64,000 nucleotides of DNA from Paenibacillus bovis (GTDB lineage: Bacteria > Bacillota > Bacilli > Paenibacillales > Paenibacillaceae): the NCBI RefSeq assembly GCF_001421015.2, contig NZ_CP013023.1:1357501-1421500 (forward strand), written 5' to 3'. Below the pieces are notes generated by a model that was given only the letters and a program-made list of their open reading frames with translations, searched no databases and was not told the DNA's origin. The position numbers were made by a program, and so were the translations under genes. Shown piece by piece: positions 1 through 64,000 of the stretch; position 1 is the stretch's first letter; each line of letters starts with the position of its first letter.

Positions 1-1921
<1,921 letters not shown>

Positions 1922-1992
1922 AAATAAGCTTCTAAAGCAGCGGTGTTTCGTTTCGGATTCAGTTTTCAGGTGATTAACCTGGTAAGTAAGAC

Positions 1993-2110
1993 GTTTGGTG
2001 ATGATGGCGGAGGGGTTCCACACGTACCCATCCCGAACACGACCGTTAAGCCCTCCAGCGCCGATGGTACTTGGACCGCAGGGTCCTGGGAGAGTAGGAC
2101 GTTGCCAAGC
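1993..2110 (+). rRNA. 5S ribosomal RNA
   Basis: A 5S rRNA lies about 70 bases after the 23S end. It carries the conserved core CCGAACACG near 2032-2040, the segment CAGCGCCGATGGTA, and the closing GAGAGTAGGACG near the 3' end. The ends GTTTGG and CCAAGC pair to form the terminal helix. Confidence 0.95.
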
Positions 2111-2112
2111 GT

Positions 2113-2134
2113 TTCCCCATTGGGGATTTTTTTT
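2113..2134 (+). terminator. Terminator after 5S rRNA
   Basis: A short stem TCCCC/GGGGA is followed by a run of eight T. It directly follows the 5S gene, so it probably ends the rRNA operon. The tRNA cluster would then depend on readthrough or on a promoter in the AT-rich stretch 2135-2261. Confidence 0.75.
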
Positions 2135-2261
2135 CGGCCATTTCGTTATTCGTTGCTAAACAAATAACTGGAAATGGTGAAAAAGATGGCTTTAAATTTG
2201 AATATTATGCTTGATATTTGTTGCTATAATATTCAAATATCTTTGGAAATTTTATTAATAT

Positions 2262-2337
<76 letters not shown>

Positions 2338-2384
2338 TTTTTTCGAATTAAAAGTAGTTTCTGCTTTTAATGGGGATTTAACAT

Positions 2385-2458
2385 GGCGGTCGTGGCGAAG
2401 GGGTTAACGCATCGGACTGTGAATCCGACATTCGCGGGTTCAATTCCCGTCGATCGCC
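2385..2458 (+). tRNA. tRNA-His (anticodon GTG)
   Basis: Acceptor GCGGTCG pairs with CGATCGC. The extra 5' G facing a C discriminator, typical of tRNA-His, is at 2385. The anticodon loop is CTGTGAA. CCA is not encoded. Confidence 0.96.
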
Positions 2459-2475
2459 CTTTATGTTCTTAATAT

Positions 2476-2550
2476 TGGGGATTAGCCAAGCGGTAAGGCA
2501 ACGGACTTTGACTCCGTCATGCATAGGTTCAAATCCTATATCCCCAGCCA
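2476..2550 (+). tRNA. tRNA-Gln (anticodon TTG)
   Basis: Acceptor TGGGGAT pairs with ATCCCCA. The anticodon loop reads CTTTGAC, and the 3' end GCCA is encoded. Confidence 0.96.
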
Positions 2551-2556
2551 TTATTA

Positions 2557-2632
2557 GAGCCATTAGCTCAGTTGGTAGAGCACCTGACTTTTAATCAGGG
2601 TGTCGAAGGTTCGAGTCCTTCATGGCTCACCA
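2557..2632 (+). tRNA. tRNA-Lys (anticodon TTT)
   Basis: Acceptor GAGCCAT pairs with ATGGCTC. The anticodon loop is CTTTTAA, and ACCA is encoded. Confidence 0.97.
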
Positions 2633-2673
2633 TTTACCTTTTGTAAATGGAATATAGTTTTTCTTTGTAATAT

Positions 2674-2757
<84 letters not shown>

Positions 2758-2767
2758 TCCTTATTAC

Positions 2768-2842
2768 GCGGACGTGGCTCAGCGGTAGAGCATCGCCTTG
2801 CCAAGGCGAGGGTCGCGGGTTCGATTCCCGTCGTCCGCTCCA
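2768..2842 (+). tRNA. tRNA-Gly (anticodon GCC)
   Basis: Acceptor GCGGACG pairs with CGTCCGC. The anticodon loop is TTGCCAA, and TCCA is encoded at the 3' end. Confidence 0.97.
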
Positions 2843-2973
2843 TATATATTTTGGGTGTCAGAATGTTAAAGCAAATAGCGTAAGCTTTCTTGCTACTTAG
2901 CAGTATGGCATTTCTGTTTTGGGTTTGATAAGGTAACCATATGTTACTTGATCAGATCTTGATCCCTTGATCC

Positions 2974-3044
2974 GCGGGTGTAGTTCAATGGTAGAACTTC
3001 AGCCTTCCAAGCTGATAGCGTGGGTTCGATTCCCATCACCCGCT
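2974..3044 (+). tRNA. tRNA-Gly (anticodon TCC)
   Basis: Acceptor GCGGGTG pairs with CACCCGC. The anticodon loop is TTCCAA-type with TCC, and CCA is not encoded. It is the last tRNA of the cluster, 131 bases after the first tRNA-Gly. Confidence 0.95.
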
Positions 3045-3053
3045 TAATAAGAA

Positions 3054-3085
3054 AAGGATGTCTGACTATGTCAGGCATCCTTTTT
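3054..3085. terminator. Terminator ending the tRNA cluster
   Basis: The stem AAGGATGTCTGAC/GTCAGGCATCCTT has a 3-base loop and is followed by five T. It sits between the tRNAs and the converging gene that ends at 3103, so it could serve both. Confidence 0.85.
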
Positions 3086-3102
3086 AGTTTATCCAGTAAT
3101 TG

Positions 3103-4092
3103 TTAGGATTTGGGATTCCATTTGATGAGCATTCCCATTTGCGTTAAACCGGCTCCAAACCCATACATAATAAGTGTATCTCCGGATTTTAGCTTGTTGT
3201 CTTCAATACCCTGCTTCATAGCGAGAGGAATAGAAGCAGATGAAGTATTGCCATACCATTCTGCACTGGTCAGCGCCTGGGCTGGAGATAGACCGGATTT
3301 TTCAGTAATGGAATCAATCATTTTCAGATTGGCACTATGAGGTGCGAACCAATTGATTTTATCAAGGGTATATCCGGTTTGCAGCAACAATCGTTGGATT
3401 CCCTGAGGCACTGTGCGAACAGCCCATTTGTAGACTTCCCGGCCATTTTGGTAGATCTTGCCGTCTCCATTCATTGTTGCTCCTGCAATCTTATCAGACA
3501 GGCCACTGCGATATACATGACAGCCTCCGCTGCCATCACTATCGGTTACTGTTCCGATAAAGCTTGGCGCTTGTGCATCGTATTCTACGAGTGCCGCACC
3601 GGCGCCATCGCCAAATAATATACAGGTGTTGCGATCGGTGTAATCAACTACTTTGGTCATGGTCTCGGCAGCGACTACAAGCACTTTGCGATGTAGACCC
3701 GAAGTAATAAAGCTGTTGGCCATATGAAGAGCGTATACAAAACCCGCACAAGTCGCATTGAGATCAAGTGCGCCTGCACGAGAAATATTAAAATGAGACT
3801 GAATCTGAGTGGCTACACTTGGAAATTGGTAATCTGCTGTCGTGGTAGCGACAAGAATAAGTTCTACATCATCCAATTGAACAGGATGGTTATTTAGCAT
3901 ATTTTGAATAGCCGCTATACCGAGATCAGAGCTAAACTGGTCTGCTGCGGCAGCTCTGCGTTCACGTATACCGGTACGCTGTACAATCCATTCATCTGAA
4001 GTCTCGACCATTTGCTCCAGATCGGCATTCGTAATTCTATGCTCGGGTACATAAGCACCCAATGCTGTAATTCTAGCGGTAGATACAGTCAT
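3103..4092 (-). CDS. fabH: 3-oxoacyl-ACP synthase III (KAS III, FabH family)
   Basis: This enzyme condenses acyl-CoA primers with malonyl-ACP to start fatty acid synthesis. The 329-residue protein has the family length and the complete catalytic triad: Cys115 in NATCAGF, His252 in PHSAN and Asn282 in YGNTS. An in-frame GTG at 4101 is possible, but GAGGTGA at 4098-4104 sits correctly for the ATG at 4092, so that start was chosen. The gene stands alone, without fabD/fabG/fabF next to it. It therefore resembles the second, unlinked KAS III of Bacillus (FabHB) in context, though the paralogue cannot be decided here. A FapR-like operator lies about 190 bases upstream. Confidence 0.9.
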   Translation of the reverse strand: MTVSTARITALGAYVPEHRITNADLEQMVETSDEWIVQRTGIRERRAAAADQFSSDLGIAAIQNMLNNHPVQLDDVELILVATTTADYQFPSVATQIQSHFNISRAGALDLNATCAGFVYALHMANSFITSGLHRKVLVVAAETMTKVVDYTDRNTCILFGDGAGAALVEYDAQAPSFIGTVTDSDGSGGCHVYRSGLSDKIAGATMNGDGKIYQNGREVYKWAVRTVPQGIQRLLLQTGYTLDKINWFAPHSANLKMIDSITEKSGLSPAQALTSAEWYGNTSSASIPLAMKQGIEDNKLKSGDTLIMYGFGAGLTQMGMLIKWNPKS

Positions 4093-4279
4093 ATCATTCA
4101 CCTCAACTAAGTATGGGTATGGATTAGGATGTGTGCAAAAATTATATTTGATAGAGCATGGAACAAAATGAGGAATTAAAGAAGAGGAACAACAACCAAT
4201 TAGGATAAATTATAAAGAGGTAGCAAACGTATTTTAATATTTGATGTATCTTAATTTAATATATATATTAGTGCCTGGT

Positions 4280-4298
4280 ATTAGTACCAGATACTAAT
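4280..4298. promoter_or_regulatory. Candidate FapR operator upstream of fabH
   Basis: ATTAGTACCAGATACTAAT is a perfect 7-base inverted repeat around CCAGA. It closely resembles, as recalled, the TTAGTACC...TACTAA operators of FapR, the malonyl-CoA-responsive repressor of Firmicute lipid genes. A partial second copy (TTAGTGCCTGGTATTAGTA) overlaps its left side. The rest of the 568-base gap 4093-4660 is very AT-rich; no gene was seen in it. Confidence 0.6.
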
Positions 4299-4660
4299 TT
4301 AATATAACGTATTACAGGTAAGAAGTAAATCATAAATTCAGTATATCAGTATTTGAAATGAATTACGTTGAAGAGTATAGATTATAGGAAGTAGACATCA
4401 GGAAGTAGGCAGCAATTACTGGTACAATGAGAAGATTGCAATAGAGTAAAATGAAATGCCATAATTAAACGATATAGTCCGCTTCATAGTCACTTCATAA
4501 TGTGCTTCACAGTTTTTGGGAGTCGGCTTATTGCGGAGCAGCTATATTATGTCTTGATAAGCATCCGGTTCTAAAGGTTCTAAAAGATCTTAACTGTTCT
4601 AGAAAATACTAACTATAGGTTCTGGAAAATCATAATTATTCGAATGAGGGGATGAGCAGG

Positions 4661-5854
4661 ATGGAAATCAGGCAATTAACCGCAGAAGAATTTGGACAGC
4701 GTATGGAGCTGTCGATGTATGCTTTTCAATACCGTAAATCGACAGAGGAACTGGAAGAGATCAAGCCTCGCTTTAAGCCGGACACCGTCTGGGGTGTTTT
4801 TGAAGAAGGAGAGTTAAGTGCGCAGCTTACTTTGCTGCCGATGGAGACGTACATACAGGGGCAGCGTTATGCTATGGGCGGAATTGCAAGTGTAGCTACC
4901 TGGCCGGAGAAAAGACGACAGGGATTTGTTGACCAGCTGCTGCGACATGCTTTGCAGCTCATGAATGAATCGGGGCAGTCGGTTTCGTTTCTGCATCCGT
5001 TTTATTTTCCTTTTTATCGTAAATACGGATGGGAGCTCTACATCGACTACAAAACCTATATCATTCCTACAGCCCTTTTACCTGCCAAAGTCCAGTCGGA
5101 AGGCCAGGTAAAACGGGGTATAAAAGATATTAAGCTATTGAACACGGTATATGATGCCTATGCTGCTCAATATAATGGCACATTGATACGAACCGAAGAA
5201 TGGTGGACTTATTCTGTTCTGGATTCGGAGGTGACCCAGACGGCAATCTATTATGATGCAGCCGGACAAGCTCGTGGTTATTTGCTATATGAAGTGAAAG
5301 CACGGAAGATGGAGATTGATGAGCTCGTTTATCTGGATGAATCGTCGCGGCAGGCGCTGTGGACCTATATCGCCAATCATGATTCCATGATTAACGAGGT
5401 TACACTCAAAGCTCCAGTCGATGACAGTCTTCCTTATCTGCTGCGTGATCCACGCATTCAGCAGCAGATTACTCCTTACTTCATGGCTAGAATAGTAAAT
5501 GTAAAGCAATTTCTGGAACAGTATCCGTTTACTCCGGGAGCCGTACAGGTTGTTACTATTACGGTCAATGATTCGGTTGCCGGATGGAATGAAGGGATAT
5601 GGGAACTGCTTATCAATGAATCCGGTCAGGCTCAAGTGAGTCAGCGTAGTGAGCTTCCTGAAGGTGTACAGCAGGATATTCAGCAGTACAGCAGTATTCA
5701 GACGGATATTCAGACATTAACAGCTATGTTGATGGGATACCAACGTCCATCGGAATTGTATCGTTGGGAACGATTAACCGGTAAAGAGGAAGCCGTTGCT
5801 ATTCTGGAGAGTCGTATAACGAGGACTACTCCATATCTAATGGATTTCTTCTAA
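4661..5854 (+). CDS. GNAT acetyltransferase, Eis-like
   Basis: The 397-residue protein resembles the Eis (enhanced intracellular survival) group: an N-terminal GNAT fold, a second GNAT-like half and a C-terminal sterol-carrier-like domain. The acetyl-CoA pyrophosphate loop is visible as VATWPEKRRQGFVDQLL near residues 80-96, followed by FLHPFYFPFYRKYGWE. Members acetylate amines, including aminoglycosides or cationic peptides in some bacteria; the substrate here is unknown. The upstream ATG at 4652 directly abuts GAGGGG, whereas ATG 4661 lies nine bases after it, so 4661 is preferred. It is a single gene with no operon partner. Confidence 0.82.
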   Translation: MEIRQLTAEEFGQRMELSMYAFQYRKSTEELEEIKPRFKPDTVWGVFEEGELSAQLTLLPMETYIQGQRYAMGGIASVATWPEKRRQGFVDQLLRHALQLMNESGQSVSFLHPFYFPFYRKYGWELYIDYKTYIIPTALLPAKVQSEGQVKRGIKDIKLLNTVYDAYAAQYNGTLIRTEEWWTYSVLDSEVTQTAIYYDAAGQARGYLLYEVKARKMEIDELVYLDESSRQALWTYIANHDSMINEVTLKAPVDDSLPYLLRDPRIQQQITPYFMARIVNVKQFLEQYPFTPGAVQVVTITVNDSVAGWNEGIWELLINESGQAQVSQRSELPEGVQQDIQQYSSIQTDIQTLTAMLMGYQRPSELYRWERLTGKEEAVAILESRITRTTPYLMDFF

Positions 5855-6092
5855 AAACTATTTGAAGATTAGTCCACGATTATTTTCGGAATGACTGACT
5901 ATTTGAAGTGGTTTTTGAAATGATTTCTGAAGTATTTTAATGAGTGGGATGATTTCCCGGATGGCAAAATAACAAACAAGGAGGAGACACAGACTGTGTT
6001 CCTTCTTTAGGTAAAAGCGTTTAATTACGGTAGCGTGGAAGTTGAACAGGAACAAATCATAAGACATCTTGAATGGTGGAACAGATAATATG

Positions 6093-6141
6093 AAAAAACG
6101 ATCTTCAGACAGAATATGATCTGTCTGGAAGATCGTTTTTT
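6093..6141. terminator. Strong bidirectional terminator
   Basis: The arms AAAAAACGATCTTCAGACAG and CTGTCTGGAAGATCGTTTTTT form a stem of about 19 pairs flanked by A and T runs. It lies between the convergent Eis-like and amidase genes and can stop both. Nothing else was recognised in the gap 5855-6305 apart from a T-rich low-complexity stretch at 6150-6240. Confidence 0.9.
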
Positions 6142-6305
6142 GGTTGCAGCAGCAGTCTTTATCTTTATCTTTATCTTTTATCTTTTGTCTGTTATCTTTT
6201 CTTTTTTTAATTATTCTCTACTTCAGTCTATCGCAATACCAAGTGTATATTCTTCTATATAATTTGGATGCGTTCGTTTGCATTCTTTTCTGTTCTACTT
6301 GTTAT

Positions 6306-7910
6306 TTATGGGGTGAGGGCGGGTGGTTTGCGGTTATGGGTACCTTGTTCATAACTGTAAGCCAGTTTGATCAGGGTACTTTCCTCAAAGGGGCGACCCA
6401 GGAATTCGATACCTACCGGTAAACCTTCCGGAGTAAAACCAGCGGGAACTGTAATAGCCGGAAATCCGGAAAACGGGCTAAGACGGTTGTTGTTGCCGGA
6501 TTCCTGTTGTTCGCCGATCTTGGCGGCAGGCTGGGTTGTGGTTGGATAGACGATCGCATCCAAATTGTTATCAGCCATCACTTTGAGCAGAGCATCGCGT
6601 GTCACTTTGGTACGATTCAGCACAATATCTTTGTATTCCTGTGTATCCAGTGACTCCAAAGCATTGCGTTTTTGCATGGAATCGGTCTGAGTAGGATCGA
6701 ACTGACCGGATTTGAGAATCTCTGTCAGCGTATGATATGGGGCATCTTTTCCGAGACTCGCGAGATAATCATTCAACTGAAACTTGAACTCATAGCCGCT
6801 CAGGCTGGGGAACTTCATAATCTGCGTCAGATTGGGAATCGAGACAGGGACTGCTGTAGCACCAAGACGCTGGATATCGTCTACAGCTCCATATACAGCT
6901 GCAGTCACAGACTGTTCTGCCGGAGAAGTACCGAACAATTCATAGGCGACTCCGATTCGTGCTCCTTTCAGTCCGTCTGTCTGGAGGCTATCTGTATAGC
7001 TGTCCGGAATATGGCCTACACTGTACGCGGTAGCTACATCATCCGGGTCGTAACCTGCGGTAGCATCCAAAAGAGCAGCTGCATCCGCTACGGTACGAGC
7101 CATTGGGCCTCCAACATCCTGGGTAAGAGACAGCGGAATAATCCCATCACGACTGCTTAAACCTACAGTAGGACGTATACCAACCAGGCTGTTAAAAGCA
7201 GATGGAATACGGATCGATCCGCCTGTATCGGTGCCCAGACCGGCTGCAGCAAAGTTGGCTGCAATCGCAGCGCCTGTACCACCGCTGGAACCTCCAGGAT
7301 AATGATTGGTTATGTAGGGATTATGCGTCTGCCCACCAAGTGAGCTGGACGTAGTAATGCCAAACGCAAATTCATGCAGATTGGATTTGGCAAGAATAAT
7401 CGCACCGGCAGCTTTCAGTCTGGCGATTTGTTCGGCATCATCATCAGGAATAGAGTTCTGCAGGCAGACACAACCAGCGGTAGTCGGCATATCAGCGGTA
7501 TCAAAGTTATCTTTGACAATAATAGGAATACCATGCAGTGGACCGCGTGATCCTTTGTTCTGACGTTCCCGGTCCAGACTGGCAGCAATCTGCAGGGCTT
7601 GAGGATTGATAGTAAGAATCGCATTGATTTTTGGACCCTGATCATCGTATTTTTCGATACGATTCAGATATTGCTGAACCAGCTGAACAGAGGTGACTTT
7701 ACCGGTCGTGAGAGCCTGCTGCATATCGGCAATTGTCGCCTCGGAGACGTTGAATGTCTCTACTGTACCGGGAGTGGATTGTGCAGAAGCAGTCTGCAGA
7801 AGTGGGACATATGTAGTAACCGAGAGTGTGAACAACAAGGCAGCAACAAGACAAATTCGTATTTGTTTTTTGAGCCGTGATGTAGAGAAAGGGGAAGAAG
7901 GATGTAACAT
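6306..7910 (-). CDS. Secreted amidase (amidase-signature family)
   Basis: The 534-residue protein is an amidase-signature hydrolase with the Ser-cisSer-Lys triad: Lys133 in PIIVKDN, Ser208 in PGGSSGG and the nucleophile Ser232 in DTGGSIRIP. The 24-residue spacing between the two serines is standard for the family. The N-terminus has basic residues (RLKKQIR), a hydrophobic core (CLVAALLFTLSV) and a likely signal peptidase site near ASAQS, so the enzyme is exported. The open frame extends 28 codons further upstream, but GAGGCGATTC precedes the ATG at 7910. The substrate is unknown. It is not GatA of the tRNA amidotransferase, which has no signal peptide and sits with gatC and gatB. Confidence 0.88.
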   Translation of the reverse strand: MLHPSSPFSTSRLKKQIRICLVAALLFTLSVTTYVPLLQTASAQSTPGTVETFNVSEATIADMQQALTTGKVTSVQLVQQYLNRIEKYDDQGPKINAILTINPQALQIAASLDRERQNKGSRGPLHGIPIIVKDNFDTADMPTTAGCVCLQNSIPDDDAEQIARLKAAGAIILAKSNLHEFAFGITTSSSLGGQTHNPYITNHYPGGSSGGTGAAIAANFAAAGLGTDTGGSIRIPSAFNSLVGIRPTVGLSSRDGIIPLSLTQDVGGPMARTVADAAALLDATAGYDPDDVATAYSVGHIPDSYTDSLQTDGLKGARIGVAYELFGTSPAEQSVTAAVYGAVDDIQRLGATAVPVSIPNLTQIMKFPSLSGYEFKFQLNDYLASLGKDAPYHTLTEILKSGQFDPTQTDSMQKRNALESLDTQEYKDIVLNRTKVTRDALLKVMADNNLDAIVYPTTTQPAAKIGEQQESGNNNRLSPFSGFPAITVPAGFTPEGLPVGIEFLGRPFEESTLIKLAYSYEQGTHNRKPPALTP

Positions 7911-8205
7911 TGAATCGCCTCTTTTCATCTTTTTAGTTAGTAAGTATGCCATTACTTGTTTGATTATGTATTTTATTGTTAGTAAATATAACATGTCAAT
8001 GGATTTGTATCGAATTAGGAGAGAAGTTGCAGAGAATAAGATGAGGAAGAGCAGATATCATTTATTTACGGAGAGCTCGGATAATTGTTATGCGGAATAT
8101 CTATTGATCATATATGTTAAAATAAAAAAGATATAGATACTGGCAAGTTAAAGCGTAGGATAAATGAGCCAGTAATAGGCTGACGTATGGAAAGGAACCA
8201 TTACA

Positions 8206-10353
8206 ATGAAAAAGCTCGTATTGGCTGAGAAGCCTTCGGTAGCAAGAGAAATTGCACGGGTATTGGGCAGCAACCAAAAACAAAAAGGGTACCTTGAAGG
8301 ACCTCAATATATTGTAACCTGGGCTCTCGGACATCTGGTGGGACTGGCTGAACCGGAAGATTATGATAACAAGTACCAGAAATGGAATCTAGAAGATCTG
8401 CCTATCCTCCCTCCAGGCAGTATGAAGCTAAAAGTACTGCGGGAAAGCGCCCAGCAGTATAAAACAGTTCAGCATCTAATGAAGCGTCAGGATGTAGACA
8501 GCCTGATCGTAGCTACCGATGCTGCACGTGAAGGGGAACTGCTGGCACGCTGGATTATACAGATGGCGAAATGGAACAAGCCGTTTCAGCGACTGTGGAT
8601 TTCTTCGCAGACGGACAAAGCGATCAAGGAAGGCTTTGCCAAGCTGCGTCCGGGCAAGGAATTTGACCGACTTTATGAAGCTGCCCGATGCCGTGCAGAA
8701 GCAGACTGGATGATTGGACTTAATATTACACGCGCCCTGACATGCAAATTCGATGCCCAGCTGTCTGCCGGACGGGTACAGACACCTACACTTGGTATGA
8801 TTATGCAGCGTGAGCAGGATATCCGCAATTTCCGTTCGCAGGATTATCGTACATTGCAGCTGGATCTGGGAACTTTGCAGATGCAGTGGCGCGGCAAGCA
8901 GGGAGACGGCCGTATTTTCGATGCTGAAGTGGTACAAGGGATGCAGAACAAGCTGGAGGGCAAGAAAGTCCAGATCACCCAAGTGAAAAAGAGCGAAAAG
9001 CAGGAGCCACATCCACTCGCTTATGATCTGACCGAGCTGCAGCGTGATGCAAACCGCCGGTTTGGCTTTTCGGCCAAGCATACATCCAATGTACTGCAAA
9101 AGCTCTATGAACAGCACAAGCTGGTTACCTATCCGCGTACAGATTCCCGTTATCTCTCTTCGGATATGACGGATACGCTGCAGGAGCGGCTGGCCAGTGT
9201 AGCCGTAGGGCCTTATGCCTCTATAGCTCGTCCGCTGCTGCGAGGCAAGCTGAATATTAGCCGCCGTATTGTGGATGACAGCAAAGTAAGTGATCATCAT
9301 GCGATTATTCCGACAGAGCAAACGCTGCTGCTGAATACACTGACTGCCGATGAGCGGAAGCTGTATGATCTGATTGCGAGACGGTTTATTAGTTTATTTT
9401 ACCCGGCAGCCCGTTATGATACGGTACAGGTCGTTGCTCAGGCAGCAGATGAACAGTTCCATGCCAGAGGCGTGACAGTCAAGGATAGCGGCTGGAAAGT
9501 CGTCTATGGAGATCAGTGGGAAGATGATGAGGAGGAAGAATCATCGGATGCCAGCAAAGCTCAGGAACGTCAGACAGCGATTCAGACTCTGCCGGAGCTG
9601 AAGCAGGGAGATACACTGATGATTCGCCGGACGCTGGTGCAAAATGGCAGAACCATGCCACCGAAGCGTTATACCGAGGCAGCCCTGCTGTCGCAAATGG
9701 AAAAACATGGTCTCGGTACACCTGCGACTCGCGCCGATATTATCGAGAAACTGGTCTCTTCGGATACGATTGAACGCCAGGGTAATCATCTGCATCCTAC
9801 CGGTAAAGGAACCCAGCTAATCGAGCTGGTATCACCGGAGCTGCGTACCCCGGAACTGACAGCCAAATGGGAAAGTGAACTGGAAAAAATCGCTCGCGGT
9901 CAAGGACAGCCTGGACCATTCCTGCAGGGAATTCGGCAAATGGCAGAATCGCTCGTCAGCGGTGTCAAACAGAATGATGCCCATTACAAACCGCATAATG
10001 TATCCAACAGCCATTGTCCGGACTGCGGCACCCGGATGCTGGAAAAGAAAAGCAAGCGTGGAACATTCCTCGTCTGTCCAAGCGAAGATTGCAGTTATCG
10101 CCGTACGACGAGCAAGCAGCTGTCCAACCGGCGTTGTCCCCAGTGCCACAAAAAAATGGAAATCAAGGATGGCAAGGCAGGCAAGTATATCCAGTGTCTG
10201 GGCTGCGGCATTACCGAAAAGCTGAACAAAGATGGCGTCAAGCCCGTCAACAAGCGGGAACAGCAAAAGCTGGTCAAACAGTTTGAGAAAAAAGAAGAGT
10301 TTGGCTCCAGTCTCGGCGATCTGCTCAAAGCAGCTCTGGAAAAAAAGGAATAA
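8206..10353 (+). CDS. topB: DNA topoisomerase III
   Basis: This type IA topoisomerase relaxes and decatenates DNA. The 715-residue protein begins with the Toprim domain (EKPSVAREIA; acidic DAAREGE near 105-111) and has the active-site tyrosine Tyr309 in VTYPRTDS. It ends with two zinc-ribbon-like units: HCPDCG with CPSEDC near 605-630, and RCPQCH with CLGCG near 645-670. AAAGGAA precedes the ATG. It is a single gene, divergent from the amidase. Its identity to TopB rather than TopA follows from the length and the EKPSVA start. Confidence 0.95.
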   Translation: MKKLVLAEKPSVAREIARVLGSNQKQKGYLEGPQYIVTWALGHLVGLAEPEDYDNKYQKWNLEDLPILPPGSMKLKVLRESAQQYKTVQHLMKRQDVDSLIVATDAAREGELLARWIIQMAKWNKPFQRLWISSQTDKAIKEGFAKLRPGKEFDRLYEAARCRAEADWMIGLNITRALTCKFDAQLSAGRVQTPTLGMIMQREQDIRNFRSQDYRTLQLDLGTLQMQWRGKQGDGRIFDAEVVQGMQNKLEGKKVQITQVKKSEKQEPHPLAYDLTELQRDANRRFGFSAKHTSNVLQKLYEQHKLVTYPRTDSRYLSSDMTDTLQERLASVAVGPYASIARPLLRGKLNISRRIVDDSKVSDHHAIIPTEQTLLLNTLTADERKLYDLIARRFISLFYPAARYDTVQVVAQAADEQFHARGVTVKDSGWKVVYGDQWEDDEEEESSDASKAQERQTAIQTLPELKQGDTLMIRRTLVQNGRTMPPKRYTEAALLSQMEKHGLGTPATRADIIEKLVSSDTIERQGNHLHPTGKGTQLIELVSPELRTPELTAKWESELEKIARGQGQPGPFLQGIRQMAESLVSGVKQNDAHYKPHNVSNSHCPDCGTRMLEKKSKRGTFLVCPSEDCSYRRTTSKQLSNRRCPQCHKKMEIKDGKAGKYIQCLGCGITEKLNKDGVKPVNKREQQKLVKQFEKKEEFGSSLGDLLKAALEKKE

Positions 10354-10455
10354 CATAGCAGTACCTATAATAAACAAGCTGGATAACAAATCAACTCACC
10401 CATAAATAAGTTTAATCACAAACCATTTCAATCACAAACCAACTCCAGGACTAAC

Positions 10456-10504
10456 ATCATTCAGAGCAGACAACCCGGCAAAGGGAATGCCTGCTCTAAA
10501 TGAT
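10456..10504. terminator. Inverted repeat after topB, possible terminator
   Basis: ATCATTCAGAGCAG and CTGCTCTAAATGAT form a stem with a 21-base loop between topB and the next gene. There is no T run, so it could instead be a weak terminator or a regulatory hairpin. Confidence 0.4.
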
Positions 10505-10545
10505 CTATTAAGCAGGAGTAGCAGGCCAAATAGGTGGAGGCAAAA

Positions 10546-11532
10546 ATGAGTAAAACCATTTCAGATATTGCTCAAATCGCGGGCGTAGCCAAAAGTACGG
10601 TCTCCCGCTACCTGAACGGTGGATCGGTCAGTGTAAATACACGGCAGAAGCTGGAACAGGTTATCCGGGAAACCGGATATGTCCCGAATACATTTGCCCA
10701 GAGTCTCAAAGCCAAAAATGCCAGTATTATCGGGACAATTGTACCAAGGCTGGATTCATTTGCGACATCACATACACTAATGGGGATCGATGATCAGCTG
10801 CGTCAGTTTGGCTACCGGATGATTATCTCCAATACCAGTCAGGATATGAACCGGGAGATTGAAGCGATCTATGAGCTGGCTCGCCAGAAAATTGCCGGGA
10901 TTATTTTGCTGGCTGCCCGAATTACGGATGACCATCTCGTAGCGATTCACGAGACAGGTGTGCCGGTACTGTTGGTCGGACAGCAGCATGAACAGATTCA
11001 CAGCCTGATCCACAATGACTATGAAGCAGGCTATGATCTAGGGCGATATGTATTGTCCAAAGGACATCGCCGCCTGGTCTATCTGGGGGTGACGGAGCAG
11101 GATATTGCTGTGGGTATCAGGCGCAAAGAAGGATTTGCCCGCGCGGTGGAAGAAATCGGCGGCTGTCAGGTGGATTATTACGAAACAAGCTTCCGGATTC
11201 CGGATGCGAGGGAAGCGGCGATCGATATTTTATCCGGTGATTTTGATGCATCGGTAATCGTCTGTGCTACCGATAATATTGCGCTGGGTGTGATGAAAGC
11301 TGCCTATCAGCAGGGAATACGCATTCCGGAAGAGCTGTCTGTTACAGGATTTGGCGGATATGATGTGACTGAAGTGGTTCATCCCGCATTGACGACAGTA
11401 CGCTATCCGTATACGGAAGCCGGTAAAATAGCTGCTCGCAATATTATTCATCTGGTTAATAATCAGCAGGTAAAGATGGTCACCACCATGGATCATCAAT
11501 TATTAGAAAGAGAAAGCGTTGACAAATACTAA
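10546..11532 (+). CDS. LacI-family repressor of the sucrose genes
   Basis: The 328-residue protein has an N-terminal helix-turn-helix (ISDIAQIAGVAKSTVSRYL, residues about 5-23) and a periplasmic-binding-like effector domain. The open frame could begin at GTG 10534, but that GTG is part of the ribosome site GTGGAGG, so ATG 10546 was chosen. The sucrose hydrolase and transporter genes follow in the same direction, and three LacI-type palindromes lie between. By analogy with ScrR/SacR it should repress them until sucrose or fructose appears; the effector is inferred. Confidence 0.88.
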   Translation: MSKTISDIAQIAGVAKSTVSRYLNGGSVSVNTRQKLEQVIRETGYVPNTFAQSLKAKNASIIGTIVPRLDSFATSHTLMGIDDQLRQFGYRMIISNTSQDMNREIEAIYELARQKIAGIILLAARITDDHLVAIHETGVPVLLVGQQHEQIHSLIHNDYEAGYDLGRYVLSKGHRRLVYLGVTEQDIAVGIRRKEGFARAVEEIGGCQVDYYETSFRIPDAREAAIDILSGDFDASVIVCATDNIALGVMKAAYQQGIRIPEELSVTGFGGYDVTEVVHPALTTVRYPYTEAGKIAARNIIHLVNNQQVKMVTTMDHQLLERESVDKY

Positions 11533-11548
11533 AAAATGATTTTATAAT
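11519..11548 (+). promoter_or_regulatory. Promoter of the sucrose operon
   Basis: TTGACA and TATAAT, both perfect consensus, are 18 bases apart. The -35 box lies inside the last codons of the repressor gene, whose stop is at 11530-11532. The operator at 11551 covers the expected start site. Confidence 0.85.
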
Positions 11549-11550
11549 AA

Positions 11551-11570
11551 CTTTGGAATCGGTTCCAAAG
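11551..11570. promoter_or_regulatory. LacI-type operator 1
   Basis: CTTTGGAATCGGTTCCAAAG is an inverted repeat with 8-base arms and the central CG typical of LacI-family operators. It begins two bases after the -10 box, so a bound repressor would block initiation. Confidence 0.8.
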
Positions 11571-11651
11571 ATTCCTCCGCAGGTGGTTGCGACGCAGGTT
11601 TAGACTAACTGATTCTATAACCAAAAGGATCAGTTCTTATTTTAATTTAAT

Positions 11652-11697
11652 TTGGAACCGGTTCCTTTTATTTAATCAAAAATGGAACCGGTTCCGT
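11652..11697. promoter_or_regulatory. LacI-type operators 2 and 3
   Basis: Two perfect GGAACCGGTTCC palindromes lie at 11654-11665 and 11684-11695. Their centres are 30 bases apart (about three helical turns) and roughly 100 and 130 bases from operator 1, which would suit DNA looping. They are in the leader of the sucrose hydrolase mRNA. Confidence 0.75.
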
Positions 11698-11715
11698 AAA
11701 AGACGGAGACTACTA

Positions 11716-13233
11716 ATGAAAATGAGCAGAGAACAAAAATACCGTCTGATTGAAGAGGCGGGTGAAGAAGAACTGGCGCTGCTAAAGCAGCAGGTAAAAC
11801 AAAGCCCCTGGCGGCAAAAGTATCATATTCAGCCGTCTACCGGGCTTCTCAACGATCCTAATGGATTCGCTTATTACCAGGGAGAATATCATCTGTTTTA
11901 TCAATGGTTCCCGCTGGGCACGGACCATGGAATGAAGTATTGGTATCATCTGAAATCGGCGGATCTATCCGATTGGCAGGACTGTGGAATCGGGATAGCA
12001 CCGGGTGATCCGCAGGATTCCCACGGCGCGTACTCCGGCAGCGGACTGGAACATGAAGGTCAGCTGTATCTGATGTATACGGGCAATACAAGGGATAACA
12101 ACTGGATACGACATCCGTATCAGTGCATGGCTGTTATGAATGCAGACGGGCAGATTACTAAATGGGATCAGCCGGTGATCCGTGAAGTTCCGTCTGGCTA
12201 TACCGATCATTTCCGCGATCCCAAAGTGTGGCGGGCCGGAGAGCAATTTTACTGTGTGATCGGTGCGCAGCGAGAAAACGGGACAGGCAGCATTGTCGTG
12301 TATCGTTCGCCGGATCTTGCTCAATGGGAATGGGCTGGCGAGCTGAGTACATCACTGACGGCATTCGGTTATATGTGGGAGTGTCCGGACTATTTTGAAA
12401 TAGATGGACAGGGTGTACTGCTATTTTGTCCACAGGGACTGCAGCCAGAGAGTGATAAATACCGGAATATTTATCAGTCGGGTTATGTGATTGGTGACAG
12501 GATGAATATGAATACGCTGGAACTGCAGCACGGAGAGTTCCATGAACTGGATTACGGATTCGATTTCTATGCTCCACAGACGACGGAGGGAGCGGACGGA
12601 CAGCGGATTATTATCGGCTGGATGGGACTGCCGGATATAGAGTATCCGACGGACCAGCAGGGCTGGGCGCATTGTCTGACACTACCGAGGGAACTGCATC
12701 TGCGTAATGGCAAGCTGCTTCAAAAGCCGGTACCTGCGTTGGCAGACAGAAGAGGCAGCAAAGCTTCGTTCAGCGGCAGATTCACCGGACGGCAGCAAGT
12801 TCCGGATTTCGCAGGTGAAGCATATGAGCTGATCTGCACCTATACAGCGGAAGACGAACAGGATCATGTGCCAAATGAGCAGTCAGCTGTGACTGCCGGA
12901 CAGGCATCTGTATTCGGAGTGGAGCTTCGTACCGGGGAGAATGAGAAAACGGTAATCGGTTACGATGCACAAACACAAAAGCTGACGCTGGATCGCTCGG
13001 CTGCCGGAAAGCCATTTGCCGAATCGTATGGTACGACTCGCAGCTGTGTACTGGATCAGCCGCTGAGACAACTGCATATTTTTGTGGATGTGTCTTCGGT
13101 AGAGATTTTCGTAAATGAAGGTGAAGCCGTATTTACCAGCCGGATCTTCCCGAGCAGGGGGAGTCAGGGCATTGTGTTCTTTGCGGAAAATGGTGCAGTG
13201 CATCTGCAGGCAGAGAAATGGGATTATCTTTGA
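11716..13233 (+). CDS. scrB: Sucrose-6-phosphate hydrolase (GH32)
   Basis: This enzyme cleaves sucrose-6-phosphate, formed during PTS uptake, to glucose-6-phosphate and fructose. The 505-residue protein has the GH32 five-blade propeller with the nucleophile Asp47 in NDPNG, Asp168 in RDPK and the acid/base Glu222 in ECPDYF, followed by a C-terminal beta-sandwich with FVDVSSVEIF. The open frame extends upstream through the operators; ATG 11716, behind CGGAG, fits both the ribosome site and the family N-terminus. It is 43 bases upstream of the matching PTS gene. There is no signal peptide, so the enzyme acts in the cytoplasm. Confidence 0.93.
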   Translation: MKMSREQKYRLIEEAGEEELALLKQQVKQSPWRQKYHIQPSTGLLNDPNGFAYYQGEYHLFYQWFPLGTDHGMKYWYHLKSADLSDWQDCGIGIAPGDPQDSHGAYSGSGLEHEGQLYLMYTGNTRDNNWIRHPYQCMAVMNADGQITKWDQPVIREVPSGYTDHFRDPKVWRAGEQFYCVIGAQRENGTGSIVVYRSPDLAQWEWAGELSTSLTAFGYMWECPDYFEIDGQGVLLFCPQGLQPESDKYRNIYQSGYVIGDRMNMNTLELQHGEFHELDYGFDFYAPQTTEGADGQRIIIGWMGLPDIEYPTDQQGWAHCLTLPRELHLRNGKLLQKPVPALADRRGSKASFSGRFTGRQQVPDFAGEAYELICTYTAEDEQDHVPNEQSAVTAGQASVFGVELRTGENEKTVIGYDAQTQKLTLDRSAAGKPFAESYGTTRSCVLDQPLRQLHIFVDVSSVEIFVNEGEAVFTSRIFPSRGSQGIVFFAENGAVHLQAEKWDYL

Positions 13234-13276
13234 TAGTATCAGATAACAGGATCGAGTAATGAGAGGATGAACAGGT

Positions 13277-14689
13277 ATGGCACAAAATCATGAGATTGCC
13301 AAAGAAGTGCTGGATGCAGTCGGAGGAAAAGAGAATATTGCTTCGTTTGCCCACTGTGCAACAAGACTGCGGATTATGGTCAACGACAAGGAAAAGATTG
13401 ACCAAAAGCAGGTAGAGAATATTGAAAAGGTCAAAGGGGCCTTTTTCAATGCCGGTCAGTATCAGATTATTTTTGGTACCGGTACGGTCAATCAGATCTA
13501 TGAAGAAATGGAAAAGCTCGGTCTGGACGGTTCCAGCAAGGAAGAAGTGAAAAGCCAGGCCAAGCAGCAGGGCGGTCATTTCCAGCGTGCTATTCGTACA
13601 TTTGGTGATGTGTTCGTACCGATTATTCCGGTGCTGGTCGCTACCGGGTTGTTCATGGGTCTGCGCGGGCTGCTGACTCAGCCGGAAGTGCTCTCCTGGT
13701 TTGGCACTACACCGGAAGCGCTCTCACCCAACTTTCTGTTATATACCAAGGTACTGACGGATACGGCTTTTGCTTTCTTGCCTGCACTGGTGGCATGGTC
13801 GGCTTTCCGTGTATTCGGGGGCAGTCCGGTATTGGGGATTATCCTGGGTCTGATGCTCGTGAATCCGGCGCTGCCCAATGCCTACTCGGTAGCAGACGGC
13901 TCGGCGGAACCGCTGACCATGTTTGGCTTTATCCCGGTTGTAGGGTATCAGGGATCGGTACTGCCGGCCTTCTTCGTCGGACTGCTCGGCGCCAAGTTCG
14001 AACGATATCTTCGTAAGCGCATTCCTGAATCGCTGGATCTGATTCTGACGCCATTTCTGACGCTGCTCGTTATGATCACGCTGGGGCTGTTTGCTATCGG
14101 ACCGGTGTTCCACTCGCTGGAAGAAGTCGTGCTGCACGGAACAACAGCTGTGCTGAATATGCCGTATGGTATTGCCGGAATCATCATCGGATTTCTGCAC
14201 CAGATTATCGTTGTTACCGGAGTGCATCATATTTTCAATCTACTGGAAATCCAGTTGCTGGAGAAAACAGGGGTCAATCCGTTCAATGCGATTATTACCT
14301 GTGCGATGGCAGCTCAAGCAGCAGCCTGTCTGGCTGTCGGACTGAAAACCAAAGACGCCAAGCTGAAAGCGCTGGCATTGCCATCTTCATTCTCTGCTTT
14401 TCTCGGGATTACCGAGCCAGCGATCTTCGGTGTGAATCTGCGCTATATGAAGCCCTTCATTATGGGACTGATTGGAGGAGCGGCGGGCGGATTTCTCGCT
14501 TCTCTGCTGCATCTGGCAGGTACCGGGATGGCGATTACAGTACTGCCAGGCACACTGCTCTATCTGAATTCACAGCTGCCAATGTATATTTTGTGTAATC
14601 TGGTAGCGATGGCTATCGGTTTTGCGCTGACATGGGTATTTGGATTCAATGACAAGATGCTGAATGATATGAAGATTGCGGATAAATAA
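13277..14689 (+). CDS. scrA: Sucrose-type PTS transporter, EIIBC
   Basis: The 470-residue PTS permease imports and phosphorylates a disaccharide. The N-terminal EIIB domain has the phosphorylated Cys27 in HCATRLR. The membrane EIIC domain (from about residue 95) has multiple hydrophobic segments and the motif GITEPAIFGVNLR. There is no EIIA domain, so phosphate must come from another protein, as for SacP of Bacillus. Sucrose is inferred from the adjacent sucrose-6-phosphate hydrolase; trehalose permeases look similar but pair with trehalose-6-phosphate hydrolase. Confidence 0.88.
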   Translation: MAQNHEIAKEVLDAVGGKENIASFAHCATRLRIMVNDKEKIDQKQVENIEKVKGAFFNAGQYQIIFGTGTVNQIYEEMEKLGLDGSSKEEVKSQAKQQGGHFQRAIRTFGDVFVPIIPVLVATGLFMGLRGLLTQPEVLSWFGTTPEALSPNFLLYTKVLTDTAFAFLPALVAWSAFRVFGGSPVLGIILGLMLVNPALPNAYSVADGSAEPLTMFGFIPVVGYQGSVLPAFFVGLLGAKFERYLRKRIPESLDLILTPFLTLLVMITLGLFAIGPVFHSLEEVVLHGTTAVLNMPYGIAGIIIGFLHQIIVVTGVHHIFNLLEIQLLEKTGVNPFNAIITCAMAAQAAACLAVGLKTKDAKLKALALPSSFSAFLGITEPAIFGVNLRYMKPFIMGLIGGAAGGFLASLLHLAGTGMAITVLPGTLLYLNSQLPMYILCNLVAMAIGFALTWVFGFNDKMLNDMKIADK

Positions 14690-14841
14690 AGATGTGGTGA
14701 CTGAATCGGCTGTGGATTCTGTAAATAGCAGTAACAAAAGCAGGTGGCAAAAGAAAATGCTAACTGCAAAGAAAATGCGAATGTAAAAGCAAAAGTGAAT
14801 GCGAGCACAACTACAAATATAACTACAAATGCTAACCACAA

Positions 14842-14881
14842 AAAGAAGACAGTACGCTTATACAGGTACTGTCTTCTTTTT
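14842..14881 (+). terminator. Terminator of the sucrose operon
   Basis: AAGAAGACAGTAC and GTACTGTCTTCTT form a 13-pair stem ending in a T run. The rest of the gap 14690-15063 holds an A-rich low-complexity stretch and no recognised gene. Confidence 0.9.
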
Positions 14882-15063
14882 GCGGTTAGGTTAAGTTAGG
14901 TGTGCTTGCTCTTTATACGATTTTTATGCTTTGTGCGAACTGTGAAGCAGCTTATAGCAAGTCATCTTCTTTTGGTGATACAGAACATTGGATGTACAAT
15001 GAAGAATAATCCTTTTAACTATTTCAAGAAACAGACTGTTCGTCATGCAGGAGTTGAATTGTA

Positions 15064-15837
15064 TTGATAAAGAAAATGAAATATATGCAAAATCTGACTG
15101 TCCAGGAGAAGCATATTGTCGAGTATATTTTGCGTGATCCGCAGGTGGTATTTGATCATACTGCGCAGGAAATTGCCGGGCTGACGTTTACGAGTGCCTC
15201 GACAGTGGTCCGGCTGTGCAAAAAGCTGGGCGCGCAGGGATATCCCGATTTCCAGCTAAAACTGGCGCTGGATGATGAGATTCGGCAGCTATCCAGTAAT
15301 CGCTTGGCAGCCAGGCAGCCATCCGGCTCACTGACCGATCATATGGAGTGGATCCCTGCGATCTACGATGAAGCACTGATCGAGACGCGGCGCAGAATTG
15401 ACCTGGCTGTTCTTCAACCGGTGTGTGATTGGGTGCAGGAAGCCGTAAGAATCGATATCTATGGCAGCGAAAGCAATTATTATACCGCACAGCAAGCATG
15501 TGCGCGCTGGAATGAGATCGGCCGCAGTGCGATTGCCCATAACAGTGCCAATCATCATTATTTATCCAATCCGCATCTGGATGCATCCATATTGTCGTTT
15601 GTTATTTCCCATACCGGCCGTAATCCGGCGATGCTGGAAATTGCCCGTACGTTAAAAGAAAAAGGGCGCCGAATAGTTGCTTTAACCGGTGGTATGGATA
15701 CACCGCTGGCACGATTATGTGACTACACGCTGCTGACGTATGCAGCACCTATCGGTCCGGCTTCCAAAATGTTCTCGGCGATATCCGCGCAATATTTGTT
15801 TGATGTACTGTTGGTGAGTAACTGGTCTACTCCATAA
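15064..15837 (+). CDS. MurR/RpiR-family sugar-phosphate regulator
   Basis: The 257-residue protein has an N-terminal RpiR helix-turn-helix (LTVQEKHIVEYIL...TSASTVVRLCKKLGAQGYPDF) and a C-terminal SIS domain that binds phosphosugars (ILSFVISHTGRNPAMLEIA near 179-197). It starts with TTG at 15064, ten bases after GGAG; the next in-frame ATG (15076) is too far from a ribosome site. It lies between the sucrose genes and a divergent oxidoreductase/NanE pair. RpiR proteins often control amino-sugar use, so NanE is a plausible target; this is inference. Confidence 0.85.
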   Translation: MIKKMKYMQNLTVQEKHIVEYILRDPQVVFDHTAQEIAGLTFTSASTVVRLCKKLGAQGYPDFQLKLALDDEIRQLSSNRLAARQPSGSLTDHMEWIPAIYDEALIETRRRIDLAVLQPVCDWVQEAVRIDIYGSESNYYTAQQACARWNEIGRSAIAHNSANHHYLSNPHLDASILSFVISHTGRNPAMLEIARTLKEKGRRIVALTGGMDTPLARLCDYTLLTYAAPIGPASKMFSAISAQYLFDVLLVSNWSTP

Positions 15838-15838
15838 A

Positions 15839-16843
15839 TCAGAAGCTGCTCAAAGGGTGATCCATAGTATCTGCTGCGAATACAATACCTGCATCCCGGC
15901 GGGCAGCTTCCAATGTCTGCATAACGGCATAACTGTGATCCAGCAGTTCATAGCAGCGCGAATAGTCACTGCTACGATAGATTTCTTCAAATACAGCCAG
16001 TTCGTAATACAGAGGATTATCGATAGTCTGCTCGTTATATTCCATCTGCTGCTCTCCCGTATGGATCAGAATCCGACGGCAGCCATTCGCGCCATGCTCA
16101 ATATGGAAGTAACCATTCTCTCCCTGGATCAGCACAAAATTCATACCGTGTGTATCTTTGGCACCTACACATTCTGCTATATATTCATCGTAGGTGAGAA
16201 CCAGCACGCCGGAGGTGTCGATTCCGCCGGAATGCTTGTTGGCGGTATAGCTGACCTGACGGGGAGAGCCGAAGAGATTCATCACGAGATGCAGGTTATA
16301 AATATTAATATCCATCAAGGCACCACCGGAAAAAGCCGGATTGAATACATTGGGCAAGCCGCCGCTTAGCAGTTCATTATATTTACGTGAATACTGGCTG
16401 TAATTACACTGGATCAGACGGATCGGGCCTAATCGGTCGATATTTTGCTTAATCCACTGGTAATTGGGCAGATGAATATTGGTAATCGCTTCGAATAAAA
16501 ATAACTGCTGCTTCCGGGCTGTCCGGATCAGAATCTGCAGTTCGCGAGTGGTAGAAGTAAATGGTTTCTCGCAAATCACATGTTTGCCATGCTGCAAAGC
16601 CTGCAACGCATAATCAAAATGAAGACTGTTCGGCGATGCGATATAGATCCAGTCCACCTCGGGATCATGCAGCAGCTCATCGAGCACGGTATGGATGCGC
16701 GCAATGCCGTATTGTTGTGCAAGTGGTTCGGCAGTTGACTGTCTGCGGGATAGGATCGCGGTGCATGAAGCAGAGGGGATATGCTGCAACGCATCGAGAA
16801 AAGCATGGGCAATACTGCCGGTTCCAATGATTCCAATATTCAT
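15839..16843 (-). CDS. Gfo/Idh/MocA-family NAD(P) oxidoreductase
   Basis: The 334-residue protein starts with a Rossmann dinucleotide motif (IGIIGTGSIAHAF) and has the conserved CEKP motif (HVICEKPFTS near residue 90), whose Lys is catalytic in this family, followed by the alpha/beta C-terminal domain. Substrates are sugars, inositols or their derivatives; this one cannot be assigned. A GTG 39 bases upstream is possible, but AGGAG precedes ATG 16843. Its end converges on the RpiR gene with one base between stops, and it is divergent from nanE. Confidence 0.85.
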   Translation of the reverse strand: MNIGIIGTGSIAHAFLDALQHIPSASCTAILSRRQSTAEPLAQQYGIARIHTVLDELLHDPEVDWIYIASPNSLHFDYALQALQHGKHVICEKPFTSTTRELQILIRTARKQQLFLFEAITNIHLPNYQWIKQNIDRLGPIRLIQCNYSQYSRKYNELLSGGLPNVFNPAFSGGALMDINIYNLHLVMNLFGSPRQVSYTANKHSGGIDTSGVLVLTYDEYIAECVGAKDTHGMNFVLIQGENGYFHIEHGANGCRRILIHTGEQQMEYNEQTIDNPLYYELAVFEEIYRSSDYSRCYELLDHSYAVMQTLEAARRDAGIVFAADTMDHPLSSF

Positions 16844-17153
16844 AGGTGGGATACTCCTGTCTTTTACATAATATAAGGACACTTTTTAGGTTACATTCTT
16901 TTTTACAGACTGCTTATAGTGGCGATTGAAATCACAGTACAAGCGAATCGGATAGAGCAGTAAGTGAATGTGGAGAGACGAATAATGTAGGTCATCATAC
17001 CACTACCAATCGTTTGAAGAAATGATTGGTGGATAGATTGGTTGGCCATTTCATAAAACGTCGAGTAACCTGCTCCAGTCCTGAAATTGAATTTTAAAAA
17101 TAGGTCATGGATAATAGAATATACAATATATGTAAGAGAGAGGGATGGTTATA
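16844..17153. other. Divergent intergenic region, oxidoreductase / nanE
   Basis: This 310-base gap must hold promoters for both flanking genes. No confident -35/-10 pair or operator was found. GAGGG at 17140-17144 is the nanE ribosome site. Confidence 0.4.
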
Positions 17154-17855
17154 ATGACACTCGATTCACTGGGACTGCAAGGCAAACTGATCGTATCCTG
17201 TCAGGCACTGGAGCATGAGCCGCTATACAGCTCTTTTATTATGGGGAGAATGGCACTCGCTGCCCAGCAGGGAGGAGCAGCCGGTATCCGCGCCAATACC
17301 GCAGAGGATATTAACGAAATTCGGCAGCAGGTTCAGCTACCGGTGATTGGGATTGTGAAGCGCAATTATGGAGAGCATCCGGTATTTATTACGCCTACGC
17401 TCAAGGAAGTGGCCGAGCTGGCGGCAACCGGCTGTGAGATTGTCGCGCTGGATGCAACGGATCGGCCGAGACCGGATGGGATGAGTCTGAGTGAACTGGT
17501 CCGGCAGATTCGGCAGCAGTATCCACAGCTGCTACTCATGGCGGATGTATCGACGGTCGAGGAGGGGCTGGAAGCGCAGCGACTTGGATTCGATCTGGTA
17601 TCGGCGACATTGGTCGGCTACACGGAGCAGACAAAAGGGCAGAAACTATACGAAAACGATTTTGCCATTTTAAAAGAAATGCTGCGACAGATTACGGCAC
17701 CTATCGTAGCCGAAGGGAATATTCTGACGCCGGAAATGGCAGCGCGCTGTCTGGAACTGGGCGTGTATAGTGTAGTGGTCGGCGGAGCGATTACACGGCC
17801 GCAGCAGATTACGGAGCGGTTTATCGAGCAGATGAAGCAGCGGATGCAGGGATAA
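17154..17855 (+). CDS. nanE: N-acylglucosamine-6-phosphate 2-epimerase
   Basis: This enzyme converts N-acetylmannosamine-6-phosphate to N-acetylglucosamine-6-phosphate in sialic acid and ManNAc use. The 233-residue protein is a TIM barrel of family length with the conserved stretches LIVSCQALEHEPLY, GIVKRNYGEHPVFITPT, IVALDATDRPRPDG and the phosphate loops VAEGNI and VVGGAITRP. ATG 17145 touches GAGGG, so ATG 17154 is preferred. No nanA, nanK or transporter is adjacent, so the gene may serve a dispersed pathway or cell-wall sugar recycling. Confidence 0.92.
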   Translation: MTLDSLGLQGKLIVSCQALEHEPLYSSFIMGRMALAAQQGGAAGIRANTAEDINEIRQQVQLPVIGIVKRNYGEHPVFITPTLKEVAELAATGCEIVALDATDRPRPDGMSLSELVRQIRQQYPQLLLMADVSTVEEGLEAQRLGFDLVSATLVGYTEQTKGQKLYENDFAILKEMLRQITAPIVAEGNILTPEMAARCLELGVYSVVVGGAITRPQQITERFIEQMKQRMQG

Positions 17856-18085
17856 GGTTGAGCACGTGAAGCTTCCTTTTGATCTTCCACTCATAGGGTA
17901 TACGTTGTCTGGCTATCAAGCAGACAGCTGAGGCTGTACATATCGTGCCATCATTTGCTTGCATCATGCCATGTGCCTGCAAGCGGATACAGGATAAGAT
18001 AAGAATGTGATACGCATACGTATGTAGCGGATCAAAGCGAATCTACAGTCCGCCCCTTCAGGTGGAATGATCAGGAGGAACCAAT

Positions 18086-20290
18086 ATGTCCATTTTCTAT
18101 GATGAAAAACAAGCAACCTTTCATTTGCAAACGTCTTCAACAAGTTATGTGATCCAATTAATCCATGGACGCCATCTGGCGCATTTATACTGGGGGCCTG
18201 CACTGCGGCACTCCACGGTAGGCAGTTTGCTGCGCAGAATCGAACGCGCTTCTTTTAGCCCGAACTATCATGATGAGGATCGTACTTTTTCCTTTGACAC
18301 ACTGCCGCAGGAATATCCGGGGTACGGACGCGGAGACTACCGAGAGCCTGCTTTTGAAGTAATGCTGCCCAACGGCTCCAGTGTAAACGATCTGCATTAT
18401 GTGAGCCACCGTATAACGGCGGGCAAGCCTGCACTGGAAGGACTGCCGGCTACTTATGTGGAGCAGGATAGCGAAGCAGATACACTGGAGATTACGCTGC
18501 GCGACGAACTGACCGGTCTGGAAGCGATCGTACAGTACTCTGTATTCGGCGAATTGAATGCGATTACCCGTGCAGTCCGTCTGCATAATCAGGGTAGCGA
18601 GCCGGTATCGATCCGGCGCGCGCTAAGCAGTAGCGTGGATTTCCATCAGGATCAGTATGAGATGATGCATTTGTCCGGCGCATGGGTGCGTGAGCGTCAC
18701 GTACATTATCGTCCGCTCACACCGGGATTGCAGCGTGTGGAGAGCAAGCGCGGCTCCAGCAGCCACCAGCATAATCCGTTTATCGCTCTTCTGGAAAAAG
18801 GAGCAACCGAGGATCATGGTCAGGTATACGGGATGAGCCTGGTCTACAGCGGTAACTTTATCGCTCAGGTTGAGGTGGATCAATTCCGTACGACCCGGAT
18901 GCAGGTGGGATTGTCTCCGTTTGACTTTGAATGGAAACTGGAAGCAGGCGAGACGTTCCAAACGCCGGAAGCAGTGCTGGTTCATTCCGCCAACGGGCTG
19001 GGCGGCATGTCGCGTACATACCACAAGCTCTATCGTACACATCTGAGCCGTGGTACACATCGTGACCAGGTGCGTCCGATTCTGATCAATAACTGGGAAG
19101 CGACGTATTTTGATTTTGATGCACCCAAAATCAAACGTATTGCTGCAGCCGGACAGGAACTGGGTATTGAGCTGTTCGTGCTGGATGACGGCTGGTTCGG
19201 GCATCGGGATAATGACCGGTCTTCTCTGGGAGACTGGGTAGAGGACCGCCGCAAGCTGCCGGAAGGTCTGGGCAAGCTGGCACAGGAAATTGTGGATACG
19301 GGCATGCAGTTCGGATTGTGGTTCGAGCCGGAAATGGTATCACCGGACAGCGATCTGTACCGCAAGCATCCTGACTGGTGTCTGCACGTACCGGATCGCA
19401 GCCGCTCCATGGGGCGTCAGCAATTGATTCTCGATCTGTCCCGTCAGGACGTATGTGATTATATCGTGGAATCAGTCAGCAGTGTGCTCGCATCGGCTCC
19501 GATCACCTATGTAAAATGGGATATGAACCGCAATATGTCCGAGATCGGCTCGGCATTGCTGCCGGCAGAACGGCAGCGGGAAACAGCGCACCGCTATATG
19601 CTGGGCTTGTACAATGTACTGGAGCGCATTACATCGGCGTTCCCGGATGTGCTGTTCGAGAGCTGTTCCGGTGGCGGCGGACGTTTTGACCCGGGGATGC
19701 TCTATTATATGCCGCAGACATGGACCAGTGATGACACCGATGCAGTGGAGCGTTTGAAAATTCAGTACGGTACCAGTATGGTCTATCCGGCGAGCTCGAT
19801 GGGTTCCCATGTATCGGCTGTACCGAACCATCAGGTGGGACGGATCACTTCCTTTGCTACACGCGGTCATGTGGCGATGTCCGGCAACTTTGGCTATGAG
19901 CTGGATCTGACGAGTCTGACCGAGGAAGAGAAGCAGGAAGTGCGCGAGCAGGTGACCCAGTACAAGCAGCTGCGCGGATTAATCCAGTTTGGCGAATTCT
20001 ATCGTCTGCTCAGTCCGTTTGAAGGCAATTATACGGCATGGATGTTCGTCTCGGAAGATCAGCAGGAGGCATTTGGCGGCTACTTCCAGGTACTGAGCGA
20101 GCCGAATCCACCACTGCGCCGCCTAAGACTCAGAGGACTGAATCCGGAAAGTCGTTACCGTATGAGTGTAAATGGCATTGAAGAAGAACAAGTGTATTAC
20201 GGAGATGAGCTGATGTATCACGGCATCGCGCTGATCGAGAAATATGAAGATTTCCAGAGTACATTGTTTACTTTTAAATCGGTGCAATAA
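18086..20290 (+). CDS. agaN: Alpha-galactosidase, GH36
   Basis: This enzyme releases alpha-1,6-linked galactose from melibiose, raffinose and related sugars. The 734-residue protein has the GH36 layout: N-terminal beta-supersandwich (about 1-325), catalytic barrel (330-650) and a C-terminal beta domain. The nucleophile is Asp479 in YVKWDMNR and the acid/base is Asp549 in WTSDDTDAVERL, almost the same numbering as the Geobacillus AgaA/AgaN enzymes as recalled. FVLDDGWFG and SCSGGGGRFD complete the active site. There is no signal peptide, so the substrate must be imported. Linkage to a sucrose PTS fits raffinose-family sugars, which yield sucrose after galactose removal. The symbol is by similarity. 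Confidence 0.92.
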   Translation: MSIFYDEKQATFHLQTSSTSYVIQLIHGRHLAHLYWGPALRHSTVGSLLRRIERASFSPNYHDEDRTFSFDTLPQEYPGYGRGDYREPAFEVMLPNGSSVNDLHYVSHRITAGKPALEGLPATYVEQDSEADTLEITLRDELTGLEAIVQYSVFGELNAITRAVRLHNQGSEPVSIRRALSSSVDFHQDQYEMMHLSGAWVRERHVHYRPLTPGLQRVESKRGSSSHQHNPFIALLEKGATEDHGQVYGMSLVYSGNFIAQVEVDQFRTTRMQVGLSPFDFEWKLEAGETFQTPEAVLVHSANGLGGMSRTYHKLYRTHLSRGTHRDQVRPILINNWEATYFDFDAPKIKRIAAAGQELGIELFVLDDGWFGHRDNDRSSLGDWVEDRRKLPEGLGKLAQEIVDTGMQFGLWFEPEMVSPDSDLYRKHPDWCLHVPDRSRSMGRQQLILDLSRQDVCDYIVESVSSVLASAPITYVKWDMNRNMSEIGSALLPAERQRETAHRYMLGLYNVLERITSAFPDVLFESCSGGGGRFDPGMLYYMPQTWTSDDTDAVERLKIQYGTSMVYPASSMGSHVSAVPNHQVGRITSFATRGHVAMSGNFGYELDLTSLTEEEKQEVREQVTQYKQLRGLIQFGEFYRLLSPFEGNYTAWMFVSEDQQEAFGGYFQVLSEPNPPLRRLRLRGLNPESRYRMSVNGIEEEQVYYGDELMYHGIALIEKYEDFQSTLFTFKSVQ

Positions 20291-20544
20291 AAGAAACAAT
20301 CCGCGCTCAGATCAGCATTATCTACGCTGATCTACTCGCTGTTCTGCCATGCGATTTATATTGGCTCTGGGCGTAGGCGTTTAGGCGAGCATGGGCTCTG
20401 GAATTACGATCTACGGTAACACTCCTCGCCGAGTATGATTTGTTGTCAGGCGATCTGAACGGTATACTGTGAATAGCTCTCTTGCCGGCTGCCGCAGAAG
20501 CACAAGAGGCTCTACAACCTGACAGATAGATGAGGAGAACAGAC

Positions 20545-20844
20545 ATGACGAGATCGATAACGCCAGAGTCGCTGCTGTGGATATGGCTGCTGGTCATTAA
20601 TTGTATAGCGTATATTACGATGAGCATCGACAAGAGCCGGGCCGAACGCCGACGTACCCGGCATCGGATTCCGGAGAAGAACCTGTTCTGGCTGGCAGCT
20701 ATTGGCGGGGCGCTTGGGATCTGGGTATCGATGTATACACGCAGACACAAGACCAAGCACCGTTCCTTTGTGGTCGGTATTCCGCTGCTGCTGGTGCTGA
20801 ATATATTGGTATACGGGTACATTTTCTATCGCTGGTTTAGCTGA
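20545..20844 (+). CDS. DUF1294 small membrane protein
   Basis: The 99-residue protein has two or three hydrophobic segments (WIWLLVINCIAYITM at about 11-25, LAAIGGALGIWVSMY near 48-62, and a C-terminal LLLVLNILVYGYIFY). The central RIPEKNLFWLAAIGGALG and the RRHKTKH stretch fit DUF1294. Function is unknown. GAGGAG lies seven bases before ATG 20545; the in-frame ATG 20530 overlaps that site and was rejected. Inverted repeats at 20311-20333 and 20476-20516 in the preceding gap lack T runs. Confidence 0.8.
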   Translation: MTRSITPESLLWIWLLVINCIAYITMSIDKSRAERRRTRHRIPEKNLFWLAAIGGALGIWVSMYTRRHKTKHRSFVVGIPLLLVLNILVYGYIFYRWFS

Positions 20845-20892
20845 TGATCCATGATACGACAGCTCTGCTGCTATCCAAACCATAATCAAGGG

Positions 20893-20914
20893 TCTGGCTG
20901 TATAGCCGGGCCTT
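20893..20914 (+). terminator. Weak hairpin after the DUF1294 gene
   Basis: GGTCTGGCT and AGCCGGGCC pair around a four-base loop, followed by TTTGGTTT. The T run is poor, so termination is uncertain. Confidence 0.4.
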
Positions 20915-21054
20915 TGGTTTCATTATGGAAGCTATTCGGGTAATTTATACGTGTAAGCGTCTGTATTTATTTCTGGTAAATACGCTAGACGATAGTAAAA
21001 CATCTTGGCAGGGCAGCCCTGATCAGTGAAATGTGCATGATTATATGTAATAAG

Positions 21055-21063
21055 TGATATAAT
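21055..21063 (+). promoter_or_regulatory. Extended -10 promoter element of the stress-protein gene
   Basis: TGATATAAT is an extended -10 (TG-N-TATAAT) 125 bases before the universal stress protein start. No good -35 box is visible. Otherwise the gap 20845-21187 holds only the weak hairpin above. Confidence 0.45.
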
Positions 21064-21187
21064 GAGCATGTGCCGCACACTGCTGTTAGAGCTGCTGAAG
21101 ATATACATACCGCATGCTGCCAGCTATTGTACGACATATGCAGCCTGCGGGCGCATATAGTCATAGAAAAAAAGGGAGGGGAATACT

Positions 21188-21628
21188 ATGTTATTCTCAA
21201 ATATTCTGCTTGCGTACGATGGTTCCAAAGCATCCAACAAAGCGCTCAACCGTGCTGTTGAGCTAGCCAAAGCCAATCCGGAAGCGCATATTGATGCGAT
21301 TCACGTATTTGATTTCCCACGTTACTTTATGGGAGAAGGAATCGTACCGGTTCCAACTACTTCGAATGAAGAACTGTACGAAATGGCTATGCAGACTGCC
21401 AAGGAAGCGAAGCGCCGTCTGGAAGAGTCCGGTATTCCGAACAAGTTCGATGTCGAGATGATCCAGGGTAACGCTGCACAGAGCGTGCTGGACTTTGCCG
21501 CATCCCATAACTCGGACGTGATCGTTATCGGCAGCCGCGGACTGGGCAGTATTCGTGAATTTGTACTCGGCAGTGTCAGCCATAACGTGGTACAGCATGC
21601 CCAGATTCCGGTACTGATCGTAAAATAA
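21188..21628 (+). CDS. Universal stress protein, UspA family
   Basis: The 146-residue, single-domain protein has the ATP-binding pattern G-2X-G-9X-GS seen in GSRGLGSIREFVLGSVSHNV near residues 117-136, the start ILLAYDGSKASNKAL and the end IPVLIVK. It is a cytoplasmic nucleotide-binding protein linked to stress survival; its exact role is unknown. GGGAGGGG precedes the ATG. It is followed by its own terminator, so it is transcribed separately from the purine operon. Confidence 0.92.
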   Translation: MLFSNILLAYDGSKASNKALNRAVELAKANPEAHIDAIHVFDFPRYFMGEGIVPVPTTSNEELYEMAMQTAKEAKRRLEESGIPNKFDVEMIQGNAAQSVLDFAASHNSDVIVIGSRGLGSIREFVLGSVSHNVVQHAQIPVLIVK

Positions 21629-21662
21629 GGGATATAAAGCACTATAATTGAAGATCATACTC

Positions 21663-21716
21663 AAGACGCACGATTCTTCTCTTCGGATTCATGAAGAGTA
21701 AGGAAAGTGCGTCTTT
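21663..21716 (+). terminator. Terminator after the stress-protein gene
   Basis: AAGACGCAC and GTGCGTCTT pair around a long loop that has its own TCTTC/GAAGA pairing; a short T run follows. Confidence 0.7.
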
Positions 21717-21763
21717 GGTTATTTAGACAGCAACCGAACCTGAAAAGTCTATTAAATTAATAA

Positions 21764-21807
21764 AAATACGAACGATCGATTATGTGAAGTAATGAACGTT
21801 CGCCTTT
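21764..21807. promoter_or_regulatory. Candidate PurR double operator (PurBoxes)
   Basis: Two oppositely oriented CGAAC cores, CGAAC at 21769-21773 and GTTCG at 21798-21802, are separated by 24 bases and flanked by A/T. This is the tandem inverted PurBox layout of Bacillus purine genes. It ends just before the -35 box of the purE promoter. Confidence 0.65.
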
Positions 21808-21811
21808 TAAG

Positions 21812-21841
21812 TTGACATGGTATGTAGGTGGTTGGTACACT
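21812..21841 (+). promoter_or_regulatory. Promoter of the purine operon
   Basis: TTGACA at 21812 and TACACT at 21836 are 18 bases apart. They lie between the PurBoxes and the riboswitch, giving an expected transcript start about 30 bases before the aptamer. Confidence 0.7.
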
Positions 21842-21878
21842 GTGTAATGTAGCTTAGAGCGATGCAACAATTGAATGA

Positions 21879-21945
21879 CTCGTATAAAACCGGGAATACG
21901 GCCCGGAAGTTTCTACCCGGAAACCGTAAATTTCCGGACTACGAG
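21879..21945 (+). ncRNA. Guanine riboswitch aptamer
   Basis: This is a purine riboswitch with P1 CTCGTA/TACGAG, conserved J1/2 TATAA, loop L2 GAATACGG in the CCGGG/CCCGG P2, J2/3 AGTTTCTACC, L3 ACCGTAA in P3, and J3/1 GGACTAC. The ligand-reading position in J3/1 is C (GACTA), which selects guanine or hypoxanthine rather than adenine. A terminator follows at 22085, so guanine should switch off the purE operon by premature termination. Confidence 0.95.
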
Positions 21946-22084
21946 GGTGAACAGCGAATGGCAGTCCTAATCATATATTGGTACGAACAAATGCAGCCAG
22001 CCTACTCTCCTACAGAGTCGGCAGTAGCGTTGTGTAAGACCGATAGATATGAATAGTGGAGCAGATGCCGCTGCACCCGGTACG

Positions 22085-22139
22085 TCCGGAAATCCTGGAG
22101 ATAGCGATTATTTCTGATCAGGGTTTGCGGATTTTTTTA
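22085..22139 (+). terminator. Riboswitch expression-platform terminator
   Basis: TCCGGAAATCCTG and CAGGGTTTGCGGA pair with small bulges around a long loop and are followed by seven T. It lies between the aptamer and purE. The alternative antiterminator pairing with P1 could not be traced with certainty. Confidence 0.8.
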
Positions 22140-22264
22140 TGACTATTCCGGGGAATGCGCTTCATACTGTGAGAACATGATGCTGTTATGCTCTACATAG
22201 CAGAATCTTACCATATCGCTGCCTATGCGGTGGCAATCCATAATTACAGAAAGTAGGTTATCAC

Positions 22265-22762
22265 ATGTCAGTACAGGTCGCTGTCGTTATGGGCAGCAAG
22301 TCAGACTGGGAAACAATGCAGCACGCCTGCCAGATGCTGGAGGAGCTGGAGATTGCTTATGAGAAAAAAGTGGTCTCGGCGCATCGTACGCCTGATTTGA
22401 TGTTTGAGTTTGCCGAGCAGGCTTCAGCACGCGGGATCAAGGTTATCATCGCCGGAGCCGGTGGTGCAGCTCATCTGCCAGGAATGATTGCTGCCAAAAC
22501 GCTGCTGCCCGTTATTGGCGTGCCGGTCAAGTCGGCTGCGCTGAATGGACTGGATTCGCTGCTGTCGATCGTACAGATGCCGGGTGGTATCCCGGTCGCG
22601 ACAGTCGCTATCGGCAAAGCAGGTGCGACGAATGCAGGACTGCTCGCTGCCCAGATCCTCGGTGCCTTTGACCCTGAAGTGATGCAGCGTGTGGAAGCGC
22701 GCCGTGAACGGATCAAGCAGGAAGTACTGGAATCGAGTGATACTCTGGGAGTGGAACAATGA
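22265..22762 (+). CDS. purE: N5-carboxyaminoimidazole ribonucleotide mutase
   Basis: PurE moves the carboxyl group of N5-CAIR to give CAIR in IMP synthesis. The 165-residue protein has the class I signature: GSKSDWETM at the N-terminus, [14 protein letters not shown] near 40-53 and [11 protein letters not shown] near 70-80. It is the first gene of the operon, behind the guanine riboswitch. Its stop overlaps the start of purK. Confidence 0.97.
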
Positions 22763-23943
22763 TGGAGCATAATCACAATCGTCCTCAAGCAGGCAAAGTT
22801 ATTGCTCCCGGCGCAACAGTAGGTATTCTCGGCGGCGGACAGCTGGGACGAATGATGGTACTGCAGGGCGCACCGCTCGGGTACCGGTTTATTACCCTTG
22901 ATCCGGCTCCGGATTCACCTTGTGGTCAGGTCAGCCGGCAGATTACCGCAGCCTATGATGATGTAGAAGCCGCGCGCAGACTGGCGGAGCAGGCAGATGT
23001 GATTACGTATGAATTTGAAAATGTGGACGCAGGTGTCGCAGCGCTATTGGCCGAGCAATCCTACGTACCCCAGGGCAGTCATCTGCTGTATACGACCCAG
23101 CATCGACTGCGGGAAAAGCGGGCGATCGAAGCGGCAGGAGCGACAGTGGCTCCCTATGCGGAAGTGACCAGCGCAGCAGAAACACTGGCTGCCGTCCAAA
23201 AGTTCGGCACACCATGCGTCCTGAAAACAGCGACCGGTGGCTACGATGGCAAAGGACAGTTCGTAATCCGTACGGAAGAGCAGGCGATACAGGCTTATGA
23301 AGAACTAAGTGCAGCCGGTACGGAGCTGGTGGTAGAGCAGTTTATTCATTTCCAGTGTGAACTGTCCGTGATTGCTGCTCGCAGCACACAGGGCGAGATT
23401 ACGACTTTTCCGGTAGCGGAAAATATTCACGTCGATAATATCCTGCATCTGTCGATCGTACCTGCCCGTGTACCAGAAGACGTGCAGCGCAGAGCGGAAC
23501 AGATGGCAGCGGATATCGCCGAATCGATGAACGCGGTCGGCCTACTCGCGGTAGAGTTATTCTGTACAGCAGATGGACAGCTGTATGTGAACGAGCTGGC
23601 TCCGCGTCCGCACAACTCCGGACATTATACGATGGAAGCCTGCGCCACCTCGCAGTTCGAGCAGCATGTACGGGCCATCTGCGGACTGCCGCTTGGCAGT
23701 ACGGCGCTGCGTACGCCTGTAGTGATGGTCAATATACTGGGAGAACATATTCCGGATGTGGTAGAGCGGATGGTGTCGACCGATGCAGCAGCAGAGCAGC
23801 TGAACGTCGTACCGAAGTACCATTTATATGGGAAAGAAGAAGCCAAGCACAAGCGCAAGATGGGACATATCAATGTGCTGTGTCATAATATAGAAGATGC
23901 TCTGGCATGGATCAACCAAACGAACATATGGAGGAATAAATAA
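22759..23943 (+). CDS. purK: 5-(carboxyamino)imidazole ribonucleotide synthase
   Basis: PurK uses ATP and bicarbonate to make N5-CAIR, the PurE substrate. The 394-residue ATP-grasp protein shows [11 protein letters not shown], the grasp segment [14 protein letters not shown] and the metal-binding [13 protein letters not shown]. The start overlaps the purE stop by four bases, a translationally coupled pair. Two adjacent ATG codons (22759 and 22762) could serve as start. Confidence 0.96.
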
Positions 23944-23947
23944 ACTT

Positions 23948-25243
23948 ATGATTGAACGTTACAGCAGACCGGAAATGCGAAATATCTGGAGTGAGGAAAA
24001 TAAATTCAAAGCCTGGCTCGAAGTGGAAATTTGTGCCTGTGAAGCATGGGCAGAACTCGGCGTAATTCCGCAGGAAGATGTGGACAAGCTGCGCGCCAAT
24101 GCCACTTTTGACATGGATCGTATTTATGAAATCGAGCAGGAAACGCGCCATGATGTGATTGCCTTTACCCGTGCGGTATCCGAAAGTCTGGGTGAAGAGC
24201 GCAAATGGGTTCACTACGGACTGACATCCACGGATGTAGTCGATACGGCACTTGGCTATCTACTGCGTCAGGCAAACGAAATCCTGGAGCGCGATATTAT
24301 CAACTTTATCGATATTCTGAAAGAAAAAGCACTGGCTTACAAAAATACGCCGATGATGGGACGTACGCATGGTGTACACGCCGAACCGACTACGTTTGGC
24401 CTGAAAATGGCACTGTGGCATGAGGAAATGAAGCGTAACCTGGAGCGTTTCCGCCATGCGGCAGACGGTGTACAATACGGCAAAATGTCCGGTGCAGTCG
24501 GTACGTATGCGAATATTGATCCGCGCGTCGAAGAAATTGTCTGCGCCAAGCTGGGCACCAAACCGGCTCCGATCTCGACCCAGACCCTGCAGCGTGATCG
24601 TCATGCTGAATACATGGCTTCCCTTGCTCTGGTGGCTACATCGCTCGACAAATTTGCGACCGAAGTACGCGCACTGCAAAAGAGTGAGTTCCGCGAAGTA
24701 GAAGAAGCCTTTGCCAAAGGTCAAAAAGGTTCATCGGCAATGCCGCACAAGCGCAATCCGATCGGCAGCGAGAATATCTCGGGTCTGTCCCGCGTGATCC
24801 GTGGTCATATGCTGACCGCGTATGAGAATGTAACCCTGTGGCATGAGCGTGATATCTCGCACTCCTCTGCGGAACGTGTCATTCTGCCGGATGCGACAAT
24901 GCTGCTGAACTACATGCTGAACCGCTTTGGCAATATTATCAAGAACCTGACGGTCTTCCCGGAAAATATGCAGCGTAATATGCAGCGTACGTATGGCGTA
25001 CCGTTCTCCGGTCGCATCATGACCAAGCTGATCGACAAAGGACTGAGCCGCGAGCAGGCTTACGATACTGTACAACCGCGCGCGATGCAGGCATGGGAAG
25101 AGCAGCGTTCTTTCCAGGATATCGTGCAGGAGACTACAGAGATTACCGATCTGCTGAACAAAGAAGAGATCGAAGATGCGTTCAATCCGGCATGGCATCT
25201 GAAGCATGTGGATACTATTTTCAAAAAGCTGGGTCTGGATTGA
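23948..25243 (+). CDS. purB: Adenylosuccinate lyase
   Basis: PurB cleaves SAICAR to AICAR in IMP synthesis and adenylosuccinate to AMP. The 431-residue protein begins [14 protein letters not shown], as in Bacillus PurB, and has the fumarase/aspartase-superfamily signature [11 protein letters not shown] with the flexible catalytic loop serine, plus [12 protein letters not shown] and [10 protein letters not shown]. The open frame overlaps purK, but the conserved start is ATG 23948, behind GGAGG. Confidence 0.97.
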
Positions 25244-25375
25244 TTGAACTGGCGACTGGCTTGAATAACTAACTGTAGCTATAGGTAGCCTCAGACGGCT
25301 GGGCGGCTGAATAGGAGCTGACCGCAGCCCTGAGCGCTATATTCCAAGTTGAGATAAAGGGAGAGGGAACGCAAG

Positions 25376-26269
25376 ATGACAGCACAGGCATTATCCACGG
25401 CAGCCGATCTGATCGACGCGCCACTGATCTACAAAGGCAAGGTACGCGAGCTGTACGATCTGGGTGAACATTATCTGATCGTCGTCACCGACCGGATATC
25501 GGCATTTGACTATGTACTGGACCCGCCGGTTCCGCACAAGGGAGAAGTACTCAATCGTCTGAGCGCCTACTGGTTCGGCGAGACCAGGCATCTGATCGAT
25601 AATCATGTGTTACATATCGATGTGGATCAGCTGGGCGATATCGTTCGCGATCGTGAGGCGCTGCGCAACCGGATTATGGTTACCCGCAAAGCCGAGCGTA
25701 TCGATATGGAATGTGTCGTTCGCGGTTATATCACCGGCGGTGGCTGGCGTCAGTATCAGGAGACCGGCGAAGTCAACGGTATCCGGCTGCCGGAAGGCCT
25801 GCGCAAAAATGGCGTTTTCCCAAATCCTTTGTTCACTCCGGCAGCCAAAAATGATGTCGGTCACGACGAAGATATTTCTTTTGACGAAATGAAAAGCCGC
25901 GTCGGTGCCGAACTGGCCGAGCAGCTGAAGCAAAAAAGTATCGAGTTGTATGAATTCGCTCGTCACGCCTGCGATCAGCATGGCATTATCCTGGCAGACT
26001 GCAAATTCGAATTCGGTCTGATCGATGGCAAGCTGATCCTGATCGACGAGATCTTCACACCGGATTCTTCCCGTTTCTGGGCCAAAGATAATTACGCACT
26101 GGATATCGAGATCGACAGCATGGACAAAGAGCCGGTTCGCACGTATCTGGCCAACACCGACTGGGACAAAAACAGCCAACCGGAGCCGTTGCCAGAAACC
26201 GTTGTGCAGGCGACCTCCGAGCGTTATCTGGCGATCTACGAGAAGCTGACTGGTTCGAAGCTGGTGTAA
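25376..26269 (+). CDS. purC: SAICAR synthase, long form
   Basis: PurC joins aspartate to CAIR using ATP. The 297-residue protein has YKGKVRELYDLG, VTDRISAFDYVL, CVVRGYITGGGW and IILADCKFEFGL, ending LIDEIFTPDSSRFW. It is longer than the roughly 240-residue Bacillus PurC and resembles the yeast-type long form. GGGAGAGGG precedes the ATG. The 132-base gap after purB shows nothing striking. A 779-base gap with two large hairpins follows. Confidence 0.95.
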   Translation: MTAQALSTAADLIDAPLIYKGKVRELYDLGEHYLIVVTDRISAFDYVLDPPVPHKGEVLNRLSAYWFGETRHLIDNHVLHIDVDQLGDIVRDREALRNRIMVTRKAERIDMECVVRGYITGGGWRQYQETGEVNGIRLPEGLRKNGVFPNPLFTPAAKNDVGHDEDISFDEMKSRVGAELAEQLKQKSIELYEFARHACDQHGIILADCKFEFGLIDGKLILIDEIFTPDSSRFWAKDNYALDIEIDSMDKEPVRTYLANTDWDKNSQPEPLPETVVQATSERYLAIYEKLTGSKLV

Positions 26270-26375
26270 TTGCTGAAATTGGCTGTGGTGGAGCAGGTTG
26301 ATAGACAGCAATTTGTATGGTTGATATCCGCTGCTCAGGGATGGGCAAAGTAGCAGCATAGTTGTTGGTCATTAC

Positions 26376-26511
26376 ACCGCTGCGGAGAAGGAATAGGCCT
26401 GCGATCGCCCGGTTGAAATCAGGGGCCTTCCAAATGGTAGACCCGTGTAGCGGAAGGCCCCTGATTTCAAAAAGCGATCTCCGGCCTATCTCCTTCTCCT
26501 TCGCTCCGGTG
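26376..26511. repeat. Hairpin element A, copy 1 (A1)
   Basis: This is a 136-base near-complete inverted repeat between purC and purS. Nested arms are GGAGAAGGA/TCCTTCTCC, TAGGCC/GGCCTA, GATCGC/GCGATC and TGAAATCAGGGGCCTTCC with its complement. The terminal loop contains GGTAGACCCGTGTAG. A2 (31718) has the same layout and loop with compensatory stem changes, and A3 (61472) is more distant. The bases around A1 from 26270 to 26762 hold no recognised gene. Confidence 0.85.
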
Positions 26512-26762
26512 CTTTTTAGTCAAGTTGGTGCAGACTACGGATGATTACATCATGCCGCCCATTCCACCCGCTGAAATACGGTGCTTCCTTGGAAACGTCA
26601 GTATCTCAATGCTGAGAATTTAAATTATTCCTTACGATATACAAGCACGACTATTGCTATCGGTGAGCATCGTCATCTATAGACAAGCAATATGTACCGT
26701 ATTCTTATGCAGTTCATGGTTCCTAAACAATCTAGAACAAACGGTCAGGCTGCTCATCCGCC

Positions 26763-26890
26763 GAGCGGAGGGAACGGAATCGTTCCGAAAGGAGCCTTTA
26801 TGATCGGATATTGTCCGCAGCAAGCGGACGTTCAAAAATATCCGAATCATAACAGCGACTGCAGGAATGATCCGTACCCGCAGCGCTGTC
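26763..26890. repeat. Hairpin element B, copy 1 (B1)
   Basis: The outer arms GGGAACGGAATCGTTCC and GGAATGATCCGTACCC pair with a single unpaired A. The inner arm GGATATT/AATATCC encloses a small hairpin GTCCGC-AGCAA-GCGGAC followed by an unpaired GTTCAAA. It starts GCGGAGGGAA and ends CCCGCAGCGCTG, as in B2. It lies 158 bases before purS. No gene is credible here. Confidence 0.85.
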
Positions 26891-27048
26891 TCTAAACAGT
26901 ATCTGCCTTTTCATTTATAAAAGAAACACTATTCAAGAACGTCAAAGCGCCAAAGCCTGCAATCTGCAGCATGCTCAGCAAAGCAATACCACGCAATACC
27001 GTATTCACTCATTCAAGCATCATCATCCCAAGGAGGAACGAGAAGATT

Positions 27049-27294
27049 ATGATCAAAGCGACAGTCTACGTTACCATCAAAGAAAGCGTGCTTGACCCAC
27101 AGGGAGCTACTGTACAGGGCGCGCTGCATTCTCTTGGATTTAATGAAGTGGAAAGTGTACGTATCGGTAAATACATGGAGATCCAATTGGACACGGACAA
27201 CCGTGACGAAGCGGAGGAACGCCTGAAAGTGATGTGCGAGAAGCTGCTTGCGAACACCGTCGTTGAAAACTACCGATTCGAACTGGAGGGTTAA
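27049..27294 (+). CDS. purS: FGAM synthase, PurS subunit
   Basis: PurS is the small subunit that bridges PurQ and PurL in formylglycinamidine ribonucleotide synthase. The 81-residue protein has the family features [20 protein letters not shown] and VRIGKYMEI. The open frame extends upstream, but AGGAGG precedes ATG 27049 and this gives the normal length. It lies four bases before purQ. Confidence 0.96.
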
Positions 27295-27298
27295 TTCC

Positions 27299-27988
27299 AT
27301 GAAATTTGCGGTACTGGTATTCCCGGGTTCCAACTGTGATATCGACTGCTTCAAGGCAGTGGAAGAGACGATTGGCGAACCGGTTGATTATGTGTGGCAT
27401 ACGGCGACAGACCTGTCGGCTTATGATTGTATCTTGGTTCCTGGCGGATTCTCTTACGGCGATTACCTGCGTTGCGGTGCTATTTCGCAGTTCGCACCGG
27501 TGATGGCAGAAGTAGCCAAAGCGGCAGAACAGGGCAAATACGTACTGGGCATCTGCAATGGTTTCCAGATTCTGACCGAAGCACGCCTGCTGCCAGGCGC
27601 ACTGCTGCGCAACGGATCGATGAAGTTCCGCTGTCATGATGTGGTACTGACTGTAACGAATAACCAAACGCCATTCACGCTCGATTATGAGCAGGGTGAA
27701 GAGATTGTTATCCCGATTGCTCACGGCGAAGGCAACTACTACTGCGACGAAGCAACACTGGAGCAGATGAAAGCCAATAATCAAATCGTATTCCAGTATG
27801 GCGACAATCCAAACGGCTCCCTGCATGATATCGCAGGTATTAGTAATGAGCGCGGTAATGTAGTCGGCATGATGCCGCATCCGGAGCGCGCGGTCAATGA
27901 ACTGCTCGGCTCGACAGACGGCAAGAAAATGTTCACATCTATTTTAAAAGCCTGGAGGGATCAACATGACGCAGCAAACATCCGTTAA
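27299..27988 (+). CDS. purQ: FGAM synthase, PurQ glutaminase subunit
   Basis: PurQ releases ammonia from glutamine for PurL. The 229-residue class I glutamine amidotransferase has the nucleophile Cys86 in GICNGFQ and the partner residues His194 and Glu196 in PHPER. FPGSNCD and [12 protein letters not shown] are PurQ hallmarks. GGAGGG precedes ATG 27299. The 3' end overlaps purL by 23 bases. Confidence 0.96.
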
Positions 27989-30215
27989 GGAACCGACGGC
28001 GGAGCAAGTCGCAGACCAGCAGTTATACAAACAAATGGGTGTATCCGACACCGAGTTTGATTTGATCTGCGGTTTCCTCGGACGTAAACCGAACTACACG
28101 GAAATCGGCGTATTCAGTGTAATGTGGTCGGAACATTGCGCGTACAAAAACTCCAAGCCGCTGCTCAGACGTTTCCCGACCGATGGCCCGCGTGTCCTGA
28201 TGGGACCGGGCGAAGGTGCAGGAATCGTGGATATCGGCGACAACCAGGCTGTTGTATTCAAGATTGAAAGTCATAACCATCCATCCGCAGTCGAACCTTA
28301 TCAGGGTGCAGCGACAGGCGTAGGCGGCATTATCCGGGATATCTTCTCCATGGGTGCGCGTCCGATCGCTTCTCTGAATTCCCTGCGTTTTGGCAAGCTG
28401 GAGAGCGACCGGGTCAAATACCTGTTCGAGCATGTGGTAGGCGGTATCGCCGGTTACGGCAACTGTATCGGCATCCCAACGGTAGGCGGCGAAGTGATGT
28501 TCGACGAGAGCTACGAAGGCAATCCGCTCGTCAACGCGATGTGTGTTGGTCTGATCGATCATGACAAAATCCAGCGCGGCGTAGCCAAAGGGGTAGGTAA
28601 CCCGGTCTTTTATGTAGGCCCTCCAACCGGTCGTGACGGTATCCACGGAGCAACCTTTGCTTCCGAAGAGCTGACCGAGGAATCCGAAGCGCGCAAGACA
28701 GCAGTACAGGTCGGCGATCCTTTTATGGAGAAGCTGGTTATGGAATCCTGTCTGGAACTGATCGACTCCGGCATCGTGCTTGGTATTCAGGATATGGGTG
28801 CAGCCGGTCTGACCTGCTCCAGCGCCGAAATGGCGAGCAAGGCGGGCAATGGCCTGGAACTGTATCTGGATCAGGTGCCGCAGCGTGAAGACGGTATGAC
28901 TCCTTATGAAATGATGCTGTCCGAATCCCAGGAACGTATGCTGTTCGTCGTAGAACCCAAAGACGAAGCGCAGGCGATGGAGATTTTCGAACGTTGGGGC
29001 GTAATCTGCGCCAAGGTTGGTAAAGTTACCGATGACGGTCGTCTCAAGCTGTATCACCATGGCGAAGTAGTCGGCGATATGCCGGTACATGCGCTGGTAG
29101 ATGAGTGTCCGGTCTATAATAAGCCTTCTTCGGTTCCGGCTTATTATGAGCAAATGGCCCATATCGATACAGCTGCTTATAACGAAATCACGGATCTGGG
29201 CGGTGCGCTCAAGTCTGTACTCGCTTCTCCGACGGTAGCGAGCAAGGCATGGGTGTATGACCAGTATGATTATATGGTGCGTACGAGCACGGCAGTTCGT
29301 CCGGGATCGGATGCAGCGGTAGTACTCGTCAATGGCACACGCAAAGCACTTGCGATGACAACAGACTGCAACTCCCGCTTTGTCTATCTCGATCCGGAAG
29401 TGGGCGGCAAAATTGCTGTCAGCGAAGCAGCACGTAATATTGTCTGCTCCGGTGCCGAGCCGCTGGCCATTACGGATAACCTGAACTTTGGCAGCCCGGA
29501 GAAACCAGAGATTTTCTGGCAAATGGAACAATCCGTTGACGGTATGGCAACAGCCTGCCGGGCACTGGAAACGCCGGTTATCGGCGGTAATGTCAGCCTT
29601 TATAATGAAAATACACGTGGTGCCATCTATCCGACACCAGTAGTGGGTATGGTCGGTCTGGTGCATGATACAGATCATATTACGACGCAAGGCTTTAAGC
29701 AGGATGGCGATGTGATCTTCCTGCTGGGTGAGACCAAGGCAGAGCTGGGCGGCAGCGAATTCCAGTACATCGTACATGGCAAGACCGAGGGCCGTCCGCC
29801 AGCACTCGATCTGGTCATTGAGAAGCAATTGCTGGATGGTGTACTGAGTTCGATCCAGAGTGGTCTGGTACAGTCTGCACATGACCTGTCCGAAGGCGGT
29901 CTGGCAGTAGCACTGGCTGAATCCTGCATCAGCGGCAAGCTGGGCGCAGAGATTACGCTGGAAAGCGGCGGCCTGCGCAATGACCATCTGCTGTTCAGTG
30001 AAAGTCAATCCCGTATCCTCTTGTCCGCATCTGCGGCACAGGCGGATGCACTGGCAAGCAAACTGGCCGAGCAGGGTGTACCTGCCCGCCGCATCGGTAA
30101 AGTAACATCGGCAGCACAACTACAAATCACAGTGGACGGCAAACAAGTCCTGGCGGAAGAGGTAAGCAGTCTGCGCCAGGTCTGGGAGGATGCGATTCCA
30201 TGTCTGATGAATTAA
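27966..30215 (+). CDS. purL: FGAM synthase, PurL catalytic subunit
   Basis: PurL converts FGAR and ammonia to FGAM with ATP. The 749-residue protein is the small Bacillus-type PurL that needs PurS and PurQ. It has [11 protein letters not shown], the metal-binding [20 protein letters not shown] and [24 protein letters not shown] precedes the ATG inside purQ, so translation is coupled. The C-terminus overlaps purF by 16 bases. The long antisense open frame (28023-30119) is a coding shadow. Confidence 0.97.
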
Positions 30216-31678
30216 ATAATCAGCCGCTCTGGACCGGCGACTACTATAATCAGGGAACCGGTCCGAACGATATTTTTGATACATTAAAAGAGGAATGCGG
30301 CGTCTTCGGTGTCTACGGACACTCGGGGGCCGCGTCCCTTTCTTATTATGGTCTGCATGCGCTTCAGCACCGTGGTGAAGAAAGCTGCGGGATCTGTGTC
30401 AGCGACCATACCGAATTCCATTATCACCGCGGTATGGGACTGGTCAAGGAAGTATTCGATAAAGAGACAATGGCTACGTTGACCGGCGATATCTCGATCG
30501 GTCATGTACGCTACTCGACCAGCGGCAGCAGCCATCTGGGCAATGCCCAGCCGCTCGTTTTCCGTTATCGTGCAGGCGAACTGGCACTGGCGACCAACGG
30601 CAACATCGTCAATGCACCGCAGATCCGGCGCGAGCTGGAGGAGATGGGTTCCATTTTCCAGACAACCAGTGATACGGAAGTGCTGGCGCATCTGATCGCC
30701 CGTTCATCGAAGCCACTGGTGGAAGCAGCCAAAGAGGCGTTCCGCCGGATTGTGGGCGGATTTGCCTTTATGATCATGACGAATGAGCAGTTGATCGTAG
30801 CTAGTGATCCGAATGGACTGCGTCCGCTGACGATGGGCAGACTGGGTGATGCATATATTTTCACCTCGGAGACCTGTGCGCTGGAGACGATTGGTGCAGA
30901 GATTGTCCGTGATGTGAAGCCCGGTGAACTGCTGGTACTGGATCAGAACGGACTGCATGAAGATTTCTACACCGAGCCGCAGCGCAAAGCGCTCTGCTCG
31001 ATGGAATATATTTATTTTGCCCGCCCGGATAGCGATATGAACGGTGCGAATTTGCATTCGGCACGCAAACGGATGGGCTCGATGATGGCTCGTGAATCCT
31101 TTATTGATGCAGACCTGGTGACCGGTGTACCGGATTCCAGTATTTCGGCAGCGATCGGTTACGCCGAGCAGACGGGCATTCCTTATGAGCTGGGCATGAT
31201 CAAAAACAAATACACTGGCCGTACCTTTATCCAGCCGAGTCAGGAACTGCGCGAGCAGGGTGTCAAAATGAAGCTGAGCGCGGTGCGCCGCGTCGTCGAA
31301 GGCAAACGTGTCGTCATGATCGATGATTCCATTGTGCGAGGAACAACCTCCCGCCGGATCGTGAATATGCTGCGTGATGCCGGAGCGATCGAAGTGCATG
31401 TACGGATTACTTCGCCTCCTTTCAAAAATCCATGCTTCTACGGGATTGATACTCCGGATCGTCGTGATCTGATTGCTTCGTCCAAGACAGTGGAGGAGAT
31501 CCGACAGGAAATTAATGCGGATTCACTCGCTTTTCTCAGCCGGGAAGGATTGATTGAAGCCGTTGGTGGAGACAACAAGGACGATTATAAAGGCGGCATG
31601 TGTATGGCCTGCTTTGACAACGATTATCCCACCCAGACCGATTTCGGCGGCGAAGAACAATTCGGCTGCGGGTGCTGA
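30200..31678 (+). CDS. purF: Amidophosphoribosyltransferase
   Basis: PurF makes phosphoribosylamine from PRPP and glutamine, the first committed step. The 492-residue protein carries a propeptide before the nucleophile Cys33 ([12 protein letters not shown]) that would be removed to expose the cysteine. At 32 residues it is longer than the 11-residue Bacillus propeptide as recalled. The PRPP site is [15 protein letters not shown]-terminal cysteines ([11 protein letters not shown]) fit the Fe-S-containing Bacillus type. A 776-base gap with two hairpin elements follows. Confidence 0.96.
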
Positions 31679-31717
31679 ACTGCGCCAGGTTTCGGAACGA
31701 TGGATGGCGGTGAGAGG

Positions 31718-31852
31718 GTCCGCTGCGGGGAAGGAATAGGCCTGCGATCGCCCGGTTGAAATAGGGGGCCTTTGAATAGGTAGACCCGTGTAGAGGAAGG
31801 CCCCCGATTTCAAAAGGCGATCTCCGGTCTATTTCCTTCCCCTCCGCTCCGC
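31718..31852. repeat. Hairpin element A, copy 2 (A2)
   Basis: This copy of A1 lies 40 bases after purF. Arms GGGGAAGGAATAG/CTATTTCCTTCCCC, GCGATCG/GGCGATC and TGAAAT...ATTTCA enclose the same loop GGTAGACCCGTGTAG. Compared with A1, one outer pair has changed from A-T to G-C on both strands. The bases 31853-32262 after it hold AT-rich DNA and no recognised gene. Confidence 0.85.
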
Positions 31853-32262
31853 ACTCCCCGCCCCATGTTCCTGAGACCCTGGCGGTTTCAGAACCCTTGG
31901 GGGTAAAGGGGAGAGAAAAGAAAAGTAGGCGAGAATAAGAGAAACTGGTTAGACTGCTTTGCAGGAGAGAATGTTTTAGAAATTAAGGGCTTTGATTTTA
32001 TTTGATAGGATTTATGTTTTACTAGTGAGAATAGGGATGTTTTGTAAAGATGATAGATGTAAGAGTTGATGAAATAAAAAATCAACGATACAGCCTCTTA
32101 ATCCTTCTTAAAATCACAGTTTTACAAATCAAAACTAAACCAGATTCATCCAAACCCTACAATTTAAATAGCAATAGCCAGATACGTAATCTTTTTAAAA
32201 CTGAAATCTCAATCTTATGGACGGCGAGTGGATATTTGGAAGTAGGGGTGCTTTGTGCTCCC

Positions 32263-32388
32263 AGCGGAGGGAATGGAATCGTTCAGGAAGGAGCATTTGC
32301 AGGCTGACTTTTGACTGCGAATGCAGTCGTTCCCAAAAAGTCAGCCTGCAACGGCGACGCCCGAACGATCCATTCCCGCAGCGCTGTA
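32263..32388. repeat. Hairpin element B, copy 2 (B2)
   Basis: Outer arms GGGAATGGAATCGTTC and GAACGATCCATTCCC pair perfectly except for one bulged A. The inner arms TGCAGGCTGACTTTT/AAAAGTCAGCCTGCA enclose a small hairpin ACTGC-GAAT-GCAGT followed by the unpaired CGTTCCC. Relative to B1, the T-A pair in AATGGA/TCCATT is C-G in AACGGA/TCCGT. It lies 66 bases before purM. Confidence 0.85.
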
Positions 32389-32454
32389 GCACGAGAACGC
32401 CAATTCTTCCAACCCTCCCACGCGCCACTGTCCAAAGAACCCACGAAAGGTGCG

Positions 32455-33504
32455 ATGGCAGTGTCAGATGCATACAAAAAAGCCGGAGTTGATATCGCGG
32501 CAGGCAATGAAGCAGTAGAGCGGATGAAGAAGCATGTGAAAACCACATTCCGTCCGGAAGTTATGACTGATCTCGGCGGTTTCGGCGGGCTGTTTGGCCT
32601 GAATAAGGATAAGTACGAAGAGCCGGTACTCGTATCGGGTACAGATGGTGTCGGTACAAAGCTGAAGCTTGCTTTTGCTATGGACAAGCATGATACGATC
32701 GGGATTGATGCGGTAGCCATGTGCGTAAATGATATCATCGTGCAGGGTGCAGAACCGCTCTTTTTCCTCGATTATCTCGCTTGCGACCGGGTCATTCCGG
32801 AGAAGATCGAAGCGATTGTATCCGGAATTGCCGATGGCTGTCGTCAGGCAGGCTGTGCGCTGATCGGTGGCGAGACGGCAGAGATGCCGGGCATGTACTC
32901 CGAAGGGGAGTATGATATCGCCGGCTTTACGGTAGGCATCGTGGACAAGGCCAAAGTCATCACCGGCAGTGAAATTGCAGAAGGGGATGCAGTCATTGGT
33001 CTGGCATCAAGTGGCATACACAGCAATGGCTTCTCGCTCGTGCGCAAATTGCTGCTGGAAGACAGCGGATATGAGCTGACTGCGCAGGTAGCCGAGCTGG
33101 GAAATGCCGTACTGGGCGACGTACTACTGGAACCGACGAAGATTTATGTGAAGTCTTCTCTTGCCCTGCAGGAAGCAGTACAGGTGAAAGGCATGGCGCA
33201 TATTACTGGCGGCGGATTTATCGAGAATATTCCGCGGATGCTGCCGGATGGCGTTAATGTAGATATCGAGTATGGCAGCTGGCCGATCCTGCCGATTTTC
33301 CAATTGATGCAGGCCAAGGGTGCAATCAGCAACCGTGATATGTTTACCACCTTTAACATGGGAATCGGGATGGCGATTGTCGTACCTGTCGACCAGGTAG
33401 AACAGGCGCTGGATGTATTAAAGCAGCAAGGGGAAGCAGCCTATCTGATCGGTAAAGTAACTGCGGGCGAGAAGATCGTTACCTTTACAGGAGCGGAAGT
33501 ATAA
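32455..33504 (+). CDS. purM: AIR synthase (phosphoribosylformylglycinamidine cyclo-ligase)
   Basis: PurM closes the imidazole ring of AIR using ATP. The 349-residue protein has the family start [11 protein letters not shown], followed by [15 protein letters not shown], the metal site MCVNDI and [11 protein letters not shown]. The open frame runs upstream into hairpin B2, but ATG 32455 behind AAAGG gives the conserved start. Its stop overlaps the purN start by one base. Confidence 0.96.
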
Positions 33505-34124
33505 TGAAGCCGCTGCGAATTGCCGTGTTCGCGTCCGGACAAGGCAGTAACTTTCAGGCGATGGTGAATGCCCAGCGGAGTGGGTTGCTAAACTCGGCAA
33601 CGATAGAACTGCTCGTATGTGACAAGCCCGAAGCGCCGGTTGTGCAGCGTGCTGTCGATGCAGGGGTGGATACATTTGTATTCCGGCCCAAGGAATACAG
33701 TAGCAGGGAACAGTATGAACTGGAGATTCTCGGTGAACTGGCCCAGCGGCGAATAGATCTGATTGTGCTGGCCGGTTATATGCGGCTGCTCACTCCGACG
33801 ATGGTCAATCCGTATATGGGCCGCATGATCAATGTGCATCCATCATTATTACCGGCTTTTCCCGGCAAAGACGCGATCGGTCAGGCGCTGGAATATGGCG
33901 TCAAGCTGACCGGGATCACCGTTCATTTTGTCGATAACGGGATGGATACTGGTCCGATCATCGCCCAGCAGTCGCTCCCGATTGAAGCCGGAGATACAGC
34001 CGATACGCTGGCTGCCCGTATTCACGAGATCGAGCAGATGCTGTATCCGCAGGTTGTCGCTCATATTGCTGCAGGTAAAGTCCGGCTGGCTGAAGATGGC
34101 CGCCATGTGATCGTAGAACAGTAA
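33504..34124 (+). CDS. purN: Phosphoribosylglycinamide formyltransferase
   Basis: PurN transfers a formyl group from 10-formyl-THF to GAR. The 206-residue protein has the start [13 protein letters not shown] and the catalytic cluster: Asn in [13 protein letters not shown], the His in that motif, and Asp in [13 protein letters not shown]. It is coupled to purM through the TAATG overlap. A 164-base gap precedes purH. Confidence 0.96.
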
Positions 34125-34288
34125 CATATACACATTTACCTAAAAGGATGACATACAGACACAGCATATCTTCGATGTGCTGTTCAGCGTTTTGCAAGTA
34201 TATAGAAGATACTGTGGCTTCTGGATCGGACTTCGCGAAGATGGACGTATTTCAGACTGCCCATACATTTAAGGAGGCTTTTTATAAC

Positions 34289-35836
34289 ATGACGATCAAA
34301 AGAGCACTGGTCAGCGTATCCGACAAAACAGGCGTAGTCGATTTCTGCCGCGAGCTGTCCCAGCTGGGTGTAGAAATCATCTCTACCGGTGGCACCAAGA
34401 ATCTGCTGGCTGATGCAGGCGTACCGGTTATCGGTATCTCCGATGTGACCGGATTCCCGGAAATTCTGGACGGACGTGTGAAAACACTGCATCCAGCTGT
34501 ACATAGCGGTCTGCTGGCTGTACGCGATAGCGAAGAGCATCAGCAGCAAATGAAAGACCTGGAACTGGGCTATATCGACCTCGTTGTCGTGAACCTGTAC
34601 CCGTTCCAGGAAACAATCTCCAAACCGGATGTAGCCTATGAAGATGCGATCGAGAATATCGATATCGGCGGACCAACCATGCTGCGCAGTGCAGCGAAGA
34701 ATCACGCCTTTGTGACGGTAGTGGTAGATGCGGCAGACTATACGACTATTCTGGAAGAAGTTCGTGCAGAAGGAGATACGACGCTGGATACACGCAAGCA
34801 GCTCGCTGCCAAAGTATTCCGTCATACCGCTGCTTACGACTCCCTGATCTCCGATTATCTATGCGAGGTGCTGGACAATCCGATGCCGGAACGCTACACC
34901 GTGACGTATGAGAAAATTCAGGATCTGCGCTACGGCGAGAATCCGCACCAGACCGCAGCCTTTTACCGCAAGCCAATGGCTCCAGCGGGTACACTGACCA
35001 CGGCCGAGCAGCTGCATGGCAAAGAACTGTCCTACAACAACATCAATGACGCTAACGCAGCACTCCAGATCGTCAAAGAATTCAACGAGCCGGCTGTCGT
35101 AGCTGTGAAGCATATGAACCCATGCGGCGTAGGCGTAGGTTCCACGATCGCCGAAGCTTACAACAAAGCATACAACGCGGATCCAACCTCCATCTTCGGC
35201 GGGATCGTCGCGGCGAACCATACCATCGACGCCGAGACCGCGCAGCCGCTGAGCGAGATTTTCCTAGAGATCATCCTGGCACCGGACTTTACCCCGGAAG
35301 CCCTGGAGATTCTGACCAAAAAGAAAAATATCCGTCTGCTCAAAATGGGCGAAATCGCTGCTTCGGCCGATCGCAAATCGCAGCATATCGTAACCATGGT
35401 TGAAGGCGGTATGGTCGTACAGGACAGCGATGTTCACTCTATTACCGAAGCAGATCTGAAAGTAGTCACCGACCGTGCTCCTTCTGCCGAAGAAATGAAG
35501 CAACTGCTGTTCGGCTGGAAAGTCGTCAAGCACGTCAAGTCCAATGCGATCGTACTGGCAGCAGACGATATGACCGTAGGTGTCGGTGCAGGCCAGATGA
35601 ACCGTGTCGGCGCTGCCAAGATTGCCATCGAGCAGGCAGCCGACAAAGCCAAAGGCGCGATACTCGCTTCCGACGCATTCTTCCCGATGGGCGATACCGT
35701 CGAGGCTGCTGCTCTGGCAGGTATCACGGCTATTATCCAGCCAGGTGGTTCGGTCAAGGACGAAGAATCTATCAAAGCAGCCAATGAGCATGGTATCGCG
35801 ATGGTATTCACAGGCGTACGCCACTTCAAACACTAA
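34289..35836 (+). CDS. purH: Bifunctional AICAR formyltransferase / IMP cyclohydrolase
   Basis: PurH carries out the last two steps to IMP. The 515-residue protein has the N-terminal cyclohydrolase ([36 protein letters not shown]) and the C-terminal transformylase with the catalytic Lys-His in [12 protein letters not shown]. The open frame begins at 34148, but AAGGAGG precedes ATG 34289 and gives the family start. It is the last gene before a strong terminator. Confidence 0.97.
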
Positions 35837-35948
35837 GACTTTGTGCTAGCTGTATCATCATGAATTCTAGAGGACTCCGGAGATGGATGATCCATGATGC
35901 GCGCATGCCGCGCATCTCTCCGGCTGCATCTCAAAATCTAGCCAACGA

Positions 35949-35985
35949 ACGGAGCCAAATTTCATCAAGTTTGGCTCCGTTTTGC
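35949..35985 (+). terminator. Terminator between purH and purD
   Basis: ACGGAGCCAAA and TTTGGCTCCGT form an 11-pair stem followed by TTT. A second, GC-rich hairpin (GATGCGCG/CGCGCATC inside CCGGAGA/TCTCCGG) lies just upstream at about 35886-35926. PurD therefore needs readthrough or its own promoter in 35986-36121, where none was clearly seen. Confidence 0.75.
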
Positions 35986-36121
35986 TAAGTTATTGTATTG
36001 TGGAGAGGAATAAGCTGTAGCGATAGGTCTATTCCGTATATGGATTGAAGCCTCCTTCTTCCGCATGATCACTATTCATCCAGCTCATTACTTTCTTAAT
36101 CAAAAAGGAGCGTGACCCTTC

Positions 36122-37399
36122 ATGGATATACTCGTTATCGGCAGCGGTGGACGTGAACATGCCATCATCTGGTCGCTGGCCAAAAGTCCGCAGGTCAATC
36201 AGATCTACTGTGCACCCGGCAATGCGGGGATTGGACAGATCGCCGACTGTGTGCCGATTCAGGTAAGTGAATTTGAGAAGTTAGCAGACTTTGCAGCCGA
36301 GAAAAAGGTCGGCCTTGTCGTCGTCGGCCCGGATGATCCGCTCGCGGATGGTATCGTGGACGTGTTCGAAGCGCGGAATATTCCGGTATACGGCCCGCGT
36401 CAGAATGCTGCGCTGATCGAAGGCAGCAAGACCTTTATGAAAGATCTGCTGCATAAATACAATATCCCTACCGCCGCCTACGCTAAGTTCGACGATTACG
36501 ATACCGCCCTGAATTACCTGAACCGCCAGCCGGTACCGATTGTGATCAAAGCAGACGGACTGGCTGCAGGCAAAGGCGTAACCGTCGCTCGCACCATGCA
36601 CGAGGCGGTCGAAGCACTACAAAATATTATGCGTGACAAAATATTCGGCGAAGCCGGCAGCAAAGTGATTATCGAGGAATTCATGGAAGGACAGGAGATG
36701 TCGATCCTGGCCTTTGTCGATGGGGAGACCGTACGTGCTATGCCGGCCGCGCAGGATCACAAGCCTGCCTTTGATAACGACGCAGGGCCGAATACTGGCG
36801 GAATGGGCACCTATTCACCACTCCCGCATATCGACTCGGCTATTATTGAGGAAGCGATCGAGACTATCGTTATTCCGACTGCCAAAGCCATGGTCGCGGA
36901 AGGACGTCCGTTCCAGGGTGTGCTGTTCGCCGGTTTGATGATCACTCCGGATGGCAAGCCCAAGACGGTAGAATTCAATGCCCGTTTCGGCGATCCCGAG
37001 ACTCAGGTCGTCCTGCCGCGTCTGCAGACCGATCTGCTGGATATTTTCCTGGCGACGGTAAATGGTACGCTGGCAGACGTGGATATCCAGTGGAGCGACG
37101 AAGCCGCTGTCTGCGTCATCCTCGCTTCCGGAGGCTATCCGGGATCATATACCAAAGGTCTGCCGATTACAGGTCTGGAGGATATCGATCCATCGGAAGC
37201 ACTTGTTTTCCACGCCGGTACCGGCAAGAACGAGAACGGTGAGTTCGTAACCAACGGTGGCCGTGTTCTGGGGGTTGTGGGGCTGGGAGCGGATATTGCT
37301 TCGGCTCGAGCTCAAGCCTATGAGCAGGCAGCGAAGATTGCATTTACCGGCAAGCATCAGCGCAGCGATATTGCAGCCAAGGCGTTGACAGGCAAGTAA
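36122..37399 (+). CDS. purD: Phosphoribosylamine-glycine ligase (GAR synthetase)
   Basis: PurD joins glycine to phosphoribosylamine with ATP. The 425-residue ATP-grasp protein starts ILVIGSGGREHAI and has KADGLAAGKGV, QDHKPAFDNDAGPNTGGMG and the metal-binding EFNARFGDPE. AAGGAG precedes the ATG. It follows a terminator 136 bases upstream. The AT-rich RHS/immunity region begins right after it. Confidence 0.97.
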   Translation: MDILVIGSGGREHAIIWSLAKSPQVNQIYCAPGNAGIGQIADCVPIQVSEFEKLADFAAEKKVGLVVVGPDDPLADGIVDVFEARNIPVYGPRQNAALIEGSKTFMKDLLHKYNIPTAAYAKFDDYDTALNYLNRQPVPIVIKADGLAAGKGVTVARTMHEAVEALQNIMRDKIFGEAGSKVIIEEFMEGQEMSILAFVDGETVRAMPAAQDHKPAFDNDAGPNTGGMGTYSPLPHIDSAIIEEAIETIVIPTAKAMVAEGRPFQGVLFAGLMITPDGKPKTVEFNARFGDPETQVVLPRLQTDLLDIFLATVNGTLADVDIQWSDEAAVCVILASGGYPGSYTKGLPITGLEDIDPSEALVFHAGTGKNENGEFVTNGGRVLGVVGLGADIASARAQAYEQAAKIAFTGKHQRSDIAAKALTGK

Positions 37400-37430
37400 G
37401 TATAAACAGAAAAAAATAATATACAGATGA

Positions 37431-37453
37431 GCCACTCTTCGGAGTGGTTTTTT
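37431..37453 (+). terminator. Terminator after purD
   Basis: CCACTC-TTCG-GAGTGG is a tetraloop hairpin followed by six T. Confidence 0.9.
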
Positions 37454-37590
37454 GTATATCAATAACCAGGTAACTACATGAACTATAATGTAAAAATATT
37501 ACTTTTAGGAGTCATAAAATTCAGTATCTTACTTGTAAGTAGGGATTTTAATAAATATATCTATAAAATGAAGTAGCTTTCCAACTATAA

Positions 37591-37749
37591 CTACTTACCT
37601 CGTACAAGAGGAATGATTTATCGCAGTTCAATACTCCCGAACATTTTGTATATGACATGTTATCAAACTCCAAAAGATGGAATAAGATGAATGAGGAAGA
37701 ACAAAAACATGCAAATTGGTATATCGATAATTTTGGAGGTATAAAATAA
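37591..37749 (+). pseudogene. Tail of a lost toxin (C-terminal remnant)
   Basis: An open stretch without a start codon encodes 52 residues ending HANWYIDNFGGIK, and its TAA directly abuts the ATG of the next small gene. It looks like the C-terminal end of an RHS-type toxin whose front has been lost. This rests on position, as elsewhere in this region toxin tails directly precede immunity genes. The toxin family is not recognised. Confidence 0.4.
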
Positions 37750-37986
37750 ATGGACAAAGGGAAAAAGAAATTGCAAAAAAAAGAAATAATAAAAGTAGCA
37801 ATGGATTACACTTCCCAAAACGCTTCGAGTGTTTTTAACTTTACTTTGATTAGTGTTGATAGAAATGATAATCGTTATCCCTGCTGGTCAGTTATATTTG
37901 AAATGAGCAATAAGCAAGGTGATATTGTGGATGGTTCCTTAATCTTAGGAATTAACGAATTTGGAGAAATAATATACGTGGGTTAG
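37750..37986 (+). CDS. Small protein, probable immunity gene
   Basis: The 78-residue protein has a lysine-rich start (KGKKKLQKKEIIK) and then a short alpha-beta sequence with WSVIFEMSNKQGDIVDGSLILGINEFGEIIYVG. No family is recognised. It starts one base after the preceding toxin remnant, with GGAGG ten bases upstream inside that remnant, so the two were once an operon. The layout and AT-rich coding fit a polymorphic-toxin immunity protein. Confidence 0.55.
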   Translation: MDKGKKKLQKKEIIKVAMDYTSQNASSVFNFTLISVDRNDNRYPCWSVIFEMSNKQGDIVDGSLILGINEFGEIIYVG

Positions 37987-38051
37987 TTTTAAATGAGATT
38001 TTTTTGATATATTCGAGTACTCTTATTTGAGCAATCATAACGGATTATCGG

Positions 38052-38084
38052 CCCTGATTGGCATTATGTCTTCAGGCTTTTTTT
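38052..38084 (+). terminator. Terminator of the repeated array type (T0)
   Basis: CCTGATTGG...CTTCAGG is followed by seven T. Its wording (TGATTGGC-ATATG-TCTTTCAGG plus T run) recurs at 38628, 39949 and 40874, each time after a known or probable immunity gene. Confidence 0.7.
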
Positions 38085-38228
38085 GATGAAAACTCAAGAT
38101 TCTGAAAGGAATCTTTTTTGGTATAAGAAAAGTAGATAAGAGGGGAGACTAGGTAACTTTAATTTCCATATCTTGAATGTAATAAAAAATCAAAACAGTA
38201 GTTATATAATTGATTAAGGAGCGGTGTA

Positions 38229-38609
38229 ATGAAAAAATACCCTTATTTTATCTGTTTTGTACCCATATTATCAGACGAAGATATTATGGGAGTTTCTAAA
38301 ATTATATCTGATAAGTTGGTAGGTGGACTTCCATTTGGTGGTTTGGAAGATCATATTTATGAAGAAGTGCCTGCAGTGTATATAAAGGAAAGTATACTAG
38401 GATTTGAATTAGTCATACAAGGCTACGGAGGAGAAGAAGGGTATGTTTTAGAAGTACGTTCTTACTCTAGAAACAATAAACTTTATGATGATAAAGAAAT
38501 CACCGTAGATATCACTAAGTATATTGCTTCTTTGCTTGAGGGAACTGAGAAAATAAAAATAATATATGAAGAGATTAGTGCACAAGAATATATGGATGTA
38601 ACCGAGTAA
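38229..38609 (+). CDS. Unknown protein, probable immunity gene
   Basis: The 126-residue acidic protein is not from a family I can name. It starts KKYPYFICFVPILSDEDIM, has a glycine-rich middle (LVGGLPFGGLEDH) and a conserved-looking FELVIQGYGGEEGYVLEVRSY. AAGGAG precedes the ATG. There is no signal peptide or membrane segment. It sits between two copies of the array terminator and just before an RHS tip, as expected for an immunity gene displaced from its toxin. Confidence 0.6.
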   Translation: MKKYPYFICFVPILSDEDIMGVSKIISDKLVGGLPFGGLEDHIYEEVPAVYIKESILGFELVIQGYGGEEGYVLEVRSYSRNNKLYDDKEITVDITKYIASLLEGTEKIKIIYEEISAQEYMDVTE

Positions 38610-38627
38610 ACTCTATTGACAAAGTAA

Positions 38628-38666
38628 GAGATCTTGATAGGCTAAATGCCTTTCAAGGTCTCTTTT
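38628..38666 (+). terminator. Array terminator T1
   Basis: GAGATCTTGA/TCAAGGTCTC, with an inner GGC/GCC, is followed by five T. This is the best-paired copy of the repeated terminator. Confidence 0.8.
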
Positions 38667-38670
38667 TAAA

Positions 38671-39464
38671 GTGAATAATCAAGCTATAACCAAGCAGATC
38701 ATCAACTCGCTTGCCGTGCTCTCTCAGGTGCTAATGGAGACCGATAATATCGGAGCACCCCAAGCCTGGTATGTATACGGGATGGGACTGATCGGACGCG
38801 AAGATGCAGCCGGCAACTACCAGACATACCACTACGATCTGCGCGGCAGCACGATGGCTCTGACCGATGCACAAGGACAGGTGACTGACACGTACGGTGA
38901 ACAGCTGGAGCATGAAGGTGCAAGCCAGCAGCCATTCCAGTACAATGGACGTGACGGTGTGCAGACGGATGCAAATGGTCTGTACCAGATGCGTGCCAGA
39001 TACTACAATCCGGAGATCAAGCGATTTGTGAACCGGGATGTGCTGACAGGCAGTATCGATAATGGATTGACGAAAATCTTAAACATATCAAGGTCGGAGA
39101 TCAGATCCACTTCAAGGATTAATTCACAGGCAAAAAAGATTACAAGGCGTTCACCGCTGCATTCAACCATATGGCTAAAGAAATCTATCTCATTCATGTC
39201 AGCGGCCAGGCGATTGAATCGCCCTACAACCGTCCCCAATCTGTATCAGGAGATTCTGATATGGCTTATGAATTCGGTACTAGACAGACTAATGGCATTA
39301 TAAAAGTGAGGGAAGGATCGTTCATATACAGATATGAACCTTCAACTCAGTCTATATTTGTAAGCTCAGAGGTAGGCGGTAGGATCAAATCATTTTATAA
39401 GTGGAATGACAGGACGGAAGACCATGTAATCTTAACTTTAAAAAGAATGGGACTGATTGATTGA
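38671..39464 (+). pseudogene. Broken RHS tip plus toxin domain (R1)
   Basis: From GTG 38671 about 130 codons encode the end of an RHS/WapA core: VLMETDNIGAPQAWYVYG, LIGREDAAGNYQTYHYD and the tip motif LYQMRARYYNPEIKRFVNRDVLTG. The frame then breaks after TGSIDNG. In a different frame, from about 39066, WIDENLKHIKVGDQIHFKD leads to a TAA (39120) and then to an intact stretch ending GGRIKSFYKWNDRTEDHV and LKRMGLID. That is a likely toxin domain whose junction with the RHS core is damaged. The piece from ATG 39171 to 39464 (97 codons) could still be translated. The toxin class is not identified. Confidence 0.75.
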
Positions 39465-39910
39465 AAAAGATGTCTAGAGAAAATTTTCTTGAATTGATGT
39501 ATTTAGTTCGTGGTTTTATTGAAAAAGAAATAAATTTATCAGAATATTTGGAGGAGTATAATTCAAACGCTGATCTAGAGTCGAATGAATTGGATATTGA
39601 AGGTGTAAGCAATGGTTTTTTATCTCAAATAGCTTGCTTGATGACAGGTTATGAGATAGAGATTGTTGGAGAAGTAGAAGAGCTATTTTCATGTCCTTGT
39701 TGTAGGCTGAAGACTTTAACAGAGCTTTATAATGAGTTAGAAGGAACAGGCTACGATATTTGTCCATACTGCAAGTGGCAAGATGATGGGACTACAGATA
39801 TTCATGCTTATAGATCTATTAATAAAGGCAGTATAGCAGATTATCGTAACAAGCTTTGCTTAGATTTCAATAAATATTATATAAATAAATGGTTAAATAC
39901 AAAGAACTGA
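39461..39910 (+). CDS. Immunity protein with Cys-rich CPCC domain
   Basis: The 149-residue protein has an acidic helical N-terminal half and a C-terminal CPCC-type zinc-binding domain: Cys78, Cys80 and Cys81 in FSCPCCR, and Cys101 and Cys104 in DICPYCKWQDDG. CPCC domains are frequent in immunity proteins of polymorphic toxins. The TTG start overlaps the toxin stop by four bases, so the pair was translationally coupled; ATG 39470 is an alternative start. It should protect against the toxin encoded just before it. This is inference from layout and domain. Confidence 0.75.
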   Translation: MKKMSRENFLELMYLVRGFIEKEINLSEYLEEYNSNADLESNELDIEGVSNGFLSQIACLMTGYEIEIVGEVEELFSCPCCRLKTLTELYNELEGTGYDICPYCKWQDDGTTDIHAYRSINKGSIADYRNKLCLDFNKYYINKWLNTKN

Positions 39911-39948
39911 TTTTCACCCAAAATCTTTAAAATAATATTCGATCACTC

Positions 39949-39985
39949 ACCTTGATTGGCTATATGTCTTTCAGGGTTTCTTTTT
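39949..39985 (+). terminator. Array terminator T2
   Basis: ACCTTGATTGGC...TCTTTCAGGGT is followed by TTCTTTTT. Pairing is imperfect, but the wording matches T1 and T3. Confidence 0.6.
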
Positions 39986-39988
39986 GAA

Positions 39989-40449
39989 GTGAATAATTAA
40001 TTAACAGTAAGCAGATCATCAACTCGCATGCCGTGCTCTATCAGGTGCTGATGGAGACCAACAATGCCGGAGCGCCGCAAGCCTGGTATGTGTATAGTAT
40101 GGGACTGATCGGACGTGAAGATGCAGCCGGTAACTACCAGATGTACCACTACGATCTGCGCGACAACACGATGGATCTGACTAGTGCCCACGGACAAGTG
40201 ACCAATATGTACGATGAACGAAGGTACAAGCCAGCACCGTTCTAGTACAATAGATGTGGCGGTGTGCAGACGGAGCAAGCTGGTTGGAGATTGGATCCAG
40301 TGTTGGAGCTGATCCTACTCTATTTGTAGGTTTATCAAGATGCAGGAAGAAGTTTTACAGAAATAAAATATTCTATGGACTCTTCTACTGGTAGACTAAG
40401 ACAAGGAATAATTGATGAGAAACCAAACAAGATAAAATTTATTGATTAA
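39989..40449 (+). pseudogene. Broken RHS tip plus toxin tail (R2)
   Basis: The DNA closely matches R1 (VLMET-NAGAPQAWYVY-MGLIGREDAAGNYQ) but has stop codons at the front. It also has an amber TAG at 40243 where R1 has CAG (PFQYNG against PF-stop-YN), and a deletion that removes the RARYYNPEIKRF tip. A different frame then reads the pre-toxin linker ADGASWLEIGSSVGADPTLFVG. A further shift leads to a toxin end DAGRSFTEIKYSMD...PNKIKFID, stopping at 40449 just before the next immunity gene. Confidence 0.75.
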
Positions 40450-40467
40450 TGGGGGTAACACTTTTTG

Positions 40468-40866
40468 ATGTTTATAAAAAATTACGAGACTACAACAGAT
40501 AAATTAAATGCCCTTGGCTCGTGGACTTATAAAGAAATAGTGAGAATTGACTACGCTATGGATATTGATTTTAAAGATAATTACACGAGTTCACTAACCC
40601 TTTCCTTTCATATCTCGGTTATTGAAACAAATCAATGCTTCAAAATGAGAATCAGATACTTTGATGTTTCTGACCTTAGTGTAAGAAAAATTACAAATCT
40701 TTACCTAACAAGAAGTTTGATAGTACATGATAAAAAAGAGTTAGGATGGGATAGGAGTCAACGATACCACGTTCATGATGACAGTGGATATGGTGAGAAC
40801 GATGGATACAACTTTATTGAGTTTTACTGTAGTTCTATGGAAGCTATTTCACTGGAAGAATTCTAA
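40468..40866 (+). CDS. Probable immunity protein (Imm50-like, tentative)
   Basis: The 132-residue protein has alternating beta-rich sequence (YTSSLTLSFHISVIET, FKMRIRYFDVSDLSV) and ends GYNFIEFYCSSMEAISLEEF. The pattern is faintly like immunity family Imm50, but that rests on memory of the general pattern only. GGGGGT lies before ATG 40468; TTG 40465 is in frame. It follows the R2 toxin tail by 18 bases, the usual toxin-immunity layout. Confidence 0.55.
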   Translation: MFIKNYETTTDKLNALGSWTYKEIVRIDYAMDIDFKDNYTSSLTLSFHISVIETNQCFKMRIRYFDVSDLSVRKITNLYLTRSLIVHDKKELGWDRSQRYHVHDDSGYGENDGYNFIEFYCSSMEAISLEEF

Positions 40867-40873
40867 TACTCCA

Positions 40874-40913
40874 AACCTTGATGGGTGAAATGCTTCTCAA
40901 AGTTTCTTTTTTA
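40874..40913 (+). terminator. Array terminator T3
   Basis: AAACCTTGA and TCAAAGTTT pair and are followed by CTTTTTT. It is again directly after an immunity gene and directly before an RHS remnant. Confidence 0.7.
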
Positions 40914-40916
40914 AAT

Positions 40917-41095
40917 AAATAGCTCATCCACAACCAAGCAAATTATCAACACACATGCCTTATTCTCTCAGGTGCTGATGGAGACCGACAATGTCGGCAC
41001 ACCGTAAGCCTAGTAAATGATCGGATGTGATGAAGATGTAGTTATTAACTACAAGGCGTATCATTATAATCTACATGGCAGAGAATTCCCATCAA
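40917..41095 (+). pseudogene. Degenerate RHS tip (R3)
   Basis: The DNA still shows the RHS wording of R1 and R2, for instance CAGGTGCTGATGGAGACCGA and TCGGCACACCGTAAGCCT. It has several stops and deletions and no usable frame. It ends about 20 bases before the next immunity-like gene, so the toxin part has been lost completely. Confidence 0.65.
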
Positions 41096-41117
41096 AATAA
41101 TAATAGGAGTACTATAT

Positions 41118-41567
41118 ATGATTAATAGAAAAAAGACATTAAAAGAGTTTTTGACTAAGGAAGAATATGAAGGTGCAGCACAAAATGCAGCAAAATTTTC
41201 TGAGATGTCGCTGCCTGTGTGGTATTTTGGTATTACTGATAAGTGTCTGGGTGAGTTATCAGACTTCGACTTGATTCGTTGTATTAGATAGAATGTTTTT
41301 ACAGATTTAGCGACGTTTGAAATTATTGAAAGGATTGATGAACAGAATACACCATTCTATTCTGATATTGATTCAGTGGAGCTAATGGAAAAGTTATCAT
41401 CTGTTAGCTCGGAGATACTTTCAGCCTATAAGTATAAATTGAATAGAATGCTTGAAAATATTGAAAAGAACAACTTAATAGATCTAGCAACGGATATTTG
41501 GATGTCCGATGAACAACAAGAGACGTATAAAGGCTATATCCATGTGATAAAAAATAAAATTCATTGA
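41118..41567 (+). pseudogene. CdiI-like immunity gene with an in-frame amber stop
   Basis: ATG 41118 (after AGGAG) opens a 149-codon frame interrupted only by TAG at 41289-41291. The sequence before the stop, KCLGELSDFDLIRCIR-stop-N, matches the CdiI-type contact-dependent-inhibition immunity pattern 'elsD.DLaRCiRQn' as recalled. The stop therefore replaces a Gln codon (CAG to TAG). The rest reads through to IHVIKNKIH. One base change separates it from an intact gene; a suppressor tRNA or a sequence error would also explain it. Confidence 0.65.
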
Positions 41568-41669
41568 TATTGATGAGTATTGCCTGACTGCAGCGAGCCC
41601 CATGGTCTCGAATGAACCTGCCATTCAATAAATAACACTCTTATACCATTATCAGTCGGAGGCACGATT

Positions 41670-42140
41670 GTGGAACGTTTAGAAGAAATTTTAAAAAAGA
41701 TTAAAAATGAATTATTAACTTCAGAGAATAATATTATTATTGGAAAGATGAATAATGGTGTTGAATTGAATGTTGCTTCCATGATGGAAGTGGATACCTA
41801 CAGTATATTCTTAGAAAAATCGGATGGGGCACGATTTGGTTCTATTGATTTATGGTCATATTCTGAATTGAAAGAAAATCAATTTCGTGTCTCAGAGTTA
41901 GAAGGACGACACGAAAAATGGATTAAGATTGGACAGATTTTATATGAACCTTTGCTGCTGTGTAAAGAAAATAACTCGGTTTATCTATTTAATACAGATA
42001 CGGAACAGCTGTATTGTATAAGTAGTGACCTGTGTTTTTTTTTTGAAAATTGTGTTTTTGGTGCGGGCTATATAGCATTGGTTTCTGACTATCATAATGA
42101 TGACTGGTATAAATTTTTAAAGAAATTGCATTTTGTATAG
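41670..42140 (+). CDS. Probable immunity protein (SUKH/SMI1-like, tentative)
   Basis: The 156-residue acidic protein begins with a helix (ERLEEILKKIKNELL) and continues with beta-rich sequence: RFGSIDLWSYSELKEN, WIKIGQILYEPLLLCKENNSVYLFN, and a C-terminal DDWYKFLKKLHFV. This resembles the SUKH (SMI1/KNR4) immunity fold, but no diagnostic motif is certain. It starts with GTG seven bases after GGAGG. No toxin remnant lies directly before it. Confidence 0.5.
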   Translation: MERLEEILKKIKNELLTSENNIIIGKMNNGVELNVASMMEVDTYSIFLEKSDGARFGSIDLWSYSELKENQFRVSELEGRHEKWIKIGQILYEPLLLCKENNSVYLFNTDTEQLYCISSDLCFFFENCVFGAGYIALVSDYHNDDWYKFLKKLHFV

Positions 42141-42189
42141 TTTGTTTGGGTTTTGATAGCATCCATATCAATATTTTAGATTACGGAGG

Positions 42190-42278
42190 ATGAATAAATA
42201 TACTATGAATTATTGGCAAGTCGTACAATGATAAAGTGATTACGGTTGATGATTACTTGAATATAGAATGTTCATAAA
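42190..42278 (+). pseudogene. Short broken gene remnant
   Basis: ATG 42190, behind GGAGG, encodes NKYTMNYWQVVQ and then stops. A shifted frame continues as KVITVDDYLNIECS and stops before 42279. This looks like the start of a decayed small gene, perhaps another immunity gene. Confidence 0.3.
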
Positions 42279-42283
42279 AGGAA

Positions 42284-43138
42284 GTGGTACGAATAGTTAT
42301 TAAATTTACAATTAGAGACGATCTAAGTGGATTGATTATAGGTCATTGTAAAGATATTCTTGGACTGGATGGTGAAATTCATACTTCTGAAGAAATGAAA
42401 TTTCATGAATTACAATTGAAAGAATTTATATTTACTACAGAATTCAAAAGCTATCTTTCTAAAAGTAAAGAATCAATAAGTCGATTAATTTACATTAGTA
42501 TTACCAAACCCAATGATGAAAGTATTGGAGAAATTCCATTCTTTATTTTTGATAATATATATTATCATCGTTCTGGTTTTTTGAATGAAACAGATGATAT
42601 CGTCTGGACAGGATCATTAGGAAGAATAGTCTCACCAGAAGAACTCTATATTTGGAATAGATGGATAGAGGCAGTTCCTGCCCAAAGAAATGAATGGGCT
42701 GATTTATCAGAAAAACAAAGAAGAGCCTGGTTACAGGTAGTTCGGAATTACGTTGCAAATCAAAGAAGCTATCAGCGAAAAGGATCGAATTTTATGCTGG
42801 AGGGAAAAGATATAATAGATTATTCTTCTTTTTTCTGTGCATTGGGAGAAGCCATTCATGGTCCCGGTGGATATTATGGTTTTGATATAAATTCTATGAT
42901 TGATTGCTTCCATGGAGATTATGGTGCTCAAGCCCCTTTTACTTTAATCTGGAAAGATCATCAAATTGCACGAGAAGCATTAGATCAATACGCTTGGTTA
43001 AAAGAGATCAAAGCGAAACAGATCGAAGACCGAAAGTTGCTAACTGAATCTGTTTTTGAAGAAGTCGGAGATCGCCCACTCTTTGATGCTTTGTTAGAAA
43101 CAGCGAAAAGTTATAACGTGAATGTATGGCTACAGTGA
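42284..43138 (+). CDS. Immunity protein with C-terminal barstar domain
   Basis: The 284-residue protein has an unrecognised N-terminal half (about 1-125) and a linker. Residues about 169-235 read as a barstar domain: FMLEGKDIIDYSSFFCALGE, then GPGGYYGFDINSMIDCF and FTLIWKDHQIAREALD. Barstar inhibits barnase-type RNases by plugging the active site, so the matching toxin is probably such an RNase. No intact toxin precedes it. Start choice is weak: GTG 42284 is only a few bases after AAAAGG, and a non-standard start slightly downstream is possible. It is AT-rich like its neighbours. Confidence 0.75.
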   Translation: MVRIVIKFTIRDDLSGLIIGHCKDILGLDGEIHTSEEMKFHELQLKEFIFTTEFKSYLSKSKESISRLIYISITKPNDESIGEIPFFIFDNIYYHRSGFLNETDDIVWTGSLGRIVSPEELYIWNRWIEAVPAQRNEWADLSEKQRRAWLQVVRNYVANQRSYQRKGSNFMLEGKDIIDYSSFFCALGEAIHGPGGYYGFDINSMIDCFHGDYGAQAPFTLIWKDHQIAREALDQYAWLKEIKAKQIEDRKLLTESVFEEVGDRPLFDALLETAKSYNVNVWLQ

Positions 43139-43332
43139 TAATGATAGTAATATAAAACGCATGATTTTTTACATGTAGCCTGAATAGAATTTATTTATAT
43201 TAAGGTTTATATAATAAAGAAAATTAGTTATACAGCTAATCCAAAATTAGTACAAAAAATGCATAAGCAATTATAGATAAAACTACCTACATCAGAATCG
43301 ACCCGGGCATCTATACTCATTAGGAGGAAGAA

Positions 43333-43545
43333 ATGGACCTTAATAATTATAAAGACATGTGGACCATACACAAAGATCAATATGCTTTACTCGAAGTGGC
43401 TCAAAACAAATATGCTATTGTAGATATTCCAAATAAAGCGGCTGTTATCATTGAAGATAGTAAATTGTCAGAAAAAATAAAAAGACAAATGATGAATCAT
43501 GGCAATAGAATTCTAGATCATAGTTGGTTTGCTAACAACTTGTAA
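43333..43545 (+). CDS. Small unknown protein, possible immunity gene
   Basis: The 70-residue protein (LNNYKDMWTIHKDQYALLEVAQNKYAIVDIPNKAAV...) is preceded by a strong AGGAGG. No family is recognised. Its stop abuts an RHS remnant. Just upstream, 43270-43321 can be read as a short toxin-like tail ending TYIRIDPGIYTH, so it may be the immunity partner of another lost toxin. Confidence 0.5.
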   Translation: MDLNNYKDMWTIHKDQYALLEVAQNKYAIVDIPNKAAVIIEDSKLSEKIKRQMMNHGNRILDHSWFANNL

Positions 43546-43720
43546 ATCGAGTTATGCTGACAGGCAGTATCCATAATGGACTTACGATAAACTGTTATGC
43601 GTATGAGAATGGCAATACAGTTTCATATATTGATCGGTGTAGTCTGAGTGCAGACAGAGCAAGCTGATTGGAGATTGGATTCAGTTTTGGAACAGATGCT
43701 ACTCCATTTGCATAAAGGAA
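43546..43720 (+). pseudogene. Degenerate RHS tip (R4)
   Basis: The translation still shows VMLTGSIHNGLTINCYAYEN, then NTVSYID and SADRAS-stop-LEIGFSFGTDATPFA. This is the stretch that joins an RHS core to its variable toxin domain. R2 carries the same pre-toxin wording. The upstream core and downstream toxin are missing. Confidence 0.65.
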
Positions 43721-43749
43721 ATGGTAGAGTAGCTAACCGGAAAGTGAGG

Positions 43750-44283
43750 ATGCATTTGAATAACTATATACTATCGTTCATGAAAAAGATTGATTATTTT
43801 TTCGTGGGAAAAGAGCTTTTAAATATTATTTATTTACATGATGAGGAAGATAATGAAAGGCTGGATCATGTTCTTTTCTTTGAGAAGAAGAATAGTGAAG
43901 TTGTAGGACTATACATAAGAGGTATGAATCCATTGCTTTCCTCACGTTCTGTCTATGAATTAGATGATTTTAATTTATTTGCCAGTTATGAGAAATTGGT
44001 AGAAGTAAAGGAAGATATCCGGTTTGAAATAAAATGCACAAGAGTATATTTTAATACTCAGTACAATGAATTATTCGGATTATACTTAGCCAATGCTGAC
44101 AAAAGCTGCTCTATAGTTATTGCATTTTTGCAGGATGAAATGTATGTAGAACAGAATTGCAGTGAATATGAAGCCAGACAGAAATTGAGCGAGAGATTTC
44201 CTGATACAAGCCTGATTATTTATGAAAAGAACCATGAGCAGGAATGGAAACAGATAGATTTAGGAGACTCATACCATGTATGA
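43750..44283 (+). CDS. Unknown protein of the accessory region
   Basis: About 178 residues. The open frame starts at 43648 inside the RHS remnant, but AGTGAGG at 43743 points to an internal start at ATG 43750 or TTG 43756. The sequence (YFFVGKELLNIIYLHDEEDN..., LDHVLFFEKKNSEVVGLYI, DTSLIIYEKNHEQEWKQIDLG) belongs to no family I recognise and has no membrane segment. It overlaps the next gene by eight bases, so the two are co-translated. A pair of unknown immunity or accessory proteins is the likeliest reading. Confidence 0.6.
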   Translation: MHLNNYILSFMKKIDYFFVGKELLNIIYLHDEEDNERLDHVLFFEKKNSEVVGLYIRGMNPLLSSRSVYELDDFNLFASYEKLVEVKEDIRFEIKCTRVYFNTQYNELFGLYLANADKSCSIVIAFLQDEMYVEQNCSEYEARQKLSERFPDTSLIIYEKNHEQEWKQIDLGDSYHV

Positions 44284-45115
44284 AGAGCAATTTGATCATG
44301 TCCTGCATCTATTGAATTACAACGAAAAGGTAAAGCTGACTTTTGCACTTCGCAAGCTGGATCATTTTGAAGAGGGCGAACATATATATAACTTTGCGCT
44401 TTCTTTTCAGGAAGTAATGATTATGATATTAGATCGTATAGCGCCTGATAAAGACCTGTATCTTTGTGACTGGTATGATCGAGAACAGGAAAATGATGAA
44501 GAATTAATACATATAGCTCGTATACTGTATGCTATCAAAAACAAGCTATTGGATGAGTTCATTATGAATGAATTAAATTTGGATATGAGTAAAGTCAGCG
44601 AAGAGCTGGAGCAACGATTTATTCGTCCTTTGAACGATTTCAATTATACACAGGAAGAATATGCAAGATTACCTATTGCTCAGGCTCAGCAGGAATCACG
44701 GCAGGCCGTCTGTTTATTTGCAGACTTACTGGCCTATATAGAACATACTCGGCAGCAATTATTCGAAGCATATGAATACCAGCTCGCGCAGAATATTCTG
44801 CCGGCACGATTGGCCGATATACTGCGCTCCACCAGAAAATTGCCACCGCAATCCAGCCTGCAAGCTGTTGTCCTCGAACGGGTACGGATTACCAGCCTGA
44901 CTATACATGAGTTGACGTTTACTATAACTGGAAGACTAACATTTGATCGTCATGCTGCTCAGGCAGAAGACTCTGCAGGCGTAACATGGTATAGATTTAG
45001 ACTCACCACATATGACAGTTCCGATTATCCAGATACAGATATTACTAATATTCCCCGATTACAATGGATCGGTCGCGAGAGACGTACAATACAAGGTGAA
45101 TTACTGAAATGTTGA
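44276..45115 (+). CDS. Unknown protein, coupled to the preceding gene
   Basis: The 279-residue, largely helical acidic protein begins YEEQFDHVLHLLNYNEKVKLTFALRKLDHFEEGEHIY. The C-terminal third (from about residue 190) becomes more GC-rich in codon use and ends in beta-rich sequence (ITSLTIHELTFTITGRLTF, TWYRFRLTTYDSSDYPDTDI). No family is recognised. The shift in base use inside the gene suggests either a fusion of an imported and a native part or a domain boundary. Confidence 0.6.
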   Translation: MYEEQFDHVLHLLNYNEKVKLTFALRKLDHFEEGEHIYNFALSFQEVMIMILDRIAPDKDLYLCDWYDREQENDEELIHIARILYAIKNKLLDEFIMNELNLDMSKVSEELEQRFIRPLNDFNYTQEEYARLPIAQAQQESRQAVCLFADLLAYIEHTRQQLFEAYEYQLAQNILPARLADILRSTRKLPPQSSLQAVVLERVRITSLTIHELTFTITGRLTFDRHAAQAEDSAGVTWYRFRLTTYDSSDYPDTDITNIPRLQWIGRERRTIQGELLKC

Positions 45116-45170
45116 GTATGTAGAATTGCTTGCATTATTTGTAGCGTGAGACTTGTCTCCACACAATTAA

Positions 45171-45398
45171 GCCCGTCTGGCAGGCGCTCATTTCAAAAAT
45201 GCCCGTCTGTGCCATGCTGATCTGACAGATGCAGACGTATGGAATACCAATTTTGAGGGAGCCCAATTAATGGGCGCTGTTATGCTGTGCAACAGGATGG
45301 AAGACATTATGTTAAAGGAAGCCAAATACGATGAAAGCACGATCTGGCCACCCTCGTTCAATCCTCTGGAGTATGGAGCCGTATTGCTGAAAAGCTAA
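45171..45398 (+). pseudogene. Pentapeptide-repeat protein remnant
   Basis: A 75-codon open stretch without a start reads ARLAGAHFKNARLCHADLTD and then ADVWNTNFEGAQLMGAV, four or more A(D/N)LXX-type pentapeptide repeats, followed by a C-terminal tail ending GAVLLKS. An in-frame TAA lies just before it. It is the 3' end of a pentapeptide-repeat protein whose front is lost. The stop overlaps the end of the convergent gene at 45395. Confidence 0.6.
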
Positions 45399-45817
45399 CT
45401 TTTCTCCTTCAATGACAAATCGTCATATCCGATAATATGATCCCCTTTCCAGTGCACCAATACTCCATTTGGACGACAAATATCCAGTGTTCCCTCCGCG
45501 AATCGCACCGACCAGTACGCATTATCCCAGAATGTCACTTCCGGATGGGTGATGAAGGTGGATTCTTCACCGTCAGGACAACCGAATTCGGCGATCAGGA
45601 ATTGTCTGGCATCGCGGCAGTACCGATCCAGATGGTGCAGCTTGTCCCGGATAAAGCCATAGGGGAGCTGCGTGGTAGAATGTTCTTCATTCAATTGAAT
45701 CAAGAAAAAAATGCCTTCCGGATGCCACTCATATGTCGTGCCCTGGGCGAGTGCTGGTCCCTGGTCTGGCTGATGAATAGTTAACGTTCCTACCGGTGTA
45801 GAGATGGTGTCTGGCAT
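45395..45817 (-). CDS. Unknown 140-residue protein
   Basis: A soluble protein (YEWHPEGIFFLIQLNEEHSTTQLPYGFIRDKLHHLDRYCRDARQFLIAEFGCPDGEES...) with tryptophan-rich beta-like sequence in the C-terminal half. No family is recognised. GGGAGGAAG precedes the ATG on the minus strand, a strong ribosome site. It marks the right edge of the RHS/immunity region and has base use closer to the chromosome backbone. Confidence 0.65.
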   Translation of the reverse strand: MPDTISTPVGTLTIHQPDQGPALAQGTTYEWHPEGIFFLIQLNEEHSTTQLPYGFIRDKLHHLDRYCRDARQFLIAEFGCPDGEESTFITHPEVTFWDNAYWSVRFAEGTLDICRPNGVLVHWKGDHIIGYDDLSLKEKS

Positions 45818-46285
45818 GTGGACTTCCTCCCTTGTAGAAATGGATATTCAGCTGCATTAATGGTCCCGACAATATAATTTCTTCTGATTTTATTTTAACA
45901 CGCCAGCCCACTGGTGAAGCGGACTAAATGCATTTATCTCTTGGCTTGTAAACAGGCAAATATAGCTTTTTGGATGTTTGCCAAAGGCTGTAAGAGGTTA
46001 AAACAACTTTCATAAGACTCTTAGCTATATGTTGATAACCATCCCCAAAGTGATCTTTATCGACGATTTATGCGAAACTGGAATCATACGGCAGGTTATA
46101 TATCCGACCCAAATTACAGTATAGTATAGGTTGAACACGAGCCCGCAGCTACATAGAGATTTGTCATCATCCAGAAAGGGGTTGACCTGGAAGGGAGGTG
46201 AGAGCCTCAGCAGATTGGTAGGATATAATCTTGTTTACCAAATTGATTTGTACTTTTCTGGAAACGAAAGGAAGAGAGGGAAACC
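45818..46285. other. Intergenic region, no gene recognised
   Basis: This 468-base gap separates two outward-facing genes. A TATAAT at 46224-46229 may be the -10 of the secreted-protein gene, but no -35 box fits. GGAAGAGAGGG at 46270-46280 is its ribosome site. Confidence 0.4.
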
Positions 46286-46755
46286 ATGAAAAATTCAAAA
46301 TATTATACTTTATTGCTGGCAGGTACACTGCTGACAACAACAGCTGGAGGATATGCCAGCGCTGCCCCCCGAGCGACGTGGCTGCTACAGGTGGAGGTAC
46401 GATAACGACGCAGGATACCTCCGATACTACAGTGGATTATTATACGCTGACCAAAGACAGCGGTGCTTTTAAAGCGGCACAGTTCAATTCCTCCGGAGAC
46501 AGCTATGTAGGACTGGATGTACAGCAGGACGGCCGAATGATCGTATCGATCGAGAAATACAATTTCAAGACACGCAAATGGGACCCGGTTCAGGTGAAGC
46601 TGATCGACGGATCCAAAAGTGTCTATTACCGCGTACCCACTGATGTGATTCATATTCCGCCGGTTCCTTACCGGGTGATCCTTTCCACTACTGGCCACGC
46701 GGATGTCACTATTGAGACTACGTATACCTGGGAAAGTGATAGCGATCCAAGATAA
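46286..46755 (+). pseudogene. Secreted protein gene with a frameshift in a C run
   Basis: ATG 46286, behind GAGAGGG, encodes a signal peptide (KNSKYYTLLLAGTLLTTTAGGYASAA), but the frame stops soon after. The mature part (PSDVAATGGGTITTQDTSDT to TTYTWESDSDPR) is open in another frame. The frames join at a run of six C near 46366; seven C would restore one protein of about 157 residues. The product would be a small exported beta-rich protein of unknown role. The break may be a real mutation, slippage-based switching or a sequence error. Confidence 0.65.
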
Positions 46756-47155
46756 AGGGATGCGCAAACAGAGGTCTTTATCGACTCGATAGACGGGGAT
46801 CGTTATGTTAATAAATACCATAGATAACGATGACGTCCCATAACAACTCAAATAGTAAATGGGGAAAATAGCAGCATGTAGCATTAGCATGAGGAATAGA
46901 GCAAAAAAAGAGTAGCGTAACCCGATACTCTTACGAGTAAATTAGTCTTCCGATATGCAGCATAATAGCTGTATGCTGTAATATGACGATACATGGATAG
47001 CTAATTCTCTACCGGAATCCTGTGAATATCTATTCGCAGGGTTCCGTGATACATAATAGAAACAATTGATGCATCACAGGAACAGGTGCTTATAAGAACG
47101 AGCTGGTTCATAATGTTATACAACAAATACAAAGAGATGAACAGGAGGATGTTCC
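46756..47155. other. Intergenic region with one hairpin
   Basis: GGAATCCTGTGAAT and ATTCGCAGGGTTCC (47013-47044) form a stem with a 4-base loop but no T run, so it may be an RNA structure rather than a terminator. Nothing else was recognised. Confidence 0.4.
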
Positions 47156-47365
47156 ATGGATCGCGAGCAGCTAATAGCACTCGTTAACAAGATTCAAAGT
47201 GGAGAGGGCAGCGAACAGGAGCAGGACGATCTGCTCGAACAGCTGCAGCAGAACGTTCCGCACCCTGGGGTCAGCGATCTCATTTACTGGGATAAGCGGG
47301 AGCTGACCGCCGAGCAGATCGTTGATGAAGCGCTGGCTTATGAGCCGATCCGGCTGGAACCCTAG
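47156..47365 (+). CDS. Bacteriocin immunity protein, colicin E/pyocin S type
   Basis: The 69-residue acidic protein fits the colicin/pyocin DNase-immunity family (Im2/Im7/Im9). It has the hallmark HPGVSDLIYW at residues 36-45, corresponding to the HPSGSDLIYYP helix of Im9 whose tyrosines bind the nuclease, and the ending TAEQIVDEALAYEPI. AGGAGG precedes the ATG. No HNH nuclease toxin is adjacent, so it is an orphan immunity gene, perhaps protecting against siblings' nucleases. Confidence 0.8.
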   Translation: MDREQLIALVNKIQSGEGSEQEQDDLLEQLQQNVPHPGVSDLIYWDKRELTAEQIVDEALAYEPIRLEP

Positions 47366-47473
47366 TGCATCTATATTTGGGAATTATCCCCTTGCATATT
47401 ATGGATAGTCGCAGCTCTGCCGATACTATATAAGCAGGGTTTGTCCAAACAACTATTCAGGGGGCTATAAAAA

Positions 47474-48307
47474 ATGAGTATTGTAGAGTCCGTTATTCAG
47501 TCGATGCCTTACATAAAACAGCTGATTCGCGAAGATTGTATGCTGTGTGTAATGGACAGGGAACGTGTATTGTATTCTTCACCCGCTCGGTCGTTTAGTA
47601 TTGGTCTGAAGACCGGGGATATGTTGCCTCCGGATCAGCAGAATTTTATATATTTGAAAAGCAAAACCGAACGCAGCTTTTTGCATTTTCCCAAAGAAGT
47701 GCTCGGAACGGCCGTTGATGTCGTATACGTACCTATCCACGATGAGAAAAGACAGGTCATTGCAGTGATCGCCCTCGGTATGAGTATGGACAATCGGCAT
47801 CGCATGGAAGAGCTGATGAAAGCAGCAGCCGAGATTACCAGCCAGCTGGTGAGTAATGTTCATCATGTCTCGTCCCATTCCGATCAGCTGTCTTCGGTAT
47901 CCGATCAGGTGCTTCGCAATTCCAAGGAAGCCGTACGCAAATCGTCCTCGGTAACCCAGATTACCGGGTTGATCCGTGAGATTTCCGAGCAGACGAATCT
48001 ACTGGGACTCAATGCAGCAATTGAAGCAGCTCGTGCCGGTGAGGCAGGCGCAGGCTTCAGCGTCGTCGCCCAGGAAGTACGCAAGCTGTCGGTCGATGCC
48101 AAGCAGGCAACCGGGCAGATCGAAGACTCGCTGAATGATATCCGCAGCGCAATCGTACAGATGGAAGGGGATATTTCGCAGATTTCCTCTTCATCGACGC
48201 AGCAGGCCCAGTTGGTCGTGAACTTCCAGGAAGCGCTGCATAACATGTCTACCATTTCGGCGGAGATTCAGGAGCTGTTCAATACTCTTTTATCCTATGA
48301 GAAATAA
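47474..48307 (+). CDS. Soluble methyl-accepting chemotaxis-like protein
   Basis: The 277-residue protein lacks membrane segments. Residues 1-100 form a small PAS-like or similar sensory domain ([17 protein letters not shown]...[13 protein letters not shown]). The rest is a coiled-coil signalling domain with the MCP hairpin tip [20 protein letters not shown] and then [13 protein letters not shown]. It should signal to CheA/CheW from the cytoplasm. It is short for an MCP, with little methylation helix, and is monocistronic. GGGGGC lies before the ATG. Confidence 0.85.
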
Positions 48308-48336
48308 TTAAAATAAATCTTTTGTGCATTTCCACC

Positions 48337-48378
48337 AAGAGGCCGAATATTCGCTACCAGAGGAACGGTCTCTTTTTT
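48337..48378 (+). terminator. Terminator after the chemoreceptor gene
   Basis: AAGAGGCCG and CGGTCTCTT pair around a 20-base loop and are followed by a T run. Confidence 0.7.
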
Positions 48379-48437
48379 ATCCTGTTTTGGGTTATGATAT
48401 GGAGTAGAATCATCTTTACAGAAAGGGCAGTGCAACC

Positions 48438-49460
48438 ATGGCAAAAGTAACGATGGCTGATGTGGCCCGTGAGGCAGGTGTATCCAAAAGCACCATTTCC
48501 CAGTACCTCAACGGGCGTTATGAATATATGAGTGCTGCTACACGAGCGCGAATTGCCGCTTCGATTGAAGCGCTGGATTACCGGCCCAATATATTGGCGC
48601 GAGGACTCAAGCAAAAGCGTACCTTTACAATTGGTGTCATTGTAGCGAATATGCTGCACCACTTTTCGATTGAGATCTGCCGTGGTATTGAGAGCTACTG
48701 CCGAGAACAGGGAATCAGCGTAATCCTCTGCAATACCGATGAAGACCAGAGCCGGGAACAGAATGATCTGGAGATGCTGCGTTCCAAGCAGGTAGATGGC
48801 GTTATCGCTTTTCCATCTGGTCCGCTCACTCCGGTCTACCGCAAGCTGGTCGACGAGCAATTCCCGCTGGTCTTTATCGATCGTAAGCTGGAAGATGTGC
48901 CGGTCAATCGTGTCGTAGTGGAAAATGAGCAGGCTGCCTATGAAGCTACGCTGCATCTTATCGAAGCCGGATACCAGCGGATAGCGATGCTGACTGCTCC
49001 GTTATCTATTTCGACCCGTCTGGAACGTGTGGAAGGCTACAGAAAAGCCATGCAGGAACAGCTGCCGCAGATCGAGCCTATAGTCATCTCCGAAGACGTT
49101 CGACAGCTGCGTCAGCGGTTGGGTGAGCTGGAGCAGCAGAATGATCTGCCGGAAGCCATTATTGCCGGTAACGATCTGGTACTGCTGGAAGCGCTGGCAT
49201 TTCTAAAGGAACGAAGGCTGCGGATTCCCCAGGATATGGCGCTGATCGTATTCGATAATATTCCGTTCGCAGAGCTGCTCACACCGACCCTGTCGACAAT
49301 TGTACAGCCTGCTCACGAGATGGGAAGAGAAGCGGCTGCGATGCTGCTGGCTGATATTGAAGCCGAGAGCCGCGGGCAGGAATGGCCGCCCATTCAGGAA
49401 AAGCAATTCTCCTGCCGTCTGATGATTCGGGAATCGTCGGGTCCTGCTGTACAGGAATGA
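48438..49460 (+). CDS. LacI-family regulator (KdgR-like)
   Basis: The 340-residue protein has an N-terminal helix-turn-helix (VTMADVAREAGVSKSTISQYLNGR) and a periplasmic-binding-like sensor domain. The SQYLNGR wording and the operon that follows (PfkB kinase similar to KdgK, hexuronate-type carrier) resemble KdgR of Bacillus. AAGGG precedes the ATG. Its likely targets are the two TAAATCG palindromes downstream of the promoter at 49777, ahead of the sugar operon. Confidence 0.85.
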   Translation: MAKVTMADVAREAGVSKSTISQYLNGRYEYMSAATRARIAASIEALDYRPNILARGLKQKRTFTIGVIVANMLHHFSIEICRGIESYCREQGISVILCNTDEDQSREQNDLEMLRSKQVDGVIAFPSGPLTPVYRKLVDEQFPLVFIDRKLEDVPVNRVVVENEQAAYEATLHLIEAGYQRIAMLTAPLSISTRLERVEGYRKAMQEQLPQIEPIVISEDVRQLRQRLGELEQQNDLPEAIIAGNDLVLLEALAFLKERRLRIPQDMALIVFDNIPFAELLTPTLSTIVQPAHEMGREAAAMLLADIEAESRGQEWPPIQEKQFSCRLMIRESSGPAVQE

Positions 49461-49615
49461 CTGAACGGATAGCGTAAGGATAGAGAACGTAGGAGACAAC
49501 CGCTGCTGGTCAAGTACCTCTCTATCAGCATAACTACAGCTTATATTAGAAAAATATCGTAAAAATAGAATCTACGTATAAATAGAAACAAAAACGAAAA
49601 TAGTACGATGGATTT

Positions 49616-49650
49616 AACGCAGCAGCTCCTTGGGGACAAGCTGCGTTTTT
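49616..49650 (+). terminator. Terminator after the regulator gene
   Basis: AACGCAGC and GCTGCGTT pair and are followed by a T run, so the regulator and the sugar operon are separate transcripts. Confidence 0.8.
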
Positions 49651-49776
49651 GTGTTGGGTAGATTTGCTTGGAATCATTTTTGTTCATCCAATAGTGGATT
49701 ACACTGTAGAGTGCCTAACGAAAGCCGACTACATACAGACTATTTAACTACATTAGATAACGCTTTCAAAAAAAGG

Positions 49777-49837
49777 TTGTATTTGAGAAATGACAGGTTT
49801 ATACTGTTTTTATAAATCGATTTACTAAATCGGTTTA
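49777..49837 (+). promoter_or_regulatory. Promoter and twin operators of the sugar operon
   Basis: TTGTAT (49777) and TATACT (49800) are 17 bases apart. Two LacI-type palindromes follow immediately: TAAATCGATTTA at 49813-49824 and TAAATCGGTTTA at 49826-49837. They cover the expected transcript start, so the KdgR-like protein should repress here. The rest of the gap 49461-50016 has no recognised gene. Confidence 0.7.
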
Positions 49838-50016
49838 TGTAAGCGATTAATTGTTTATATGTATAGCAGAACGATAATCGATAAAGTACGAAATACTAAT
49901 GGATTTATATAGCAGATCATCTGACAAATCGTCATTAACAAGTAGCAGTAGTGATTCAAAGAGAGCAGTAATGTAAGAAGAATAGCGATCCAAAGAGAGA
50001 GGAAGGAGCAAGCATC

Positions 50017-51900
50017 ATGAGACAAATCATCATTCCTGCATCGGTATTTAGCGAAGTGGTCGCTGGACAGCAGACCCAGATAGAGGCGGTATTCAGAACT
50101 GCGAAGCTGGGAGCAGAGGGGATCGAGATTCGCAGAGAGCTATTCACACATATCGATCCCATCGAAGAACAACTGCAGCAATGCAGACAGGCGATACAGA
50201 GTGCAGGCCTGCGGACGACGGTCTACTCGGTTCCGATGCAGCTCTGGCGGGAAGATCATCAGCTGGATATCGATGTACTCTCTCTGGCACTGAGCGAAGC
50301 CGAGCAGCTTGGAGCCAATCAGGTGAAGCTTTCACTTGGACATTACGAGGCAGAGCTATCGCCGCTGGATCAACTGGAATCATTTATGAAAGCGTATTAT
50401 TTACCATCAAATACAAGTGAACAACAGAAAGGTCACACCGTTCAGCTGTTGATCGAAAATGATCAAACTACTTACGGCGGTGATCCGAAGCGGCTGCTGG
50501 CCTTTTTCCGGGAGATAGAGAAATGGCAGCTTATCGATGATATTCTGCCTGTGCGAATGACATGGGATACAGGTAACTGGCTATATGCCGGTTATGAAGA
50601 GGTAGCGCTGCAGGCAGCAGCAGATCTGTCGCCCTACGTATCCTATATTCATGCCAAGCATTCGATCGTACAGGGAAATGAATATACGACCCTGCCGCTA
50701 CCCGAGGAGCAGGATGCACTGTGGAGACAAATGCTTCGTATGCTGCCTCGTACCGCGAACCGGGCGATAGAATTTACATTACCGGATGATCCGGCAATTT
50801 CATATTATTGCAGCCTGCTGGCTGACGAACAGGGAGGAACAGAGATGTCATTATCCAAACAGCATGTTAGCTTACGTAGTGAGCGTGAAGCGGATCATTC
50901 AGGTCTGGATGTAGTAACATTTGGCGAAGCGATGACGATGTTTGTAGCGGAACAATCCGGACCGCTGCACCAGGTGAGCCTGTTCAGCCGCAGGTTGGCA
51001 GGAGCGGAAGCCAATGCAGCAATCGGATTTGCCAGACTGGGCCTTCGTTCCGGCTGGGCGAGTCGGGTTGGGAATGATGTATTTGGCAGCTTTGTTCGCG
51101 AGAAGCTGGCGGATGAAAAAGTCAATCTGGAGCATGTATTGACCGATCCGCAATATCCAACCGGATTCCAGCTCAAGTCTAGAGTAGTCTCGGGCGATCC
51201 GGAGGTACAGTACTTCCGTAGAGGCTCGGCAGCGAGCCGAATGAGCCGTGATGAGCTGGACCGGGAGTATTTCACCTCGGCACGTCATCTGCATATGACC
51301 GGTATTCCTCTTGCCCTGTCTGCCGCCAATCGTGAATTTGCCCGTGCGGTTATTATGGAAATGAAGCAGGCGGGACGAACGATTTCTTTTGACCCGAATC
51401 TGCGCCCACAGCTATGGGAAAGTCAGCAGCAGATGGTAAGCGTTATCAATGAGTTTGCCGCGTATGCCGATGTAGTGCTGCCGGGTATTGAAGAAGGTGT
51501 TATTCTAACAGGCTCCCGTGATCCCGAACAAATCGCCCGGTTCTATCTGAACCTCGGAGTGAAGCTGGTGGTTGTGAAGCTGGGACCATCCGGTGCCGCC
51601 TATTATACCCGCGAGCAAAGTGGCAGTGTACCCGGATTCGCAGTACCCGAGGTTATTGATACTGTAGGAGCCGGTGATGGCTTCGCTGTCGGCACCGTGA
51701 GCGGCTGGCTGGCAGGTTTGCCGATCGAGGAGGTTGTCAGCCGCGGCTGTGCGATTGGAGCACTTGCCGTGCAGTCGGTGGGTGACCATGAAGGCTATCC
51801 GACTGAATCCCGGCTGCAGCAATATATGGAACAGACCAAACGTACGGATGTATCCGCAGTCTTATCGGCAATGTCCTCATCCCTGGAAGGAGTGAACTGA
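50017..51900 (+). CDS. Fusion: TIM-barrel epimerase + PfkB sugar kinase (KdgK-like)
   Basis: The 627-residue protein has two parts. Residues about 1-270 resemble a xylose-isomerase-like sugar epimerase/isomerase barrel (LGAEGIEIRRELFTH, VQLLIENDQTTYGGD, MTWDTGNW, YIHAKH). Residues about 297-620 are a PfkB-family kinase similar to 2-keto-3-deoxygluconate kinase (VVTFGEAMTMF, GAEANAAIGFARLG, SFDPNLRPQLW and the anion-hole DTVGAGDGF). Between them lies Met277 with its own strong GGGAGG seven bases upstream, so a separate kinase could also be made. The fusion implies that one substrate is isomerised and then phosphorylated. The sugar is unknown. Confidence 0.85.
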   Translation: MRQIIIPASVFSEVVAGQQTQIEAVFRTAKLGAEGIEIRRELFTHIDPIEEQLQQCRQAIQSAGLRTTVYSVPMQLWREDHQLDIDVLSLALSEAEQLGANQVKLSLGHYEAELSPLDQLESFMKAYYLPSNTSEQQKGHTVQLLIENDQTTYGGDPKRLLAFFREIEKWQLIDDILPVRMTWDTGNWLYAGYEEVALQAAADLSPYVSYIHAKHSIVQGNEYTTLPLPEEQDALWRQMLRMLPRTANRAIEFTLPDDPAISYYCSLLADEQGGTEMSLSKQHVSLRSEREADHSGLDVVTFGEAMTMFVAEQSGPLHQVSLFSRRLAGAEANAAIGFARLGLRSGWASRVGNDVFGSFVREKLADEKVNLEHVLTDPQYPTGFQLKSRVVSGDPEVQYFRRGSAASRMSRDELDREYFTSARHLHMTGIPLALSAANREFARAVIMEMKQAGRTISFDPNLRPQLWESQQQMVSVINEFAAYADVVLPGIEEGVILTGSRDPEQIARFYLNLGVKLVVVKLGPSGAAYYTREQSGSVPGFAVPEVIDTVGAGDGFAVGTVSGWLAGLPIEEVVSRGCAIGALAVQSVGDHEGYPTESRLQQYMEQTKRTDVSAVLSAMSSSLEGVN

Positions 51901-51901
51901 T

Positions 51902-53266
51902 ATGAAACGTAATTCGTCATCTACACGCACTGACAGCACATCCGTACCGCAGGCAGCTCCGCTTCCGGCATCACGCTGGCTGCGTCTGATTCCGATTATT
52001 TTTATCACGTATAGTCTTGCCTACCTGGATCGTGCCAATTATAGCTTTGGTGCTGCATCCGGCATGGCACATGACCTGAATATATCAGCGGCGATGTCGT
52101 CCCTGCTGGGTGCTTTGTTTTTCCTTGGGTATTTCTTTTTCCAGATTCCTGGCGCTCATTACGCAGAGAAGCGCAGTGCTCGCAAGCTGGTATTTTGGTC
52201 GCTGATCCTGTGGGGAGGACTTGCTGCAGCGACCGGTATGGTCACCAATGTGCATGTACTGATCGTGATCCGCTTTGCTCTTGGTGTAGTGGAGAGTGCA
52301 GTGATGCCGGCGATGCTGGTATTTAACGCCCACTGGTTTACGAACAAAGAGCGTTCCCGAGCGAATACATTCCTGATTCTTGGTAATCCGGCTACGGTAT
52401 TGTGGATGTCTATCGTCTCCGGTTATCTGGTATCGGCTGTCGGCTGGCGCTGGATGTTCATTATTGAAGGAATGCCGGCTATTATCTGGGCTTTTATCTG
52501 GTGGAAAATGGTGCAGGATAAGCCTTCCGAAGCCAAATGGCTTACTGAAGCGGAAAAAGCCGCTCTGGAGACCGAGCTTAACAATGAGCAGGCTGGTATG
52601 AAGCAGGTGAAAAACTATCGTGAAGCGTTCCGTTCGCCGACTGTTATCAAACTATGTCTGCAGTACTTCTTCTGGAGCATCGGAGTGTACGGATTCGTTA
52701 TGTGGCTGCCGTCGATTATTTCCAAAGCGCCCAACATGACTATGGTATCGACCGGATGGTTGTCGGCTGTACCTTATCTGCTCGCTGTTATTCTGATGCT
52801 GGTCACGTCTTACTTTTCGGATAAAATGCAGATTCGCAAAGGGTTTGTATGGCCGTTTTTGCTGGTCGGTGCGCTGGCCTTTTACGGTTCGTATCTGATC
52901 GGACCGGATCATTTCTGGATTTCCTTTGCCCTGCTGGTGATTGCAGGTGGAGCCATGTATGCGCCATATGGCCCGTTTTTTGCGATCGTACCGGAAGTGC
53001 TGCCGCGCAATGTAGCCGGCGGAGCGATGGCACTGGTGAACAGTCTTGGAGCACTGGGTTCTTTTGCCGGATCGTATATTGTCGGTTATCTGAATGATCT
53101 GACTGGCGGATTCGACGCTTCGTATATGTTTATGGCAGGTTCGCTGCTGCTCTCCGCGATCCTGACCATGACTGTAGGCAAAGATCGCCAGCAGTCTACC
53201 ACAAATGGACATCACACCAACAACAAAAAAAACTGGAAACATAAAGTAAGAACAACGCAGCTCTAA
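51902..53266 (+). CDS. MFS transporter, sugar-acid (anion:cation symporter) family
   Basis: The 454-residue protein has twelve predicted hydrophobic segments and the ACS-family pattern of hexuronate, galactonate and glucarate carriers: YLDRANYSFGAASGMAHDL near residue 40, the loop WFTNKERSRANT and GWRWMFIIEGMPAIIWA. GGAAGGAG precedes the ATG, one base after the fusion gene's stop, so they are co-transcribed. It is expected to import the sugar acid that the operon degrades; this supports an acidic substrate. Confidence 0.87.
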   Translation: MKRNSSSTRTDSTSVPQAAPLPASRWLRLIPIIFITYSLAYLDRANYSFGAASGMAHDLNISAAMSSLLGALFFLGYFFFQIPGAHYAEKRSARKLVFWSLILWGGLAAATGMVTNVHVLIVIRFALGVVESAVMPAMLVFNAHWFTNKERSRANTFLILGNPATVLWMSIVSGYLVSAVGWRWMFIIEGMPAIIWAFIWWKMVQDKPSEAKWLTEAEKAALETELNNEQAGMKQVKNYREAFRSPTVIKLCLQYFFWSIGVYGFVMWLPSIISKAPNMTMVSTGWLSAVPYLLAVILMLVTSYFSDKMQIRKGFVWPFLLVGALAFYGSYLIGPDHFWISFALLVIAGGAMYAPYGPFFAIVPEVLPRNVAGGAMALVNSLGALGSFAGSYIVGYLNDLTGGFDASYMFMAGSLLLSAILTMTVGKDRQQSTTNGHHTNNKKNWKHKVRTTQL

Positions 53267-53421
53267 AAAAGATAGAGTAACATGATACGTTCGGCTGCCC
53301 GGAATCCGTATACAGCATCCAGGGCAGTCGCCAAAGACAGAAAATAAATATGGATAGCTGTGCAATCATACGGTAGCTGGTCTGCAGATAGACAGCTGCA
53401 ACAGGAGAGGTGGAACAGGCA

Positions 53422-54249
53422 ATGAATAGCCAAGAAATCAATCACAACATGCTGAACGACAGAGATACACATCACTATACCGATGTTACGGCAAATAACA
53501 GTACGAGTACTGCGGTGCATAGAGCAGACCATTTGCCGGCTGAAGCTCCTGTCCGTATCCAGCTGGCGCTGGACCGCATGACGATCGAAGAGGCGATCGA
53601 TATGGCAGGACAGGTTCAGGCAGCGGTAGACTGGATTGAAGTCGGTACTTCACTCATCAAGGAGTTCGGTATGGAAAGTGTGCGCCGGATCAAAGAAGCT
53701 TTTCCCGACAAAGTCATCGTAGCGGATATTAAAACCAACGATAATGCACGGTATGAATTTGAGCTCTGCTACCGCGCAGGAGCGGACGTGGCGACTGTGA
53801 TGGCGTCTGCCCCAGATGCTACGCTGGATCTGTGCATGCAGACTGCGCAGTCTCACGGCGGCATCATTATGATCGATCTGCTGAATGTAACGCCGCAGCG
53901 TGTAGAGGAGCTGCAGCGCTATACCGAAGCTGTACTGTGCCAGCATGTGAGTAAGGATCAGCAGGAGCACCATGGACAGACCCTGGGAGGACAATCTATA
54001 CCCGATCCACAGCAGCAGGATACCCATTCTATCGATTCCGATTCCACGCAGGCAGCGCGTCCATCTATTGCCGCAGCCGGTGGAATCACACTGGATACAC
54101 TGCCATCTATTTTGCAGGATCGGCCTGCAGTGGTTATCGTGGGGTCTGCCATTACCAAAGCAGCCCATCCTGCCGCAGCTGCCAGGGAGATTCGCAGCCG
54201 TATAACCGAAGTGATGCAAGCTATGCAGAAAGGAGCTTATCATGTCTAA
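53422..54249 (+). CDS. hxlA: 3-hexulose-6-phosphate synthase family protein
   Basis: The 275-residue protein belongs to the OMP-decarboxylase superfamily. Key residues are Asp51 (LALDRM), Glu73 (IEVGTSLIKEFG) and the Asp102-Lys104-Asp107 triad (VADIKTND), plus His174 in QHVSKDQQ. The wording is closer to hexulose-phosphate synthase than to keto-gulonate-phosphate decarboxylase, and an hxlB-type gene follows. Two oddities stand out: about 44 extra N-terminal residues without fold signals, and a glutamine- and serine-rich insertion at about 188-213 before the AAAGGI phosphate loop. ATG 53422 was chosen over GTG 53410. The symbol is by similarity; the reaction direction is unproved. Confidence 0.75.
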   Translation: MNSQEINHNMLNDRDTHHYTDVTANNSTSTAVHRADHLPAEAPVRIQLALDRMTIEEAIDMAGQVQAAVDWIEVGTSLIKEFGMESVRRIKEAFPDKVIVADIKTNDNARYEFELCYRAGADVATVMASAPDATLDLCMQTAQSHGGIIMIDLLNVTPQRVEELQRYTEAVLCQHVSKDQQEHHGQTLGGQSIPDPQQQDTHSIDSDSTQAARPSIAAAGGITLDTLPSILQDRPAVVIVGSAITKAAHPAAAAREIRSRITEVMQAMQKGAYHV

Positions 54250-54808
54250 TTCCATATCATTGACCAAAGCACAGCGTATTCTGGAGGAAGTCCAGCAGGT
54301 CGTCAGCCGGGTACCGGAAGAAGCAGTAACCGGACTGGCCGAGACACTGGCAAAAGGAAATCGGATCTTCGTAACCGGAGAAGGCCGCTCCGGATTTATG
54401 GCCAAATCATTTGCCATGCGCCTCATGCATCTGGGTGCCAATTCGTATGTGATTGGCGAGACGGTCACCCCGGCGCTGGCAGCTGGCGATATCCTCATCG
54501 CCGTATCGGGCTCGGGAACGACCAAAGCAGCGGTATGGACCGCGGAGAAAGCCAGAGAGCTGGGCTGCACCATCGTGGCGGTGACTACCGACGAGTCATC
54601 GCCGCTGGGAAAGCTGGCTGACCAGCTGCTGCATATTCCGGCCGCTACCAAATACCGCCGGGAAGGCGAAGCCGCCAGCATTCAGCCGCTGGGCTCCCTG
54701 TTTGACCAATGTACCCATATTCTGCTCGATGCAGTCTGTCTGGGCTACGGAGAGCTGCAGCATGTGGAACACGGAGCAGCATTTGCCAAACACAGTAATG
54801 TGGAATAA
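54242..54808 (+). CDS. hxlB: 6-phospho-3-hexuloisomerase (SIS domain)
   Basis: The 188-residue single SIS-domain protein has the PHI pattern: IFVTGEGRSGFMAKSFAMRLMHLG, GETVTPALAAGDILIAVSGSG and the C-terminal SLFDQCTHILLDAV. It interconverts 3-hexulose-6-phosphate and fructose-6-phosphate. It overlaps hxlA by eight bases with AAAGGAG in front, so the pair is translationally coupled. Together they could link the operon's sugar to central metabolism or detoxify formaldehyde. Confidence 0.87.
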   Translation: MSNSISLTKAQRILEEVQQVVSRVPEEAVTGLAETLAKGNRIFVTGEGRSGFMAKSFAMRLMHLGANSYVIGETVTPALAAGDILIAVSGSGTTKAAVWTAEKARELGCTIVAVTTDESSPLGKLADQLLHIPAATKYRREGEAASIQPLGSLFDQCTHILLDAVCLGYGELQHVEHGAAFAKHSNVE

Positions 54809-54953
54809 ATGCTAAGAACAGATCATTAGGATAAGTAAAAGTTTTTTTACGGATACAGATACCGATACAAATACAGATAATGAATGTAAAAAAGAATAAT
54901 ATCGGATCGGTATATGATCCGCTGATCTGCTTATCAAAAGCGCCCCATAACCT

Positions 54954-54997
54954 AAAAAAAGCAGCTTCCGGAGATTTCTCTCCAGAAGCTGCTTTTT
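54954..54997. terminator. Bidirectional terminator
   Basis: AAAAGCAGCTTC and GAAGCTGCTTTT, flanked by A and T runs, close the sugar operon and the convergent ABC transporter operon. Confidence 0.88.
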
Positions 54998-55057
54998 GCT
55001 ATATCCCAAAGGAATAAATGGATGAATGAAAAGGGAGATAAGCGATAAGACAAGAAA

Positions 55058-55786
55058 TTACAGCACTTTCTCCAGGAAGCTGATGGTACGCTCATACTTG
55101 GGACTGCCGAATACCTGCTCCGGTTCGCCTTCTTCCACGATATAACCGCCATCCATAAAGACAACGCGGTCAGCCACTTCACGGGCAAAGCCCATTTCGT
55201 GGGTAACGATCATCATGGTCATGCCTTCGCTGGCCAGGTCTTTCATAACGCCCAGTACTTCGCCGACCATCTCCGGATCAAGCGCGGAGGTAGGCTCGTC
55301 AAACAGCATCACATCCGGGTTCATTGCCAGTGCGCGCGCAATCGCTACACGCTGCTTCTGACCACCGGACAGGCTGCCCGGGAACGCATCCGCTTTGTCA
55401 GCCAGACCGACACGGTCCAGCAGTTTCAGCGCGATTTCTCGCGCTTCTTTTTCGGTTTGCTTTTTGAGCTCGACTGGAGCGAAAGTGATATTTTTGAGCA
55501 CGCTCATATGCGGGAACAGATTGAAATGCTGGAATACCATCCCGATATTTTCACGAACTTTGTTGATATCGGTCTTTGGATCGCTGATATTGTAATCGTC
55601 GACGATGACCTCACCGGCGGTTACTTCCTCCAGTTTGTTCACGCAGCGCAGCAGCGTACTTTTGCCGGAACCAGATGGCCCGATAACGCATACCACTTCG
55701 CCTTCGTCGATTTTCATATTGATATCCTTGAGTACTTCATTGGAGCCATAGCTCTTTTTGAGTTTGCTAACTTGGATTTTACCCAC
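55058..55786 (-). CDS. glnQ: Polar amino-acid ABC transporter ATPase (GlnQ type)
   Basis: The 242-residue ATPase has Walker [10 protein letters not shown], signature LSGGQKQR, Walker [15 protein letters not shown] and the H-loop [15 protein letters not shown] typical of glutamine/arginine importers. It most likely starts at GTG 55786, behind GGAGAA. It overlaps the end of the permease gene by eight bases, so both are co-translated. Amino-acid specificity cannot be read from the ATPase. Confidence 0.92.
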
Positions 55787-57242
55787 GGCGTGTTCTCCTT
55801 TCCATACGATCTGCAATTTTGGTCAGAATTGTGATTACGACCAGATACATCAGGGCTACTGTTGTCCAGATTTCAAAAGATGCATAATTGTTGGCAATAA
55901 TAATTTTACCGGACTGTGTCAGCTCAACCAGACCAATTGTAGATATGATTGAAGTATCTTTTAATGTAATAACCAGCTGGTTAATAAAAGATGGAATCAT
56001 TACTTTAATTGCTTGAGGAATAATGATTTTGATCATAGCTGTACGGTAAGGTAATCCAAGAGACCGTGCGGCTTCCATTTGTCCCTTATCAATCGACTGT
56101 ATACCACCGCGGATAATCTCCGTTACGTAGGCACCAGCATTCAAACTAAGTGTAAGAACAGCTGCAACGATCAAAGGCATTTGGAAGCCCAGAGCTGATG
56201 GAATCCCGAAATAAATGAATAAGCTTAGTACAAGCAGCGGTATTCCACGGAAAACATCTACGAATATAGTTGCAATAGTGCGGGATAATTTGTTATGGCT
56301 AACTTTCATGAATCCGAAGATTAAGCCAAGAATGAAAGCAAAGAATAACGAAATCACAGTATAGAGCAAGGTTAACCCTAAACCTTTGAACAATTCAGGC
56401 AGAGCGCTTAGAATAATTTGAGCTGTGCTTGGTTTGGGAGGAGGAGTTGTTGATTCCTGTCCTGGTTTATTGTTTCCCAGATAATTAGCAACAATCCGAT
56501 CGTATTCACCACTAGCTTTGAGATTGGCAAGTCCTGCATTGAACTTTTGAAGAAGCTCCTGATTTTTTCCTTTGTTAACAGCAAAACCATAAGGAGCGCC
56601 ATTCTCTTTTTCTGTAACTGTCTGCAGCTTTAACCCCTTTTGAATTGCATAAGCAATAACCGGGAAATCATCAAAACAGGCAGCGGAGTTACCGGATACC
56701 ACTTCTTGATACATTTGCGCAGAATCATCAAATGGTACGAGTGTAAATCCATACTTGTCTTTAATCGAATTAGCGAATGAATATCCTTCTGTACCTGTTT
56801 TTACAGCTACACGTTTACCACGAAGGTCTTCGTAACTTTTGATATCTGCATTGTCTTGATGTGTTGCCATAACGACACCAGACTCATAATAAGGCTCGGA
56901 GAAATCAAATGTCTGTTTACGTTCATCCGTAATACTCATACCCGCAATCATGCCGTCTAGCTGACCAGACTGCAGTCCTTGAAGTGCCGCATTGAATCCC
57001 AGCGGCTGAATCTCATACTTAAAGTTTTGATCTTTAGCAATTGCAGCCATAAGATCCATATCAATACCGACATACTTACCATTCTCCTGGAACTCGAACG
57101 GTGCGAATGTAATATCCGTTCCAATAGAATACGTCTTGCCTTCTCCGGCTTGGGCAGTGGCCGTCTGGCTTAAGTTGCCGGCACATACCGCGAAGAAAAG
57201 AAGGAAAGCCATGGATAACCACATAAACCTAGATTTCTTCAT
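55779..57242 (-). CDS. Fused binding protein and permease of the amino-acid ABC transporter
   Basis: The 487-residue protein joins a signal peptide ([14 protein letters not shown]), a type-3 solute-binding domain (about 35-265; [28 protein letters not shown]) and a linker TTPPPKPS. A GlnP-type permease follows (about 285-487; HisM-type loop [28 protein letters not shown]). Such GlnPQ-like fusions keep the receptor at the membrane. GGAGG precedes ATG 57242. The gene is visibly richer in A/T than glnQ, which may mean a different origin. The 433-base gap upstream shows no clear operator. Confidence 0.92.
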
Positions 57243-57612
57243 AAAATCCTCCATTTCTGTTACTCTGATCAGACGTCGGTTATAGACGCACAGATAGAGT
57301 CCTCTGACTGAACAGAGAGTAATATTGCCTTCACATCACATGTTACATTTGATGTCTTATAGCACATGTCTTCTTATTCTACAAAAAAATTAACTAATTG
57401 ACTATAGTGCTGTGAAGCTTGAACGGGTAATATTTACAAAATTAAATAGCTGACATGACATATAACCTGCCGGAGCTGCTGTTTGAAACATATAAAATTC
57501 AGGATATCGGGTATTGTCAGTGGTGCTCAAGCAGACTTATGATAGAACATAGCAGGTCTCCGGGTAATACGGATATAGACTGTATAATGAACGGCTTACA
57601 GTGATCAGCCCA

Positions 57613-57621
57613 TGATATAAT
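57613..57621 (+). promoter_or_regulatory. Extended -10 element before the nucleoside hydrolase gene
   Basis: TGATATAAT (TG-N-TATAAT) lies 55 bases before the ATG, and a second TATAAT occurs near 57584. Neither has a good -35 box. Nothing else was recognised in 57243-57675. Confidence 0.45.
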
Positions 57622-57675
57622 ACTCTGTCATGCACAGGTACATAACGGTTAACAGAAGGAAAGGGAAGAATATTA

Positions 57676-58599
57676 ATGATGAAATTTGTAATTCTCGATG
57701 TGGATACAGGTATCGACGATTCCCTCGCGCTGGCTTATGCTGCGCATTCTCCCGAGCTGGAGCTGCTCGGTATCACTACCGTATTTGGTAATATCTCAGT
57801 TGAAGAAGCGACTCGCAACACACTTGTTGTACTGGAACAGCTCGATCAGGAGATTCCTGTATATCCGGGCGAAGCCAAACCGCTTAGCCGCGATTATACG
57901 AAACCTTTTGCCCGTCATATTCATGGAGAGGACGGGATCGGCAATCAGTACCGTCAGCCCGCATCACGTCAGCCGGAGAATCAGGGGGCTGCCGAATTTA
58001 TCATAGAGCAGATCCAGCAGAACCCCGGTCAGGTCACTGTAGTTGCTGTAGGGCCGCTGACCAATATTGCCCGTGCAATCCAGATGCAGCCGGAGATCGT
58101 ACAGCAGATCGAACGACTAGTCATTATGGGCGGTGCAGTAACCGTGCCGGGTAATGTGACTCCTTTTGCCGAAGCGAATATTTACTCCGATCCGGATGCC
58201 GCGTCACTGGTACTGGGTTCGGGCATGCCAATCACCCTGGTCGGACTGGATGTAACGATGCGTACGCTGCTTACTGCGGATCATCTGGACGAATGGAGAA
58301 GCACCAACAGCGAGCTGGCTCTTTTCCTGGCGAATATGACCGATTTCTATATGGAAGCCTACAAAGGCGTCGTCAAAAGCGGCCGCGGCTGTGCGCTGCA
58401 TGACCCGCTTGCTGTAGGTGTAGCGATTGATCCGAGCTTTGTCCGTACAGCTTCCTATGCAGTACAGGTAGAGTGTACAGAGCAGGACAGCCTGGGCAAA
58501 ACAACAGGTATTCACGATACGCCTGCTGCTCATATTGATGTGGCGCTGGATGTTGATGCAGATCGTTTCCTGGAGCACTTTCTGAGCCGCGTGATCTGA
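57676..58599 (+). CDS. Inosine-uridine preferring nucleoside hydrolase
   Basis: The 307-residue protein hydrolyses ribonucleosides to base and ribose. The calcium-binding signature DVDTGIDDSLAL opens the protein. VVAVGPLTNIARAI, VIMGGAVTVPGNVTPFAEANIYSDPDAA and the catalytic-pocket HDPLAV complete the family features. The gene stands alone; it could salvage bases, consistent with the large purine commitment in this window. ATG 57676 and 57679 are both possible starts. Confidence 0.93.
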   Translation: MMKFVILDVDTGIDDSLALAYAAHSPELELLGITTVFGNISVEEATRNTLVVLEQLDQEIPVYPGEAKPLSRDYTKPFARHIHGEDGIGNQYRQPASRQPENQGAAEFIIEQIQQNPGQVTVVAVGPLTNIARAIQMQPEIVQQIERLVIMGGAVTVPGNVTPFAEANIYSDPDAASLVLGSGMPITLVGLDVTMRTLLTADHLDEWRSTNSELALFLANMTDFYMEAYKGVVKSGRGCALHDPLAVGVAIDPSFVRTASYAVQVECTEQDSLGKTTGIHDTPAAHIDVALDVDADRFLEHFLSRVI

Positions 58600-58740
58600 C
58601 TGCGTTCCGCAAGAATAGGCTGAATACTATTTGAAGCGGCAGTTTTAACAGAGCAATAGCCGTAGTAAAGGCGTATATCCATAAAATAACGCAAATATAG
58701 AGCAGTATGTCCATAGCATAGTACATCCATAGATATCAAT

Positions 58741-58777
58741 AACGCCCTGACCAGTTGCGATCAGGGCGTTATTTTTG
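58741..58777 (+). terminator. Terminator after the nucleoside hydrolase gene
   Basis: AACGCCCTGA and TCAGGGCGTT pair perfectly around ten bases and are followed by ATTTTTG. Nothing else was recognised in 58600-58914. Confidence 0.85.
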
Positions 58778-58914
58778 TTTTTGGCAGTGCACATTGAGAA
58801 GCTTGAGCATATCCTACAGGATGCTGGAATAGATTATTACTACTATACAGATAAATATGCGTACAGATCGAGCAAGATACAACAGATGTTTGCTTCACGT
58901 AGCCATAACCGGTT

Positions 58915-59892
58915 TTATTTTGCCGGCTGGCTGTTCAGGATCATATCCACGAACAATGGAATTTGCGCTTTGGTGGCGATAGGATCGTACCGGTAAAAGG
59001 TATCATAATCATTGTAGAAAATATGATTGTTTTTGGCGGCCGGGAGTGAACTCCAGACCGGCGATTTTTTCAGCTTGTCCAGTGCTTCGCTTTTGCCTTC
59101 GGGATCATAGAAGGTCAGGAACATATAATCTGCGTCATATTCCGGCAGGGCCTCCAGTGACAGCTGGGTCGTCTGCGCATCTTTGGCGATCTTGGCAGGC
59201 ATCTTCAGCTGCAGGGCATCATATACGCTCTGACCACCGCGTCCGGCATTATCGCCAAAGATCCAGAGTGCGTTTTTGTCAGTCAGTTCATACAGCCCCA
59301 CTGTGGTATTGGCATCTACGACGCCTTTGAGCTTCTCGCGTCCGGCAGCCGCTTCTTTGTCGTAATCGGCGAGGAACTGCTTGGCCTGTTCGGTATTACC
59401 TGTCAGATCACCGAACAGATTGACCGTTTCGCGGATATTTTTGGCGGTACCGTATGGAATATGAACGGTTGGTGCAATTTTGGACAGTGCTTCGTAATTG
59501 TCATCGTACATCACGACGATCAGATCCGGATCAAGCTCCAGGATTTTCTCCATATTCAGTGGTGTACCCACATCAGCTGTTTTGTGTTCAGCCAGTTTGT
59601 CTTTGATAAAAGGATTCTTGAACGCGGTCGGTTCGACACCGATTACATTCGCATCTACCGTCAGCAGCTCACCGCCGTAATAATCGGTGACGATACGCTG
59701 AGGCTTGGCAGGAATCGTGATTTTGCCTTTGTCGGTATCATACTCGCGAGTGGCTGGAGCAGTAGCAGCTGCTTCGCCAGCTGTGTTGGTTGCCGAAGAT
59801 GTACTGCCTGTAGAGCTGCCGCCGCATGCGGTTACAATAACAGACAGAGCCAGTATCAGAGCGAGCAGAAGTGAAGATTTGTGCTTGAACAT
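58915..59892 (-). CDS. Iron-siderophore ABC transporter binding lipoprotein
   Basis: The 325-residue lipoprotein has a signal peptide with lipobox VTAC (Cys23), a serine/threonine/alanine-rich linker and a FecB/FhuD-type domain (PQRIVTDYYGGELLTVDANVIG, LDPDLIVV, WSSLPAAKNNHIFYND). It should bind a ferric siderophore outside the membrane and hand it to a permease encoded elsewhere. AGGAGG precedes ATG 59892. A Fur box overlaps the promoter, so iron limitation should induce it. No permease or ATPase gene is adjacent. Confidence 0.9.
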   Translation of the reverse strand: MFKHKSSLLLALILALSVIVTACGGSSTGSTSSATNTAGEAAATAPATREYDTDKGKITIPAKPQRIVTDYYGGELLTVDANVIGVEPTAFKNPFIKDKLAEHKTADVGTPLNMEKILELDPDLIVVMYDDNYEALSKIAPTVHIPYGTAKNIRETVNLFGDLTGNTEQAKQFLADYDKEAAAGREKLKGVVDANTTVGLYELTDKNALWIFGDNAGRGGQSVYDALQLKMPAKIAKDAQTTQLSLEALPEYDADYMFLTFYDPEGKSEALDKLKKSPVWSSLPAAKNNHIFYNDYDTFYRYDPIATKAQIPLFVDMILNSQPAK

Positions 59893-59961
59893 AATGACCT
59901 CCTGATTCATGGGGACGCTGTCTCAATAGACAGGGTCGTATGTAAGATTGTGTTATTTTAT

Positions 59962-59980
59962 GATAATGATAATCATTTTC
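59962..59980. promoter_or_regulatory. Fur box
   Basis: GATAATGATAATCATTTTC matches the 19-base Fur consensus in all but one or two positions. On the minus strand it overlaps a TATCAT -10, with TTGTCT 17 bases upstream as -35. Fur with iron would block the siderophore-binding-protein promoter. Confidence 0.9.
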
Positions 59981-60240
59981 ATATGGAAAGACAAGAGGTA
60001 TCCGTAGAGTAGTGTCAAAGTAATAAATATGGAGAAGACCTGGCAGCCCAAATCATAGCAGTTATTCAAGCATTTAAAGAAGAGATATCAACAACAAAAT
60101 ACATTAATTGTAAAAAGTAACACTAAATTGAGATTTCCAATGATTAAATAAGAGAATAAGCCCTTTTTTATTGTGAGTAACTCCTAAATACGGTATATTG
60201 AAATATATGAACATTTTGCAGATGCACGGGATTTAGCAGC

Positions 60241-60260
60241 GTAAACAATAAGCGTTTACA
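60241..60260. promoter_or_regulatory. Inverted repeat, possible cre site
   Basis: GTAAAC-AATAAGC-GTTTAC is an inverted repeat. Read on the minus strand, TGTAAACGCTTATT partly matches the CcpA cre consensus. It lies about 200 bases before the DeoR gene. Nothing else was recognised in 59981-60453. Confidence 0.4.
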
Positions 60261-60453
60261 TCCGGCTGCGATGCAAAATTTGACTGATGCAGCTTAGGCT
60301 CTCTGCAGGTGCAATATACTGGCACCTATCAGCAGTTATTTGATTTTATGATCGATGTCCGACAGGTTCGACGACCTAAATGATAAATATAAAATGGATA
60401 GTAAGCTCGCAGATTAGATTGATAATTTATAATAGTAAGGCCAGGTGTACTCA

Positions 60454-61251
60454 ATGAGCAGCAAAAATCCGAGGCGACAAGACGCATTATCCGCAGCACA
60501 ACGCAAAATGGAAACTCTGCGTATTCTTGAAGCGGAGGGAACTGTCCGGGTGTCCGGGCTGAGCCGCCGTTTTAATGTAACCGAAGAGACCATCCGGCGT
60601 GATCTGGAACGTCTGGAACTGGAAGGAATCGTTGTGCGGACCCACGGGGGAGCCGTATTTAACCGCAACCGTGAACAATATGAATCTCCGGCGATCCAGC
60701 GGGAGACCCAGAACATAGAAGAGAAGAAAGCTATCGTGGAACACGCACTGTCCCTGATCCAGCCGGGAGATGTGATCGCACTCGATGCGAGCACCACCTG
60801 TCTGCATCTGGTGAAGCAGCTGCCCAACCGTCCGCTGACTGTACTCACCTATTCTCTGGCGATTGCCAATGAACTGGTGCCCAAAACCGAAATTAACGTG
60901 ATCCTGATCGGTGGCTATCTGGATCGTGATTCGATGGCGAATACCGGTATTCATGCCGAGAAAATGGTGGAAAGCTATCATGTAGACAAATTTCTGTTCT
61001 CGTGTCACGGCTTTGACCTGACCCGCGGATTGACCGAGCCTTCCGAAGCGCATGTGCAGCTGAAGAAGAAAATTATCGAGATCTCCGATGAACTGATTCT
61101 GCTGACCGACAGCTCCAAATTTCGCCGCAAATCCCTTGTTCGCTTTATGGGCATGGAGGATCTCAACCGCTTCATTACCGATGACCAGCTTCCGGAAGAA
61201 GCGATCCACGAGCTGGAGGAAATGGGCGTTCAGGTAATCGTTGTAGACTAG
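60454..61251 (+). CDS. DeoR-family transcriptional regulator
   Basis: The 265-residue protein has a DeoR helix-turn-helix (VSGLSRRFNVTEETIRRDLERLELEGIV) followed by the signature RTHGGAV. A phosphosugar-binding DeoRC domain follows (VIALDASTTCLHLVKQL, VILIGGYLDRDSM, LTDSSKF). Such proteins repress sugar-use genes until a sugar phosphate binds. The target is unknown because no sugar gene is adjacent. ATG 60454 was chosen over GTG 60445 for spacing to CCAGG. Confidence 0.88.
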   Translation: MSSKNPRRQDALSAAQRKMETLRILEAEGTVRVSGLSRRFNVTEETIRRDLERLELEGIVVRTHGGAVFNRNREQYESPAIQRETQNIEEKKAIVEHALSLIQPGDVIALDASTTCLHLVKQLPNRPLTVLTYSLAIANELVPKTEINVILIGGYLDRDSMANTGIHAEKMVESYHVDKFLFSCHGFDLTRGLTEPSEAHVQLKKKIIEISDELILLTDSSKFRRKSLVRFMGMEDLNRFITDDQLPEEAIHELEEMGVQVIVVD

Positions 61252-61296
61252 ACCTACTTTATACTGTCCTCGCACATTCATGTGGGGGACAGGTTG

Positions 61297-61324
61297 AAGG
61301 CTCCCTGTGAGGAGCCTTTTTTTG
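61297..61324 (+). terminator. Terminator after the DeoR gene
   Basis: AAGGCTCC and GGAGCCTT pair around six bases and are followed by a T run. Confidence 0.88.
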
Positions 61325-61471
61325 TGCGTACATTTCTGCTGCATGGATGATCTACGTGACATATAGGGTAGTGCAGGTTGTGTTGTGCTTTGGGCTCTGT
61401 TGGTTCTATTTGTTCTGGATAGGGAAAGGTTGATTAGTTTTACATAAAGTGTGAATGGGACGCATAGGATG

Positions 61472-61597
61472 GCATCCGCTCCGGAAAGGAATAGGAGCAC
61501 GTCCTCCGGTTAAGCCTGGAGATCCTGAATTGGATAGAGTAAAGGAGGATCTCCAGGCTTAAATGTCGTCCTTTGCTCCTATTTCCTTTCCTGCGCT
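61472..61597. repeat. Hairpin element A, copy 3 (A3)
   Basis: Outer arms GGAAAGGAATAGGAGCA and TGCTCCTATTTCCTTTCC, and inner arms TAAGCCTGGAGATCCT and AGGATCTCCAGGCTTA, rebuild the two-stem plan of A1 and A2 with different bases. The shared wording is CCGCT-CGG-AAGGAATAGG at the start. The loop differs from A1 and A2. Confidence 0.75.
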
Positions 61598-61725
61598 CTG
61601 TGCAGGGAGTATTTGTACCGCTCGCTGTCTGGTTGTACGATTCTCTATGAGCATTCAACTTGAATGTTGACAGTAAAGGTGCATAGTTTAAATATTGCAG
61701 CGACAGGTTGAAGGGGCGAAAATGC

Positions 61726-61789
61726 GGAAGCAAGGAAGCAAGGAAGCAAGGAAGCAAGGAAGCAAGGAAGCAAGGAAGCAAGGAAGCAA
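61726..61789. repeat. Simple tandem repeat, 8-base unit
   Basis: Eight perfect copies of GGAAGCAA occur in noncoding DNA between A3 and B3. Arrays like this change length by slippage. Confidence 0.95.
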
Positions 61790-61971
61790 GGAGATAGGTG
61801 AAAGTTAAAAAGAAGGTAAAAAAGCAATATCAACAGGGTTAGAATAAGCTAAAAACACAGTAGAGAAACTTCAACGAATAAGATCGAGATTTTTGCCGTT
61901 GATTTTAAGTGTTAAATCTTAAATCTTGAATTTTGATCTTTAGTCTTAAACCGAATGGTATAAATTCCGCT

Positions 61972-62096
61972 GAGCGCAGGAAAAGGAATCGTGCTGAAGC
62001 TCTCCTTTAAGATCGTCTATCCACTGCTGCAAGCAGTTATTCAGGATAGACGATCTTAACAGAGAGCGGAAGTACGATCCTTTTACGAAGCGTCTG
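61972..62096. repeat. Hairpin element B, copy 3 (B3)
   Basis: Outer arms AAAAGGAATCGT and ACGATCCTTTT (one bulged A, as in B1 and B2) and inner arms TTAAGATCGTCTATCC and GGATAGACGATCTTAA enclose a small hairpin ACTGC-TGCAA-GCAGT followed by the unpaired TATTCA. This is the same plan as B1 and B2. Confidence 0.8.
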
Positions 62097-62350
62097 CTGC
62101 TCCAGCACTCTATTTCCCCGAGTAGCTTCCTCTTGTCCAAGCAGTTATTCAAGATAGACAATCTCAACAAAGAATGGAAGTACGATCGTTTTACGAAGCG
62201 TCTGCTGCTCCAGCACTCTATTCCCCGAGTAGCGCCCTCTTGTGCAAGCAGTTGTTCAGGATAGACAATCTCAACAGAGAATGGAAGTACGATCGTTTTA
62301 CGAAGCATCTGCTGCTCCAGTACCCTATTCCCCCAAGTAGCTCCCTGTTT
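62030..62350. repeat. Three ~107-base tandem repeats derived from element B3
   Basis: Units start at 62030, 62138 and 62245, each with CAAGCAGTT. They continue through the 3' half of B3 (GGATAGACRATCT, AAGTACGATC, TTTTACGAAGC) and CTGCTGCTCCAG. The second and third copies lack the 5' arm, so only the first folds as a full B element. Open frames here on both strands are periodic artefacts. No real gene lies in 61325-62553. Confidence 0.85.
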
Positions 62351-62553
62351 GCTCAAATAGCTCCTTATCCACCTAACCAGCTCCTTCCGCTCAAATGTAC
62401 AGCCTCTCTCTCCTGCAAAGAAGTTTGCCATTTTCATAAAGATACTTGAAAATGAATAAAGTTAGGAGTACTTTAGAAAAATGACAGATAGTGACACAGA
62501 TCAATAAACAAGATAATCATTAGACTCAGGCGTCTGGAGTGAGGAGAGAATCA

Positions 62554-63825
62554 ATGAAAGCAACGGATGAATACAATTCGTATACTGTAGGCATGGAAGA
62601 TATTGTACGTGCACATCATGTGCTGAGAGATGTTATTGTGCGTACGCCCCTGCAGCGGGATGCGACTTTATCGGAAAAATACGGGTGTGAGATCTACCTG
62701 AAGCGTGAGGATATGCAGGTGGTGCGCTCTTTTAAAATTCGCGGCTCGTACAACCGAATCCGCAGTCTTTCCCATGAGGAGCTTAGCAAGGGCATTGTCT
62801 GTGCCAGTGCGGGTAACCATGCGCAGGGATTTGCCTTTTCCTGCAGACATCTGAATATACGTGGCAAAGTCTATATGCCGAGCACCACGCCGAATCAAAA
62901 GGTGAAAATGGTCAAGAAATTTGGCGGTGATAATGTAGAGGTTATCCTCGTAGGCGATACGTTTGACGATGCGTATGCCCAGGCGATGAAGGTATCTACC
63001 GAGCACGGGATGAGCTTTATTCATCCGTTCGATGATCCCCATATTATCGCGGGTAACGGCACGATCGGAATGGAAATTATGGAGAGTCTGGATACACCGG
63101 CCGATTATGTGTTTGTAACGATTGGCGGTGGCGGGTTGGCTGCGGGTGTCGGGAAATATATTCATACGATCAGCCCTTCGACTCAAATTATCGGGGTAGA
63201 GCCGCTGGGCGCTGCATCGATGAGCGAAGCGATTGCCCGCAATGAAGTGGTTACACTTGATGAGATCGACAAGTTTATCGATGGAGCAGCTGTCAAACGG
63301 GTCGGACAGATGACGTATGATATCTGCCGTGAAGTGCTGGATGATGTGGTCAAAGTGCCGGAAGGTAAAGCCTGCTCCGCTATTCTGGATATGTACAACG
63401 AGAACGCAATTGTCGCCGAACCTGCAGGTGCGCTGCCGGTCGCAGCACTGGATATGTACCGGGAGCAGATCAAGGGCAAAACTGTCGTCTGCATTATCAG
63501 CGGGGGTAACAATGATATCGATCGGATGCAGGAGATCAAAGAACGTTCATTGATCTACGAAGGGTTGAAATACTACTTTACGATCAAATTCCCGCAGCGC
63601 GCAGGTGCTTTGCGTGAATTCCTCGAAAAGGTACTTGGGCCCAATGATGATATTGCCCGTTTTGAATATACCAAAAAGCATAACAAGGAGAACGGTCCGG
63701 CACTTGTCGGTATCGAGCTTAGTTCACCGGATGACTATGGTGCGCTGATCGAGCGGATGGAGAGCCATAATATTCAGTATGTGGAGCTGAACCGCGATCC
63801 GAATCTGTTTAATCTGTTGATCTGA
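62554..63825 (+). CDS. ilvA: Threonine dehydratase (threonine deaminase)
   Basis: IlvA converts threonine to 2-oxobutanoate, the first step to isoleucine. The 423-residue PLP enzyme has the cofactor Lys61 in RSFKIRGSYN, the glycine loop VTIGGGGLAAGVG near 190-200 and IISGGNND. A C-terminal regulatory domain with one ACT-like repeat (YYFTIKFPQRAGALREFLEKVLG) follows. It is the shorter Bacillus-type form. GAGGAGAG precedes ATG 62554. It is not in an ilv operon here. Confidence 0.93.
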   Translation: MKATDEYNSYTVGMEDIVRAHHVLRDVIVRTPLQRDATLSEKYGCEIYLKREDMQVVRSFKIRGSYNRIRSLSHEELSKGIVCASAGNHAQGFAFSCRHLNIRGKVYMPSTTPNQKVKMVKKFGGDNVEVILVGDTFDDAYAQAMKVSTEHGMSFIHPFDDPHIIAGNGTIGMEIMESLDTPADYVFVTIGGGGLAAGVGKYIHTISPSTQIIGVEPLGAASMSEAIARNEVVTLDEIDKFIDGAAVKRVGQMTYDICREVLDDVVKVPEGKACSAILDMYNENAIVAEPAGALPVAALDMYREQIKGKTVVCIISGGNNDIDRMQEIKERSLIYEGLKYYFTIKFPQRAGALREFLEKVLGPNDDIARFEYTKKHNKENGPALVGIELSSPDDYGALIERMESHNIQYVELNRDPNLFNLLI

Positions 63826-63913
63826 TCACCGTTCACCATTTCATAATGAATAGGTGGGCATGCGTATAGATAATCACTGGACCAGCCAAGTAACGGGACG
63901 AGATCGCATAGGT

Positions 63914-63942
63914 TTGGGATTTTGTTCATATTGGGGTATACT
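63914..63942 (+). promoter_or_regulatory. Promoter before the last gene
   Basis: TTGGGA and TATACT are 17 bases apart, about 50 bases before the next start codon. Confidence 0.6.
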
Positions 63943-63990
63943 TGTAAAGTAAGCATATTACAGTTCATAACTACTGAGGAGGATATACCT

Positions 63991-64000
63991 ATGTTCATTA
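63991..64000 (+). CDS. Start of a gene cut by the window end
   Basis: ATGTTCATTA follows a strong GAGGAGG ribosome site (63975-63981) and a promoter. Only Met-Phe-Ile can be read, so no function can be given. Confidence 0.6.

Follow-up and report, generated by a model that had tools for sequence, protein, structure and literature searches.

A paired, RNA-like hairpin family with a fixed bulged adenosine in Paenibacillus-type bacteria

Hairpin elements at the pur genes and elsewhere in the window

The window, a stretch of 64,000 nucleotides from Paenibacillus bovis, contains three divergent pairs of hairpin elements, two of them at pur genes. A minus-strand element just downstream of purC (26370..26513; 68.1 bits with our model R1, RNA fold z −9.4) is followed, after an unstranded spacer of 242 nt that is unrelated to the other spacers (26514..26755), by the plus-strand element B1 (26756..26893; 127.9 bits, z −8.2), which lies approximately 155 nt upstream of purS. 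In the second pair, a minus-strand element downstream of purF (31713..31856; 67.4 bits, z −5.9), an unstranded spacer of 398 nt (31857..32254) and the plus-strand element B2 (32255..32391; 117.4 bits, z −12.2) follow one another, the last approximately 63 nt before the probable start of purM. The third pair consists of a minus-strand element (61469..61605; 80.0 bits, z −9.1), an unstranded 359-nt spacer (61606..61964) with an 8-nt microsatellite at 61726–61792, and the plus-strand element B3 (61965..62100; 123.8 bits, z −8.8), whose 3′ half and 3′ flank are repeated in a plus-strand tandem array of period 107 and 2.9 copies (62030..62346).

For all six window copies the predicted RNA fold is a single long hairpin. 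The fold energies of B1, B2 and B3 are far below those of dinucleotide shuffles, and for each of them none of 200 shuffles folded as well. An earlier note on this DNA had placed all three within 26763..32388, which fits B1 and B2, but B3 lies outside that range. The note had also treated B as a second, separate family. This division does not hold: R1, built from 12 B-type copies, also matches the opposite-strand hairpins, each of which is paired with a B, and these are presumably what the note called element A. The A and B of a pair are thus the same family on opposite strands. The structural details that the note had read in B1, B2 and B3 were all recovered: one unpaired A in the outer stem (GGA-A-TC / GATCC), an inner stem, apical hairpins whose arms are GTCCGC (B1), GACTGC (B2) and ACTGC (B3), and a GTTC-like unpaired stretch on the 3′ side only.

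Fold, pairing and covariation across copies

The family is an imperfect palindrome of approximately 137 nt, present at no fewer than 87 places in the P. bovis genome; the three genome scans scored the best 150, 16 or 8 candidates per genome, and counts from them are lower bounds. The element is about 120–150 nt long, usually with AGCG at either end. Of 85 copies, 62 could be anchored by an AGCG at each border, and in 60 of these 62 the AGCG-to-AGCG length is 117–133 nt. The family architecture combines an outer stem, in which the bulged A is fixed, with an asymmetric internal loop, an inner stem that varies and a hairpin at the apex. The bulged A, whose loss across the genome would speak against the earlier note's reading, is retained by 81 of the 85 genome copies that were aligned (C in one, G in one, gap in two) and in 72 of 81 copies from named Paenibacillus loci (G in five, T in one, gap in three), counts that lean towards the model because the alignments were built with it. 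The 3′ apical unpaired stretch includes TTC in 60 of the 85 genome copies; in the named Paenibacillus loci it reads, for example, AATCAAAA, unlike GTTC.

The stems themselves vary in a compensated manner. Among the 85 genome copies, 37 of 42 stem pairs show two-sided changes, with 668 such cells compared with 198 in shuffles, and 92.6% of cells are paired, compared with 36–50% when the alignment is slid. The named Paenibacillus loci (80 distinct rows) behave similarly, with two-sided changes at 34 of 42 pairs and 88.6% of cells paired. Together with the bulge counts, this bears out the earlier claim that the stems are compensated while the asymmetric unpaired bases persist.

At the level of arrangement, 20 of the 66 sites in the genome are divergent pairs, every one of them minus then plus with the elements facing away from each other. 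Their spacers range from 84 to 555 nt and are mutually unrelated, with no blastn match among the 20 at E 0.01. We rejected the ideas that the pairs arose by recent inverted duplication or are maintained by pairing with each other, since in the stems the identity within pairs is not clearly above that of shuffled partners (reached by 181, 795 and 1225 of 2000 shuffles). The loop identity within pairs does exceed that of shuffled partners (8 of 2000 reach the level; 19 of 20 pairs used). A single interval in plus–minus order, 1,480 nt long, carries an open frame of 385 aa, which was considered as an autonomous parent and rejected because, read by eye, it does not look like a transposase.

Elements of this kind could be double-stranded sites for a chromosome-organizing or regulatory protein, in the manner of BIME and gyrase, with the palindrome as a dimer-binding site and the pair as a boundary. 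The high copy number, intergenic placement and divergent pairs with variable spacers would suit such a role, as would the REP-like distribution, with divergent genes on either side of 4 of 45 singles and 3 of 19 pairs (64 of the 66 sites covered). However, because the stems change in sequence but stay paired, a protein reading the duplex would miss the pairing, and the elements are oriented with transcription (see below), which makes this explanation quite improbable.

We also compared G.U with A.C mismatches. When G.U was forbidden in the fold, isolated helix mismatches in the P. bovis genome were G.T in 32 cases and A.C in 10. Counted by column, G.U is in excess in 16 columns and A.C in 9 (p = 0.115) in this genome, and in 20 and 7 (p = 0.0096) in named Paenibacillus, where one column supplies 62 of 135 G.T cells and one apical column is reversed (4 vs 18). 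The excess points to RNA, but modestly so by column. Wobble pairs are scarce overall, making up 68 of 2,911 core cells, which is below what we would expect for a freely evolving RNA. Alternatively, some of the compensated changes could come from palindrome-correcting template switches in replication.

The scarcity of wobble pairs, and a model-based count of singles in which G.U and A.C are nearly equal (29 vs 31), would also fit a folded single-stranded DNA substrate, read by a recombinase or HUH-type enzyme through its shape and extrahelical base like attC or REP hairpins. The imperfect palindromes of integron attC sites are read by their fold and extrahelical bases instead of their sequence, and here too the stems are variable yet paired, the extrahelical A is fixed and the pairs are inverted. 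However, attC sites stand in direct arrays and are served by an integron integrase, whereas the present elements are mostly inverted pairs without cassettes. The G.T excess in the G.U-forbidding fold also argues against such a substrate, no candidate enzyme was identified (Y1_Tnp is absent from the P. bovis genome), and most of the copies compared have kept their orthologous positions. We consider this explanation very improbable.

Conservation, retention and spread

Conservation was measured in 28 of 33 comparisons, covering 17 of 18 sites and leaving out five whose elements had 15 gaps or more. Average identity was 91.9% in the element, 83.3% in the spacer, 82.3% in the near flanks and 84.7% in the far flanks; poorly aligned elements (two comparisons of locus L060 and one of L065) were kept and lower the element value. 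Relative to the far flank, the element is more conserved in 23 of these 28 comparisons and less so in five (L060 twice, and L057, L065 and L042 once each). In 66 retained orthologous comparisons we found 32 compensatory changes where 5.4 were expected (none of 500 permutations gave more than 17); broken pairs numbered 92, against an expectation of 151. This set favours conserved copies because a comparison was kept only if it had at most 8 gaps and at least 75% identity. Selection therefore keeps the elements folding, site by site.

Most compared copies remain at orthologous sites, and no clean insertion was seen when 34 of the 66 sites were compared with two genomes (G004 and G011). Absences and partial absences, viewed side by side or aligned, are mostly ragged, like deletions. 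One near-clean absence (L066 in G004), lying between AAGC repeats, and one whole-pair absence (L028 in G004) are compatible with loss as well as with gain.

Of 197 genomes sampled from the family Paenibacillaceae, 114 gave a match to the model, and among 398 sampled genomes of the class 33 of the 34 positives fall within that family. The 16 congeners examined have between 2 and 104 matches each, opposite-strand readings included, and in another genus (g7) each of 10 genomes has 41–45 matches among 40 scored candidates. Several g7 genomes also carry tandem same-orientation copies, so a strict pair rule does not extend beyond the window's genus.

The variation in copy number, the many dispersed places in P. 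bovis and g7, the intergenic placement and the tandems would all be expected of a selfish, non-autonomous, MITE-like repeat without host function, whose copies are fossils or slow movers with a transposase lost or acting in trans and persist where insertion did least harm. Against this, most orthologous copies are better conserved than their flanks and show compensatory change, the best blastn paralogue of B1 is only 77% identical to it, and the compared sites show no clean insertion and mostly ragged absences. Moreover, the Y1 transposase (PF01797), which the search covered, is present in 1 of 16 congeneric genomes and missing from the other 15. The window's own genome is among these 15, with no match, so a REP/RAYT origin is rejected for P. 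bovis. On balance we think a purely selfish repeat unlikely. Carriage by phage or plasmid was rejected as well: one Paenibacillus copy queried against phage gave no match, B1 gave none against plasmids, and the sole match in the plasmid collection is a 2.7-Mb P. cellulosilyticus replicon.

The pur copies were followed further. An element in the sense direction precedes purS in all 10 tested Paenibacillus genomes of g7, in 8 of them with an inverted partner further upstream, and the purS-preceding element is thus retained at an orthologous site in two genera. It is dispensable at purC–purS, since ten congeners have none there. At purF–purM, P. amylolyticus (L192) gave no match above 7.3 bits, and another locus (L272) has one sense element without a partner. 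L272 belongs to a set of 40 further loci that were scanned for pur motifs, and it is the one among them that was searched, in part, with R1.

Gene context and possible role

The elements are intergenic, multi-copy and adjoin genes, and they are oriented with transcription. In named Paenibacillus loci, 53 of 74 elements lie in the sense direction between two co-directional genes and 9 are antisense; the tally took 77 of the 96 matches from a scan of 79 of 80 loci (L190, from a bin labelled Patescibacteria, was left out), 3 of the 77 lie at locus edges, and the counts are not independent because several of the loci are orthologues of one another. For singles in P. bovis, 25 are co-directional and 6 run against. 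An upstream promoter belonging to the element was rejected, as sigma-70-like sites upstream show no enrichment over shuffles.

A hairpin in this position might stop transcripts, either as a terminator or, with the G-poor tail that follows it, as a Rho-dependent attenuator. The 3′ flank in P. bovis is indeed C-rich and G-poor (in the first 25 nt, C 0.37 in pairs and 0.34 in singles, G 0.11 and 0.12). However, in Paenibacillus s.s. it is G-poor but A/T-rich, without the C-richness. TTTTT occurs within the first 25 nt on the 3′ side in 0 of 85 P. bovis copies and in 6 of 70 in Paenibacillus s.s.; the missing U-tract excludes an intrinsic terminator here, as the earlier note had held. Copies also lie within the pur cluster, and there an unconditional stop would silence purS or purM. 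We find termination or attenuation most improbable.

We lean, by a little, towards an ERIC- or bcr-like dispersed repeat that has been kept as a structured intercistronic or leader element of mRNA. We infer that the element is transcribed within mRNA, where the folded segment would act in cis; a strong, non-terminating hairpin could govern how stable the mRNA is, how it is processed or how far transcription reads through from one gene to the next, as reported for ERIC and NEMIS. At the paired sites the divergent second copy places a hairpin at both ends of the intergenic stretch, and the copies may have spread long ago by a mobile or duplicative process that is no longer visible. Several observations weigh against this reading: promoter sites are not enriched upstream, wobble pairs are scarce, the element is the less conserved part in five comparisons, ten congeners lack it at purC–purS, and the downstream genes, judged by eye, look functionally mixed. 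The functional RNA proposed earlier is thus partly supported: compensated stems, orthologous conservation and the lack of terminator features agree with it, while the wobble evidence points to RNA modestly.

ERIC is an intergenic imperfect palindrome of approximately 127–140 bp that forms one long hairpin, and NEMIS/Correia elements are MITEs adjoining genes in Neisseria that are reported to be involved when RNase III processes mRNAs of N. meningitidis. Likened by description, our element shares with ERIC the long imperfect intergenic palindrome, the single hairpin and the many copies beside genes, but differs in its fixed bulged A, internal loops, divergent pairs and orthologous retention across genera; NEMIS/Correia are reported in Neisseria, and no terminal duplication was seen in our elements. 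One source reports ERIC in E. coli, Yersinia and Vibrio, with the Yersinia copies regulating their neighbours as RNA hairpins (PMC2267715). The bcr repeats of the Bacillus cereus group are described as intergenic, often in UTRs or operons and some with conserved secondary structure, and bcr1 as MITE-like and group-specific (PMC3446304). By description bcr1–bcr18 resemble our family as Firmicute intergenic repeats, some of them structured (PMC3446304), but the present element, unlike bcr1, spans genera of one family and forms divergent pairs. REP/BIME and REPINs are likewise described as high-copy extragenic palindromes in inverted doublets (PMC3116915, PMC3733652); REP units, however, are 20–40 bp with a GTAG or CGTC tag, whereas ours is approximately 137 nt, itself a complete hairpin, with AGCG borders.

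A riboswitch or known RNA was rejected because no Rfam 15 family reached the gathering level at the elements in the window; six other loci gave only four sub-threshold matches (E 0.22–7), two of them overlapping elements (CRISPR-DR57 in L153, dinG in L028). The family is apparently undescribed, and adds an RNA-like family to a widely studied genus. A bolder possibility, which we put forward tentatively, is a previously unrecognized class of structured RNA in bacteria, confined to Paenibacillaceae, with around 100 copies per genome in rich clades, that would be read by its shape and single bulged adenosine over its sequence and would bracket intergenic stretches as divergent pairs. Its purC–purS copies would predate the split of two genera, and it would imply a dedicated RNA-binding partner or RNase and genome-wide control of mRNA.

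Whether REP, ERIC and BOX are junk or regulators has long been argued. A many-copy family with selection on folding, divergent pairs, a fixed bulge and operon retention across genera bears on that debate, and the question of function is directly testable in a single operon, at purC–purS.

The hairpins of the purine gene cluster and their pairing

The noted hairpins have the purine gene cluster of the window as their setting, in a genome of 5.5 Mb (G000, genus g1). B1 (26756-26893, plus strand) lies between purC and purS and B2 (32255-32391, plus strand) between purF and purM, with gene names read from the open frames; B3 (61965-62100, plus strand) lies elsewhere in the window, away from both. 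All three fold far more stably than their dinucleotide shuffles (z of -8.2, -12.2 and -8.8, respectively), and each has the asymmetric features claimed in the earlier note, i.e., the bulged A in GGA-A-TC, the apical hairpin and the GTTC-like unpaired 3' stretch. Used as a blastn query, B1 matches 12 places in G000. A covariance model (R1), built from 12 B-type copies in whose alignment 23 of 42 pairs show compensatory change, returns 108 rows, 23 of which are the same palindrome read on the opposite strand, leaving 85 distinct places including two weak members (38.8 and 32.2 bits). A search of the stretches around the matches added two further partners (hairpins of the family that form a divergent pair with another copy), giving at least 87 places at 66 sites, a lower bound because the genome scan scored 150 of 2324 candidates.

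The bulged A persists genome-wide, in 81 of the 85 aligned G000 copies and in 72 of 81 copies from named Paenibacillus loci, and the compensated stem variation described for B1-B3 is seen as two-sided changes at 37 of 42 pairs in the 85 model-aligned copies. The earlier observation on the B hairpins is both confirmed and extended. Standard pairs fill 92.6% of the cells of these 85 copies, compared with 36-50% when partners are slid by 1-3 columns, though these pairing figures lean towards structure, since the copies share ancestry and were aligned by fitting to the model. Cells changed on both sides number 668, versus 198 in shuffles. By helix, pairing is 97.2% and 97.8% in the two main helices, 85.3% in the apical one and only 67.6% in the terminal AGCG/CGCT. 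The same model applied to 80 distinct rows from named Paenibacillus loci gives 88.6% pairing and two-sided change at 34 of 42 pairs. Because of the gap to the slid-partner controls, structure appears to be what is kept in this family.

Joined coding flanks were used to locate the orthologous sites in G004 and G011, both sister species. For 28 of 33 comparisons, covering 17 of 18 sites, identity to G000 is 91.9% in the element (4385/4770), 83.3% in the spacers (2633/3160), 82.3% in flanks within 150 nt and 84.7% in far flanks. Element identity is above that of the far flank in 23 of the 28 and below it at sites L060 (two), L057, L065 and L042 (one each); between purC and purS, identity to G011 is 94.9% in the element and 74.3% in the spacer. 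Across the 66 retained element comparisons 92 pairs are broken (permutation mean 151, minimum 132) and 291 of 2739 unpaired positions differ. Double changes that preserve pairing affect 32 pairs (permutation mean 5.4, maximum 17 in 500), several of which may stem from one event, with six falling in the L042/L127 comparison alone. Template switching within the palindrome could have made part of these compensated changes, but such correction would be expected to remove the bulge as well, and the bulge is conserved.

Strand, gene context and divergent pairs

Isolated helix mismatches were counted on the element strand, using a fold with G.U pairs forbidden. G000 has 32 G.T and 10 A.C (8:1 in A partners, 10:2 in B partners, 14:7 in singles), and named Paenibacillus has 66:4, with 61 of one type, 5'G-3'T. 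In the model-based count for named Paenibacillus a single column holds 62 of the 135 G.T cells, and one apical column runs opposite (4 vs 18). Among singles, the model-based count gives G.T and A.C as equal (29 vs 31). Columns with more G.T than A.C number 16 versus 9 in G000 (p 0.115) and 20 versus 7 in named Paenibacillus (p 0.0096). The asymmetry lends modest support to folding of the element strand as RNA.

Of 74 elements at named Paenibacillus loci, some of these loci being orthologous to one another, 53 have genes co-directional with them on both sides; 9 elements are antisense to both genes, and mixed contexts account for 6 and 6. The median distance from the 3' end to the next gene is 60.5 nt, all contexts pooled, and 51 of 81 copies are followed on their own strand, at 27-131 nt, by the start of an open frame that has a ribosome-site-like motif (search range 10-180 nt). 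For G000 singles between co-directional genes, a tally by hand on calls from a simple home-made caller gives 25 co-directional and 6 opposed. The first 25 nt of the 3' flank are G-poor in both the G000 and the Paenibacillus sensu stricto (s.s.) groups (G 0.11-0.12); a 3' U run occurs in 0 of 85 and 6 of 70 copies, respectively, and promoter enrichment was looked for upstream of the elements and not found. We also observed a C-over-G skew (0.37 vs 0.11) directly 3' of the element in G000, which fades over ~100 nt and is present on both outer sides of the pairs; Paenibacillus s.s. 3' flanks are not C-rich.

Neighbours less than 700 nt apart in G000 are without exception arranged minus then plus (20/20, one counting the 38.8-bit member), with spacers of 84-555 nt, and the single plus-then-minus neighbour is separated by 1,480 nt. 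The opposite-strand hairpins in the window are members of these divergent pairs. Five other genomes of the genus contain at least 13 close pairs, all minus then plus, as counted by eye among the matches listed. No match between any pair spacers appeared in mutual blastn comparison (E 0.01). Several spacers contain short tandem repeats of 5-10 nt units (e.g., window 61726-61792, and sites L035, L050, L076 and L097).

Retention across genomes

The purC-purS interval has both partners by R1 in G000, G004, G011 and G005; G007 has the minus-strand one only, although inspection by eye shows a remnant of its counterpart. R1 finds nothing in G001, which by eye has a different, longer hairpin there, and has no match at E 0.1 in the remaining ten congeners. 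At loci L104-L112, from congeners without the pair, a short conserved CGTCCAAGCGTGTCCCGTCAGGGACGAAAGCGG-like hairpin was seen by eye upstream of purS, mostly also bordered by AGCG on both sides, which is perhaps a different regulatory element; L113 is without it.

All ten tested genomes of genus g7 have a sense element that ends shortly before purS. An inverted partner lies further upstream in eight (not found in G067 and G150); in two of the eight it is a partial match, and in one it lies on the far side of three tandem sense copies. Tandem sense copies precede purS in G054, G077 and G150. In P. taichungensis, P. pabuli and P. xylanilyticus the purS arrangement is aligned and the stems are largely rewritten, with a weak inverted partner in P. 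xylanilyticus (21.5 bits). The one tested g2 genome has a weak element beside purS (23.8 bits), and the tested genomes of g25 (two) and g30 (one) have none adjoining it. The purS data make the case for retention across genera stronger and the pair rule less strict outside g1. We infer that g7 is probably Paenibacillus s.s., because matches of a pattern scan for one element subtype are almost all in Paenibacillus species and the P. taichungensis purS is 92-99% identical to ten g7 genomes and 77% to G000; the window's family would be Paenibacillaceae.

All 16 congeners have R1 matches at E 1e-4 (2-104, opposite-strand readings included), eight of them 10 or fewer. With stricter filters, and 16 and 8 candidates scored per genome, matches occur in 114 of 197 genomes and 12 of 19 genera of the family (E 1e-6), and in 34 of 398 genomes of the class (E 1e-7), 33 within the family and one, G028, with a single candidate match, in another family of the same order. 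In ten g7 genomes, with 40 candidates scored, blastn matches number 41-45 per genome. The architecture is common to nine inspected loci from g1, g2, g7, g25 and g30, and matches in further genera rest on E-value. A phage search gave no match and a plasmid collection one replicon.

Losses and likeliest reading

A clean insertion was sought at 34 of the 66 sites by comparison with G004 or G011, in most cases through match tables and at seven sites through alignments or side-by-side views, and none was found. Absences among the seven consist mainly of ragged deletions that leave stubs (L037, L064 and L045 in G011). In G004, L066 is a near-clean loss between AAGC repeats, L028 an intergenic region without the whole pair, and L033 could not be followed; in G011, L051 has different upstream sequence. 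Flank identity suggests that G004 is sister to G000, and if so, loss explains the absences more simply.

No match to an Rfam family was obtained at the elements, and literature searches on Paenibacillus repeats and Firmicute imperfect palindromes, with few subscription journals covered, gave no account of them among the records listed. Among known families, 40-51% of bcr1-bcr18 copies lie within mRNA in two strains (PMC3446304); REP and a MITE list (PMC3733652), REPINs (PMC3116915) and stem-loop families, with ERIC acting as RNA hairpins (PMC2267715), have also been treated. Paenibacillus is not mentioned in PMC3733652 and PMC2267715. Most likely, the hairpins represent a structured mRNA element that is old and dispersed in Paenibacillaceae and has an unusual habit of forming divergent pairs; it would, we infer, act at the RNA level with a partner, and the purS data do not shift the odds of this reading.

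Some further observations concern neighbouring sequences. A purine riboswitch aptamer (window 21860-21961) precedes the purine gene cluster, and window 62030-62346 is a tandem array (period 107 nt, 2.9 copies, 90%) built from the 3' half of B3 together with its 3' flank. The Paenibacillus element-core pattern also matches a metagenome bin that carries a Patescibacteria label (L190, JAHISY010000002.1), perhaps through bin contamination. Paenibacillus genomes also have arrays in which two to four elements follow one another in the same orientation, some before purS (L212 2196-2783; G114:C1:5421607-5422151; G136:C1:6139115-6139483; L344, L345 and L346).
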